NCBI GenBank assembly: GCA_937873145.1
Contig: CALMVK010000274.1
Span: 8,390-57,048, forward strand
Direction: 5' to 3'
DNA length: 48,659 bases
From: an uncultured Granulicella sp.
GTDB lineage: Bacteria; Acidobacteriota; Terriglobia; Terriglobales; Acidobacteriaceae
The stretch's first letter is position 1; each line of letters opens with the position of its first letter. A program made the translations under genes and the position numbers. The notes beneath the pieces were generated by a model. That model did not search any database, had not been told where the DNA came from, and saw only the letters and a program-made list of their open reading frames with translations. Shown in pieces: positions 1 to 48,659 of the stretch.

Positions 1-22
1 GGACGGCTCGGGACAGATTGCT

Positions 23-1438
23 TTAGGATTTGGACGGATCGGATGCGGTGTCGGCGACGTTGTCGGGTTTGACGATGGTTCCGCTTTTGAGGGAGCGCAG
101 GACTTTGTAGCGTCCGGTGATGATGGTTGCCCCTGGGTCGACGCCGCCGGTGACTTCGATGTCGGTGGCTCCGGTGACGCCGGTGGCGACGGGCAGGAAG
201 TCGGCGCGGTTCTTACCGTGATCGGACTTGAGGATATAGATGCCCTGGACGAGGGAGGCTTTGGTTTTGCTCGCGGTAACGGGGGCGGAGGCGTCTTGCT
301 TGAGAGGCTTGCCGTTGTTCTGGGCGAGCTCGGTTTCGAGTGCGGGGTCACGTTGAACGAGCGCCTGGATGGGGATGGTGACGATGTTAGTGCGGCGGGC
401 GGTGGTGATCTTGGCGGTGGCGGAGAGGCCGGGGCGGAGCTCGTCGTTCATGGCGCCGTTGGCGGCGTCCATGGTGACGACGACCTTGAAGTCCTTGGCC
501 TCTTCGGTTCCGGTGGTGGACTGGCTGGTGGCGACGCCGGTGGTGCGGAGCAGGGCCTGGTCGCCGACCTCGGTGACATGGCCTTTGAAGATGCGGCCAG
601 GCAGGGCATCGACGGTGACGTCGGCGGCCTGGCCCATCTTTACGTTGACGATGTCGGTCTCGTCGACCTTGACCTCGGCGGTGATGACGGACATGTCGGC
701 GAGCGTCATGAGGGTGGAGCCTTCGGCGTTCTGGATGCCGACGACGACGGTTTCGCCTTCGCGGACAGGAACGTTGGTGACGAGGCCGTCGAAGGGGGCG
801 CGGCTGACGGTTTTGTCGAGCGCGTCGAAGTTGGAGCGCTGGCTGGCGACGGCCTGGTTGACCTTGGCGCGCTGGGAGGCGGTCTGGGCGATGGATTGTT
901 GGTAGACGGCGTTGCGTTGATCGAGGGTGGCGACGGCGCTGTCGTAGACGGCCTTTTTGGAGTCGAAGTCCTGCTTGGCGATGAGCTGGTCTTTGTAGAG
1001 CTCCTGGGCGCGGGTGAAGTCGAGCTTGCGCTGTTCGAGGTCGGCCTGGGCGGCGGCGATATTGGCTTTGGCGGTGGTCTCGGCGGCGAGGAAGGAGTTG
1101 ACGTCAGTCCGCGAGGAGTCGATGGTGGCGGTCTGCGCGGCGACGGTCGCGCTGGGCTGCACGTTTTCAAGCGTGGCCAGCACGGCGCCTTTCTTGACGT
1201 GGTCGCCTTCCTTGACGTTCAGGTTGGTGATGCGTCCAAAGGCGGTGGCGCCGATGTTGACGTAGGTTTTAGGCTTGATCTGGCCGGTGCCGCTGACGAC
1301 CGAGGTGAGGTCCTGGCGGGCGATGACGGCGGTGGTGACCTTGGTGATGCCGGCCTGGTTGCGATAATACGCAAAAGCCGCCACGCCGCCGACCGCCAGC
1401 AAGATAAGAATGGTGATGACGATATTTCGGGTCTTCAT
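23..1438 (-). CDS. Efflux RND/ABC-type periplasmic adaptor subunit (HlyD/MacA family)
   Basis: Membrane-fusion (adaptor) protein of about 471 residues that would link an inner-membrane pump to an outer-membrane channel. Residues about 5-25 form one N-terminal membrane anchor, followed by a lipoyl-like half (GRITNLNVKEGDHVKKG, about 70-86). A long alpha-helical hairpin rich in Ala/Gln (about 105-220) and a second lipoyl half (APFDGLVTNVPVREGE) come next, then the beta-barrel and membrane-proximal domains. A low-complexity Lys/Ala/Thr insertion lies near residue 380. The start was set at the Met just before the membrane anchor (MKTRNIVIT), because the 34 upstream residues are polar and unlike a signal. 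The pump genes it should serve are expected beyond the left edge, downstream on this strand. The substrate cannot be told. Confidence 0.88.
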   Translation of the reverse strand: MKTRNIVITILILLAVGGVAAFAYYRNQAGITKVTTAVIARQDLTSVVSGTGQIKPKTYVNIGATAFGRITNLNVKEGDHVKKGAVLATLENVQPSATVAAQTATIDSSRTDVNSFLAAETTAKANIAAAQADLEQRKLDFTRAQELYKDQLIAKQDFDSKKAVYDSAVATLDQRNAVYQQSIAQTASQRAKVNQAVASQRSNFDALDKTVSRAPFDGLVTNVPVREGETVVVGIQNAEGSTLMTLADMSVITAEVKVDETDIVNVKMGQAADVTVDALPGRIFKGHVTEVGDQALLRTTGVATSQSTTGTEEAKDFKVVVTMDAANGAMNDELRPGLSATAKITTARRTNIVTIPIQALVQRDPALETELAQNNGKPLKQDASAPVTASKTKASLVQGIYILKSDHGKNRADFLPVATGVTGATDIEVTGGVDPGATIITGRYKVLRSLKSGTIVKPDNVADTASDPSKS

Positions 1439-1658
1439 GGTTCGGTTGTTCTCACGTTCTGGCAGGCTCCAGGGCGGCGCATCCCCTTCAAGATACCTCC
1501 GATGGACGATACGCAGGAAAGAAAGGAAGGGTTCCTGCAAGCGAGAGGCTCAAAGTTGCGTGAGAGCAGGGGCTTTTCTCCGCAAAGTCTGTCCAAGCGG
1601 CAAAGGCAACTCCATTACCAAAGTGTGGATTGGAGTGCGCGGGGATGCCGGAATCCGT

Positions 1659-1687
1659 TTGAATGTTGCATGAATTCGGCCTACACT
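1659..1687 (+). promoter_or_regulatory. Sigma70-like promoter of the GWxTD gene
   Basis: A TTGAAT hexamer (1659-1664), a 17-base spacer and TACACT (1682-1687) match a housekeeping promoter well. Transcription would start near 1694, about 25 bases before the ATG at 1719, with the GGAG at 1701-1704 as ribosome site. The assignment is by eye only. Confidence 0.55.
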
Positions 1688-1718
1688 ATTGCCATCAGCA
1701 GGAGCAGGGGTTTTATTA

Positions 1719-3491
1719 ATGACGATCCAGCAGTGTCGCTTTCTCCGAGGTGTGTTTGCTCCAGGTGCATGGCGGGCGTGCGTCATGGGTCTATTTTTAG
1801 CGACCCTGGGCCTGGCGGCGATGGGCGGGAGCGGGATGGCGGCGTGGGCGCAGACGCAGGATCCGGATGTGAAGAAGGGGCCGGTGACGGACGACAAGCC
1901 CGACCCGACCCTGCGGGGACGTTCCGATAAGGAAAGGATTGCAACAAATAGTGCTCTCAAGCAGGAGTTGAAGGGCTCGTACAAGACCTGGGTAGAGCAG
2001 GATGTGCGCTGGATCATAACGGACCAGGAGATGTCCGCGTTCAAGCACCTGAGCAATGACGAAGAGCGCGACCAGTTTATCGAGAACTTCTGGCTGCGGA
2101 GGAATCCGAATCCGGAGAGCCCGGAGAATGAGTTTCGGGAAGAGCACTACTCGCGGATCGCGTATGCGAATGAGCACTTTGCAGCGGGTAAGGCGGGCTG
2201 GCGCACGGATCGCGGTCACATGTACATTGCCTACGGCAAGCCGGATTCGATCGATTCGCACCCAAGTGGCGGCAGCTATGACCGGCCGATGGAAGAAGGC
2301 GGCGGCAACACATCAACCTTCCCGTTTGAGATTTGGCACTACCGTTACCTGGAAGGGATCGGCGACAACATCGATATCGAGTTTGTCGATACCTGCATGT
2401 GCGGCGACTACCACATGACGATCGACCGCTCGGAGAAGGACGCGCTTAAGCACACTCCAGGTGCGGGCCAGACACTCTACGAACAGCAGGGGCAGGCGAG
2501 CAAGGCGGATCGCTTTTCGGGTGGTGGCCTGGAACAGCTGGGACGCGGGCCGGGTTCGGAGCAGAACCAATCCAAACAGTTCGACCGGCTGGACCGATTT
2601 GCCAAGCTGCAGGCCCCGCCAGTGATCAAGTTCAAGGATTTGGAGAGCTTTATGGTGAGCTCAAAGATCCTGACCGGACCTCCGTTTCTCTTTGAGGTGC
2701 GCACCGACTACGTGAAGATCACCAACGATACGGTGCTAGTGCCGCTTACGCTGCAGATCCACAACAAAGATATTACGTTCAACACCAAGGACGGGGTCTC
2801 GATGGGGACGGTGAACATCCTGGGCCGGGTGTCTTCACTGACAGGGCGTCCACTGCAGACGTTTGAGGAGACGGTGGCGGTGCAGGCGCCGAGCGAACTG
2901 CTGGCGCAGGAGCAGCAGAAGCAGTCGGTGTACTGGAAGGCGCTTCCTTTGAAGCCCGGGTTGTACAAGGTCGATGTGGTGATTAAGGATGTGAACAATC
3001 CGGATCACGTTGGACGCTGGGAGCGCAGCGTGAACGTGCCGAAGTATGACGACGATCAACTGGCACACTCGTCGCTGATTTTGGCAGACCAGATGTTTCG
3101 GGTGCCTTCAAAGGATATCGGGGCAGGGAACTTTGTGATCGGCAACACGCATGTGCGACCGCGGGTTTCAAACGGGGTTCAAGTGCCGATCGCGTTCAAG
3201 CAGGACCAAAACCTGAACTTCTGGATGCAGGTGTACAACCTCGGCATCGGGGACAATAAGCAGAACGGCGCAACGATTGAGTACCAGGTGATGGATCTGG
3301 CGACGAACAAGGCGGTGCTCGATGCGTCTGAGCAGACGAACAGGATGAGCCCGAATGCGGACCAGGTCACGCTCGAGAAGAGTTTGCCGCTCGCCAGTCT
3401 GCAGCCGGGGAAGTACCAGGTCAGCATCACGGTGAAAGATGGAGTGAAGAAGCAGCAGTTTGCCGAGAGTGCGCCCTTTACGGTGGAGTAG
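1719..3491 (+). CDS. GWxTD domain-containing secreted protein
   Basis: Protein of 590 residues with an N-terminal signal-like hydrophobic segment (about 20-42, ending near AWAQ). The diagnostic GWRTD motif (about 160-164) is followed by the characteristic stretch RGHMYIAYGKPD. The family is named from this motif and is frequent in Acidobacteriota; its biochemical role is not established. The C-terminal 300 residues look like beta-sandwich repeats (for example around LPLTLQIHNKDITFN and LPLASLQPGKYQVSITVKDG), suggesting a periplasmic or surface structural protein. The start at 1719 is preferred over an in-frame codon at 1689 because GGAG and AGGGG lie 8-15 bases upstream and a promoter ends at 1687. 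A palindromic repeat lies after the stop. Confidence 0.85.
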   Translation: MTIQQCRFLRGVFAPGAWRACVMGLFLATLGLAAMGGSGMAAWAQTQDPDVKKGPVTDDKPDPTLRGRSDKERIATNSALKQELKGSYKTWVEQDVRWIITDQEMSAFKHLSNDEERDQFIENFWLRRNPNPESPENEFREEHYSRIAYANEHFAAGKAGWRTDRGHMYIAYGKPDSIDSHPSGGSYDRPMEEGGGNTSTFPFEIWHYRYLEGIGDNIDIEFVDTCMCGDYHMTIDRSEKDALKHTPGAGQTLYEQQGQASKADRFSGGGLEQLGRGPGSEQNQSKQFDRLDRFAKLQAPPVIKFKDLESFMVSSKILTGPPFLFEVRTDYVKITNDTVLVPLTLQIHNKDITFNTKDGVSMGTVNILGRVSSLTGRPLQTFEETVAVQAPSELLAQEQQKQSVYWKALPLKPGLYKVDVVIKDVNNPDHVGRWERSVNVPKYDDDQLAHSSLILADQMFRVPSKDIGAGNFVIGNTHVRPRVSNGVQVPIAFKQDQNLNFWMQVYNLGIGDNKQNGATIEYQVMDLATNKAVLDASEQTNRMSPNADQVTLEKSLPLASLQPGKYQVSITVKDGVKKQQFAESAPFTVE

Positions 3492-3559
3492 ATCGTAGGG
3501 AGTGGCTGGGGTGGGGACGGCGTTCTCGGGAGAGGACCGGATGCTGTGCAGCGGGGAAG

Positions 3560-3601
3560 AACAAATACGGGTCTTCTGGCTTTGCCAGAATGACGGCGTA
3601 A
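3560..3601 (+). repeat. Dispersed palindromic (REP-like) intergenic element, copy A
   Basis: The element reads AAATACGGG followed by a hairpin TTCTGGC / GCCAGAA (3574-3580 with 3584-3590, 3-base loop) and TGACGGCGT. The same arrangement in the same orientation recurs near 38295 and 46018, and a divergent inverted relative lies near 13965. It sits 70 bases after a stop codon, so it could also act as an mRNA 3' end structure. Confidence 0.6.
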
Positions 3602-3696
3602 AAAGGTTTATGTAGGAGGTAGGCGCGGAGTGTAGGCGGCCTTCCACTGCGCAGGGTAGAGACTTAGGAGAAGCCATCGACGTACCGGGGAACGCT

Positions 3697-5415
3697 GTGC
3701 CACGACTGAGGCGAGTGGAAAAGACGTTTAGCTGGTGTGCGCTGGTATGCGCGGCGCTATTGCTATGTGCTTCGCCCCGCGCTGCCGCGGGCACGGGCGC
3801 GGTGGTGACGGGTGTGGTGCGGGATGTCAGCGGCGCGGTGCAGATGGGTGCGCTGGTGCAGGTGCTGGCGAGCGATTCCTCTACCGTTGGCACGGCCTTT
3901 ACGGATACACGCGGGCGGTATGCGATCGGCAACCTGAGTGCGGGCCGCTATCTGGTACGGGCGAGCCAAAGCCTGTATGTACCGGCAACACACGGCAATG
4001 TGCAACTACGCACGGGTGCCAAGACGGTTGTGAATCTGACCATGGCTGCCCTGTTCGACACGGCTGCCTGGCTGCCGGCGACGCGGCGCGGCGCGGACGA
4101 AGCGGCGGACGATTGGCGATGGACGCTGCGGTCGAGCGCCAACCGGCCTCTGCTGCGGGTGGTGGAAGATGGTACGGCGATCGAGGTCAATGTAGAGTCT
4201 CCACGCAACCGTCCGGCGGTGCAGGTTCAGGACTGGTTGGTCGCTCGCACGGGAGCCTTTGGTGAGGGCGGCGTGCATGACGTGCTGGCGATGGACCGTC
4301 AGTTTTCGGGCGAGCACGGCGATGGCATCCTTTGGGCCGATTCTGCTGCTTCGCCGTACGGTGTGTCGCAGCGGATGGAGGCGGGAGTTGAGAGCAGGTC
4401 AGGGATCGACGGCGCCTCGCGCACGCTGGTGCGGTATGAGGCGCATCCGGAGTTGCTGGCCGCGGGAGAGAGTGGGGGCGTGCAGGTTCTTGCGATCACC
4501 AGCGCGCGAAGGATGAATCTGGGCGATGCGTTGGTGGTGGAGGCGGGCGGCAGTATTGAAATGGTGCAGGCCGGACAACGGGGAGTAGAGGCACGGCCGT
4601 TTTTGCGAGTCACGGCGCATCCGGGAGGAGTCTGGACGCTGCGCTACCGGATGGCAAGCGACCCGCAGGTGCAAGGTTTTGACGAGGTAGCCGCGGGGCA
4701 GACGGACGTCCCGGTGGCGCTGGTGCGGGATGGCAAACTAGCTCTTGAGTCTGGACGGCACCAGGAGATTGCGTTCGGACGCCGATTGGGACGGGGGACG
4801 GTAGAGCTTGCCTACTACCACGACGCGCTTGCGAACATCGAGGTAGCGGGAGTAGCGGGAGCAGGTGGGGCGGGAACGGCGACGCTCGGCGAGGGTTGGA
4901 TGGCAGATCGGACGACCGGTGCGTTGCGGACTTTGGTGAACGGGTCTACCGCTAACGGAACACGTGTCACGGTGAGCGCACCGGTGGCACGGGGATGGCT
5001 GCTGGCGGCGGAGTACAGCACGGGAGCCGCGGTCACTCCGGATGGACAGCGAGCGGGGCCGGGGCAAAGTGCGGCGGCGATGCTGCACGAGCGCAGCGCG
5101 CAGGCGGCGGGAGTTGCGGTGAAGGGGAAGGTGCTCGCGACCGGTACGCGTCTGCATACGAGCTATCGCTGGCAGACCGTGGGAACGGTGTCGGCGGTCG
5201 ATCCCTATGGGGAGTTTAGCGGCGAGGCGTTCCTAAGCTGCGGAATGCGGCAGCCATTGCTGCGGAATCGTGGCGCGGGCGGGCTGGACGCGACGATCGA
5301 CGTGACCAATCTGCTGGCGCAAGGCTATCGGCCTTATCTTTCGGCGGATGGACAGACGGTCTACTTCGCGCAGGCACCGCGAACGATTCAGGCGGGACTT
5401 TCTTTTACTTTTTGA
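3697..5415 (+). CDS. Carboxypeptidase-regulatory-like domain / outer-membrane barrel-like protein
   Basis: Protein of 572 residues. A signal peptide (about 10-32) is followed by a carboxypeptidase-regulatory-like beta-sandwich (GAVVTGVVRDVSGAVQMGAL through TDTRGRYAIGNLSAGRYLVRA, about 34-90). The remainder is long alternating beta sequence that ends in GLSFTF, a C-terminal Phe signature typical of outer-membrane barrels. This resembles a short relative of acidobacterial TonB-dependent receptors of the Oar type, which are usually about twice as long; I cannot see a TonB box or a convincing plug domain. The start is a GTG with GGGG 9-12 bases upstream; a second GTG at 3715 is possible. A role in binding or importing polymers is only inference. 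Confidence 0.65.
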   Translation: MPRLRRVEKTFSWCALVCAALLLCASPRAAAGTGAVVTGVVRDVSGAVQMGALVQVLASDSSTVGTAFTDTRGRYAIGNLSAGRYLVRASQSLYVPATHGNVQLRTGAKTVVNLTMAALFDTAAWLPATRRGADEAADDWRWTLRSSANRPLLRVVEDGTAIEVNVESPRNRPAVQVQDWLVARTGAFGEGGVHDVLAMDRQFSGEHGDGILWADSAASPYGVSQRMEAGVESRSGIDGASRTLVRYEAHPELLAAGESGGVQVLAITSARRMNLGDALVVEAGGSIEMVQAGQRGVEARPFLRVTAHPGGVWTLRYRMASDPQVQGFDEVAAGQTDVPVALVRDGKLALESGRHQEIAFGRRLGRGTVELAYYHDALANIEVAGVAGAGGAGTATLGEGWMADRTTGALRTLVNGSTANGTRVTVSAPVARGWLLAAEYSTGAAVTPDGQRAGPGQSAAAMLHERSAQAAGVAVKGKVLATGTRLHTSYRWQTVGTVSAVDPYGEFSGEAFLSCGMRQPLLRNRGAGGLDATIDVTNLLAQGYRPYLSADGQTVYFAQAPRTIQAGLSFTF

Positions 5416-5460
5416 GGCTGCACTCTCAAAGCTTTGGGCGTTGGGCGAACCTGTTTTGGT

Positions 5461-7008
5461 TTACGCCGATTGGCCGTATCCGCGCACCCATTCCACGATG
5501 GACCGCACCGCGATGCCAGTGGGGCCTTTGGGCAGCCAGGGTTTGGTCTCTTCGTTCCATGCGCAGCCTGCGATGTCCAGGTGGATCCATGGAGTGTCGT
5601 CTGCAAATTCTTTCAGGAACATCGCCGCCGTGATGGCGCCTCCGGGGCGTCCGCCGGTGTTCATGATGTCGCCGATCTGGCTTTTGATCTGCTCGCGATA
5701 GTCGTCGGTGCAGGGCAGTCGCCAGAATTTTTCTCCCGAGGCTGCGGTTCCCGCCATGAACTTCTCCCACGCCGTCTCATCATTTGAAAACAGCCCAACG
5801 TTCAGGTGGCCGAGCGCGACGACGCATGCTCCGGTCAGGGTCGCGGCGTCGATGAGATGCGTGCAGCCGAGCGTTTTTGCGTAGTGCAGACCGTCGGCCA
5901 GCACCAGCCGGCCCTCGGCGTCGGTGTTGATGATCTCGATCGTCTTGCCGCTCATGGCGGTGACCACGTCGCCGGGCTTGTAGGCTTTGCCGTCCGGCAT
6001 GTTCTCTGCCGAGCAGATGACGCCGATGACCTTGACGCGTGGTTTGAGAGCGGCGATGCCTTTCATGGCGCCGATCATCGCGGCCGCTCCGGCCATGTCG
6101 TACTTCATTTTCTCCATGTTGTCGGCCGGCTTGAGCGAGATGCCTCCTGTGTCGAAGGTGATTCCTTTGCCGACCAGGCCTAGAACGGGCGCGCTCTCGG
6201 CGGCTCCGCCCTCGGGCGTGTACGTCATGACGATCAGCGCCGGCGGCTCTGCCGAGCCTTGCGCGACGGCGGCAAAGGCGCCCATCTTCAGCTCTGCCAG
6301 CTTGGCGGTCGAGTAGACCTCGCACGGCAGCCCTGCTTCGTCGCACATGGCTTTGGTTCGCGCCGCGAGCACCGTGGGCGTCAGCACGTTGCCTGGCTCG
6401 TTGACCAGTGCGCGGGCGAAGTTCTGGGCTGCGGCCAGCGCCAAACCGTCGGCAAAGCCTGCCTCGATCTCTACACGGGTGGACGGCTCTTCTTCCTTGG
6501 CAACTATGGTCAACTGGCGTACGGAGAGGTCCTTGCGGTTGCTGCGGTAGGTGTCCCAGTCCGGCTCTGCGAGCTCTGCGCCTTCGGTCAAGGCACGTGC
6601 GGTGAGCGTGCAGGGAAGCTCCTCCAGGTGCTCGTCCGAGAGCGCGTGGTCCTCTGGAAAGGCGATTGCAATCTCTCGGATTCCGCGTGGTTTGGCCGCG
6701 CGCACGGCTGCTCCGGCACCCTTGCGCACATGGTCCGCGGAGAGCGTTTTGGCTTTGCCGAGACCGACCAGCAGCAGGCGTTCCGCCTTCACTCCGGCCG
6801 GCGCGTGCAGCAGCATGGTCTCGCCGAGGGCGGCCTTGAACTCGCCCGAGCGCACGAATCTTCCGCTGCCGCTGGTGATTGCGTCCGAAGTTGTGAGCAG
6901 TACGGGCATCGGGTCGATGTCCTTGCCGGTGGCAAGGTCGACGGCAAAGACGCATAGCATGGGCGTCGCCACGGTGGCTACGTCCTGAAAGATGACCCGA
7001 GTGTCCAT
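5461..7008 (-). CDS. pepA: Leucyl aminopeptidase (cytosol aminopeptidase, M17)
   Basis: Two-zinc aminopeptidase that removes N-terminal residues from peptides in the cytoplasm. At 515 residues it is of normal length. The catalytic domain carries the family signature NTDAEGRL (361-368), and the metal and catalytic residues are visible: Lys281 and Asp286 in KGITFDTGG, Lys293 in SLKP, Asp304 in KYDMAG, Asp363, Glu365 and Arg367. The N-terminal half is the usual divergent M17_N domain. The gene converges with the barrel gene ending at 5415, with 45 bases between them. In enterobacteria PepA also binds DNA, but nothing here shows such a role. Confidence 0.95.
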   Translation of the reverse strand: MDTRVIFQDVATVATPMLCVFAVDLATGKDIDPMPVLLTTSDAITSGSGRFVRSGEFKAALGETMLLHAPAGVKAERLLLVGLGKAKTLSADHVRKGAGAAVRAAKPRGIREIAIAFPEDHALSDEHLEELPCTLTARALTEGAELAEPDWDTYRSNRKDLSVRQLTIVAKEEEPSTRVEIEAGFADGLALAAAQNFARALVNEPGNVLTPTVLAARTKAMCDEAGLPCEVYSTAKLAELKMGAFAAVAQGSAEPPALIVMTYTPEGGAAESAPVLGLVGKGITFDTGGISLKPADNMEKMKYDMAGAAAMIGAMKGIAALKPRVKVIGVICSAENMPDGKAYKPGDVVTAMSGKTIEIINTDAEGRLVLADGLHYAKTLGCTHLIDAATLTGACVVALGHLNVGLFSNDETAWEKFMAGTAASGEKFWRLPCTDDYREQIKSQIGDIMNTGGRPGGAITAAMFLKEFADDTPWIHLDIAGCAWNEETKPWLPKGPTGIAVRSIVEWVRGYGQSA

Positions 7009-7365
7009 GCAGCTATCCTAACCCGCCGGATTTCGCCAGGGCATCGCTGGGTGGCGAGGGGGTCCCTTGAATATGCCGAAAACCCGTTTTCAGGGCGCAC
7101 TTTACCCCCCGCTGAACTCATCCGTTGCAGAAGGAAAGCTGTCGCATACGTGAATTAGGTGACTTCATTACCCGCCGTATGTTGCCCTTGTATCGATGGT
7201 CCGACACCGTGTAAGCTGCTGAGGCCGGAAGCACATAAACGACACGCAGAACAACACCGCCTGATATCAACTACCTTCGCCGAAGCATTAGAGTATGCAT
7301 TCTAACTAACACTTTGTTGAAGAGGAGCACCATGCTTATGCGGCGCAGAATGCTCTGAGGGGATC
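7009..7365. other. Intergenic region between divergent pepA and a small secreted-protein gene
   Basis: 357 bases without a convincing gene. It must hold the pepA promoter and the promoter of the plus-strand gene at 7366. No consensus -35/-10 pair stands out. Near its right end is a very short open frame (7332-7358) with its own GAGGAG. Confidence 0.5.
7332..7358 (+). CDS. Possible 8-codon leader peptide
   Basis: An ATG at 7332 lies 4 bases after GAGGAG (7322-7327) and opens an 8-codon frame (MLMRRRML) that stops at 7358, 7 bases before the ATG of the next gene. The next gene has its own GAGGGG. Such a short frame with a good ribosome site may couple translation to the downstream gene, or may be chance. 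There is no other support. Confidence 0.25.
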   Translation: MLMRRRML

Positions 7366-7878
7366 ATGAAATCTGCTCAATATACCTTGGTAATTAGCTG
7401 TTTTGCCGTGCTGCTGATGCCCGCTCTAGCGCAGCAGACATGGCCTGGCGGAGCCCCGTCGCAAGTCACCTTCTATTCCAGCGGGAGTTTTGCCAAGGGC
7501 ATTTTGCCGGGGTACAAGTATGGGAAGTTTACCGGAAGAATAATGGACGATTATGATCAGCTCGCGATGCTGACTCCTGGGCACTATGTCACTTTCAACC
7601 TTGATCCGGGGGATCACACGCTATCAAACAATTCATGGATGATTGCGCGTCCTGAAGGTGGCGGTCATGTGAAAGTCAACCTTGTTGGTGGTAAGCATTA
7701 CTACATCGCTACTTTCCTGAGATCGGTTCCGATCGGTTGGGACTTTCGTATGGAGATACGCAGTTGCGAGCAGGCGCAAAAGGATAACGAACACGCAACG
7801 CCATTAGACCCAAAACACATAAAGGAATATGGTAAGTCGCGAATCGTGCCCGAAACCACATTCCCACCTTGCTTATAA
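7366..7878 (+). CDS. Small secreted protein, DUF2846-like
   Basis: Protein of 170 residues with a signal peptide (about 1-22, cleavage near ALAQ) and a compact beta-rich body. The segments YKYGKFTGRIMDDYDQLAMLTPGHYVTFNLDPG and GGGHVKVNLVGGKHYY are reminiscent of DUF2846-type proteins, where a small periplasmic domain displays a property name, value and PGxH-like turn; the match is by pattern only. One Cys near residue 135 and a Cys near the C-terminus could pair. It stands alone between pepA and smpB. The role is unknown. Confidence 0.55.
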   Translation: MKSAQYTLVISCFAVLLMPALAQQTWPGGAPSQVTFYSSGSFAKGILPGYKYGKFTGRIMDDYDQLAMLTPGHYVTFNLDPGDHTLSNNSWMIARPEGGGHVKVNLVGGKHYYIATFLRSVPIGWDFRMEIRSCEQAQKDNEHATPLDPKHIKEYGKSRIVPETTFPPCL

Positions 7879-8160
7879 GTCAATGGGCGGCACTTTGAAC
7901 TTGGAACGGTTTTGTCTGTAAGTAACTGGCCCTGGCACGAGTGGAACTTGGCTGAAGATCAGGAGGAACGCCTTCAACCGGGGCGCAAGCTGTATTTACC
8001 GTTTGTCTAGTTTTTTGCCCTACCGCTACCCGCGAGAACTCTGGTTCCCGGGACCCGAACCTCCCGCGAAGTCAGACTTCAGCAAGGGCACCCAACAAGA
8101 CTATCGTTCGCGTTACAGTGAACGACGAGCGGGCCATCCCTCAACAGCCAGCGCAGCCCT

Positions 8161-8700
8161 TTATCGCCGCTGACTCCGCGCAATCGCCGCTTTGGCCTCG
8201 TTATCCCCATCGCGCTTCTTTTCTGTAGCACGTTTGTCGTATTCCATTTTCCCCTTGGCGAGCGCAATCTCACACTTGACGCGTCCGTGGCGGAAGTAAA
8301 GCCGCACCGGGATGAGGGTGTAGCCCTTTTGTTTGGTAGCGGCGACCAGCTTGCCGATCTCCTGCTTATGCAGCAGGAGCTTGCGGGTTCTGAGCGCCTC
8401 ATGATTCATCGCATTGCCGTGCGAGAAAGGGCCGATGTGCGCGTTCAGCAGAAAGCACTCGCCATCTTTCAGCAGGCCATAGGCGTCTTTCAGGTTTGCC
8501 TTGCCTTCGCGGATCGACTTGACCTCCGTGCCGCGCAGCGCTACGCCGGCCTCGTACTTGTCTGTGAGGAAGTAGTTGAAGCTGGCGGAGCGATTGAAGG
8601 CAGCATCCCGTTTGCCTGCGGCGACCGGATCCCGGTCTTTTTCCTTGACCACCGGCTTGACCGGGGTGGAGGGCGTCGTCGTCTGCATGGTACGGCTCAT
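8161..8700 (-). CDS. smpB: SsrA-binding protein SmpB
   Basis: Partner of tmRNA in trans-translation; it delivers tmRNA to ribosomes stalled on broken mRNA. Of 179 residues, the first 30 are a Thr/Lys-rich extension longer than in most SmpB. The conserved core follows: FNYFLTDKYEAGVALRGTEVKS, the GECFLLNAHI strand, NHEALRTRKLLLHKQEI, and LYFRHGRVKCEIALAKGK. The basic C-terminal tail that enters the decoding centre is present (KKRDGDNEAKAAIARSQRR). The start could instead be the Met 4 residues further in (8688). No tmRNA gene was recognised next to it. Confidence 0.95.
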   Translation of the reverse strand: MSRTMQTTTPSTPVKPVVKEKDRDPVAAGKRDAAFNRSASFNYFLTDKYEAGVALRGTEVKSIREGKANLKDAYGLLKDGECFLLNAHIGPFSHGNAMNHEALRTRKLLLHKQEIGKLVAATKQKGYTLIPVRLYFRHGRVKCEIALAKGKMEYDKRATEKKRDGDNEAKAAIARSQRR

Positions 8701-9061
8701 AGAATCTTCAAGTTTAACATGGGTTGTGTTACCGCCTCACCCCTGCGGCACACTCACGTCTAACCCTCAACGCCGCGGCAGGTTGCCTGTCGCGAGCCTA
8801 ATTTCCTACGTTGCGCTGCTGCGGCTGCGCGACCAACCACCAGGCTGCGAGGCAGAACCAAGAAGCCCGCGGACTCATTGCAATGCTGCGTCTTCGGAGA
8901 GGCTGAACGTGATCCCAATGCTATACTCGCCAGAGCTAAAAACACATCCACAAGGCGATCCACGTGGCGCCCTATCGTCTTCGCATCGCAATGGTTTCAA
9001 TTTTTCCTCCGCAGGCTGCAGTCGCCGGATTCGACGTGTACAGAAAGCGAACCCTCTCCGC
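8701..9061. other. Intergenic region between divergent smpB and the secretin gene
   Basis: 361 bases. The secretin frame stays open upstream to 8576, but that part is antisense to smpB and lacks a signal peptide, so it is not counted as coding. A TATACT hexamer (8922-8927) could be a -10 element for the secretin cluster; no matching -35 is seen. Nothing else is recognised. Confidence 0.45.
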
Positions 9062-11494
9062 ATGAGCCTCGGCCTCTCCCCTTCTTTTGGCTTGCCCCGC
9101 GCGCCGATTCGCTGCTTCACCCTTCTCTCCGTCTTTCTGGTTTTGCTGCTTGCCGGGCTCTGCGCGCCGGATGCGCAGGCTCAATCCGCGGCTACCTGGA
9201 ACAAGCGTGGACAGGCGGCTGAGATTCGTGAAGACTACGACACCGCCTACGAAGACTACCGGCAGGCCCACAATAAGAAGCCCGCCGATCTTCGCTACAC
9301 CACGCACCTGGACCGGATGCGCTTCCTCGCCGCGACCCAGCATATCGATCGCGGCCGGGTTCTGCGCCAAAGCGGCGACTATGCCGGGGCCATTACGCAG
9401 TTCATGCGCGCTGCTGAGATCGACAAGTCCAACCAGGCCGCGCAGCAGGAGATCGAGCGCACGCAGCGCGACCAGCCCCCGCCCAGTTTGAGTGGACCCG
9501 CCGCGGTTGCCGTCCGGGAACAGATGTCGCAGCAACGGGCTGCGCTCGATGCGATTGGGTCGATCGCCCCGCCGATCGAGCTCAAGCCCGTCTCGGACGA
9601 TCCCATTACGCTGCACGCGGTGGAAGATGTGAAGAACATCTACCAGGCGATCGGCAAGCTGGCCGGCCTGAATGTGCTGTTCGATCCGGACTACACGTCG
9701 AAGCGTATTCCCATCGACCTGACCAACGTGTCGTTGGCCGATGCTCTGCGTATCGTTGGAACCGTCGCAGGCACCTTTTATAAGCCTGTGACTTCGAACA
9801 CCATCTTTGTTGCGCAGAATACGCGCACCAAGCGCACCGACCTCGACGAGCTTGCCGTTCAGACGTTTTATCTCTCGAACTCGTCTCAGCCGAATGACGG
9901 AAACGAGATTCTTACCGGCTTGCGTCTTCTGCTCGATCCCTCGGTCAAGCTCTACCTGGTTCCTAGCCAAAATGCGATCGTGATGCGCGCGACGACCGAT
10001 CAACTGCTGCTGGCGCAAAAGCTGATCAACGACTTCGACCGCGCGCGGCCTGAGGTGGTTGTCGATGTCGCCATTCTTGAGGTGAATCGCGACAAGATCC
10101 GCAATCTGGGCATTACGCTGCCCACCTCGATCGGTCTTACGCCGACAATCCCTACCAGTTCAACGACCGCTACCGGCTCGACGACCTCGGCCACTTCTGC
10201 CACGAGTCTTACCCTCAATAACCTCGTCCACCTGAACTCTACAGACTTCGCGGTCAATATTACGGGTGCAACGGTGAACGCGCTGCTCTCCGATACCGAC
10301 ACCAAAGTGCTGCAGAATCCTCGCATTCGGGCCACCGATGGGCAGCGCGCTACCTTGAAGATTGGGCAGAAGATTCCTATTGCCACGGGCAGCTACAACT
10401 CCGGCGTCTCGACCGGCGTGGCCAGCATCGGTGTGCAGACGCAGTTTACCTACCTCGATGTCGGCGTCAATATCGACATTACGCCCACCGTCCACTACGA
10501 CCGCGAGGTGACCCTAAAGACGGTGGTCGAGGTCTCGCAGCAGAACGGCAACGTCACGATCTCGAACGTCACCGAACCCATTATTGCGCAGCGCGTGCTC
10601 AACCAGACGGTGCAGTTGCGCGATGGTGAGCCTTCGATCCTGGCGGGCATCCTGACCAAGCAGAACAATCGTAGTGTCAATGGTACGCCGGGCCTGGGTG
10701 AGATTCCGCTGCTCAAATATTTTTTCAGCTCTCAGCAGCGCGAGGTCCAGGACGACGAGATTGTCTTCCTGCTCATCCCGCACATCGTGCGTGAGTCCGT
10801 CATCACCCGCCTGAATACGGCGGCTATCGATACCGGGACCAGCGGAGCCGTTGAGTTGCGCCGCGACGACACTCGCGCGGCGACCGTGGACGCCAACGAC
10901 GGCTCGCTTGCGACTCGTCCCGTACCGACCCCGGTGACGGCGGCGAACGCGGCGAATGCGGCCATCCAGCAGATGCGTCAGTCGGGCGAGCCGGCCATTC
11001 CTCCGCCAGCCTCCGCGCTTGCGGCGGCGGCGGCTCTGCCAGGAGACGTGGCCCCCAGCAACGTACCTGCGCCCTCCGGCAGTGCGGTTCACCTGCAGCT
11101 GGTTCCCAGTACCCCCAGCCCGCGCCTTGGCAGCACCTTCCAGGTCTCGGTGAACCTTGAGAACGGCCGCAACATCTACTCCGTTCCCATGCAGCTACAG
11201 TACGATCCGCGCGTGCTGCAGTTGGTCAACGTCGACATCGGCGACTTTCTGCAGAAGGGCGGGCAGATCCCTGCTATCGTCCATCGCGATGAGGGCAACG
11301 GCATGGTCGCGCTCTCTACCTCGCGACCGCCCAATGCTCCTGGCGTCGATGGCCGCGGCAACCTCTGCGTGCTCACCTTCAAGGCCGCCGCTGCCGGCGA
11401 TTCCAGCATTACGCTGGTGAAGGTAGGGGCGAAAGATGCGCAGCAGAATACGCTTCCCGCAACAGGCTCTCAGGCCATCATCCACGTCCAATAA
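9062..11494 (+). CDS. Type II secretion-type secretin with TPR and C-terminal cohesin domain (GspD-like)
   Basis: Outer-membrane channel protein of 810 residues. A signal peptide (about 15-41, ending AQAQ) is followed by TPR-like repeats (about 45-130; RGQAAEIREDYDTAYEDYRQAH and GRVLRQSGDYAGAITQFMRAA). An N0/STN-type domain (VKNIYQAIGKLAGLNVLFDPD) and N1-type domain come next, then the secretin core with the VxxPTVHYDREVTLK strand and the terminal LLKYFFSSQQREVQDDEIVFLLIPHIVR. After a Pro/Ala-rich linker the last 135 residues form a cohesin-type sandwich (FQVSVNLENGRNIYSVPMQL). The Met at 9062 was chosen because it directly precedes the signal peptide. The two following pseudopilin genes start within a few bases. 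ATPase and platform genes are not in the window. Confidence 0.85.
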   Translation: MSLGLSPSFGLPRAPIRCFTLLSVFLVLLLAGLCAPDAQAQSAATWNKRGQAAEIREDYDTAYEDYRQAHNKKPADLRYTTHLDRMRFLAATQHIDRGRVLRQSGDYAGAITQFMRAAEIDKSNQAAQQEIERTQRDQPPPSLSGPAAVAVREQMSQQRAALDAIGSIAPPIELKPVSDDPITLHAVEDVKNIYQAIGKLAGLNVLFDPDYTSKRIPIDLTNVSLADALRIVGTVAGTFYKPVTSNTIFVAQNTRTKRTDLDELAVQTFYLSNSSQPNDGNEILTGLRLLLDPSVKLYLVPSQNAIVMRATTDQLLLAQKLINDFDRARPEVVVDVAILEVNRDKIRNLGITLPTSIGLTPTIPTSSTTATGSTTSATSATSLTLNNLVHLNSTDFAVNITGATVNALLSDTDTKVLQNPRIRATDGQRATLKIGQKIPIATGSYNSGVSTGVASIGVQTQFTYLDVGVNIDITPTVHYDREVTLKTVVEVSQQNGNVTISNVTEPIIAQRVLNQTVQLRDGEPSILAGILTKQNNRSVNGTPGLGEIPLLKYFFSSQQREVQDDEIVFLLIPHIVRESVITRLNTAAIDTGTSGAVELRRDDTRAATVDANDGSLATRPVPTPVTAANAANAAIQQMRQSGEPAIPPPASALAAAAALPGDVAPSNVPAPSGSAVHLQLVPSTPSPRLGSTFQVSVNLENGRNIYSVPMQLQYDPRVLQLVNVDIGDFLQKGGQIPAIVHRDEGNGMVALSTSRPPNAPGVDGRGNLCVLTFKAAAAGDSSITLVKVGAKDAQQNTLPATGSQAIIHVQ

Positions 11495-11496
11495 CT

Positions 11497-12045
11497 ATGC
11501 ATGCCGCCCACACATTCCGGGGGTCTTCTCTCCGTTGCAGCCAGGTGCCCCCTCTCGGCGACAGTTCCATTGCCGCCGGGAGGGGAGCCGAGTCGGGATG
11601 GCTTCCTGACTCCGGCCTGACTCTGATCGAGCTCATCATCACCGTTGCGATTTTGTCTTTGCTGGCCTCGGCGGCGCTGCCGGTAGCGCGCTTCCAGGTG
11701 AAGCGTGAGAAGGAGCGTCAGCTTCGCCGCGATCTCTGGGAGATGCGCGACGCGATCGATCATTACAAGGACGCGGCGGAAAAAGGCGGCATCCAGACCA
11801 AGACCGACTCCTTCAACTATCCTCCGGACTTGCAGACGCTGGTCGACGGCGTCGATGTGCAGACCAAGAAAGTTCGCTTCCTGCGCAAGATTCCCACCGA
11901 TCCCATGACCAACTCCACCGAGTGGAACCTCCGTGCCATGCAGGATGACGCGGACTCTGACTCCTGGGGCGGCCAAAACGTCTTCGACGTCCACTCCAAG
12001 AGCACCGGAACCGCTCTCGACGGTACAAAGTACAGCACATGGTAG
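11497..12045 (+). CDS. Type II secretion pseudopilin (GspG-like) 1
   Basis: Protein of up to 182 residues with a class III prepilin signal: GLTLIELIITVAILSLLASA, cleavable by prepilin peptidase between Gly and Leu, followed by the helical stem (VKREKERQLRRDLWEMRDAIDHY) and a GspG-like globular end (PPDLQTLVDG, FLRKIPTDPMT, WGGQNVFDVHS). The leader is unusually long if translation starts at 11497; there is no clear ribosome site there, and a GTG at 11545 would give a leader of more normal length. It begins 2 bases after the secretin stop, which suggests translational coupling. Confidence 0.82.
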   Translation: MHAAHTFRGSSLRCSQVPPLGDSSIAAGRGAESGWLPDSGLTLIELIITVAILSLLASAALPVARFQVKREKERQLRRDLWEMRDAIDHYKDAAEKGGIQTKTDSFNYPPDLQTLVDGVDVQTKKVRFLRKIPTDPMTNSTEWNLRAMQDDADSDSWGGQNVFDVHSKSTGTALDGTKYSTW

Positions 12046-12458
12046 TTCTCCGCTCACCACAACACCCGAAACTCGCCGACGCCGGCTTCACTCTCCTTGA
12101 GCTGATGATCGTGATGGTGATCATTGGCGTTCTGGCCACGGTTGCCATTCCGGCCTACGTGGCCAACGTGAAGCATGCGCGCGAGGCTGTTTTGCGGGAA
12201 GATCTGCACACGCTTCGCTCTGCCGTCGACCAATACACCTACGACAAGGCCAAGGCCCCCACCTCGCTGGACGATCTGGTCACCTCCGGCTACATGAAAG
12301 TCATGCCTGTCGATCCGATGACGCATCGCAGCGACACCTGGATCGCGGACCAGGGGAGCGTGCTGACGACCATCGACGAGACCGATCCTGGCATTGACAA
12401 CGTGCACTCGGGCTCACAGCAGGTTTCGACGGAAGGGACTTCTTACAATACCTGGTAG
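12039..12458 (+). CDS. Type II secretion pseudopilin (GspG-like) 2
   Basis: Protein of 139 residues. A 16-residue leader ends in Gly before FTLLELMIVMVIIGVLATVA, a textbook prepilin cleavage and hydrophobic stem, with the conserved Glu5. The stem continues as AREAVLREDLHTLRSAVDQYTYDK, and the C-terminal part has the SLDDLVTSGYMKVMPVDPMT pattern of GspG. Its ATG lies inside the last codons of the previous gene (7-base overlap). Both pseudopilins end in a Ser/Thr-Tyr-x-Thr-Trp type tail, which suggests they arose by duplication. Confidence 0.85.
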   Translation: MVVLRSPQHPKLADAGFTLLELMIVMVIIGVLATVAIPAYVANVKHAREAVLREDLHTLRSAVDQYTYDKAKAPTSLDDLVTSGYMKVMPVDPMTHRSDTWIADQGSVLTTIDETDPGIDNVHSGSQQVSTEGTSYNTW

Positions 12459-12625
12459 CTTCGGTCGCGGTTGCATTGTGCGAGACAAGATGAGGCGCTG
12501 ATCTCGGCTTTCCGGAGGCCGCACGTCCCCTAGCCGGGACCGCTGCGTCCTTCCGCCAGGAAATGCGTCTAAACAGGTGCAGAGCTGCGTCCGGAGCAGG
12601 GAAGCGGCTCGCAATAGGAGCTTCC

Positions 12626-13951
12626 ATGCGCCACATTACCCGTCTCGGCCTTGCCGCTGTCCTTGTCGCTCCTCTAGCCCAGGCCCAGACGACGAGCTCA
12701 ACGCCTATCCAGAACCCGGCAAACTCCCCTACTACGACACAGACTACACCCGGCTCGCAGCAGACGACCTTGCCTCAGGCGGCTCCTGTGCCGCAGCCTG
12801 CCCCTACGACGACGCCGGACCCGGGCACCGCTCCTACGACGACCAGCACCGATCCGAACCCGACGGGAACGCAGTCCGGAACCGCCGGCGGGCGCCGCAC
12901 TTTGCCCAAGCCGGGGGATGATACCTCCGCCGACACTGCGTCTACCACCGGAACGCCCCTTGCCCCGTTGGCTCCCAAGAACGATTCGCTTCCGAGCCCA
13001 GGCGAGGCGCTCAACCCGCACATCAAGCCTGGCAGTGAAGATGACGTGAATGCCATTGGGACGCGTAACATCGGCGGCCGCGGCATGGGTAACTGGTACT
13101 CGACCGACTGGGAGATTCGGGTCGGCAAGCAGTACTCGATGGAGATCGAGAAGTCTGTCCACCTCGTCACGGATCCGGTTATCGTCGAGTACGTCAACCG
13201 CGTTGGCCAGAATCTGGTCAAGAACTCCGATGCGAAGGTCCCCTTCACGATTAAGGTCATCGACTCCGACGAGATCAACGCGATGGCTCTGCCGGGCGGA
13301 TTCTTCTACGTCAACTCCGGCCTGATTATGAACTGCGATGAAGAGGCTGAGTTGGCCGGCGTGATGGCGCATGAGATCTCGCACGTGATTGCGCACCATG
13401 CGGCTCGCAACCAGACCAAGATGAATTACGCGCAGCTTGCGTCTATTCCTCTGATTATCATGACTTCCGGCTCTTACACCGGCTACGGAATTTATGAAGC
13501 TTCGCAGCTCGCGATTCCGATGACGTTTCTGAAGTTTTCTCGCGAGAATGAGGCCGAGGCCGACTATCTCGGCGTGCAGTACATGTATAAGTCCGGCTAC
13601 GACCCACAAAGCTTCGTGACGCTCTTTGAGAAGCTGGATGCGTTAGAAAAACATAAGCCCGGCACGATTGCCAAGGCCTTCTCCGACCATCCTGCAACCG
13701 GAAGCCGCATTACCGCCGCGGAGGATGAGATTGCTACGATCTTGCCTGCCAGGCCGGAGTACATCGTTACTACCAGTGAGTTCGACGATGTGAAGGCGCG
13801 GCTGGCGCGTATAGAAAATAAGCGCAAGATCAACGATAAGAGCAACGGCAACAAGCCCACGCTGCGCCGTGCGGATGCCGGTAATACCGGTACGAGTCCC
13901 AACCCCAACTCCACGGGCAGCGACCAGCCTACGCTGGGGCGACGCAACTAG
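12626..13951 (+). CDS. M48-family zinc metalloprotease (periplasmic, BepA/LoiP-like)
   Basis: Protein of 441 residues with a signal peptide (about 1-21, ending AQAQ), then about 90 residues of Thr/Pro/Gln low complexity, then an M48 peptidase domain. The zinc site HEISH is at 249-253 and the third ligand is the Glu in NEAEADYLG (about 311). The start was set at 12626 because AGGAG lies 5 bases upstream and the signal peptide begins there. The C-terminal tail is Asn/Thr/Gly-rich. Relatives act in outer-membrane protein quality control; a C-terminal TPR domain as in BepA is not seen. It follows the pseudopilin genes after 167 bases, so co-transcription is possible but unproven. Confidence 0.88.
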   Translation: MRHITRLGLAAVLVAPLAQAQTTSSTPIQNPANSPTTTQTTPGSQQTTLPQAAPVPQPAPTTTPDPGTAPTTTSTDPNPTGTQSGTAGGRRTLPKPGDDTSADTASTTGTPLAPLAPKNDSLPSPGEALNPHIKPGSEDDVNAIGTRNIGGRGMGNWYSTDWEIRVGKQYSMEIEKSVHLVTDPVIVEYVNRVGQNLVKNSDAKVPFTIKVIDSDEINAMALPGGFFYVNSGLIMNCDEEAELAGVMAHEISHVIAHHAARNQTKMNYAQLASIPLIIMTSGSYTGYGIYEASQLAIPMTFLKFSRENEAEADYLGVQYMYKSGYDPQSFVTLFEKLDALEKHKPGTIAKAFSDHPATGSRITAAEDEIATILPARPEYIVTTSEFDDVKARLARIENKRKINDKSNGNKPTLRRADAGNTGTSPNPNSTGSDQPTLGRRN

Positions 13952-13964
13952 AGTGCACTCCTTT

Positions 13965-13998
13965 GCCAGAAGGACGCCAGCTTTGTCGTCCTTCTGGC
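13965..13998. repeat. 12-bp inverted repeat after the M48 gene; divergent REP-like element
   Basis: GCCAGAAGGACG (13965-13976) pairs perfectly with CGTCCTTCTGGC (13987-13998) around a 10-base loop. Read on the minus strand, AAATACGGGG (revcomp near 14015) precedes GCCAGAAGGACG, the same order as in the three plus-strand palindromic elements at 3560, 38295 and 46018. It lies 13 bases after the M48 stop and may end its transcript, although no T run follows. Confidence 0.5.
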
Positions 13999-14056
13999 GT
14001 AGCAGTAAACCCCGTATTTCTCTTTCCGTCCCGGCTCCCGCGATAGACTAGATTCA

Positions 14057-14710
14057 ATGACTTTGAAAGCCCTTCGTCTTCTTCCATTGTGTGCGCTTGC
14101 CGTCTCGGCCCATGCGCAGTTTAGCGTGTATGGCACGGTTACCGTAGATCGCATTAGTGGTATCAACTCCTCGCCCGTGCTGGGGACGCTCTCTCCGACG
14201 AGCTACAAGAACAGCGTCAATCCGATTGGGTTTACGGGCGGCGGCTCCTACGATTTTCGAACGGTCGGTCCGGCGCTGCTTTCGGCAGATGTGCGCGGCG
14301 TATACGAGACCAGCAAGCGCGGTGCGCAGAACGACTCTGACGGCGCGGGCACGGTTCATTATGCGGGGCTTGGCGGGGTGCGGGCTACGTTCCATACGCC
14401 TTATCCGGTTTTGCGGCCCTATGTGCAAGGTTCAGCCGGGTACGCACGCAGCAACTACGGTGTGCTGACCAACGCGCTGTTCAATGGTGTGGTGTATCCG
14501 AATAATCCGGTACGCCCGGGCATTCCGACGCAGAATGGGCTTGAATACCATGTCTTCGCGGGGCTCGACCTGCATTTCTTGCCTGCCTTCGACTTTCGAC
14601 TGTTTGAAGTAGGGTATGGCGGTATTGAGGCGTTTGGCACCTATGGGCATAATTACCCGCTTTATTCACTTTCAAGTGGAGTCGTGTTCCATATTCCGCC
14701 GCGCAACTAA
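14057..14710 (+). CDS. Outer-membrane beta-barrel protein
   Basis: Protein of 217 residues: signal peptide (about 1-20, ending SAHAQ), then alternating beta strands with aromatic girdles (FSVYGTVTVDRISG, YAGLGGVRATFHTPYPVLRPYVQGSAGYA, YHVFAGLDLHFLPAFDFRLFEVGYGGI). The size and strand pattern fit an 8-stranded OmpW/OmpX/opacity-type barrel. The function is unknown. It stands alone before queF. Confidence 0.7.
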   Translation: MTLKALRLLPLCALAVSAHAQFSVYGTVTVDRISGINSSPVLGTLSPTSYKNSVNPIGFTGGGSYDFRTVGPALLSADVRGVYETSKRGAQNDSDGAGTVHYAGLGGVRATFHTPYPVLRPYVQGSAGYARSNYGVLTNALFNGVVYPNNPVRPGIPTQNGLEYHVFAGLDLHFLPAFDFRLFEVGYGGIEAFGTYGHNYPLYSLSSGVVFHIPPRN

Positions 14711-14809
14711 GTATGTCGCGATTTATTTTTTTGATTATTTCTTCAGGCGCGATGAATTGTGACTGAAACGGTAACTCCTGACTCTTTCTCAAGAAAGTAA
14801 GATCACTCC

Positions 14810-15226
14810 ATGCGTACTCAGAATACCGGCTATACCGATACTCATGCCGCTTCCGGCCTTGACCATGTTTTTCCGCCAATCGATGTGTGGGAGAACCAGT
14901 TTCCCGGCTATGAGATCCTGATCGACGATCCCGAGTTTACGTCGATCTGTCCTAAGACCAGTTTGCCTGACTTCGGCCTTCTAACGATCCGTTATATGCC
15001 ACGCAAGGATTGCCTGGAGCTTAAGTCGCTGAAGGAATATCTTTTTCATTACCGTAACCTGGGTATTTTTCAGGAGAATATTGTCAACCAGGTGTTGAAC
15101 GACATCGTGAAGGCGACCGATCCTCAGTGGGCTATTGTCAAGGGAGATTTTCGCCCGCGGGGAGGTATCTCGACGACGGTGACTGCGACGTATCCACGGC
15201 CGGAAAATGCTTTGCCTCCAGCTTAG
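14810..15226 (+). CDS. queF: NADPH-dependent 7-cyano-7-deazaguanine reductase QueF (type I)
   Basis: Reduces the nitrile of preQ0 to the amine of preQ1 in queuosine synthesis. At 138 residues it is of the short, unimodular class. The nucleophilic Cys47 (EFTSICPKT) and Asp54 (LPDFG) are present, as is the QueF motif ELKSLKEY (70-77) that binds NADPH. No preQ1 riboswitch was recognised in the 99 bases upstream, and no other queuosine genes are in the window. Confidence 0.95.
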   Translation: MRTQNTGYTDTHAASGLDHVFPPIDVWENQFPGYEILIDDPEFTSICPKTSLPDFGLLTIRYMPRKDCLELKSLKEYLFHYRNLGIFQENIVNQVLNDIVKATDPQWAIVKGDFRPRGGISTTVTATYPRPENALPPA

Positions 15227-15279
15227 TTTCCGGGATACCTTCGTCGCTATCCCCAGCAGCTGACGTGATGAGCTCACAA

Positions 15280-15618
15280 CTAAACTAACTCACGAGCGAC
15301 GCCGATGGTTTTACTTGGCGAATGAGTCATTTCACTGCTCTCGGGATTTGCCTTAGGCCGGTACACCTCGATCAACCGATGCGCAATTGACAAAGCCGCG
15401 ACGTCGTCCAAAGCGGCAGGTCGCGCAAGCTCACTTAAGGGAATGCCGCTTTCCGCCGATAGCTTGTCCGCTCCTCCGCGAGCTTCTGCTACCTCCTCCA
15501 AAGCAAGTATCAGATATTTAGGCTCGTACTCCTCGAGCTCAGCTTCAAGATAGTGGAAAACATCGACCGGCTTAGTCAAGTAATCGGCTACTTTAAATTC
15601 CGTCGTCTTTAGTGCCAT
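15280..15618 (-). CDS. Antitoxin of a HigBA-type addiction module
   Basis: Protein of 112 residues. The N-terminal half (ALKTTEFKVADYLTKPVDVF, then YLILALEEVAEARGG) follows the pattern of the addiction-module antidote family that partners Gp49/HigB-like toxins. The stretch GGADKLSAESGIPLSELARPA would be its helix-turn-helix, less regular than usual. The start at 15618 is supported by a GAGGG 6 bases upstream on this strand. It overlaps the toxin gene's end by 26 bases, toxin first, as in higBA pairs. A further 26 upstream codons are open but lie inside the toxin gene. Confidence 0.7.
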   Translation of the reverse strand: MALKTTEFKVADYLTKPVDVFHYLEAELEEYEPKYLILALEEVAEARGGADKLSAESGIPLSELARPAALDDVAALSIAHRLIEVYRPKANPESSEMTHSPSKTIGVARELV

Positions 15619-15928
15619 GTTGACCCTCCAAGCTCCAGGCATGTGCAAGCTTCTTAGCAGCCTTAATATCTTCACTTTGAGAACTCTTATCACCACCGCA
15701 TAGCAGCACGATCAACTCATCTCCTCTTCTGATAAAGTACACCCGATATCCAGGACCATAGTCAATCTTCAGTTCGTGTACGCCTTCCCCCACACTGCGA
15801 CTTTGCCCGGCGTTTCCGTGTCCAAGTCGAACAACCCGGACTTCTATTCTTGTGCGTGCGCTCCTGTCTTTCAGATTTGAAAGCCAGCGGGTAAACACGG
15901 TTGTTTGCTTGATCGTAACCACGTTCAT
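15593..15928 (-). CDS. HigB/RelE-like toxin (addiction module killer protein)
   Basis: Protein of 111 residues matching the phage-derived Gp49-like killer family: TVFTRWLSNLKDRSARTRIE, then VGEGVHELKIDYGPGYRVYF and LIVLLCGGDKSSQSEDI. The family cleaves mRNA on the ribosome; catalytic activity is inferred only. It precedes and overlaps its antitoxin, so both are likely translated from one transcript that is repressed by the pair. It stands as a small insertion between queF and a DUF1348 gene. Confidence 0.85.
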   Translation of the reverse strand: MNVVTIKQTTVFTRWLSNLKDRSARTRIEVRVVRLGHGNAGQSRSVGEGVHELKIDYGPGYRVYFIRRGDELIVLLCGGDKSSQSEDIKAAKKLAHAWSLEGQHGTKDDGI

Positions 15929-15964
15929 CCCCTTGCTTCGTTCAACAGATTGGCCTAGCTACTT

Positions 15965-16435
15965 CTAAAAGCCCATCTCCGTCAGCCCCGGCCACCCCTC
16001 CGGCCTCACTCCCAACTCCCACCGAAACTTCCGCTCCGCCTCTTCCATTTTCAGGTCGTTGATGCTGGCCTCGCGCCGCTGCATCAGTCCGTGCTCGTCG
16101 AACTCCCAAAGCTCGTTTCCGAAGCTGCGCCACCATTGCCCTTGCGCATCGTGGCACTCATAGACGAACCGGACTGCCATGCGGTTCTCCTTGAAGCCCC
16201 ACAGCTCCTTGCACAGCCGGTAGTCGAGCTCCCGGGCCCACTTGCGCTGGAGTAGACCGACAATCGCCCCGCGTCCTACGACCCACTCGTTCCGGTTCCG
16301 CCAGCGCGAATCGACGCTGTAGGCCAGCGCAACCTTCTCCGGGTCTCGGCTATTCCATGCGTCTTCGGCTTTCCGCACCTTCTCGATTGCGGTCTCCATC
16401 GAGAACGGCGGCAAGGGCGGCCTCTGCTCACTCAT
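15965..16435 (-). CDS. DUF1348 / NTF2-like protein
   Basis: Protein of 156 residues with the cone-shaped NTF2-like fold pattern: [20 protein letters not shown], a helix [19 protein letters not shown], then [13 protein letters not shown] and [25 protein letters not shown], which are hallmarks of DUF1348. Members are small cytoplasmic proteins of unproven activity. The start at 16435 (after GGAAGGAAGA on this strand) matches the family N-terminus; an in-frame upstream extension lies within the MFS gene and is rejected. Confidence 0.9.
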
Positions 16436-16478
16436 GTTCTTCCTCCTTCCACACCATACGCCTGCTATGCTCTCCCCC

Positions 16479-17747
16479 ATGCAAGCAACGGAGAAGTCCG
16501 CAGCCGCTGGGAAGGCCGTCGCCGGCGCTACGCTCGCCCTGACCCTGCTTACTGCGTTGAATTTCGTCAACTATATCGACCGTTACGTGCTGGCCGGTGT
16601 GCAGGAGCAGATCAAGGGCGAGTTTCATGTCTCGGACGCGCAGCTTGGCTCACTTACCTTCTTCTTTTTGCTGGCCTATGTGCTCGTCTCGCCTCTTACC
16701 GGCTGGCTGGGCGACCGCTTTCCGCGCAAGCCCATGATCGTCTTTGCCGCCCTGTTCTGGTGCTCGATCAACCTGCTGACGGCCTACGCTCATACCTTCG
16801 TCTCGCTCAACCTTCGCCATGCCGCCCTCGGTCTCGGCGAGGCGAGCTTCGGCATCTTTGCACCTGCTTTGTTGGCCGACTTTTACCCTCCCGAACAACG
16901 CAACCGCGTCCTTACCCTGTTCAACATTGCGCTTCCTGTCGGCGCGGCGCTTGGCTATCTCACCGGTGGCTATGTCGGTCAGCACTTCGGCTGGAGGGTA
17001 TCTTTTATCGTCTCGGCCGTTCCAGGTATCGTGCTTGCGCTGCTCATCGCCGCCTTGATGCGGGAGCCTGCCCGGGGCGGCGGTGCGAAAGCCAAGCCTG
17101 TTCAACTTCGCCAGGCTATCCTCTCGCTGCTCCGAAACCCGGCCTACCTCTGCGTCATCGGGGGATATGCCGCGGTCACCTTTTGCATAGGCGGCCTCTC
17201 CATCTGGATGCCCACGTTTTTACAGCGCGTCGACGGCCGCTCGCAAGCCTCCGCCTCCTTCATCATGGGAGCGGTCACCGTGGTCGGAGGTCTTTTCGGC
17301 ACGGTCGTCGGCGGCGCTATCGCCGAACGCTGGTCGCGCACCAACCCCGCCGCGCTCTACCTCGTCCCCGCGTGGAGCGCTTTGCTTGCCTTTGTTCCCG
17401 CACTGATCTGCTTCTTCGGCCCGCGTCTTTTTCACACCGCCGCGCTTACGGTTCCGTCCCTCGCCGTGGCTATCTTCTTAATCTTCCTCGGCTCCGGACC
17501 GGTCAATGCAGCCACCGTCAACGTTGTCCAGCCTGGAGTTCGCGCCACCGCCCTGGCTGGCCAACTGCTTGCTATCCACGCCCTGGGAGACGCCTGCTCT
17601 CCTACCCTGATCGGCGCTATCAGCGACCGGTCCAATCTGGCCGACGGCCTCGGCGTTACGCTGGTCGCGTTTCTGATCGGAGCCGCGATCTTCTTCCTCG
17701 GCGCCCGCTACGCCCGCTCGTTCACTCCAGCCACACAACCCTCCTGA
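16479..17747 (+). CDS. MFS transporter, spinster-like
   Basis: Inner-membrane carrier of about 422 residues with 12 predicted helices. The motif [18 protein letters not shown] in helix 1, [11 protein letters not shown] (motif A, loop 2-3) and [21 protein letters not shown] (helices 4-5) are typical of the spinster-like/hexuronate-type branch. The substrate is unknown. The start is uncertain: ATGs at 16467 and 16479 both lack a clear ribosome site. The gene diverges from the DUF1348 gene with only about 40 bases between starts. Confidence 0.88.
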
Positions 17748-17767
17748 ATTCCGCCCGAACCGGGTGC

Positions 17768-17796
17768 CTCGAGGCTTGCCTTGAGAGCTGAGTTTT
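17768..17796 (+). terminator. Possible intrinsic terminator after the MFS gene
   Basis: CTCGAGG (17768-17774) pairs with CCTTGAG (17779-17785, one G-U) around CTTG, and TTTT follows at 17793-17796. The T run is short and 7 bases away, so this is weak. Confidence 0.3.
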
Positions 17797-17864
17797 CCAC
17801 CCTACTGCAAATTCTCCCTTGAATCTGCCGACTACGCGAGCAGGGAAGTGAGACCCTTAAACAG

Positions 17865-19073
17865 ATGCATGTTACTCCTAAACTTGCGGCTCAAACCCTG
17901 GCCTGGTTCGTTGCTCTTACTTGGGCCTCCCGTGCGCTGGCTGCCTTGCGCGGCCTGCCTTCGATTCCCAACTTGCTGCTTCCCGAGCATGACCTGACTC
18001 CGCCCGGCGAGCCCGCGCTGACCGTCATCGTCCCCGCGTGCAACGAGCAGCGCGATCTTCCTGCCTGCCTCCGCACGCTGCTTGCGCAGGACTATGCCAA
18101 CCTCCGCGTTGTTGCGATCGACGACCGCTCCACCGACCAGACCGGCGCGGTGCTGGACTCGCTGGCCGCCGCACAGGCCCAGCCATCCCGTTTGCAGGCG
18201 CTCCACGTGACGCAACTGCCTGCCGGCTGGCTGGGCAAAACTCATGCGATGGCGTTGGCTGCCGACCACGCCCTCGCCAGCCTTCACCCGCCCGACTTTC
18301 TTCTCTTTACCGATGCCGATGTGCTCTTCCGTCCAGACGCTCTTCGTCGCGCGCTTGCGTACGCTGTCGAGAGCCAGGCCGACCACCTCGTCCTGCCGCC
18401 TACGACCCTGATCCGCCGATGGGACGAGGCCGCGCTGCTTGGACTCTTTCAGATCTTCGGCCTGTGGGCTGCCCGACCCTGGCGCGTGGCCGACTCAAAG
18501 GCCCGCGACGCCATCGGCATCGGCGCGTTCAACCTTATCCGCACGTCCGCGTATCGGCGTGTCGGCGGCTTTGAGGCCCTGCGGATGGAGATTATCGAAG
18601 ACCTCGGCCTGGGCCGCCGGGTCAAGGCTGCGGGCCTGCGCCAACGCATTGCCTTCGGCCGCGGCCTGGTCAGCGTGCATTGGGCTTCCGGCACGCGCGG
18701 CCTTATCAACGTTGTGACCAAGAACATCTTCTCCGGCTTTCGCTTTCACGCTTCCTTGCTGCTCGGCGCCTGTGCCTGGCTGGCTGTATTCAATGTTCTG
18801 CCGTTCATCGCGTTTTGGTTCAGGCCCATGACGATTCCTGCCCTTGTCACGATCGCGTCGATGGCACTTGGCTACGTGCTGCTGGGCCGCACCTCCGGCA
18901 TCTCGGCCTGGAACGTGCTGCTTGCGCCCTTCGCCGCCTCGGCTTACTTCTATGCGCTGCTGCGCTCGATGATAGTCACGCTGTACCAGGGCGGTGTACT
19001 TTGGCGAGGGACGTTTTACTCTTTGGCCGAGCTAAGGAAGAACGCCGCACCGTTCTTCCTGGAGCCGCTGTAG
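17865..19073 (+). CDS. Family 2 glycosyltransferase (HpnB-like)
   Basis: Membrane-bound GT2 enzyme of 402 residues. One N-terminal helix is followed by the GT-A domain: TVIVPACNEQRDLPACLRTLL, VAIDDRSTDQTG, LLFTDADVLF (the DxD metal site) and MEIIEDLGLGRRVKAAG. Three to four helices close the C-terminus. The pattern, including PAGWLGKTHAM, matches glycosyltransferases found with hopanoid or carotenoid genes (HpnB/CrtQ type). No squalene or hopene gene is in the window, so the acceptor remains open. It converges on the DUF2252 gene. Confidence 0.8.
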   Translation: MHVTPKLAAQTLAWFVALTWASRALAALRGLPSIPNLLLPEHDLTPPGEPALTVIVPACNEQRDLPACLRTLLAQDYANLRVVAIDDRSTDQTGAVLDSLAAAQAQPSRLQALHVTQLPAGWLGKTHAMALAADHALASLHPPDFLLFTDADVLFRPDALRRALAYAVESQADHLVLPPTTLIRRWDEAALLGLFQIFGLWAARPWRVADSKARDAIGIGAFNLIRTSAYRRVGGFEALRMEIIEDLGLGRRVKAAGLRQRIAFGRGLVSVHWASGTRGLINVVTKNIFSGFRFHASLLLGACAWLAVFNVLPFIAFWFRPMTIPALVTIASMALGYVLLGRTSGISAWNVLLAPFAASAYFYALLRSMIVTLYQGGVLWRGTFYSLAELRKNAAPFFLEPL

Positions 19074-19120
19074 ATCGATTTTTGTTGCTGCAAAGTGGTA
19101 AGGACAACGCTTTGTGCACG

Positions 19121-20380
19121 TCAACTCACCTTGCCCAGCGCGTATCTCCGGCAATGTTCCAGGTACGCTGCTTCATGCAGCGCCGCCAGATCCAGCACGC
19201 CGGTCCAAAGCCAACGGGGGGCGTCGAGTCCTTTGGTGTGGCGGGAACGCAGCTCTTTCGACCAGGACTGCCTCTGCGCCGGCTTCATCTGCCGTCCGTG
19301 CGCGCGGCCTACTACGCCGGCCATCAACCTGGCAGTCTGGATGGCCTGCTCCTGGGTCAGGTCTTCAAGCTCAAACTTCATGTCCTGCGGGCGCAGCTCA
19401 CGCACGATCACCGGCTTGTTTTTGAGCGTGGCCGAGATCATGCGTTTGCCGAGAAACGGAGACAACGCGCAGGCTCCCGCTACGACGCGATCGGCGTGAT
19501 TTTCATACACCGTGGCACGCGGAGAACGAGGCGCCGCAGCCGCCGTGGCCTCCTTGATGTCCAGCAGATGGTAGTCGCGATGCTTCTTTTTGCCTACGCT
19601 GACCAGGAGCGCATAGCGCAGTCTGCCGAGGGAACTGCAGCCTTTCATCCAGTATGCGGCGTCGAGCAGCGTGACCTCTTCATCCTGAGTGCCAACGATG
19701 TTATGGATCAGCGTATGCAGCTTCTCTTCCTGGACGAAGGCTTCGAGCTCGACACGCTCTTGCTCGGTCAGCGCCCAATACTTGCGGCCCAAAGGAATGA
19801 CCGGCGTCACGTCCTCAATGCGCTCCTCGGCCAGGTGCTTCCAGCGGCGCTTGCTGGCCTCCTGCATCACATTGCGGATCGGCTCGATCTCCTCCGGGGT
19901 AATGTTGGCCGAGACGCCATTCAGGCGAGCGATGTAGCCTTCGATCATCTCCTCGATCATCAAGGCCGTCGTGACCCCGGGCAGGTCGGAGCTGCGCGCC
20001 GCCATGGCCAGCGACAAGCCGAGCCGCAAGAGGTCGTGCGCAGGATTGCCGACGACCGTCTGGTCGACATCGCGGACCTCAATCTCGATCCTTCCTGAGG
20101 TGTTGGCGACCGGACCCAGGTTGCCGGTGTGGCAGTCTCCGCAGATCCACACATCGGGTCCAACGGGCAAAGCTGCCGCGACCGCATCACTGGCAAGCCA
20201 TGCATAAAACTGTTTGGTATTGCCCCGCACGTAGGCATGGGCAGACTCGGACATCTTGAGTTGACGCCGTTCTTCGAGCACGGGCAGACGTTCTTTGGGC
20301 GAGGTTGAGCTTTTCTTCACGCGTTCTTCTTTCGGCTTCTTGTAGTTGGCTTGGCGAGTAGGATGCATCAATCGGCGCAC
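19121..20380 (-). CDS. DUF2252 family protein
   Basis: Protein of 419 residues. The family signature is clear: KMSESAHAYVRGNTKQFYAWL, WICGDCHTGNLGP, then VRDVDQTVVGNPAHDLLRL, a pattern recalling aminoglycoside phosphotransferase/kinase-like folds (GDCHTGN resembles the HGDxHxxN loop). Function is unproven. The C-terminal half is also conserved (MAGVVGRAHGRQM). The start could instead be the Met 4 codons in (20368). It lies 72 bases after ispG's stop on the opposite end, both on the minus strand with ispG transcribed first. Confidence 0.9.
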   Translation of the reverse strand: MRRLMHPTRQANYKKPKEERVKKSSTSPKERLPVLEERRQLKMSESAHAYVRGNTKQFYAWLASDAVAAALPVGPDVWICGDCHTGNLGPVANTSGRIEIEVRDVDQTVVGNPAHDLLRLGLSLAMAARSSDLPGVTTALMIEEMIEGYIARLNGVSANITPEEIEPIRNVMQEASKRRWKHLAEERIEDVTPVIPLGRKYWALTEQERVELEAFVQEEKLHTLIHNIVGTQDEEVTLLDAAYWMKGCSSLGRLRYALLVSVGKKKHRDYHLLDIKEATAAAAPRSPRATVYENHADRVVAGACALSPFLGKRMISATLKNKPVIVRELRPQDMKFELEDLTQEQAIQTARLMAGVVGRAHGRQMKPAQRQSWSKELRSRHTKGLDAPRWLWTGVLDLAALHEAAYLEHCRRYALGKVS

Positions 20381-20452
20381 GACAGTCTTCGGTCCGGACT
20401 AAACCGTCCACTTCCTTAAAAAGGTCGCCGCTTCAAAGACAAGAACGTGTGC

Positions 20453-21685
20453 TTACACTTCCACTGCGATGCGGCCGTAGCGCTTCTCTACATACTCGTC
20501 CAGGATGACCTGAAACTCCTCGACGATACGATCGCCCTTGAGGGTTACGAAGAGCTTGCCATCGACGTACACCGGTGCCTTTGGCTCCTCGAACGTTCCG
20601 GGAAGCGAGATGCCGATGTTGGCATGCTTGGACTCCCCCGGTCCATTGACGATACAGCCCATGACGGCGAGCTTGAGCTCTTCGACGCCCGGATACATCT
20701 TCTTCCACTCCGGCATCGATTCGACGAGATAGCTCTGGATCCGCTCGGCGAGTTCCTGGAAGTAGGTGGAGGTTGTCCTTCCACAGCCTGGACAGCTAGT
20801 CACCTGCGGCATGAAGCTGCGAATACCCAGCGACTGCAAAATTTGCTGGCCGCACCGTACCTCTTCGCTGCGGTCTCCTCCCGGCGTGGGCGTCAGCGAT
20901 ACGCGGATTGTGTCGCCGATGCCGGCCAGCAGCAACGGCGCAAGACCCGCCGTCGAAGCGACGACTCCCTTCATGCCCATGCCTGCCTCAGTCAAGCCGA
21001 GATGCAGGGCATAGTCGCAGCGCCGCGCCAGCTCCGTGTACACGTCGATCAGGTCTCGCACGCCTGAGACCTTCGCGCTCAGGATGATCTGGTTCCGCCG
21101 TAGACCGTAGCGCTCCGCAGCCGCAGCATTGTCGAGCGCAGAGACGACCATCGCCTCCATCATCACGTCCCGAGCCTCGCGCGGCTGAGGCAGTTGTGCG
21201 TTGTCGGACATCATGCGCGTCAGCAGCGCCTGATCGAGCGAGCCCCAGTTGACCCCGATGCGTACCGGCTTTTGGTGCTCCACCGCAACCTCAATCATGG
21301 TGCGGAAGTTGTCATCGTCCTTGCGCCCGATCGAGACATTGCCAGGATTGATTCTGTATTTCGCGAGTGCCCTGGCGCACTCTGGAAATTTGCGCAGCAA
21401 CAGATGCCCGTTGTAGTGGAAGTCTCCGATGATGGGAGTTTTCCAGCCCTTTTGCGCGAGTGCTGCCACGATCGCCGGCACTGCCTGCGCCGCGTCGTCG
21501 TTGTTTACCGTGATGCGCACCATCTCCGACCCAGCCCGGGCCAGGGCAGCGATCTGCTGCACGGTACTTTCAATATCTGCGGTGTCGGTGTTGGTCATCG
21601 ACTGCACAACGACCGGCGCAGCCGACCCAACGACTACCCCACCGATGTCGACGTTTGCAGCTTTTCTGCGTGTAATTTGAGGCAT
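20453..21685 (-). CDS. ispG: 4-hydroxy-3-methylbut-2-en-1-yl diphosphate synthase (flavodoxin), IspG
   Basis: Iron-sulfur enzyme of the MEP isoprenoid pathway that converts ME-cPP to HMBPP. At 410 residues it is the short bacterial form, with the N-terminal TIM barrel ([28 protein letters not shown]) and C-terminal ferredoxin-like domain. The [4Fe-4S] ligands are visible: Cys298 and Cys301 (CPGCGRT), Cys344 and Glu351 ([10 protein letters not shown]). It starts 49 bases from a divergent tRNA-Arg, so their promoters share that gap. Confidence 0.96.
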
Positions 21686-21734
21686 AGCGTTGCAGTCAGT
21701 TTACCATCGGCCCTGCGATACACTAAGCCTGCGT

Positions 21735-21811
21735 GGCCCGGTAGCTCAGTTGCATAGAGCAGCGCACTCCTAACGCGAAGGTCGCAGGTTGGACTCCTGC
21801 CCGGGCCACCA
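21735..21811 (+). tRNA. tRNA-Arg (anticodon CCT)
   Basis: A 77-base cloverleaf with encoded CCA. The acceptor GGCCCGG pairs fully with CCGGGCC, the D stem is GCTC/GAGC, the anticodon loop is CTCCTAA, and the T stem is GCAGG/CCTGC. Two oddities are read directly. The D loop AGTTGCATA has C where G19 is expected and the T loop TTGGACT has G where C56 is expected, so the 19-56 pair is swapped to C-G. The anticodon stem GCGCA/CGCGA keeps three GC pairs flanked by A31-C39 and G27-A43 mismatches. TACACT at 21719-21724 may be its -10 element; the -35 is weak. Confidence 0.93.
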
Positions 21812-21861
21812 AAGGATTTGTCGCGCAGGCTCTTTCGTAAGGCTGTTGGAACTGCGCCTTG

Positions 21862-23583
21862 TTAGACCAGTGCCAATTCCAGCTTCTTGCCCGCCGCATC
21901 GACTGCGGTGAGGCGAAAGCTTCGCACCTGGCCTGCTGCCGGACGTGTCGCAGACGGGCTTGTTGCAGTTGGTTTTGGCGTACGTGAAACTTCTGTCTTC
22001 CACTTGCCTGCGAGTAGGCTGCCGAGCTGCGATAGATCCACCGGTGCGCCCGCCGACGCGCTGGCCACAACGGACTCTGCAACGGGCATGGCGCAGAGAA
22101 CCAGAATGCCCTCGCCAAGCTCCACTCGGGCCATGTGCGAGGCGTCATCGATCTCTACGATGCGCCCCGAAACTATGTCTCCAACGACATGCTCCTCCAG
22201 GAACTCATCGAGGCCTGTCGGCACCAGTTGCTTGATCGATAGCTTGAGCTGCCGCTTCTCGCGATCAATGTCGAGCACCTGTGCCTTGACTATCTCGCCC
22301 ACGCGCAGCAGGTCCGAGGGATGGTTTAGCCGCCGCTCCGCCGTGATCTCCGAGATGTGAACCATCCCCTCGACTCCAGGCGCCAGCTCCACGAAGGCAC
22401 CGAACGGGGTCAGCCGCGTGACCGGTCCTTCGATTGCCGCACCAGGATGGATGGTTTTGACGAGCTCGACCCACGGATCGCCCAAGGCCTGCTTCAAGCC
22501 CAATCCCATCCGCTTGGCCTCGGTGTCGATCGACAGGATAACGACCTCCACCTGGTCGCCCACAGCGACGACATCGGAGGGCTTGCGCACCTTCTTGCCC
22601 CAGGCCATCTCCGAGATGTGGATCAGCCCCTCGATGCCCGGGGCCAACTCTACAAACGCGCCGAACTCCGCGTCGCGCGTCACCGTTCCCGTCACCTTAT
22701 CGCCAAGGTGGAAGCGCTCGGCCACTGAGTCCCACGGGTGTGGCTGCAGTTGCTTCAGGCCTACTGCAATGCGCCGCTTGACGGGATCGCTGGCATCGAT
22801 CTTCAAGACTCTGGCCTGGATAACGTCGCCCGCACGGACGACCTCGTTGGGATGGCCAACCCGATGCCAAGCCATGTCTGAGATATGCAGCAGCGCATCC
22901 GCGCCGTTCAGGTCCACGAACGCGCCGAAGTCCGTGAGCGAGCGTACCGTGCCTTCGACGGTTTGGCCTTCGGCAAGCTCCGAGAAGCGCTGGTCGGCCT
23001 GCGCCCGAGCCTCTTCTTCGAGCACCGAGCGGCGGTCCACGATAGCATCCGGCCGGCCCGACTCGCCGCCCTCGAGATCGAGTTGCGTGATGCGTACCCG
23101 TATCGGCTGGCCGACTAGCTTTTCCATCTCCGCCGCTTCGCGCGTGCCGCTGCGCGAGGAAGGCAGAAACGCGCGCATGCCGATATCGACCGTTAGCCCG
23201 CCTTTGACCACACCGGTGACGGTGCCGGGGATTGTGCCCTTGACCTCGAAGGCTTCTTCGAGCGAGGTGTAGTCTTTGACAACCAAACCACGTTGACGAG
23301 TCAGTTCATAGTAGCCGTCGAGGTCACGGCCCTTTACGCTTACGCGGACGATATCTCCTGGCTCTACGGCTTTTTCGTCGGCACGAAATGTGCTGAGAGG
23401 CAGGACGCCTTCCGTTTTGTAGCCAATGTCGAGGAAGACGGTCTCAGCCGAGACCGCGACCACCGTGGCGTCAATCTGTTTTGAGCCTCCGCTACGGTCG
23501 ATGGCGCTGGCCCGGGAGGCGTCGTTTTCCCGCAGGAGTTGGGCAAAATCTTCGTTTTCTTCAGGTGAGAGAGGGGTATCCAC
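21862..23583 (-). CDS. rpsA: 30S ribosomal protein S1 (S1-domain RNA-binding protein)
   Basis: Protein of 573 residues built of about six OB-fold S1 repeats that hold mRNA on the small subunit. Domains 1-2 (about 35-190) are the ribosome-binding, divergent pair (VFLDIGYKTEGVLPLS; VTGVVKGGLTVDIGMRAFLPSS). Domains 3-5 are canonical, each with FGAFVxL and LLHISDMAW, LIHISEMAW or MVHISEITA. The last domain is degenerate and is followed by a Pro/Ser/Thr linker and a short basic end. The domain count fits RpsA rather than a one-domain regulator. A 13-bp hairpin lies just upstream. Confidence 0.92.
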   Translation of the reverse strand: MDTPLSPEENEDFAQLLRENDASRASAIDRSGGSKQIDATVVAVSAETVFLDIGYKTEGVLPLSTFRADEKAVEPGDIVRVSVKGRDLDGYYELTRQRGLVVKDYTSLEEAFEVKGTIPGTVTGVVKGGLTVDIGMRAFLPSSRSGTREAAEMEKLVGQPIRVRITQLDLEGGESGRPDAIVDRRSVLEEEARAQADQRFSELAEGQTVEGTVRSLTDFGAFVDLNGADALLHISDMAWHRVGHPNEVVRAGDVIQARVLKIDASDPVKRRIAVGLKQLQPHPWDSVAERFHLGDKVTGTVTRDAEFGAFVELAPGIEGLIHISEMAWGKKVRKPSDVVAVGDQVEVVILSIDTEAKRMGLGLKQALGDPWVELVKTIHPGAAIEGPVTRLTPFGAFVELAPGVEGMVHISEITAERRLNHPSDLLRVGEIVKAQVLDIDREKRQLKLSIKQLVPTGLDEFLEEHVVGDIVSGRIVEIDDASHMARVELGEGILVLCAMPVAESVVASASAGAPVDLSQLGSLLAGKWKTEVSRTPKPTATSPSATRPAAGQVRSFRLTAVDAAGKKLELALV

Positions 23584-23610
23584 ATGCTGATTCTATAGAA
23601 GCGATCCAGT

Positions 23611-23649
23611 CCGGTGCACGGAGGGAAACTGCCCTTCTCCGTGCACCGG
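23611..23649. repeat. 13-bp inverted repeat between glgX and rpsA
   Basis: CCGGTGCACGGAG (23611-23623) pairs perfectly with CTCCGTGCACCGG (23637-23649) around 13 bases. It lies 14 bases after the glgX stop and 28 bases before the rpsA start, both genes on the minus strand. It could end glgX transcripts (no T run follows) or fold in the rpsA leader. Confidence 0.6.
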
Positions 23650-23663
23650 GATTTCTGGTCGGA

Positions 23664-25778
23664 TTATTTGCCGTCGCTGAGCAGGACGAGCGAGCGGCCA
23701 CCCACAACAATTTCAGCATCCAGTTGCGCCATGGCAAACGGATCGGTGATGTTGTCCGTCTTCATGACCACCTTCCATTTGCTGTTGGTCGGCGAGGCAG
23801 GCAGCTTGAACTCCACGCCATCGGGAGCCGCATTGATGAGGATCAGGAAGGAGTCGTCTTCAACCTTATTTCCCTCTTCATCTGCCGTATCGAGCGTCAT
23901 GCCATTTAAGAACAAGGCCAGTGATTTATTCCATACAGCATTCCAGTTGCTGTCATCGAATTGTTCGCCGTTTGTGTTGTACCAGGCCACGTCGCCCATC
24001 GAACCGCGTACATCCCGGTCCTGGAAGAAATTGCGCCGATGTAGATTTGGATGACTTAGGCGCAGTTGAATCAGTTTTCCGGTGAAATCCATCAACCGTT
24101 TCCGCGGGGCATCCAAGTTCCAGTCATACCAGGTCAGCTCATTATCCTGGCAGAAAGCATTGTTGTTCCCGAGCTGCGAGCGTGCTACTTCATCGCCGCC
24201 TGCCAGCATGGGAACGCCTTGGCTCAACATCAGTGTGGCCAGGAAGTTCCGCGTCTGCCGTTCACGCAACTCGTTGATGGCCGCGTCGTCGGTTGGACCT
24301 TCCGCACCCATATTCCACGAATCATTATCGTTCGCGCCGTCTTTATTATTTTCGCCGTTGGCCTCGTTATGTTTGTCGTCATAACTGACGAGGTCGTCCA
24401 ATGTGAAACCATCGTGCGCGGTAATAAAGTTGATACTCGCGTAGGGTTTGCGGCCATCGTGCTGATAGAGATCGGACGATCCTGTCAGACGATAGGCAAA
24501 GTCCGAGAGCTGTCCTTCATCGCCTTTCCAAAAGCGCCGTACGGTATCGCGATATTTGCCATTCCACTCCGCCCAAACGATAGGGAACTGACCGACTTGA
24601 TAGCCGCCTTCTCCCACATCCCAAGGCTCCGCAATGAGCTTGATATCGGCCAGCACGGGGTCCTGGTTGATCGTATCGAAGAAGGCTGAGAGCTTCGAGA
24701 CATCGTGCAGCTCACGCGCTAGCGTAGCTGCAAGATCGAAGCGGAAGCCATCGACGTGCATCTCGATGACCCAGTAGCGCAGGGAATCCATCAACATCTT
24801 CAGCACCTGCGGATGATGCACGTTGAGCGTGTTCCCGGTGCCGGTGTAGTCCATGTAGTGGCGGCAGTCACCATCGACCATGCGGTAGTACGTCGTGTTA
24901 CAAGCGCCTTTGAAGGAGAGCGTCGGCCCTAACTGGTTGCCTTCGCAAGTATGGTTGTAAACCACGTCCAAAATGACTTCGAGTCCGGCGGCATGCAGAT
25001 CCTTGACCATCTGCTTAAACTCCTGCACCTGGCCGCCGACATCGCCCGACGAGCTGTACCGTGCCATGGGTGCGAAGTAACCCAATGTGTTGTAGCCCCA
25101 GTAGTTCGAAAGTCCCTGGTCGACTAAGTGACCGTCATCAATAAAATGATGGACTGGAAGTAACTCCACTGCAGTTACACCAAGCCGCTTCAGATAATCG
25201 ATGCTGGCTGGATGCGCAAGCCCCGCATAGGTTCCGCGTAGAGGCTCCGGAACCATCGGGTTGCGCTTCGAGTAACCTTTTACATGGACTTCATAGATGA
25301 CTGAGTCGGCCAGGGAGGTGTCCGGTTTTGAATCTCCGGCCCAGTCAAACTGATGCGAGACAACCACCGACTTTGGCACACCTGCGGCCGAGTCCTGATC
25401 ATCCTTCTGCAGGTCATCGCCTGAGGCAACATCGTAGGAAAAAATGGGTTGCTTCCAGTCCACGATGCCGCAGATAGCCTCTGCATAGGGATCGACTAAC
25501 AGCTTATTTTTATTGAAACGATAGCCGTTGTTTGGATCCCACGGGCCGTCTACACGATAGCCATACCGCTGGCCGGCTTTTACCCCAAGAATGAGTCCAT
25601 GATAGACGAATGCCGTGTGTTCTTTTAGCGGCACACACTCGGTCTGATTTCCGGCCTCATCAAAAAAACAGACCTCAACGGAGGTGGCGTGCTCGGAATA
25701 AAGAGCGAAGTTGGTCCCTTTTTGATTCAGTTTGGCGCCTAGCGGATAAGGGCGTCCAGGCAAAAGCTTGCGTGGCAT
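23664..25778 (-). CDS. glgX: Glycogen debranching enzyme GlgX (GH13 isoamylase type)
   Basis: Hydrolyses alpha-1,6 branches of glycogen or limit dextrin in the cytoplasm. At 704 residues it is of normal length. An N-terminal CBM48-like domain (PGRPYPLGAKLNQKGTNFALYS, VCFFDEAGNQ) precedes the GH13 barrel with its conserved blocks: LEVILDVVYNHTCEG, the nucleophile region GFRFDLAATLARE, LIAEPWDVG with the acid Glu, and NFITAHDGFTL with the transition-state Asp. The C-terminal beta domain ends LVLLSDGK. No other glycogen genes are near. Confidence 0.95.
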   Translation of the reverse strand: MPRKLLPGRPYPLGAKLNQKGTNFALYSEHATSVEVCFFDEAGNQTECVPLKEHTAFVYHGLILGVKAGQRYGYRVDGPWDPNNGYRFNKNKLLVDPYAEAICGIVDWKQPIFSYDVASGDDLQKDDQDSAAGVPKSVVVSHQFDWAGDSKPDTSLADSVIYEVHVKGYSKRNPMVPEPLRGTYAGLAHPASIDYLKRLGVTAVELLPVHHFIDDGHLVDQGLSNYWGYNTLGYFAPMARYSSSGDVGGQVQEFKQMVKDLHAAGLEVILDVVYNHTCEGNQLGPTLSFKGACNTTYYRMVDGDCRHYMDYTGTGNTLNVHHPQVLKMLMDSLRYWVIEMHVDGFRFDLAATLARELHDVSKLSAFFDTINQDPVLADIKLIAEPWDVGEGGYQVGQFPIVWAEWNGKYRDTVRRFWKGDEGQLSDFAYRLTGSSDLYQHDGRKPYASINFITAHDGFTLDDLVSYDDKHNEANGENNKDGANDNDSWNMGAEGPTDDAAINELRERQTRNFLATLMLSQGVPMLAGGDEVARSQLGNNNAFCQDNELTWYDWNLDAPRKRLMDFTGKLIQLRLSHPNLHRRNFFQDRDVRGSMGDVAWYNTNGEQFDDSNWNAVWNKSLALFLNGMTLDTADEEGNKVEDDSFLILINAAPDGVEFKLPASPTNSKWKVVMKTDNITDPFAMAQLDAEIVVGGRSLVLLSDGK

Positions 25779-25910
25779 GCTGGCTCACTTTCAGAAAAAA
25801 ATCTTTCGCACGAATTTTAGGAAAAGCCGGAGTCCTCAAAGTAGATGCAATTCCATGTACCTGAGTTAGACGGGAACCCAGCATCTCTCATTAAACTCAC
25901 ACTGTATCTT

Positions 25911-27002
25911 TCATCCGGACAACGCACGATAGCGTGCAATCTGCTCAAGCGTGAGCGCCTGCACATCCGCCTGCGCCGCGTGCGCGCGATACCACTCCGT
26001 CAGCCAGTCTAGCGCCTTGGCCAGTCGCAGCCGCGGTGTCCAGCCAAGCTCGGTCAGCGCACGCGTTGCATCGAGCTTTAGGTAGGCCGCCTCATGCACG
26101 CTGGGATCGCCATCCAGAAACCACGACGCATCCGCGCCCCAGGTCCGGGCCAGGTGATCCGCGATCCATGCGACTGGACGCGCATCTTCCTCTGCCGGCC
26201 CGAAGTTATACGGCTTGGCAAATCGCGCTGCATCCGGGGAGAGCAGGCACTCTGCCAGCTTGAGATAGCCGTCGATAGGCTCGAGCACATGCTGCCACGG
26301 GCGGATCGCTTGCGGCCTGCGGATGGGCACAGGGTTGCCGGCCAGAAAGCCCCGCACCAGGTCCGGAATCAGGCGGTCGACTGCCCAGTCCCCGCCGCCG
26401 ATCACGTTGCCTGCTCGCGCCGTGGCAATGGCTACCCTGTGGTCTGCGTAGCGCTCGAGTGGAAAATACGATTGACGAAATGCTGCCGTTACCAGCTCCG
26501 CGCAGGCCTTCGAGCTCGAGTAAGGATCGTACCCGCCCAGGCGATCGGTCTCTTTGAAAGCTTCGCCTGTTTCGGGATTTTCATAGACTTTGTCTGTCGT
26601 CACCGAGACCACTGCTCGCACCGAGGGCGTTCGCCTGACTGCGTCGAGCACCCGCGCTGTCCCCACCACATTCGTCTCGTAGGTCAGCAGCGGATCGGCA
26701 TAGGAGAGCCGCACTAAGGGCTGCGCCGCCAGGTGAAACACGACCTCCGGAGCGAAGCTTGTCATGGCTGCATCGAGTGCCTTGCCGTCGCGAAGATCTC
26801 CGCGCACATCCTCGACCTTGGTGGCGATGCGCGCTTCGGTAAAGAGGTTTGGCGTGGTCTCTGGAGCGAGTGCAAATCCGCGCACTTCGGCGCCAAGTTG
26901 AGTCAGCCAAAGCGCCAGCCAGCCGCCCTTGAAGCCGGTATGCCCGGTGACGAAGACGCGTTTGCCTTGCCAGGAAAAGCTTGCCCTTACCACGTCTTCC
27001 AT
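25911..27002 (-). CDS. rfbG: CDP-glucose 4,6-dehydratase
   Basis: Short-chain dehydrogenase-type enzyme of 363 residues that makes CDP-4-keto-6-deoxyglucose from CDP-glucose with bound NAD. The Rossmann start VFVTGHTGFKGGWLALWL has the GxxGxxG loop; SVTTDKVYEN holds the Thr/Asp/Lys catalytic group; GGYDPYSSSKACAE holds the Tyr-x3-Lys pair. The open frame continues upstream to 27482, but that part lies inside rfbF in another frame, so the start was set at 27002. It overlaps rfbF's end by 16 bases, giving a coupled rfbF-rfbG pair. Confidence 0.95.
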   Translation of the reverse strand: MEDVVRASFSWQGKRVFVTGHTGFKGGWLALWLTQLGAEVRGFALAPETTPNLFTEARIATKVEDVRGDLRDGKALDAAMTSFAPEVVFHLAAQPLVRLSYADPLLTYETNVVGTARVLDAVRRTPSVRAVVSVTTDKVYENPETGEAFKETDRLGGYDPYSSSKACAELVTAAFRQSYFPLERYADHRVAIATARAGNVIGGGDWAVDRLIPDLVRGFLAGNPVPIRRPQAIRPWQHVLEPIDGYLKLAECLLSPDAARFAKPYNFGPAEEDARPVAWIADHLARTWGADASWFLDGDPSVHEAAYLKLDATRALTELGWTPRLRLAKALDWLTEWYRAHAAQADVQALTLEQIARYRALSG

Positions 27003-27757
27003 GGAGCTTTTCCCTTCGCCCAAAGATCTTCCAGGTGCTGCTTGTCGCGGAGCGTGTCCATCGCCTGCCAGAAGCCGCGATGAAAGAAGGCATGTACTTC
27101 GCCTGCGCTTACCAACGCCTCGATCGGCTCGCGCTCGAACATCTGGCGGTCGTCCGCGACTGCGTCGATCGCCGAAGGATTGAGTACAAAAAAACCTCCA
27201 TTGATCCAGCCCCCTTCGTCCGCGGGCTTCTCCTGGAAGGAGTAGATCTGCGTGTCTTTTAGCCCCAGCGCGCCAAACCGTGCGACCGGCTGCACGCTGG
27301 TCAAGGTGACGGCCTTGTTGTGGGCTTTGTGAAAGGCGATTAACGCCGTGATATCTACGTCTGCCACGCCATCGCCGTACGTCAGACAGAACGGCTCGCC
27401 GGGATCGAGGTACCGCTTCACCCGCCGCAGACGTCCACCCGTCCCGGAGTCGTCGCCGGTATCGACCAGCGTCACCTTCCACGGCTCGGCCACCGAGTTA
27501 TGCACCATCATGGCATTGGTCTGCATGTCGAACGTCACGTCCGACATGTGCAGAAAGTAGTTCGCGAAGAACTCCTTGATGACATAGCCTTTGTACCCGC
27601 AGCAGATGATGAAGTCGGTAATCCCGTGCTGCGAATAGATCTTGAGGATGTGCCACAGGATGGGCTTACCGCCAATCTCGACCATCGGTTTGGGCCGAAG
27701 GGAGGTTTCTTCCGAGAGGCGCGTACCCAGGCCTCCGGCTAAAATCACAGCTTTCAT
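26987..27757 (-). CDS. rfbF: Glucose-1-phosphate cytidylyltransferase
   Basis: Nucleotidyltransferase of 256 residues that makes CDP-glucose from CTP and glucose-1-phosphate, the first step of CDP-dideoxyhexose synthesis. The N-terminal loop AGGLGTRLSEETSLRPKPM is the nucleotide-binding signature, with WHILKIYSQHGITDFIICCGYKGYVIKEFF following, and FCLTYGDGVADVDI holds the metal-binding Asp pair. The length is normal. It is the first gene of the minus-strand pair and diverges from rfbH with 89 bases between starts, so the three probably share a control region. Confidence 0.96.
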   Translation of the reverse strand: MKAVILAGGLGTRLSEETSLRPKPMVEIGGKPILWHILKIYSQHGITDFIICCGYKGYVIKEFFANYFLHMSDVTFDMQTNAMMVHNSVAEPWKVTLVDTGDDSGTGGRLRRVKRYLDPGEPFCLTYGDGVADVDITALIAFHKAHNKAVTLTSVQPVARFGALGLKDTQIYSFQEKPADEGGWINGGFFVLNPSAIDAVADDRQMFEREPIEALVSAGEVHAFFHRGFWQAMDTLRDKQHLEDLWAKGKAPWKTW

Positions 27758-27846
27758 GCAGTCAATCCTTACGCTTGAGCAGCGTCCTGTTCATCATACC
27801 CATGTGCATGCATGAGCCAGCGCTTTGAATGTATCCTTAATGCACC

Positions 27847-29190
27847 ATGACGGAAAAAGCGGTTGAGCTGCGCCAACAGATTCTTGAACTGACCCGGCAG
27901 TACCATGCCGAAGCCTTTGCGCCCCAAGCGTTTGTCCCCGGCACCTCTGGCGTCAAGGTTAGTGGTAAGGTAATCGACGCGGAAGATATCTGCGCTGTAG
28001 TCGAGTCAGGCCTGGACGCCTGGTTTACCACCGGCCGCTGGGCGAAGGAGTTCGAGCGCAAACTGGCCCGCTTTGTCGGCGTCCGCTCCGCTTCGCTGGT
28101 CAACTCCGGCTCGTCGGCTAATTTGGTTGCGCTTTCCGCGCTTTGCTCGCCCAAGCTTGGTGACCGCCAACTAAAGCCCGGTGATGAGGTGATTACGGTC
28201 GCTGCGGGCTTCCCGACGACGGTGAACCCGATCATACAGAACCGCCTTGTGCCGGTCTTTCTTGACGTCACGATCCCCGGTTTTGAGATTGACGTGACGC
28301 TGCTTGAGCAGGCTTACAGCCCCAAGGTCAAGGCCGTCATGATCGCGCACACACTCGGCAACGTCTTCGATCTCGACGCGGTGACCGCCTTCTGCAAAAA
28401 GTACAATTTGTGGCTGGTCGAAGACTGCTGCGATGCGCTGGGTTCCACCTGGAAGGGCCAGCATGTCGGCACCTTCGGCGACATTGCCACGGTCAGCTTT
28501 TACCCCGCGCACCATATCACGATGGGCGAGGGCGGTGCCGTGCTGACCGACAAGCCGGCGCTGCAGGTGCTGATCGACAGCTGGCGCGACTGGGGCCGCG
28601 ACTGTTGGTGCGAGCCTGGAGTCGACAACACCTGCGGCAAGCGCTTCGACTGGCAGCTGGGCACGTTGCCCTGCGGATACGACCATAAGTACACCTACTC
28701 GCACATTGGTTATAACCTGAAAGCCACGGACATGCAGGCGGCCCTTGGCGTCTCGCAGATCGCTAAGCTGCCGCGCTTCATTGCGCGCCGCAAAGAGAAC
28801 TTTGCCTATCTGAAGGCCGCGCTCCAGCCGCTGACGGATGTCCTGATGCTGCCCGAGGCGAATGAAGGCGCGGACCCCAGTTGGTTCGGTTTTCCCATCG
28901 CCGTGCATGAGGATGCGCCGTTTACCCGCGACGAGCTTACCCGCCACTTCGACGCGGCGAAGATCGGTACACGCCTTATGTTTGCCGGCAACCTGCTCCG
29001 CCAGCCTGCGTACCAAGGGATCGAGTGCCGCGTGATCGGCGACATGAAGAATACGGACTTTGTCATGAACCAGGTTTTTTGGCTGGGGGTCTTTCCCGGA
29101 CTTACGGAGCCTATGCTCGACTATATTGCGGACACTGCCAAGGCTTTCGTTACTGAAAGAAAGGCGAGTCCGATGAAGGTTCTCGTTTAG
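27847..29190 (+). CDS. rfbH: CDP-4-dehydro-6-deoxyglucose 3-dehydratase (E1), RfbH
   Basis: PMP- and [2Fe-2S]-dependent enzyme that removes the C3 hydroxyl of CDP-4-keto-6-deoxyglucose. At 447 residues it has the DegT/aminotransferase fold, but the usual PLP lysine is replaced by His222 in [14 protein letters not shown], which is diagnostic of E1. The iron-sulfur ligands fit the family spacing exactly: Cys195, Cys253, Cys255 and Cys263 (C-x57-C-x-C-x7-C). The reductase partner E3 and a final dideoxysugar synthase are not in the window. The gene ends 16 bases before the LolD gene's end (convergent). Confidence 0.96.
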
Positions 29191-29206
29191 GTGTCAATCT
29201 GCAAGA

Positions 29207-29899
29207 TCAATCCAGCAGCCCATCTTTCAGTCGCAAGGCGCGGTCACATTGCCCGGCGAAGTGCAGATTGTGCGTCACGAGCACGCTGGTCAGACGATGC
29301 GCCGCATGCAACCGCTGAATCAACCCGAAGACCGCCTCCGCTGTTCGTCCATCAAGATTTCCGGTAGGTTCATCCGCCAGTAGCACCTTCGGCTCGGTCA
29401 CCAGTGCTCGGGCTAGCGAGACCCTCTGCTGCTCGCCACCGCTCAACTCGCCGGACCGATGCTCGGCACGATCGGCCAGGCCTACCTCTGCTAGCCACTG
29501 CCTGGCTCTGCTCAGCGCCGCGGCCTTCGCCATGCTGCGCGCAAGCAGGGGCATGGCTACATTCTCGATTGCCGTAAACTCCGGCATCAAGGAATGGAAC
29601 TGCCACACGTATCCGATCTCGCGATTGCGAAAGTTTGCTGCCTGCGCCTGGCTCAAGCCACTGAGAAGCTGTTTGCCGACCCAAACCTCTCCCGCGGATG
29701 GCCGGTCGAAGGCTGCGAGCAGATGGAGCAGGGAGCTTTTGCCTGTGCCGCTCTCGCCTACAATCGCCACAAGCTCTCCCGGTGCGATGGTAAAGGTCAG
29801 GCCGCGAAACAGCTCCAAGTCGCCATGGCCAAGACCTCGGCCTGCATAGCTTTTGCGAAGATCTTCGGTACGAATGGCTGGTAAGTCAGCCGTTTTCAT
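29207..29899 (-). CDS. lolD: Lipoprotein-releasing ABC transporter ATPase LolD
   Basis: ATP-binding subunit (230 residues) of the machinery that extracts lipoproteins from the inner membrane. It shows Walker A (GESGTGKSS), the Q loop (YVWQFHSLMPEFTAIENV), the LSGGEQQR signature and Walker B with VLLADEPTG. The family is MacB/LolD/FtsE-like; assignment to LolD comes from the permease gene two genes upstream. Its ATG overlaps the stop of the preceding coiled-coil gene (ATGA), so it is translationally coupled to it. Confidence 0.88.
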   Translation of the reverse strand: MKTADLPAIRTEDLRKSYAGRGLGHGDLELFRGLTFTIAPGELVAIVGESGTGKSSLLHLLAAFDRPSAGEVWVGKQLLSGLSQAQAANFRNREIGYVWQFHSLMPEFTAIENVAMPLLARSMAKAAALSRARQWLAEVGLADRAEHRSGELSGGEQQRVSLARALVTEPKVLLADEPTGNLDGRTAEAVFGLIQRLHAAHRLTSVLVTHNLHFAGQCDRALRLKDGLLD

Positions 29900-30381
29900 T
29901 GGTGAGGACGATCGCCTGTCTCGAGACGAGCAACCCGGTCGCGCAGAGCGTTGTAGTCGGCTATGGTGCCAATCGCTGAAAGCAGTTGATCAAAGCGTGC
30001 ATCGATATGCTTGTCCATTTGCTCGAAGCGTTTGTCCATCTGCTCGAAGCGTTTGTCCATTTGCTCGAAGTGCTTGTCCACGTGCTCGAAGCGCTTGTCT
30101 GTTCGGCGCTCAAGATCGCCGATTGTACCTAAAACTTCGGCGAAGCGCTTGTCTGTTCGGCGCTCAAGATCACCGATTATCCCCAAAATTTCAGCATGGC
30201 GCTTGTCTGTGCGCCGATCTACGTCGTCGATCTTGGCGAGCGCGACGACGTGCCGCTTTTCCGCACGGCCATCGACCTCGTCCACCTTCTTTTCCAGTGC
30301 TTCAACGCGTACGGAGATCGCGCGCAGTTCAGGAGCCAGAAAATCCTGCATCAGCTTGCGGCCGTCTTCGATCACGCTCAT
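29896..30381 (-). CDS. Tandem-repeat coiled-coil protein in the lol operon
   Basis: Protein of 161 residues with no signal peptide or membrane segment. Most of it is repeated: about four 18-residue units of the type DDVDRRTDKRHAEILGIIG / GDLERRTDKRFAEVLGTI (about 45-100), then four 7-residue units FEHVDKH / FEQMDKR (about 100-125). The heptad spacing predicts a long charged coiled coil ending in a short C-terminal helix (NALRDRVARLE). The start was set at the ATG at 30381, 8 bases after GGGAG; a TTG one codon earlier is less likely. It sits 41 bases after the permease gene and overlaps lolD by 4 bases. The function is not known. Confidence 0.75.
   Translation of the reverse strand: MSVIEDGRKLMQDFLAPELRAISVRVEALEKKVDEVDGRAEKRHVVALAKIDDVDRRTDKRHAEILGIIGDLERRTDKRFAEVLGTIGDLERRTDKRFEHVDKHFEQMDKRFEQMDKRFEQMDKHIDARFDQLLSAIGTIADYNALRDRVARLETGDRPHQ
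30005..30265. repeat. Coding tandem repeats: 21-bp units then 54-bp units
   Basis: From about 30011 to 30095, 21-base units of the form TTTGTCCATNTGCTCGAAGC recur four to five times. From 30091, 54-base units starting GCGCTTGTCTGTNCG recur at 30091, 30145 and 30199, with a weaker fourth near 30253. The first two 54-base units are nearly identical, so the array is young enough to vary in copy number. Confidence 0.8.
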
Positions 30382-30422
30382 CAAAGATTCTCCCTAAGAC
30401 ATCATAGCGCGCCCTCTCGCCT

Positions 30423-31664
30423 CTACTCATAGCGTAACGCCTCCGCCGGAAGTACTCGCGCCGCGCTCACGCTCGGATAGATGGTAGCCACCGCCGAAAC
30501 GCCCAGCGACACCGCCGCCACGACCAGCGCGTCCGTCAGACGTGGTGCAAAGGGCAGGAAATCGAGGGAATAGACCGCAGCATCCAAGGGGATAAAGCGA
30601 TAGTGTCCTCCCGCCCAACTGACCCCGTAGCCCACCAGCAGACCGATCACCGTACCTGTGATGGAGATCATGAGTCCCTGCAGCAGAAAGACGCGCTGCA
30701 CCTGCGCGGCGGTCACTCCGAAGCTCATCATGACCGCGATGTCTTTGGTCTTCTCCATCACCATCATGGTCAGCGCGATCAGGATATTCAGCGCGGCCAC
30801 ACAGACGATCAACGCCAGCACGATGAAGGTCACCACCTGTTCTAGCCGCAGCGCACGAAACAACTCGCGGTTCTGTTCCATCCAACTCGTCGCCTGAAAG
30901 CCCGGACCAGCCGCATGCTCGATCTCCTTCGCGATCTGGTCGGCACGGTTCAGGTCGTCTACCTTAAAGCTGATAATCGAGATCACGTCCGGCTCGGCAA
31001 ACAGACGCTGTGCATCCTCCAGCCGAATGAGGGCGTACGAAGAATCGTACTGGTAGAAGCCGGAGGTGAAGATGCCCACCAGCTGAAACTTCTGGTAGCG
31101 CGGAACGATGCCGAGCGGGGTCAACTCACCTTGCGGACTGGTCACCAAGATGGAATTGCCGATCTCGGCTCCCAGTGTATCGGCCAGATCCTTCCCAAGA
31201 ACGATGGGCGGAGCGCTCGCAGCAGCCTCACCGGAAATGGCGTTGAGTGGCTCACTTGATCCTACCTTGACCTCCTGCAAAAGATCCGACACACGCCGCT
31301 CCTCTGCCGGAACGATTCCCTTGATCAAGCCGCCACCGGACCGCGCTCCACGGCTGATCAGCACTTGTCCGTACAATCCCGGCGCCGCTGCCCGCACATG
31401 CGGCAATCCGCTAAGCCGTGCCACCAGCGGCCGCCAGTCCCGCATTCCGTCCGCCGCGGTACGCATCAGGTCCACGTGCGCGGTAGAGCCGAGCAGGCGC
31501 TCCTGCAGATCGCGCCGCATTCCATTGGTGATGGCCAGCGCAATGATCAGCGATGCCACGCCGGCCGCTACACCCACCACGCTGATGGCCGTAATTACGC
31601 CGATGACTGCCTGCCGGCGCTTGGCGCGCAGATACCGTGCGGCGATGAAGAACTCGAACCTCAT
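30423..31664 (-). CDS. Lipoprotein-releasing ABC transporter permease (LolC/LolE family)
   Basis: Inner-membrane permease of 413 residues. The N-terminal motif FFIAARYLRAKRRQAVIGVITAIS is a hallmark of LolC/LolE, followed by the first helix, a large periplasmic domain (about 45-260) and three C-terminal helices (FIVLALIVCVAALNILIAL, ISITGTVIGLLVGYGVSWAG, ALVVAAVSLGVSAVATI). MVMEKTKDIAVMMSFGVTAAQ is the conserved cytoplasmic coupling segment. Only one permease gene is present, so the complex may be a homodimer, as in LolF-type systems. It is the first gene of the operon and diverges from the VWFA-like gene. Confidence 0.9.
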   Translation of the reverse strand: MRFEFFIAARYLRAKRRQAVIGVITAISVVGVAAGVASLIIALAITNGMRRDLQERLLGSTAHVDLMRTAADGMRDWRPLVARLSGLPHVRAAAPGLYGQVLISRGARSGGGLIKGIVPAEERRVSDLLQEVKVGSSEPLNAISGEAAASAPPIVLGKDLADTLGAEIGNSILVTSPQGELTPLGIVPRYQKFQLVGIFTSGFYQYDSSYALIRLEDAQRLFAEPDVISIISFKVDDLNRADQIAKEIEHAAGPGFQATSWMEQNRELFRALRLEQVVTFIVLALIVCVAALNILIALTMMVMEKTKDIAVMMSFGVTAAQVQRVFLLQGLMISITGTVIGLLVGYGVSWAGGHYRFIPLDAAVYSLDFLPFAPRLTDALVVAAVSLGVSAVATIYPSVSAARVLPAEALRYE

Positions 31665-31798
31665 CCTTTTTTGAGTCTACGCAACGGCCGGACGAGTGCG
31701 GCGAAGAGTGGAATCTTCAGGCCAGGATTTCCCGTCTATTCGCTTGCACAAAAGGGTGCAAGTGTTCGCGGCTGCTCTGCCGGGGTTAGGATTTCAAC

Positions 31799-32941
31799 AT
31801 GAACCTTCGTCTTCGTTTGATTGCTGCCGTCATTGCCTGGCCGCTCGCGTGCGGGGCTCTCCGCGCCCAGGCGACGCCGAAACCTCCCGCGCCTGTTACT
31901 CCGGATGAGGCCGGTCCGCAGGTCGACACCGGCGGTGTGATCATCAAGAAGAAGAAGGAAGGCGAGGATGCGCCTCCGCCTGCTGCGCCTGAACGTGAAA
32001 AAATCAAAAACCCGAACGGCGAGACCTACTCGCTGCGGGTCGATGTTCCTATCGTTTCGCTCGACGTCAACGTCATCCTGGACAAGACACATCAGTTCAT
32101 TCCTGGGCTGCGGCCGGCCAACTTCCTAGTGCTTGAAGATGGCGTCGAGCAGCAGGTCCAGTCGGTCCGCATGACGCAGAAACCGATTACCGCGGTGATG
32201 CTGCTCGAGTTTGCTTCCACTTCCTGGAGTTACATCCGCGACATGCAGAATGCTTCGGTAGGGTTCTATCGCTCGCTGCGTCCGGACGACTATGTGGCGG
32301 TCATTACCTATGACCTGCGCACGCACATTCTTGCCGACTTCACCAATAATAAGGAGACGATCGCGCAGTCTTTGCAGTCGCTCCGGATTCCAGGATTTTC
32401 CGATACGGACATGTTCGACGCGCTCTATGAAACGCTGGACCGGACCAGCCGGATCGAAGGCCGCAAGTACATTCTCTTGATCGGAAGCGGACGCGATACA
32501 TTTTCGAAGCTGACGCTCGACAAGATGCTGAAGAAGATTGAGAGCACGCCGAACGTTACCATCTTCAGCATCGGCACGGGAGGCTTTGCCAACGAGATGG
32601 CCGATGCTCGCGGCCGCGCCGGCGTTGGCATGATGAACAATCTGCAGGCGCAAAACCAGCTGCAGACCTTCGCTCGCATGACCGGTGGCCTGTACTTCAA
32701 CCCGCTCTTTCAAGGCGCGTTGCCAGACATCTTCAACCAGATCAACGACTCGATCCGCAATGAGTATGTGCTGACGTATCGTCCGACCAACGCGAAGAAC
32801 GATGGCAGTTATCGTAAGGTGCAGGTGCTGCTGGTGGATAACGAAGGCAAGCCGCTGAAGATGCAGGATGAGAAGCAAAAACCGCTGAAGTATTCGGTCA
32901 TCGCGAGAGATGGATATACGGCGAAGCGTCCCGTTGAGTAG
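31799..32941 (+). CDS. VWFA-related secreted protein (acidobacterial type)
   Basis: Protein of 380 residues: signal peptide (about 1-22), a Pro/Lys-rich linker, then a domain matching the VWFA-related family found in many copies in Acidobacteriota (LRVDVPIVSLDVNVILDKTHQFIPGL, FLVLEDGVEQQVQSVRMTQKPI). The metal site DxSxS of true VWA domains is replaced by LLEFASTSWSY, so metal binding is doubtful. SGRDTFSKLTLDKMLKKIE and the final strands (NEYVLTYRPTNAKNDGSYRKVQV) are typical. A TTAGGA lies 9 bases before the ATG. The role is unknown; surface adhesion is often guessed. Confidence 0.85.
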   Translation: MNLRLRLIAAVIAWPLACGALRAQATPKPPAPVTPDEAGPQVDTGGVIIKKKKEGEDAPPPAAPEREKIKNPNGETYSLRVDVPIVSLDVNVILDKTHQFIPGLRPANFLVLEDGVEQQVQSVRMTQKPITAVMLLEFASTSWSYIRDMQNASVGFYRSLRPDDYVAVITYDLRTHILADFTNNKETIAQSLQSLRIPGFSDTDMFDALYETLDRTSRIEGRKYILLIGSGRDTFSKLTLDKMLKKIESTPNVTIFSIGTGGFANEMADARGRAGVGMMNNLQAQNQLQTFARMTGGLYFNPLFQGALPDIFNQINDSIRNEYVLTYRPTNAKNDGSYRKVQVLLVDNEGKPLKMQDEKQKPLKYSVIARDGYTAKRPVE

Positions 32942-32953
32942 CGTACGGATGCG

Positions 32954-32982
32954 TTGACCCCGGAAGGCTGAATCGGTACACT
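32954..32982 (+). promoter_or_regulatory. Promoter of tRNA-Gln
   Basis: TTGACC (32954-32959), a 17-base spacer and TACACT (32977-32982) form a strong sigma70-like promoter. Transcription from about 32989 would give a 48-base leader to the tRNA. Confidence 0.65.
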
Positions 32983-33036
32983 CTGGTAGGGCCAAGCCGG
33001 CGAGCTTCTATCGCGGCGCCCCCTGCACAACCAAGT

Positions 33037-33110
33037 TGCCCCCTCGTTCAATGGTAGGACCGACGACTCTGAATCGTTCAATCGGGGTTCGAATCCCTGG
33101 GGGGCAACCA
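33037..33110 (+). tRNA. tRNA-Gln (anticodon CTG)
   Basis: A 74-base cloverleaf with encoded CCA. The acceptor TGCCCCC pairs with GGGGGCA, including the weak T1-A72 pair usual in tRNA-Gln. The D stem is GTTC/GGAC, the anticodon stem GACGA/TCGTT around CTCTGAA, and the T stem CGGGG/CCCTG around TTCGAAT. The variable loop has four bases. An open frame across it on the minus strand is an artefact. Confidence 0.95.
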
Positions 33111-33263
33111 ATTGCTACTGTATCCAGTGGATAGATGGTTCCATGCAGCAAAGCTCTACGACCGGAGCGCGGATGGCAATGTCACGCCACACCTAACCTT
33201 CCTTGCAGAGGCTCACCCGGGCACACCCAAGCAGACGCTTTCGATGCGCATGGCCTGCCGGCG

Positions 33264-33971
33264 TCAGGGGACGAACTTATAGCCGGCACCGTGGAGTGTG
33301 AGGAAGTGCCTGGGGCTTGCTGGATCCGGTTCCAGCTTCTGGCGCAGCTTCAGGATCTGGTTATCAACCGTGCGTGTCGTTGGATAGGAATGAAGACCCC
33401 AGACCTGATTGAGCAGCACCTCACGGCTCAAGACGCGATCTACATTTTCCGTGAAGAACTTCAGCAGTTTGAACTCATGCGCCGTCAGGATCACGGGCTG
33501 CCCTTTGCAACGCACACCCATGCTGTTGAAGTCCACGTCGCAGTTTCCAAAGCGATAGACCACTGAGGTGACCAGCTTGCGCTGTCTTCGGATCGCTGCC
33601 TGCACGCGTGCCAGCAGCTCCCGAGGGCTGAACGGTTTGGTCACATAATCATCTGCGCCTATCTCTAACAGGAGGACCTTATCTGCGACCTCAGCGACCG
33701 CGCTTAAAACAATCACGGGCGTCTCGCTCGATTGTGTTTTGAAGCGTTGACAAAGCTCACGTCCAGAGATGCGCGGAAGGATGAGATCCAGGACGACGGC
33801 TAGAGGGCGATGCGTGCGGAAGTTCTCTAGCGCCGTTTGTCCATCGCCGGCAACTACCACGGTGTAGCGCTCCTCAGAAAAGATTCTGCGCAGCACCTTT
33901 TGTAGGCGCGGATCATCCTCGACGACAAGGATGGTTCCCAGATCTGCAGTTACAGGTTCGGCGTTGTCCAC
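33264..33971 (-). CDS. OmpR-family response regulator
   Basis: DNA-binding regulator of 235 residues. The receiver domain has the acidic pair in VVEDDPRL, phospho-acceptor Asp62 (VLDLILP) and the conserved Lys in VTKPFSPRELL. The C-terminal winged helix (LTAHEFKLLKFFTENVDRVLSREVLL; TVDNQILKLRQKLE; GAGYKFVP) is of the OmpR/PhoB type. It diverges from the histidine kinase gene, 161 bases apart, and is its probable partner. Confidence 0.95.
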   Translation of the reverse strand: MDNAEPVTADLGTILVVEDDPRLQKVLRRIFSEERYTVVVAGDGQTALENFRTHRPLAVVLDLILPRISGRELCQRFKTQSSETPVIVLSAVAEVADKVLLLEIGADDYVTKPFSPRELLARVQAAIRRQRKLVTSVVYRFGNCDVDFNSMGVRCKGQPVILTAHEFKLLKFFTENVDRVLSREVLLNQVWGLHSYPTTRTVDNQILKLRQKLEPDPASPRHFLTLHGAGYKFVP

Positions 33972-34056
33972 GTCAGGCTCCCCGAATATTCTGGCATGAG
34001 TGCACCCATCCCTGTCTTCTGAAATTTCGTATCCATCTTAGAGTTCGTCGAGGAAT

Positions 34057-34097
34057 AGCCGTAGAGTATTCTGCAATCTCATAAGATTGCTTCGGCT
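34057..34097. promoter_or_regulatory. Inverted repeat in the divergent regulator/kinase promoter region
   Basis: GCAATCT (34073-34079) and AGATTGC (34084-34090) form a perfect 7-bp inverted repeat with a 4-base spacer. An outer AGCCG (34057) / CGGCT (34093) pair widens the symmetry. It lies between the two divergent genes and is a candidate binding site for the response regulator; there is no direct proof. Confidence 0.45.
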
Positions 34098-34132
34098 GTA
34101 GACGTGTCGACCAACACGCGAGAGAGTGAGTG

Positions 34133-35950
34133 ATGGTACGTCCATTCGTACGATGGCCTTTGCAAGGTGTTAGAACTCCGCATCGATCTTCCGCAGGCGA
34201 GCCGGGAGCGTCCGCATCGATCAGTGGCTTTGCCACGTGGACCATGCTGCTTCTGACGTTGGGCCTGGTCGTTATCGGGATCACGGTGGCCAGTCTTTCC
34301 ATTCTGCGGGCCAGGCTGCATCAGCAGGTAGAGCGTGATTTCGGCTCCGACCTGCAACGTTCCATCCAGACCTTTGCTTCGCTTCGGCAGCAGCGCAGGC
34401 TCATCCTGCAGCGTGAGAACGCCCTGTTGGCCGACCTGCCAAGCTTGAAGGCGCTGATGACCACACGCGACCAGCGCACCATTGTCGACGGCGGAGAAAG
34501 ATTCTGGAAGATCAGCGGCAACGACCTGTTTGCGTTGGCGACGCCGAACGGGGAAATTGTCGCAGCGTACACGGTCGGCCAGCCGGCGGACCGGCAGTTA
34601 GCGAGCGATCTTACAAGCGTTTTGGGAAAAGAAGATCAGCAATATCTGATGAGTTCCGGACGCGTCTTCGCCTTTGCCGTGCAACCGCTCCGCTTTGGAG
34701 AGGATGCCACTGGAACACTGCTGGGCTACGCGGTCAGCGGCCAGGAGATCAATCGTGAAATGCTTTTAGAGGTGAGCCGGCCGGCTTCGGCAGAGGCGCT
34801 CTTCGTGTCAGGACACCGGGTGCTTGTCTCGACGTTATCCAGCACACAGGTCGATGCAGAGTACGCGCAACAGGAGAGCGCACCCCACGGCAAGACGCAT
34901 CTGCTGGTCTTGAATCGCACGCGCTATCTGGCCACCTCCGTCGAACCCTTTGGCGGTGCGCTGGTCCCGGTACGGCTGGTCCTGCTGAAGTCTCTTACGG
35001 AGTCAGACCAGGATATTCACGATATCGATCGGCAGGTAGCAGCCATTGGTTTGTTGGCCTTTCTTGTGGGCTCGACCGCGATGTTATTTTTGGCCAAAGG
35101 TGTCACGGGGCCGCTCGAAGCATTGACTCGCAGCGTGCGTGCCTTTGGTCGCGGCGATGCCTCCGTCGCTTTGCCTACGGGCGGTACGCGCGAGGTCCGG
35201 CAACTGAGCGCAGACTTTGCAGCGATGCGGGAACGCATTACGCAGACCAGCCGCGCGCTGCTCGAGGCGGAGCGACTGGCAACCATCGGCCGAATGGCAA
35301 GCTCCGTCTCGCACGATCTGCGGCATTATCTGGCGGCGGTGTACGCGAATGCGGAGTTCCTGGCGAACTCCGCTTTGACCCCAGCCGACCGCGAAGAGCT
35401 GTTGTCGGACATCTCGATCGCGGTCAACGGCACGACCGAGCTGATCGACTCTCTGTTGATCTTTAGCCGCAGCGGGTATGGTGTGCAGCGTATGCCGCAG
35501 CGGCTGGCGGATCTTGCGGCGCAGGCCGTGACGCTGGTGCGAGCGCATCCGGACGCCGAGGGGGTAGCCATTCGCACGGAGCTTTCAGAGGCCGGTGAAG
35601 CGGTGGCGTTGGTCGACGCAAAGCAGATTGAGCGCGCCCTGTTTAATCTGCTGCTGAATGCATGTCAGGCAGCGCGGTCCTCGCATGCTTCGCCGTCGGT
35701 GCTCATGCAGGCAGAAGCCTCTGCGAATCTTCTTTCCGTGGCGGTCATCGATAATGGATCGGGTGTACCCTTAGGGGTTCGTCACAGCTTGTTTGAACCG
35801 TTTGTGAGTGAAGGCAAGCAAAAGGGAACCGGACTCGGTCTAACGTTGAGCCAGAGCATCGCCAAGGAGCATGGTGGGTCCGTGCGCCTGATGGAAAGTG
35901 CTCCTGGGAAAACCTCTTTCATCATCACGTTCTTGCGTACGGTCCCATAA
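34133..35950 (+). CDS. Sensor histidine kinase
   Basis: Membrane kinase of 605 residues. Helix 1 (about 35-57) and helix 2 (about 303-322) flank a periplasmic sensor domain of about 245 residues with a Cache-like pattern (DLFALATPNGEIVAAYTVG). HAMP follows (TGPLEALTRSVRAFGRGD), then the H box ATIGRMASSVSHDLRHYLAAV. The ATPase domain has N box (LFNLLLNACQAA), G1 (DNGSGVP), F and G2 (GTGLGLTLS) boxes. A GTG one codon earlier (34130) is also possible. Its stop is 10 bases before the barrel gene, so the kinase is in an operon with the barrel and the cupredoxin. Confidence 0.92.
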   Translation: MVRPFVRWPLQGVRTPHRSSAGEPGASASISGFATWTMLLLTLGLVVIGITVASLSILRARLHQQVERDFGSDLQRSIQTFASLRQQRRLILQRENALLADLPSLKALMTTRDQRTIVDGGERFWKISGNDLFALATPNGEIVAAYTVGQPADRQLASDLTSVLGKEDQQYLMSSGRVFAFAVQPLRFGEDATGTLLGYAVSGQEINREMLLEVSRPASAEALFVSGHRVLVSTLSSTQVDAEYAQQESAPHGKTHLLVLNRTRYLATSVEPFGGALVPVRLVLLKSLTESDQDIHDIDRQVAAIGLLAFLVGSTAMLFLAKGVTGPLEALTRSVRAFGRGDASVALPTGGTREVRQLSADFAAMRERITQTSRALLEAERLATIGRMASSVSHDLRHYLAAVYANAEFLANSALTPADREELLSDISIAVNGTTELIDSLLIFSRSGYGVQRMPQRLADLAAQAVTLVRAHPDAEGVAIRTELSEAGEAVALVDAKQIERALFNLLLNACQAARSSHASPSVLMQAEASANLLSVAVIDNGSGVPLGVRHSLFEPFVSEGKQKGTGLGLTLSQSIAKEHGGSVRLMESAPGKTSFIITFLRTVP

Positions 35951-35960
35951 GGAGTTTGGC

Positions 35961-37508
35961 ATGCCTCCCCGTTTTTCCTCGCTTTGGCAAACAGTGTGCG
36001 CCCTGCTACGACAAACCAGGCAGGCGAAGCGCCTGGCCATGGGATTTCTCTTCCTGTTTGCCGGGCAGACGTCTTTGCTCTCGGCTCAGCAGCCCGCGGC
36101 AAGTGCTCCGTCTGCGCAGCGTCTGGATCAACTGGGCGCGGCGATCGCGCAGGCGCAGGCCCAGGTGGACGCCTCGCAGCGGCAGTTGGAGGAACTGAAG
36201 CAGCAGTTGGCTTTGCTTCGGCAGCAGACGGTAGACCACGGCGCAGAGGCAGCGGGAGCTGTGCAGAGTGCGAGTGGGGCCTCTGTCGCACAAGCCGAAA
36301 AACCAGAACAGCAGCCAGAACAGCAAGCGGAGCAGCAGGCTGTACAGGAGAGCGAGATTGCCACGCTGGACCAGGAAAAAGTGGAGAGCGATTCCAAATA
36401 CCCCGTGAAGCTTTCCGGCCTGATTTTGTTCAACGCCTTCACAAATAGTGCGGGCACGGACCAGCCGGCGATTCCTACGGTTACGCTGGGCGGGCAGGGA
36501 AGCACGGGAGCCTCCGTGCGGCAGACTCTGCTGGGGATCGACGCACGCGGTCCACGCCTGTTTGGAGCAACCAGCCAGGCGAATGTCCGCGTGGATTTTT
36601 TTGGGACGACCGCCCAGGGCAGCTACAACGACACAGGGGGTTTACTCCGGCTGCGTACGGCCCAGGCCAGCCTTACCTGGCAGCACGCCGAGGCCTTCCT
36701 CAATCTCGAACGGCCGCTGATTAGCCCGTTTACGCCAACCTCCCTTACCGCAGTCGCGGAGCCGGCCCTGGCCTGGTCCGGCAATCTGTGGGTCTGGGTG
36801 CCCCAGGCCGGGGCGCGCTTTACGGAAGACGTGGCTGGCTCTGGCCTGCGTGCCCGGGTGGAAGCGGCTTTGGTCGATGTTCCAGACCCACCGACTGCTG
36901 CGTACGCAGGCGTGACGAGCCTGGCGGAGGCCAGCCGCCGGCCAGGTAGTGAGCTTCGACTTTCGCTGCTCGGCCAGGACGACGATCACGGCGCGCAGAT
37001 CGGCGTCGGCGGCTATTTCTCGCCGCATCGTCTTTCGTCTGGGGCTGCCTTCAATGCGTGGGCAGGTACAACCGACTACCGGCTTCCGCTGGGAAGATAC
37101 GTGGAGCTGAGTGGAAGCGCCTACCGCGGACAGGCCCTGGGCGGCCTGGGCGGTGGCGGCTACCAGGACTATGCGGCACGGCTTGCCGGGTCCAGCCTGC
37201 AGTTCCGCGCACTAGAAAATGTTGGAGGCTGGTCGCAGGTGAAGTATCGCGCGACACAGAAGCTTGAGTTCAACACCGCTTTCGGCCTCGATAATGTCTT
37301 TGCTGGACAGTTGCGGCCCTTTGCCGTTGTCAATGGGTCGGTCTACCAGAACATCGCGCGTAATCAAACGGTCTTCTCGAATGTGATCTTCAGCCCCCGC
37401 GCCTACCTCCTGTTTTCCTTCGAGTATCGGCATCTGCTGACCGCGCCCGTGATCGGCACTCCGTGGGTGGCGGATGTCTTTGGTCTCGCCGCGGGGTATC
37501 GTTTCTAA
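35961..37508 (+). CDS. Outer-membrane barrel protein with N-terminal coiled coil (porin-like)
   Basis: Protein of 515 residues. A signal peptide (about 20-43, ending LLSAQ) is followed by a coiled coil (about 50-85, QRLDQLGAAIAQAQAQVDAS onward) and a Gln/Glu-rich linker. The last 370 residues are alternating beta strands that start KYPVKLSGLILFNAF and end FGLAAGYRF with terminal Phe. This architecture (trimer-forming coiled coil plus barrel) recalls DcaP-type or other trimeric porins. The start follows AAGGAG by 6 bases. It lies 10 bases after the kinase gene and shares a base with the next gene (TAATG), so all three are probably made together. Confidence 0.75.
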   Translation: MPPRFSSLWQTVCALLRQTRQAKRLAMGFLFLFAGQTSLLSAQQPAASAPSAQRLDQLGAAIAQAQAQVDASQRQLEELKQQLALLRQQTVDHGAEAAGAVQSASGASVAQAEKPEQQPEQQAEQQAVQESEIATLDQEKVESDSKYPVKLSGLILFNAFTNSAGTDQPAIPTVTLGGQGSTGASVRQTLLGIDARGPRLFGATSQANVRVDFFGTTAQGSYNDTGGLLRLRTAQASLTWQHAEAFLNLERPLISPFTPTSLTAVAEPALAWSGNLWVWVPQAGARFTEDVAGSGLRARVEAALVDVPDPPTAAYAGVTSLAEASRRPGSELRLSLLGQDDDHGAQIGVGGYFSPHRLSSGAAFNAWAGTTDYRLPLGRYVELSGSAYRGQALGGLGGGGYQDYAARLAGSSLQFRALENVGGWSQVKYRATQKLEFNTAFGLDNVFAGQLRPFAVVNGSVYQNIARNQTVFSNVIFSPRAYLLFSFEYRHLLTAPVIGTPWVADVFGLAAGYRF

Positions 37509-38248
37509 TGCCTTTGCGTCCCTCCAACCTCCGTATACGTGTCCTGTTACTAGCGATGGCCTTGGGGTCAGCCTTGACAGCGGGCGCTCAGGTGCCTGCT
37601 ACGGTGCCTGCGGAGAATGCAATGATGTTGGTCAAGGCACATCTTGATCTGCCGGCGGCTGGGCAGCGCCGTACGGCAAAGCTGCCGCCCGCCGTACTTT
37701 GGCTGCAACCTTTGAGCAGCAAGCCGGTCTTCTGGCCGGCAACCGGTCAACACTCCTACCAGCTCGTGCAGAAGAACAAGATGTTCTTGCCTCATCTGCT
37801 CGTGATTCCGGCTGGAAGTCTGGTCTCTTTTCCTAACCAGGATCCGTACTTTCATAACGTCTTTTCCCTCTTTGAAGGCAAGCGCTTCGATTTGGGCTTG
37901 TACGAGGCGGGCAGCACGCGAGAGGTACGGTTTGCGAACCCTGGTATTTCCTATATCTTTTGTAACATTCATCCGACGATGAGCGCGGTGGTGATCGCGC
38001 TGACAACCCCCTGGTTTGCCGTCACCGACAGCGCGGGCGCATTTTCCTTGCAAGCACCTGAGGGAAGCTACACGCTGCATGTCTGGGTAGAAGGCGCGCC
38101 GCAAAGCGAACTCGACCATCTGACTCGAGCCGTGCACATCGATGCAACGCACACCGATTTAGGGGGAATTTCTGCGCCGGCAAATCTTGGCCTGGCGCAC
38201 ACCAACAAGTTTGGCCAGCCATACACGAATCCCGCCGTTACTTACTAG
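37508..38248 (+). CDS. Periplasmic cupredoxin / carboxypeptidase-regulatory-like protein
   Basis: Protein of 246 residues with a signal peptide (about 1-28). The middle is a plastocyanin-like domain with a full type 1 copper ligand set: His116 (DPYFHNVFS), Cys152, His155 and Met158 (FCNIHPTM). A small carboxypeptidase-regulatory-like beta domain follows (FAVTDSAGAFSLQAPEGSYTLHVW, about 170-195). The domain pair is known from proteins loosely named methylamine utilization protein. Its ATG overlaps the stop of the barrel gene. Copper binding and electron transfer are inferred from the ligands only. Confidence 0.8.
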   Translation: MPLRPSNLRIRVLLLAMALGSALTAGAQVPATVPAENAMMLVKAHLDLPAAGQRRTAKLPPAVLWLQPLSSKPVFWPATGQHSYQLVQKNKMFLPHLLVIPAGSLVSFPNQDPYFHNVFSLFEGKRFDLGLYEAGSTREVRFANPGISYIFCNIHPTMSAVVIALTTPWFAVTDSAGAFSLQAPEGSYTLHVWVEGAPQSELDHLTRAVHIDATHTDLGGISAPANLGLAHTNKFGQPYTNPAVTY

Positions 38249-38294
38249 AAGTGGCACGGACACCAACCAGGGCAGGAACATGCAACGGCAAGGG

Positions 38295-38333
38295 CCAATA
38301 CGGAGATTCTGGCTGCACCAGAATGACGAGCGT
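38295..38333 (+). repeat. Dispersed palindromic (REP-like) intergenic element, copy B
   Basis: CCAATACGG then a hairpin ATTCTGG / CCAGAAT (38306-38312 with 38318-38324) and GACGAGCGT. The order and orientation match the copies near 3560 and 46018. It lies 47 bases after the cupredoxin stop. Confidence 0.6.
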
Positions 38334-38363
38334 CGCTCCCCTTCGCGTAAACAGGTCCAAGTC

Positions 38364-38595
38364 TTAGTCCAGCGCTCCAACCTCATCTTCGATGGGACTT
38401 CCGGAACGGCGCAGCTGCTCAATGTCTCGAAGAGGAGGCGCTCCAAAGAAGCGTCCATACTCGCGGCTGAACTGCGAGGGGCTCTTGTATCCGACGCGCC
38501 GTCCAGTAGGCCCGGGTGCTCGCTCAGAAGAAGCCGAGAGTAGATCTCCCAGCGGATCAGCGATGCGAGGACCTCGTCATTGAGCAGCAACTTCG
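38364..38595 (-). pseudogene. Remnant of an AraC-family regulator with an internal deletion
   Basis: Two pieces of one regulator are read in different frames on the minus strand. The upstream piece ([20 protein letters not shown], about 38593-38534) resembles the end of the AraC_N sensor domain. The downstream piece ([20 protein letters not shown], then [14 protein letters not shown], ending at the stop at 38364) is the C-terminal half of the AraC DNA-binding domain. About 90 residues between them, including the first helix-turn-helix, are missing, and the join shifts frame. The downstream piece is close to the AraC gene at the right edge ([18 protein letters not shown]). Confidence 0.75.
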
Positions 38596-39500
38596 GAGAA
38601 GGCGAGCGGCTCCAGCAAAGAGAAGACGATGCCGGTGTTGGCCGGCAAGGCGGCGTGCTGGTCTGTGCGAAGCCAGACAACGGTGCTGACGCCGGCTCCG
38701 ATACCTGCGCCCACAAGTGCGCCGACTGGGCCGGCGACGACAGCTCCTACCACCGCTGCCGAGCCGGTGGCGAGCGCAAAAGCGCCTTTCTGTACGGCAC
38801 TCGAATCGCGGGAGTGAATGGTTCCTTCGCCGTCCACCTTCGAGGAGTGCGTGAGGTCGGTGTCGATGACCTGGGCGACGAGCTTCATGCGGGTGCCGTC
38901 GGGAAGCGTGACGGTTTGGGGTTGAAGGTGGATGGCGGCCGATCCGGAGATGCGCTTGCCGCCGTGGACCTCGGTGACGCGCCCGGAGATGAGGGAGCCG
39001 GCCGGCAGCAGGACACGGCCCTCACGGAGAACGGGCTCGGTGAGCGATGCGGTAAAGGAGGTGCCCTCGGGGGTGGTGTCGGTGGAGACGCTTTGGTCGA
39101 TGCGGGTCTTCAGAAAAGTTCCGGTAGGAAGCTGGTTGGCGGGGCCTTCGACGCGGGTGACGATGTTGGCGTCGGGATCGAAGGCCGCGCTCGAAGAAGG
39201 GATGGGCGTCGCGATGACGGTGACGGCGGTGGGCGAGTAGGGAACGGGAGGGTAGTCGCTATTGTTGAACCGGCTGGCCGGAACACGCGGCTGCAGGACA
39301 GGCGCGGTTTGCGGCTGGTAGGAGCTCTGGCCCGCAGCCTGTACCGCAGCCTGATTCATCGTCTGGGACGAGGCGGCTTCCTGGGTCGTAAAGGGCTGAT
39401 CGGGCACGGTCTCGGGATGGCTGATGCCCGTGGCCTGGGCAAGCGCGGAGGCGGCGGGAACGAGCAAAAGCAGCGAGGCGAGGCGGCGGTGTTGTTTCAT
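38577..39500 (-). CDS. Secreted protein with VirB10/TrbI-like fold
   Basis: Protein of 307 residues with a signal peptide (about 1-22, ASALAQ) and a Gln/Pro/Ser-rich linker. A domain follows whose strands LPTGTFLKTRIDQSVSTDT, SFTASLTEPVLREGRVLLP and AGSLISGRVTEV recall the C-terminal barrel of VirB10/TrbI proteins. Near the end is a glycine-zipper helix (GAVVAGPVGALVGAGIGAG) that could span a membrane. No other type IV secretion gene is near, so this is a stand-alone envelope protein of unknown role. Its last codons touch the AraC remnant. Confidence 0.65.
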   Translation of the reverse strand: MKQHRRLASLLLLVPAASALAQATGISHPETVPDQPFTTQEAASSQTMNQAAVQAAGQSSYQPQTAPVLQPRVPASRFNNSDYPPVPYSPTAVTVIATPIPSSSAAFDPDANIVTRVEGPANQLPTGTFLKTRIDQSVSTDTTPEGTSFTASLTEPVLREGRVLLPAGSLISGRVTEVHGGKRISGSAAIHLQPQTVTLPDGTRMKLVAQVIDTDLTHSSKVDGEGTIHSRDSSAVQKGAFALATGSAAVVGAVVAGPVGALVGAGIGAGVSTVVWLRTDQHAALPANTGIVFSLLEPLAFSEVAAQ

Positions 39501-41097
<1,597 letters not shown>

Positions 41098-41203
41098 GTT
41101 AGCATTAATCAGATACCGCCTTCGTGTAATCGCCTGCTCTCTCCATTTGTGAAATATTCCCTTCAGGTAAACCGGCGCAGCCGACTATCTGGAGGGAGAT
41201 CGG

Positions 41204-42184
41204 GTGAAGTATCAGTTAGTGTTGGGACTTGCTGCGATTTTCCTTGCTGGTTGTCAGAAGGATGTCTCAGGCACCTATCTATCCAACGACGTAAGCTCGT
41301 TAGATGCTTTACAGATTGTTCGTACACCAGACAACCGTCTCAGCGGACAGATTGCTCATTTATCCATAGGACCCGATGGAAAAATTGCCGAAGTCTCCAC
41401 TCCGATCACGGGCGCAGTGAACGGAGAAAACATCACCATCTCAGTAAGCCGTGCGTTCGGGCTGGATGTTACTACCTTAACGGGAACGCTAGTTGAGGAT
41501 CGCCTGACTATTGTTGGATTACAGACGGCGCCCTCCACTTTGACACGAACCTCTCAGAGCGTCTACCAACGGGAAATTCAAGCTTTGGTTTTGCGCTCTC
41601 AAAACATCGTCGCAGCTAAGACTGCTGTTGAGAACCGGGAGAGAACAGCCGGGGAACAACGCCATCTAACATCGCAAATAGACGGTCTTTTAGCAAAGAT
41701 GAGCAAATTCGAAACAGCCGTCGACCTGCATTTGGGTAAGCTTGCCGGCGCTGAAGAACGGCATCGGTCGTTAACCTCTAGGATAAATTGGTACGTCGAA
41801 CAGCAACGTCGCTCAGCGTCGAGTCCGTTGATGGCAGTTCACCGCAGTCAACTCAGCGCGGATGCTGAGCAAGCCGAGATAGACAATGACCAACTGCATT
41901 TACAGGAGCAATCTCTCGAACAGAATTACCAGCAGGCTGTGAAGTCACTCGGCGATGAGGCTAAAAATCTACAAACGTCGTGCTCCATAACCAGTCACAC
42001 TGACCTTTCCCCGGAACAGATCGAAACTCACAGAAGATTTTGCGACCGCCTGACCGATGCCGTTGACACGTTCCAAGAGAAAGCGAACACAATGGCTGCG
42101 GGTCTCGTGCACTTAGAGCAGGTTTACCAGCAGGAACAAAAAACTCAGAGCGGCTTACTTGAGGTCTCAGGGAGGCTTCGATAG
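41204..42184 (+). CDS. Lipoprotein with C-terminal coiled-coil region, unknown
   Basis: Protein of 326 residues with a lipoprotein signal ending in the lipobox LAGC (Cys17). Residues about 20-110 look beta-rich (VSGTYLSNDVSSLDALQIVR). From about 120 onward the protein is Gln/Glu/His-rich and helical, suggesting a long coiled coil (AEQAEIDNDQLHLQEQSLEQ). The start is a GTG with GGAGGGA about 8 bases upstream. Base use is more AT-rich than in the flanking enolase and mutase genes, which suggests a separate origin. I do not recognise a family. Confidence 0.75.
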   Translation: MKYQLVLGLAAIFLAGCQKDVSGTYLSNDVSSLDALQIVRTPDNRLSGQIAHLSIGPDGKIAEVSTPITGAVNGENITISVSRAFGLDVTTLTGTLVEDRLTIVGLQTAPSTLTRTSQSVYQREIQALVLRSQNIVAAKTAVENRERTAGEQRHLTSQIDGLLAKMSKFETAVDLHLGKLAGAEERHRSLTSRINWYVEQQRRSASSPLMAVHRSQLSADAEQAEIDNDQLHLQEQSLEQNYQQAVKSLGDEAKNLQTSCSITSHTDLSPEQIETHRRFCDRLTDAVDTFQEKANTMAAGLVHLEQVYQQEQKTQSGLLEVSGRLR

Positions 42185-42260
42185 AGCAGGTGTAGCATCG
42201 GTGAACAGCTGCGGCGAGACTGATCTGCCAGACCGATTTTATTTGAGTTAATCTTGGATC

Positions 42261-43865
42261 ATGGCGAAGCCGATTGTTTTGACGATTCTGGATGGGTGGG
42301 GGTACCGGGCGGAGACGCAGGGGAACGCGATTGCGCAGGCGCGGAAGCCGGTGTATGACGGATTACTGCGCACGTATCCAAACACGTTGCTACGGGCGAG
42401 TGAGCACTTTGTGGGGCTGCCGGATGGGCAGATGGGGAACTCCGAGGTGGGGCACCTGAACCTGGGGGCCGGGCGCATCGTGCGGATGGATATGACGCGC
42501 ATCGATACGGCGATTGCCGATGGGAGCTTGTTTCAGGACCCGACGTTGCTGTATGCGATGGACCAGGCGCGTCGCGACGGACGGGCGCTGCACCTGATCG
42601 GGCTGGTGTCTGATGGCGGGGTGCACTCGCACCAGAGGCACCTGTATGCGTTGCTGCGGATGGCCAGGCAGCAAGGGGTGGAGCGGGTGTATGTGCATGC
42701 GTTTCTGGATGGGCGCGACACGATGCCGTCGAGCGGGCTGGGGTACCTTGAGGAACTCGAGCGGCAATTTCGGGAGATCGGCGTGGGGCGGCTGGCTTCG
42801 GTTTCGGGGCGGTACTTTGCGATGGATCGCGATATGCGCTGGGAGAAGTCGAAGCAGGCGTTTGACGCCATGGTCACGGGGCAGGCGGAGGGCGGTTCGT
42901 ACGTCGACGCGCTGGGGCGGGTGCGCGAGCTTTACTCAAATGGGGTGACGGATGAGTTTGCGCCGCCATTCACGGTGGTCGATGCGACCGGGGCGCCGAT
43001 AGGATTGATCCGGGATGAAGATGCGGTGGTGTGCTTCAACTATCGCGCAGACCGGGTGCGGCAGATTACGCGGGTGTTGACGCGGGCGTCGGGCTTAGGC
43101 GGAGACACCGGTGGGCGGGAGTTGGCCAAGGCAGCGGAGCTGGACGAGGCAATTCCACCGCAGACGCTTCCGGCACGGATCCACTACGTGTGCATGACGC
43201 AGTATGACAAGGCGTACAAGCTGCCGATCGTGATCCCGGCGGAGTCGATGGACAATCTGCTCGCCAACGTGATGGCGGTGGCGAACCTGCGCAACCTGCG
43301 GGTGGCGGAGACGGAGAAGTATGCGCATGTGACGTACTTCTTCAACGGCGGGATCGAGAAGCCGTTTGGCGGCGAGGACCGGGAGCTGGTCGCGTCCAAA
43401 AAGGTGGCAACGTATGATTTGGCACCGGAGATGTCGGCGGCGGGGATTGCGGATACGGTGATCAAGGCGGTCAACGATACGGCGTTCGATGTGATCATCG
43501 TCAACTTTGCGAATGCGGATATGGTGGGGCACTCGGGGAGAATGGAGCCGACGATCCGGGCGGTCGAGACGGTCGACACGCAGTTGGGGCGGATTTACAA
43601 CGCGATCCGGCAGAGCGGCGGGGCAATGCTGATTACGGCCGACCATGGCAACGCGGAGATGCTGATCGATCCGGCGACGGGAGGCCCGCACACGGCGCAT
43701 ACGACCAATCCGGTGCCGTTTCTGCTGGTGTCTGACGCGAAGGATCTGCGGTTGCGGGAGGGTGGCAGCCTGCGCGATCTATCGCCTACGCTGCTAGGCA
43801 TGCTGGGGATTCAGCAGCCGGGGCAGATGACGGGAGGGGATCTGCGGATGGTGGCTGGCGGGTAG
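42261..43865 (+). CDS. gpmI: 2,3-bisphosphoglycerate-independent phosphoglycerate mutase
   Basis: Interconverts 3- and 2-phosphoglycerate in glycolysis, using two Mn/Zn ions. At 534 residues it is of usual length. [10 protein letters not shown] (first metal Asp) and [15 protein letters not shown] (the phosphoserine nucleophile) open the phosphatase domain. [21 protein letters not shown] and [12 protein letters not shown] lie in the transferase domain. [14 protein letters not shown]-type and [10 protein letters not shown] blocks supply the remaining metal ligands. Expression with eno is plausible but unproven. Confidence 0.97.
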
Positions 43866-43931
43866 CACGAAACGCAGATTCCCTTCGAGAATGACAACAA
43901 GGGCTACGCGGGCGGAAGTGGTGCCGATGCG

Positions 43932-44939
43932 TTAGGAGAGGATCGTGACCGCGCCTTTGCTGGTCTTTGAGAAGGCGTGGACGACTCGGCCGTCTGCGGC
44001 GATATGACGGAGGATGACCTTGTCCGGCGTGGCTTCGAGGTGGCTGAAGCCGTATACCTTTTCGGCGAACGGGCCACGCTTGGACTCGGGGATCTTGAGG
44101 TCGTAGAGATCGGCTCCGCCGGCACCCGAGCAGACGAAGGAAGTGGGGTGGCCTTCAAACTCAAGGTGTTGCAGGTCGTGGTCGTGGCCGGCGAAGTAGA
44201 AGTCGACGTTGTGTTTGCGCAACAACGGTTCCCATTCGGCGATGAGAGTTTTGTGGTCGCCGTGGGGGCCGTTCGAGAAGATAGGGTGATGGCCGAGCAC
44301 AACGAGGAAGGGCGCGCGGCGCGGTTTTTCAAGCTCAGCGGCCAGCCAGCTGAGCTGCGTGGCTTGCTGGGCGGGCGTAAGGGTGAAGTCGACGGCGTTG
44401 GTCTCATGGCCCTGCGTCGTATTACTATCGAGCGCGATGACATGCAGCAAGGGATTGGCTTGGGGCAGGTCGAAGGTGTACCAGAGGGCGGGCTGGGTCC
44501 AACGCGTACCGGGCTGGCGGGCGTAGCTGAGCTCCATCTCGGTCTTGGTCACGTCCTCGGGCATGCGCTGATAGTCGTGGTTGCCCATGATGGAGTAGAC
44601 CGGGCCGGGAAAGGCGCTGGCGGGGTACATGTCCTCAAACTGGACCTTCCAGCGCAGATCGTGGATGCCGTGGGGCATGGGGCCGTACCAGCTATCGCCA
44701 AGCATCAAGAGGGCTTCGGGGCGGATTTGATGCGTGCCGGCGTAGCTGACCATCTGCTCGGCGGTCCGGGCCTGACCGGCGATATTGCTGTCCCAGCCCC
44801 AATCGCCAACGAGCAGGACGTGGCGGGCGGCAGGGTCCGGAGCCGAGGCAAGGGCGGGCAGAGTATGGAACCCGGAGGCAAGCGCGCTGAAGGCAAAACT
44901 CTGCTTGAGGAAGCTGCGACGATCGAGAAAACTTGCCAT
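43932..44939 (-). CDS. Metallophosphoesterase with Tat-like signal
   Basis: Calcineurin-like phosphoesterase of 335 residues. The N-terminus DRRSFLKQSFAFSALASGF is a twin-arginine signal. The dimetal site blocks are present in order: LLVGDWGWDS, LMLGDSWYGP, SIMGNHDYQR, VVLGHHPIFS and FAGHDHDLQH. This set resembles purple acid phosphatase-like or tartrate-resistant acid phosphatase-like enzymes. The start at 44939 was chosen because GGAGAAAAGG lies about 8 bases upstream and the Tat motif follows. The substrate is not known. It stands alone, converging with gpmI. Confidence 0.88.
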   Translation of the reverse strand: MASFLDRRSFLKQSFAFSALASGFHTLPALASAPDPAARHVLLVGDWGWDSNIAGQARTAEQMVSYAGTHQIRPEALLMLGDSWYGPMPHGIHDLRWKVQFEDMYPASAFPGPVYSIMGNHDYQRMPEDVTKTEMELSYARQPGTRWTQPALWYTFDLPQANPLLHVIALDSNTTQGHETNAVDFTLTPAQQATQLSWLAAELEKPRRAPFLVVLGHHPIFSNGPHGDHKTLIAEWEPLLRKHNVDFYFAGHDHDLQHLEFEGHPTSFVCSGAGGADLYDLKIPESKRGPFAEKVYGFSHLEATPDKVILRHIAADGRVVHAFSKTSKGAVTILS

Positions 44940-45077
44940 TTGTATCACCTTTTCTCCCTGAGACGACGGCCACGGCGGGAAGGTTCCGGCGTTCACCGAA
45001 ACTTCAACTTGCCTGTGCTGACGATGGCTGAGAAGAGCACTTTGACGGAGTCTACTTGAATCCGCTACGTTTTCCGA

Positions 45078-46010
45078 ATGCGTGTCTCCGATCTTCTTCT
45101 ATCCATGATCTGTGCGGTTTCTGTGAATGCCGGGTTGGCCCAGCCGCCGGCAGCCGCGCGTCCTGCCATTACCGGCATTGCGTACGTTCGCTTCTTTGAA
45201 TCGGACATGCCCGCAGCGAGGACCTTTTACGCGCAGCGCTTGGGTTTGCCGGAGACGGACGTGGACCAAGGCCTCTCCGTCTTTGCGGTGAACGCGCGGC
45301 AGAAGATCGAGATTGTGCCGCTGCCGACGCCGGCTCCTCCCAATCGGCTGGCGGAGGTGGCGTTCTTGACCGCAGACGTTGCAGGGATGCGGCGTTACTT
45401 CGATGCGCATGGGGTGTCGTGCGAGATGGATCATGGTGAGCTGAAGCTGCACGATCCGGAGGGTAATCCGATTGGGTTTGTCCAGGACCATGCGGCGGTT
45501 GCAAAGACGGGTGCTGTAGCCGCTCCCGGGACAACGGCTGCGGCTCCGGTCCAGACCAGCCGGAGAATCATCCATGCGGGCTATGAGGTTCGCGACCGGT
45601 CGGCAGAAGACACGTTCTACCTTGGGCTGCTAGGGTTCCGACCGTACTGGTTTGGCGGGATGAAGCCGGACACGATCGACTGGGTGAGCCTGCAGGTGCC
45701 GGATGGCTCGGATTGGATCGAGTACATGCTGGACTCGAATACGGGGCACGAATCGTTGCGGCAGCTTGGCGTGATGGATCATGTGAGCCTGGGCGTGAAC
45801 AGGATGACGGACGTGACGGACCGGTTGATTGCGAATGGCTGGACCGCCGCGGAGACGCGCAAATCGCAGATCGGCAAGGATGGCAAGTGGCAGCTCAATG
45901 TGTACGACCCGGACCAGTCGCGGGTGGAGTTTATGGAGTTCAAGCCGGTTGAGAAGCCTTGCTGCTCGGTGCCGACGGCACAGCCTCCGGCGGCGGATCG
46001 TGTGCCGTAA
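45078..46010 (+). CDS. VOC (glyoxalase/bleomycin-resistance/dioxygenase) family protein, two domains, secreted
   Basis: Protein of 310 residues with a signal peptide (about 1-22, NAGLAQ) and two VOC modules. The first (about 30-145) runs ITGIAYVRFFESDMPAARTF through LHDPEGNPIGFVQ; the second (about 160-290) runs HAGYEVRDRSAEDTFYLGLL through LNVYDPDQSRVEFMEF. Metal-ligand His and Glu residues (HAGYEV, VEFMEF) are plausible in the second. The C-terminus has a Cys pair (PCCSVP). An extracytoplasmic VOC protein is uncommon; substrate unknown. Confidence 0.85.
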   Translation: MRVSDLLLSMICAVSVNAGLAQPPAAARPAITGIAYVRFFESDMPAARTFYAQRLGLPETDVDQGLSVFAVNARQKIEIVPLPTPAPPNRLAEVAFLTADVAGMRRYFDAHGVSCEMDHGELKLHDPEGNPIGFVQDHAAVAKTGAVAAPGTTAAAPVQTSRRIIHAGYEVRDRSAEDTFYLGLLGFRPYWFGGMKPDTIDWVSLQVPDGSDWIEYMLDSNTGHESLRQLGVMDHVSLGVNRMTDVTDRLIANGWTAAETRKSQIGKDGKWQLNVYDPDQSRVEFMEFKPVEKPCCSVPTAQPPAADRVP

Positions 46011-46017
46011 GGAAGGA

Positions 46018-46059
46018 AACCAATACGGGGATTCTGGCTTTCGCCAGAATGACGGCGTT
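46018..46059 (+). repeat. Dispersed palindromic (REP-like) intergenic element, copy C
   Basis: CCAATACGGGG then a hairpin ATTCTGGC / GCCAGAAT (46031-46038 with 46043-46050) and GACGGCGTT. It is the best-preserved copy and matches those at 3560 and 38295 in order and orientation. It lies between the converging VOC and prolyl oligopeptidase genes. Confidence 0.65.
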
Positions 46060-46085
46060 TTGGAGGATGCATAAGGAAACAAGAC

Positions 46086-48257
46086 TTATCTGGTGCTTCC
46101 GGTTTCGGTCCATAGAAAGCTCATCTCGTCCGCATAATCCTCTACAAGCTGGGTCTGCGAGACACCGGCGCTATGGCCGCCCTTGAGACTGTAGTGCAGC
46201 AGGATCGGCCGTTGGCTGGTGCTTGCGCTCTGCATCAGCGGAGTCATCTTACGGGCGTTCATCGGGTCGACGCGTGTGTCGCCATCCCCGGTAAAGAAAA
46301 AGATGGCCGGGTACTTCGTTCCGGCGTGCACGTTCTGGTACGGCGAATATTTATAGATATAAGGGAAGTCTTTAGCGTTGTCGGCCGAGCCGTACTCGGT
46401 CGTCCAGGTGCGGCCCATTTCGAAGTCCTGGTAGCGCAGCATATCGAGTAGCGGGTACCCGCACCAGATCGCACCGAAGAGCTCCGGGTGCTGCGTCATG
46501 GATGCTCCCATCAGCAGCCCACCGTTCGACCGGCCACGGATCGCGAGATGTTCGGGCGAGGTGTACTTGTTGGCGATGAGGTACTCGGCCGCGGCAAACC
46601 AATCGTCGAAGACGTTTTGTTTGTTGGCGAACATGGCGGCTTTGTGCCAGGTCTCCCCGTACTCATTGCCGCCGCGCAGATTGGGCAGCGCAAACCATCC
46701 TCCCTGCTCCATCCACCAGGCGTACTCGGAGTTCCAGACAGGCAGCTCGCTGAGCGCAAATCCGCCGTAGCCGGTCATCAGCAGGCGCTCGCTGCCATCG
46801 CGCTTCAGTCCTTTCTTGCCCGCGATGAACATAGGGACGCGGGTGCCATCCTTGCTGGTGAAGAAGACCTGTTGAATCTCATACGCCGCGGAATCAAAGG
46901 GAACGCTTTGCCGATAGAAGATCTCCGCCTTGCCGCCTGCGGTGTCATAGGCGTAGATGGTGGGTGGCGCGATGAGGGAGTCGAAGGTGTAGAAGCCCTG
47001 CTTATCCTGGGCGCGCCCGTGGATGGTGGATCCCGCGCCCAGACTGGGGAACTCGACCTGTCCAAGCTGCTTGCCCTGAAGGGAGTAGCTGGTTACCTCG
47101 CTCTTGACGTCGTGAAGCCGGAGCACGAACAGTTTGCCGCCGACGATGTTGACCTGCTCCAGTACGTCCTTGCCCTCGGGCAGGGTCGTCGTCCACTGGT
47201 CGGGACTCTTGCCGAGGGCGCAACGGAGAATGCGGCCATTGGGGGCGTTCCAGTCGGTCCGCACATAGAAGGTGTCGCCGTCCTCGATATCGCTAAAGCG
47301 GCTCTCGATGCCATAAACCAGCGGAACGATGGGCGCTTCCGGCTTGCGCAGATCTTTGAGCAGGATGTCTTCTCGCTTGGCCGGCACACCGTGGCCGATG
47401 TTGAAGATCAACCAGTGCCCATTGTCCGATGCTGAGACGGAGACGTTATCGATTTCGCCGAGCGCCTCGCCTTTGTACTCGTGGCCGAGGATCACGGGGT
47501 CGCCGGCAAACGACGTGCCGAAGACGTGGTAGTAAACCGTAGTGCCTTGGCCGGGAAAAAACTTGGAGTAGTAAATGCCTTTCCTATCCGGGGTAAGAGC
47601 CGTGCCGTAGTAGCGTGCGCTGGGCAGTACGTCCAGGGTCTCCTTGCCGCTGGCAACGTCGAGGAAGTGAACCGCGACCTCATCCGCACCGCCGACACGC
47701 ACCCCATAGGTAACGAGAGCGCCGTCCGCGGTGATGTCGATCAGGCTGACTGAGGTATTGCCGTCCGCGCTGAGCATGTTGCCATCGACCAGCTTGCGGT
47801 TCTCTCCGTGCAGGCCGGTACGGACGAACAGGGAACCCTGGTTATCCTGCTTCAGGCGCTGAAGAAAAAAGTAGAGGTCCCCGCGCTGTGTGGGGACGCC
47901 GACCGTGTCGACACGCATCAGGTTGCTGAGCTCGGCTTCAGTCTGCGGAAGAGTCTTGACCTGCTTGAAGTATTGCGCGGTGTAGGCGTTCTCGTCCGCG
48001 ATAAAAACGCGCGTGGCGGGGCTGTGCGCGTCTTCGAGCCAACGATAGGGGTCTGTCACGGCAACGGTGGCAGGACTTCCGGTGCTCTGGTACTGGTCGG
48101 TGACCGGATGCTGCTGCACCGTGGGAGGAGCAGGGAGAACGATGCCGCTCTCGCCGTGAATCTGGGCAAGGCTCGAGCTGCTGAGGCCCATCCCCAGCAA
48201 GAAAGTGGCAGACCTGAGTGCGGCAGAGCCTGGGCGTAAGAGAGAGACGACACGCAT
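46086..48257 (-). CDS. Prolyl oligopeptidase family serine peptidase (S9A)
   Basis: Serine peptidase of 723 residues that would cut short peptides after proline in the periplasm. A signal peptide (about 10-31, SSLAQ) is followed by DPYRWLED-type N-terminal motif (VTDPYRWLEDAHSPATRVFI), a seven-bladed propeller (about 110-430) and the alpha/beta-hydrolase end. The catalytic triad is visible: Ser577 (GRSNGG), Asp660 (GDTRV) and His695 (KGGHSAG). The start was set at 48257 where the signal begins; 70 further upstream codons run into the AraC gene. The ribosome site is weak. Confidence 0.93.
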   Translation of the reverse strand: MRVVSLLRPGSAALRSATFLLGMGLSSSSLAQIHGESGIVLPAPPTVQQHPVTDQYQSTGSPATVAVTDPYRWLEDAHSPATRVFIADENAYTAQYFKQVKTLPQTEAELSNLMRVDTVGVPTQRGDLYFFLQRLKQDNQGSLFVRTGLHGENRKLVDGNMLSADGNTSVSLIDITADGALVTYGVRVGGADEVAVHFLDVASGKETLDVLPSARYYGTALTPDRKGIYYSKFFPGQGTTVYYHVFGTSFAGDPVILGHEYKGEALGEIDNVSVSASDNGHWLIFNIGHGVPAKREDILLKDLRKPEAPIVPLVYGIESRFSDIEDGDTFYVRTDWNAPNGRILRCALGKSPDQWTTTLPEGKDVLEQVNIVGGKLFVLRLHDVKSEVTSYSLQGKQLGQVEFPSLGAGSTIHGRAQDKQGFYTFDSLIAPPTIYAYDTAGGKAEIFYRQSVPFDSAAYEIQQVFFTSKDGTRVPMFIAGKKGLKRDGSERLLMTGYGGFALSELPVWNSEYAWWMEQGGWFALPNLRGGNEYGETWHKAAMFANKQNVFDDWFAAAEYLIANKYTSPEHLAIRGRSNGGLLMGASMTQHPELFGAIWCGYPLLDMLRYQDFEMGRTWTTEYGSADNAKDFPYIYKYSPYQNVHAGTKYPAIFFFTGDGDTRVDPMNARKMTPLMQSASTSQRPILLHYSLKGGHSAGVSQTQLVEDYADEMSFLWTETGSTR

Positions 48258-48327
48258 AGGCAGGAGTGTATCGCATCGCCACGTCCAAACACCGTCCGTC
48301 AAATGCCGTCGATAGGAGAGATCGAAC

Positions 48328-48659
48328 TTAGGGTGAATGCTGGCTGTGCAGTCCGGAGTGGAGCAGGTCGTGGCGAGGAGATCTTCCAAACGTGCGGCTG
48401 TATTCGCGGCTGAACTGCGACGGACTTCCGTATCCCACGCGCAAGGCCGCCGTCTCCACGTTGACATTGCTCGTGATCATCAGGCGACGTGCCTGCAGCA
48501 GGCGAAGCTGCTTTTGGGACTGCAGTGGAGTCATCGCGGTTACAGATTTGAACTGCCGATGAAAGGTGGCGGGACTCATGCGTGCGGCGACCGCCAGATC
48601 GTGAATGCGAATCGTTTCGCAAAAACGATTGCGCAGAACATGGATGGTCTCAAGGATGC
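48328..48659 (-). CDS. AraC-family transcriptional regulator (C-terminal part, cut by window edge)
   Basis: The visible 110 residues are the two-helix-turn-helix DNA-binding domain: IRIHDLAVAARMSPATFHRQ, then QLRLLQARRLM, and the second HTH with [18 protein letters not shown]. The 5' end lies beyond the right edge; the frame stays open to the edge. The family is the AraC_N-HTH_18 type. It lies 70 bases upstream of the prolyl oligopeptidase gene on the same strand and could regulate it. It is a near relative of the broken gene at 38364. Confidence 0.88.
   Translation of the reverse strand, partial: ILETIHVLRNRFCETIRIHDLAVAARMSPATFHRQFKSVTAMTPLQSQKQLRLLQARRLMITSNVNVETAALRVGYGSPSQFSREYSRTFGRSPRHDLLHSGLHSQHSP

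Follow-up and report, generated by a model that had tools for sequence, protein, structure and literature searches.

The tRNA-Arg(CCT) gene of an uncultured Granulicella sp. carries C19 and G56 at its elbow instead of G19 and C56, and this reversed pair is, judged from the genomes compared, a group-wide and recurrent alternative to the standard one that is concentrated in arginine tRNAs, and no lone oddity. At a probability of about 0.78, we favor the explanation that the gene specifies a working tRNA-Arg(CCU) for AGG with C19-G56 at its elbow, that selection would act on the geometry of the pair, and that arginine tRNAs would be freer to vary at this position.

The window, that is, the whole 48,659-nucleotide stretch of DNA that was analyzed, contains the gene on its forward strand at positions 21735–21811. 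ARAGORN called tRNA-Arg(cct) there and the Rfam tRNA model RF00005 (cut-off 29) matched the same positions with a score of 56.5 bits, in agreement with the identity given in the original prediction. As had also been predicted, the acceptor (7 bp), D (4 bp) and T (5 bp) stems were free of mismatches and the CCA end was encoded. In standard numbering, the D loop AGTTGCATA (21748–21756) reads A14 G15 U16 U17 G18 C19 A20 U20a A21, with C19 at 21753 and A20, the arginine identity base, at 21754, and the T loop TTGGACT (21789–21795) reads U54 U55 G56 G57 A58 C59 U60, with G56 at 21791. The register of C19 is fixed because positions 16 to 21 hold no G other than G18 and the T loop comprises 7 nt in the ARAGORN model. 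This numbering confirmed the predicted bases: the elbow pair is C19-G56 and not G19-C56, and it is complementary and capable of Watson-Crick pairing. The remaining loop contacts, U8-A14, G15-C48, G18-U55 and U54-A58, were standard. The arginine identity elements are A20, C35, U/G36 and A/G73, with A20 as the main determinant, according to the accessible part of one report (PMC9976931), and the gene carries A20, C35, U36 and A73. The anticodon stem-loop (21762–21778, anticodon CCT at 21769–21771) had been described as weak, and both mismatches behind that description were present, G27-A43 at 21762/21778 and A31-C39 at 21766/21774. The source genome also encodes a tRNA-Met(CAT) with an A31-C39 mismatch (L060, G000 contig C303, positions 5538–5611).

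Across the genus, the 77-nt gene was identical in 29 of 37 genomes, the source genome included, and five further genomes harbored full-length copies that were 92–99% alike. C19-G56 was retained in all five variants, as were the two mismatches of the anticodon stem, and in four of the five the T stem had undergone compensated changes. The complementary pair was kept in the 34 full-length copies (29 identical, five variants). Another genome contributed the first 50 nt of the gene at a contig end, and the search of the 37 genomes found no full-length Arg(CCT) copy in G017 and G019. The two anticodon-stem mismatches might be taken as signs of a decaying gene or a sequencing error; however, the identical copies and the compensated stem changes rule out, as far as sequence can, an error or a single decaying gene, and the 27-43 mismatch is older than the swap and present in relatives outside the group, so that we give this explanation hardly any credence. 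Decay had been considered less likely from the outset, and conservation across the group, together with variants that keep C19-G56 through compensated stem changes, bore this out.

The ORF upstream of the tRNA (20453–21685, reverse strand), which we take to be IspG (GcpE)-like, served as a synteny marker, and tblastn located an IspG-like ORF upstream in 28 of the 30 genus loci (L001–L030). The hexamer TACACT at 21719–21724 on the forward strand, a -10-like box 16 nt 5′ of the tRNA, recurred 14–24 nt upstream of the gene in 22 of these 30 loci, the flanks being otherwise variable. A simple sigma-70 consensus scan returned no promoter in the window, and the recurrent box is a hint of transcription, as a candidate -10 element only. 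In three genus loci (L003, L008 and L020), two extra copies of the last 20-odd bases of the tRNA lay downstream at a spacing of 52–56 nt.

Within the source genome, RF00005 detected 49 tRNA genes, at which ARAGORN resolved 45 distinct tRNAs. The T loop contained TTCGA in 36 of them, TTCAA in eight and TTGGA in one, Arg(CCT) at 21735, which is the only one of the 45 to lack a TTCRA T loop. The check for another Arg(CCT) proposed in the original prediction found no second copy, standard or other, in the assembly (completeness 90.85%); likewise, 22 of 25 genomes of named records matched the Arg(CCT) pattern, with one match per genome. Arg(TCT) was present in the source genome and is also able to decode AGG by wobble. 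In the window, 28 heuristic ORFs together contain 914 arginine codons, 58 of which are AGG. Genes for Thr CGT, Arg TCT, Pro TGG and His GTG occurred on both contigs C66 and C73 of this genome in mirrored order (L052/L053, L065/L066, L070/L071, L079/L080), pointing to duplication, either of the region itself or in the assembly. The absence of a second Arg(CCT) bears on a further explanation, in which the tRNA is reserved for a task other than decoding, such as arginine donor or attachment site, and has an elbow no longer fitted to the ribosome. Elbow-altered tRNAs that serve outside translation do exist, the staphylococcal tRNA-Gly among them, but here the gene is the sole Arg(CCT) found in its genome, and upkeep of a complementary pair would be unnecessary in a tRNA that no longer serves the ribosome. 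We regard such a role as very improbable.

At the family level, the swapped pattern matched 22 of 200 genomes in five of 79 genera, every match being Arg(CCT), while an Arg(CCT) pattern left open at positions 19 and 56 matched 170 of the 200. Among the matches listed, inspected by eye, positions 19 and 56 held either G19-C56 or C19-G56 only, and the swapped group included Edaphobacter, Granulicella and Terriglobus. The original prediction had called for an alignment with Arg(CCT) of related Acidobacteriota and had named relatives with the standard pair, together with a lack of transcription of this copy, as evidence against it; the first half of this holds, in that such relatives were found outside the group, but within the genus the swapped gene is fixed as far as seen. 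Among six order- or class-level relatives, all with G19-C56, five had a non-pairing 27-43 (G-A or G-G; L040, L042, L044, L049 and L050) and the sixth, L043, had G-U there. Since it is common to five of these six outside relatives, the 27-43 mismatch predates the swap. A31-C39 or A31-G39 occurred, among the rows examined, only in swapped Acidobacteriaceae genes.

Gene order around the tRNA bears on where the reversal took place. With tblastn on short flanks, ispG was found near 16 of the 22 swapped family loci (L099–L120) and near two of 30 standard loci (L271–L300). In genus g60, the standard tRNA adjoins a divergent ispG in the arrangement seen in the window (L274, L276). Genus g82 is mixed, with one swapped member (G126) and, among the matches listed, four standard ones: ispG lay within about 5 kb of the tRNA gene, in varying orientation, in the swapped G126 and in two standard members, G199 and G245; around the standard genes of the other two, G176 and G232, a range of about 10 kb contained none. 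Six of the 22 swapped loci had no ispG in the fetched flanks; five of these belong to genus g80, where no ispG was found within about 10 kb in five of six swapped loci. This arrangement suggests, for part of the group only, that the pair changed in place near ispG, because six swapped and 28 of 30 standard loci had no ispG in their flanks. Alternatively, a swapped gene may have been imported from a phage, an element or another lineage and have replaced the native gene in the whole group or part of it. The near-identical genes across five genera are consistent with such an import, yet the swapped gene sits near ispG in 28 of 30 genus loci, as the standard gene does in g60. Viewed over wider flanks, g82 and g80 cut both ways on an in-place versus a horizontal origin: a single swapped member among standard ones, and g80 genes away from ispG, favor import, whereas in three of the five g82 genomes the tRNA gene, swapped or standard, lies in the vicinity of ispG.

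The gene's 3′ part recurred in genus genomes and, in three cases examined, adjoined tyrosine integrases (PF00589). These copies, 98–100% alike, lay at 5758 (L656), 137 (L658) and about 5949 (L660) on contigs of G035, G002 and G027, and to judge by their distances from the full gene, the elements would measure some 16 to 77 kb. By this evidence the Arg(CCT) gene is an attachment site for integrative elements, which would also suit an import.

Beyond the family, the swapped pattern gave at least 120 matches in genome contigs, of which 80 loci were analyzed, and 79 of the 80 listed were tRNAs. Among the matches listed were 72 Arg(CCT), two Arg(CCG), one each of Ala, Asn, Thr and Pro, and one two-base anticodon call, and the main groups were Acidobacteriaceae, Brevundimonas and its relatives, and Blastocatellia. 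In G266 and G267 (Aridibacter and another Acidobacteriota MAG), Arg(CCG) and Arg(CCT) of the same genome both carry C19-G56 (L168, L169, L175), a pattern that would fit copying of one gene from the other and a change of its anticodon. The Arg(CCT) pattern matched 91 of 99 genomes in the family of Brevundimonas mediterranea, presumably Caulobacteraceae, and 101 of 118 in the class of Pyrinomonas, presumably Blastocatellia. Read by eye, the 92 Caulobacteraceae rows comprised 10 C-G, 82 G-C and no mismatched pairs, and the nearest standard rows shared the anticodon-arm sequence of the swapped ones save one stem base. The 104 Blastocatellia rows comprised 72 G-C, 24 C-G and 8 U-A, again with no mismatched pair, and the matched stretches of G448 and G482 differed solely at positions 16, 19 and 56, with C-G in one and U-A in the other. 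In both groups, the swapped genes share their body with the standard genes of their own relatives, which argues against import.

A pattern that requires neither G19 nor C56 admits nine combinations, six of them non-Watson-Crick, and all 43 of its matches in 791 genomes were Watson-Crick pairs (C-G, A-U or U-A). The matches numbered five in the phylum of Brevundimonas (4 of 299 genomes), 30 in the window's phylum (29 of 247) and eight in the phylum of Mycoplasma sp. SG1 (8 of 245), rates that are slightly inflated by the choice of match carriers (G000, G255 and G271) as survey centers; we take the phyla to include Pseudomonadota and Acidobacteriota. Isotypes were assigned from the anticodon position, with six loci confirmed by ARAGORN. 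Arginine tRNAs accounted for 36 of the 43, comprising 28 Arg(CCT) with C-G or U-A and five Arg(TCG) with A-U in the phyla of Brevundimonas and the window, and three Arg(CCT) with A-U in the Mycoplasma phylum; the other seven were one Val, three Ala, two Met and one Asn. The patterns fix a D stem of GCTC/GAGC, A14, G15 and a D loop of 8–9 nt and thus survey one D-stem class, in which arginine tRNAs are two of the source genome's 12. The original prediction of a compensated swap, as opposed to an error at one site, is supported by the group-wide conservation and by the lack of any mismatched 19-56 pair in the Blastocatellia rows or the 43 matches. Because rows are clustered by descent, row counts overstate independent events; counted by eye, with no fitted tree, the Arg(CCT) changes point to at least five. 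All four states, G-C, A-U, U-A and C-G, were found in Arg(CCT), and no G-U or U-G wobble step was seen at 19-56 among the Arg(CCT) rows surveyed.

Among unique tRNAs of IMG/VR viral contigs, as called by ARAGORN, arginine accounted for 8 of 20 with C-G and 35 of 48 with U-A, and, among the matches listed (80 loci analyzed for each), for 29 of 76 with A-U and 19 of 105 in the G-C baseline. The A-U and G-C scans gave at least 120 matches each, and the comparison is one of isotype shares, not of abundances; the C-G scan first took any base before G18, and its loci were recounted with a stricter form. Relative to the baseline, the arginine excess reached Fisher p values of 8e-11 (U-A), 0.002 (A-U) and 0.03 (C-G) on contigs that are not independent of one another. 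A20 was present in 72 of the 73 arginine tRNAs with non-G-C pairs on phage contigs, and U20 in 62 of the 77 others. Swapped Arg(CCT) genes were also found in viral contigs, as an import would have it, but seven of the eight arginine tRNAs with C-G on viral contigs have no other tRNA in their locus, which makes it probable that many are host ends of attachment sites; weighing these points with those from gene order, we consider import quite unlikely. Phage contigs further yielded 39 unique tRNAs with C19 and C56 (L301–L341), one of them arginine, and two with G19 and G56. In 35 of the 38 non-arginine members of the C19/C56 class, position 20 is G, which may pair with C56 in place of G19, and the rest look mismatched; owing to this possible shifted pair, the class was counted neither for pairing nor cleanly against it. 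Two viral loci (L121 and L127) held tRNA-like genes with a 6-nt anticodon loop and a two-base anticodon call. At the level of gene sequences, the bacterial and phage surveys demonstrate that the identity of 19-56 changes repeatedly while the pair stays complementary, with an excess in arginine tRNAs.

We propose that the pair was reversed in an ancestor of an Acidobacteriaceae group, probably in place near ispG; it has stayed complementary ever since. Separate changes have taken place in Arg(CCT) of Brevundimonas relatives, of Blastocatellia and of Mycoplasma and other small genomes near it, as well as in phage tRNAs, where arginine is in excess. A possible path runs from G-C through A-U and U-A to C-G via G-U and U-G steps. 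The swapped Arg(CCU) would decode AGG with its D and T loops joined by C19-G56. RNase P and the L1 stalk stack on the flat elbow pair, and LeuRS and ValRS contact the tRNA elbow, as described in the available text of PMC4810234. C-G and G-C have equal Watson-Crick geometry and a similar flat face, and for this reason the swapped elbow can be expected to keep its stacking with RNase P and the ribosome. Arginine tRNAs may be freer to vary because ArgRS reads A20 and C35 and not 19-56, and because the codon of Arg(CCU) is rare and can also be covered by Arg(UCU). Rare codon use alone would be insufficient, since the TCT isoacceptors of phages and the TCG isoacceptors of Acidobacteriota are affected too.

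A possible side effect of the swap is the loss of Psi55, with G56 departing from the TruB consensus. The minimal TruB substrate is GUUYRANYC at positions 53–61, according to the accessible portion of PMC7912444, and the gene reads GUUGGACUC instead, with G at position 56. This departure might itself have been selected, if a change of base 56, followed by one of base 19, removed a site read by TruB, by a T-loop or elbow nuclease or by integrases. G56 breaks the Y of the substrate in a genome in which a TruB_N domain was found; versions with A19-U56 nevertheless retain Y56, which argues against TruB escape as the common cause. The recurrence of the gene's 3′ part as attachment sites beside integrases would suit escape from integration, but elements that carry the swapped T loop still integrate at the gene, which weakens that variant, and phage tRNAs, exposed to host nucleases, do carry the change. 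In its general form, this explanation would make 19-56 of arginine tRNAs, in several bacterial phyla and in phages, an evolving, selected character that takes all four Watson-Crick pairs and escapes a reader of G19-C56 or of C56, be it a modification system of the TruB type, a tRNA nuclease or something else that recognizes the elbow; if true, arginine tRNAs would have a modification and decay profile unlike the rest of the tRNA pool. We judge it unlikely, though with a real chance of being correct.

Under the favored explanation, selection on pair geometry, natural and conserved replacements of G19-C56 could tell, with no need for mutants, which users of the elbow require the shape of the pair and which its identity. 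The repeated changes make a supposedly fixed contact accessible to evolutionary tests, and the puzzling bias towards arginine can be tested as well. T-loop rules that assume C56, including TruB sites, tRNA finders and attachment-site predictors, may misjudge such genes.

In the portions available, two reviews treat G19-C56 as a conserved contact for RNase P, the ribosome and several enzymes (PMC4810234, PMC7912444). Our search of the open literature, with subscription journals mostly outside it, found, among the matches listed, no report of a natural tRNA with C19-G56, U19-A56 or A19-U56; PMC10412605 (G56/C19) and PMC5758916 (U19/A56) appeared there as matches by term, and in the accessible text of PMC10944890 C19-G56 is the name of an A-site tRNA pair only. 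Compared with a standard bacterial tRNA-Arg(CCU), the gene shares the cloverleaf, A20, C35, U36, A73, U8-A14, G15-C48, G18-U55, U54-A58 and CCA, and differs in having C19-G56 where the standard has G19-C56, and in its A31-C39 mismatch. Its anticodon stem recalls the tRNAs with 4-bp anticodon stems, a class defined by tRNAscan-SE, whose deviations are said in the available part of PMC13092985 to be commoner in low-abundance tRNA species; a text search of that part of the main text did not find G19. One end pair is open in those tRNAs, whereas both are open here, and ARAGORN draws three anticodon-stem pairs for Arg(CCT). As far as the accessible text of PMC7609411 goes, tRNA-Pyl and mitochondrial tRNAs lack G19 and C56 as this gene does, but there the pair is lost, while here its identity is reversed. 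Counterparts also exist in the IMG/VR tRNAs with A19-U56, U19-A56 or C19-G56, which have in common with it a Watson-Crick pair of changed identity and show an excess of arginine tRNAs, nearly all with A20. The U-A and A-U arginine tRNAs of this set are, unlike the Granulicella gene, often part of tRNA arrays and mostly Arg(TCT), whereas the C-G ones are mostly single and may be host ends.
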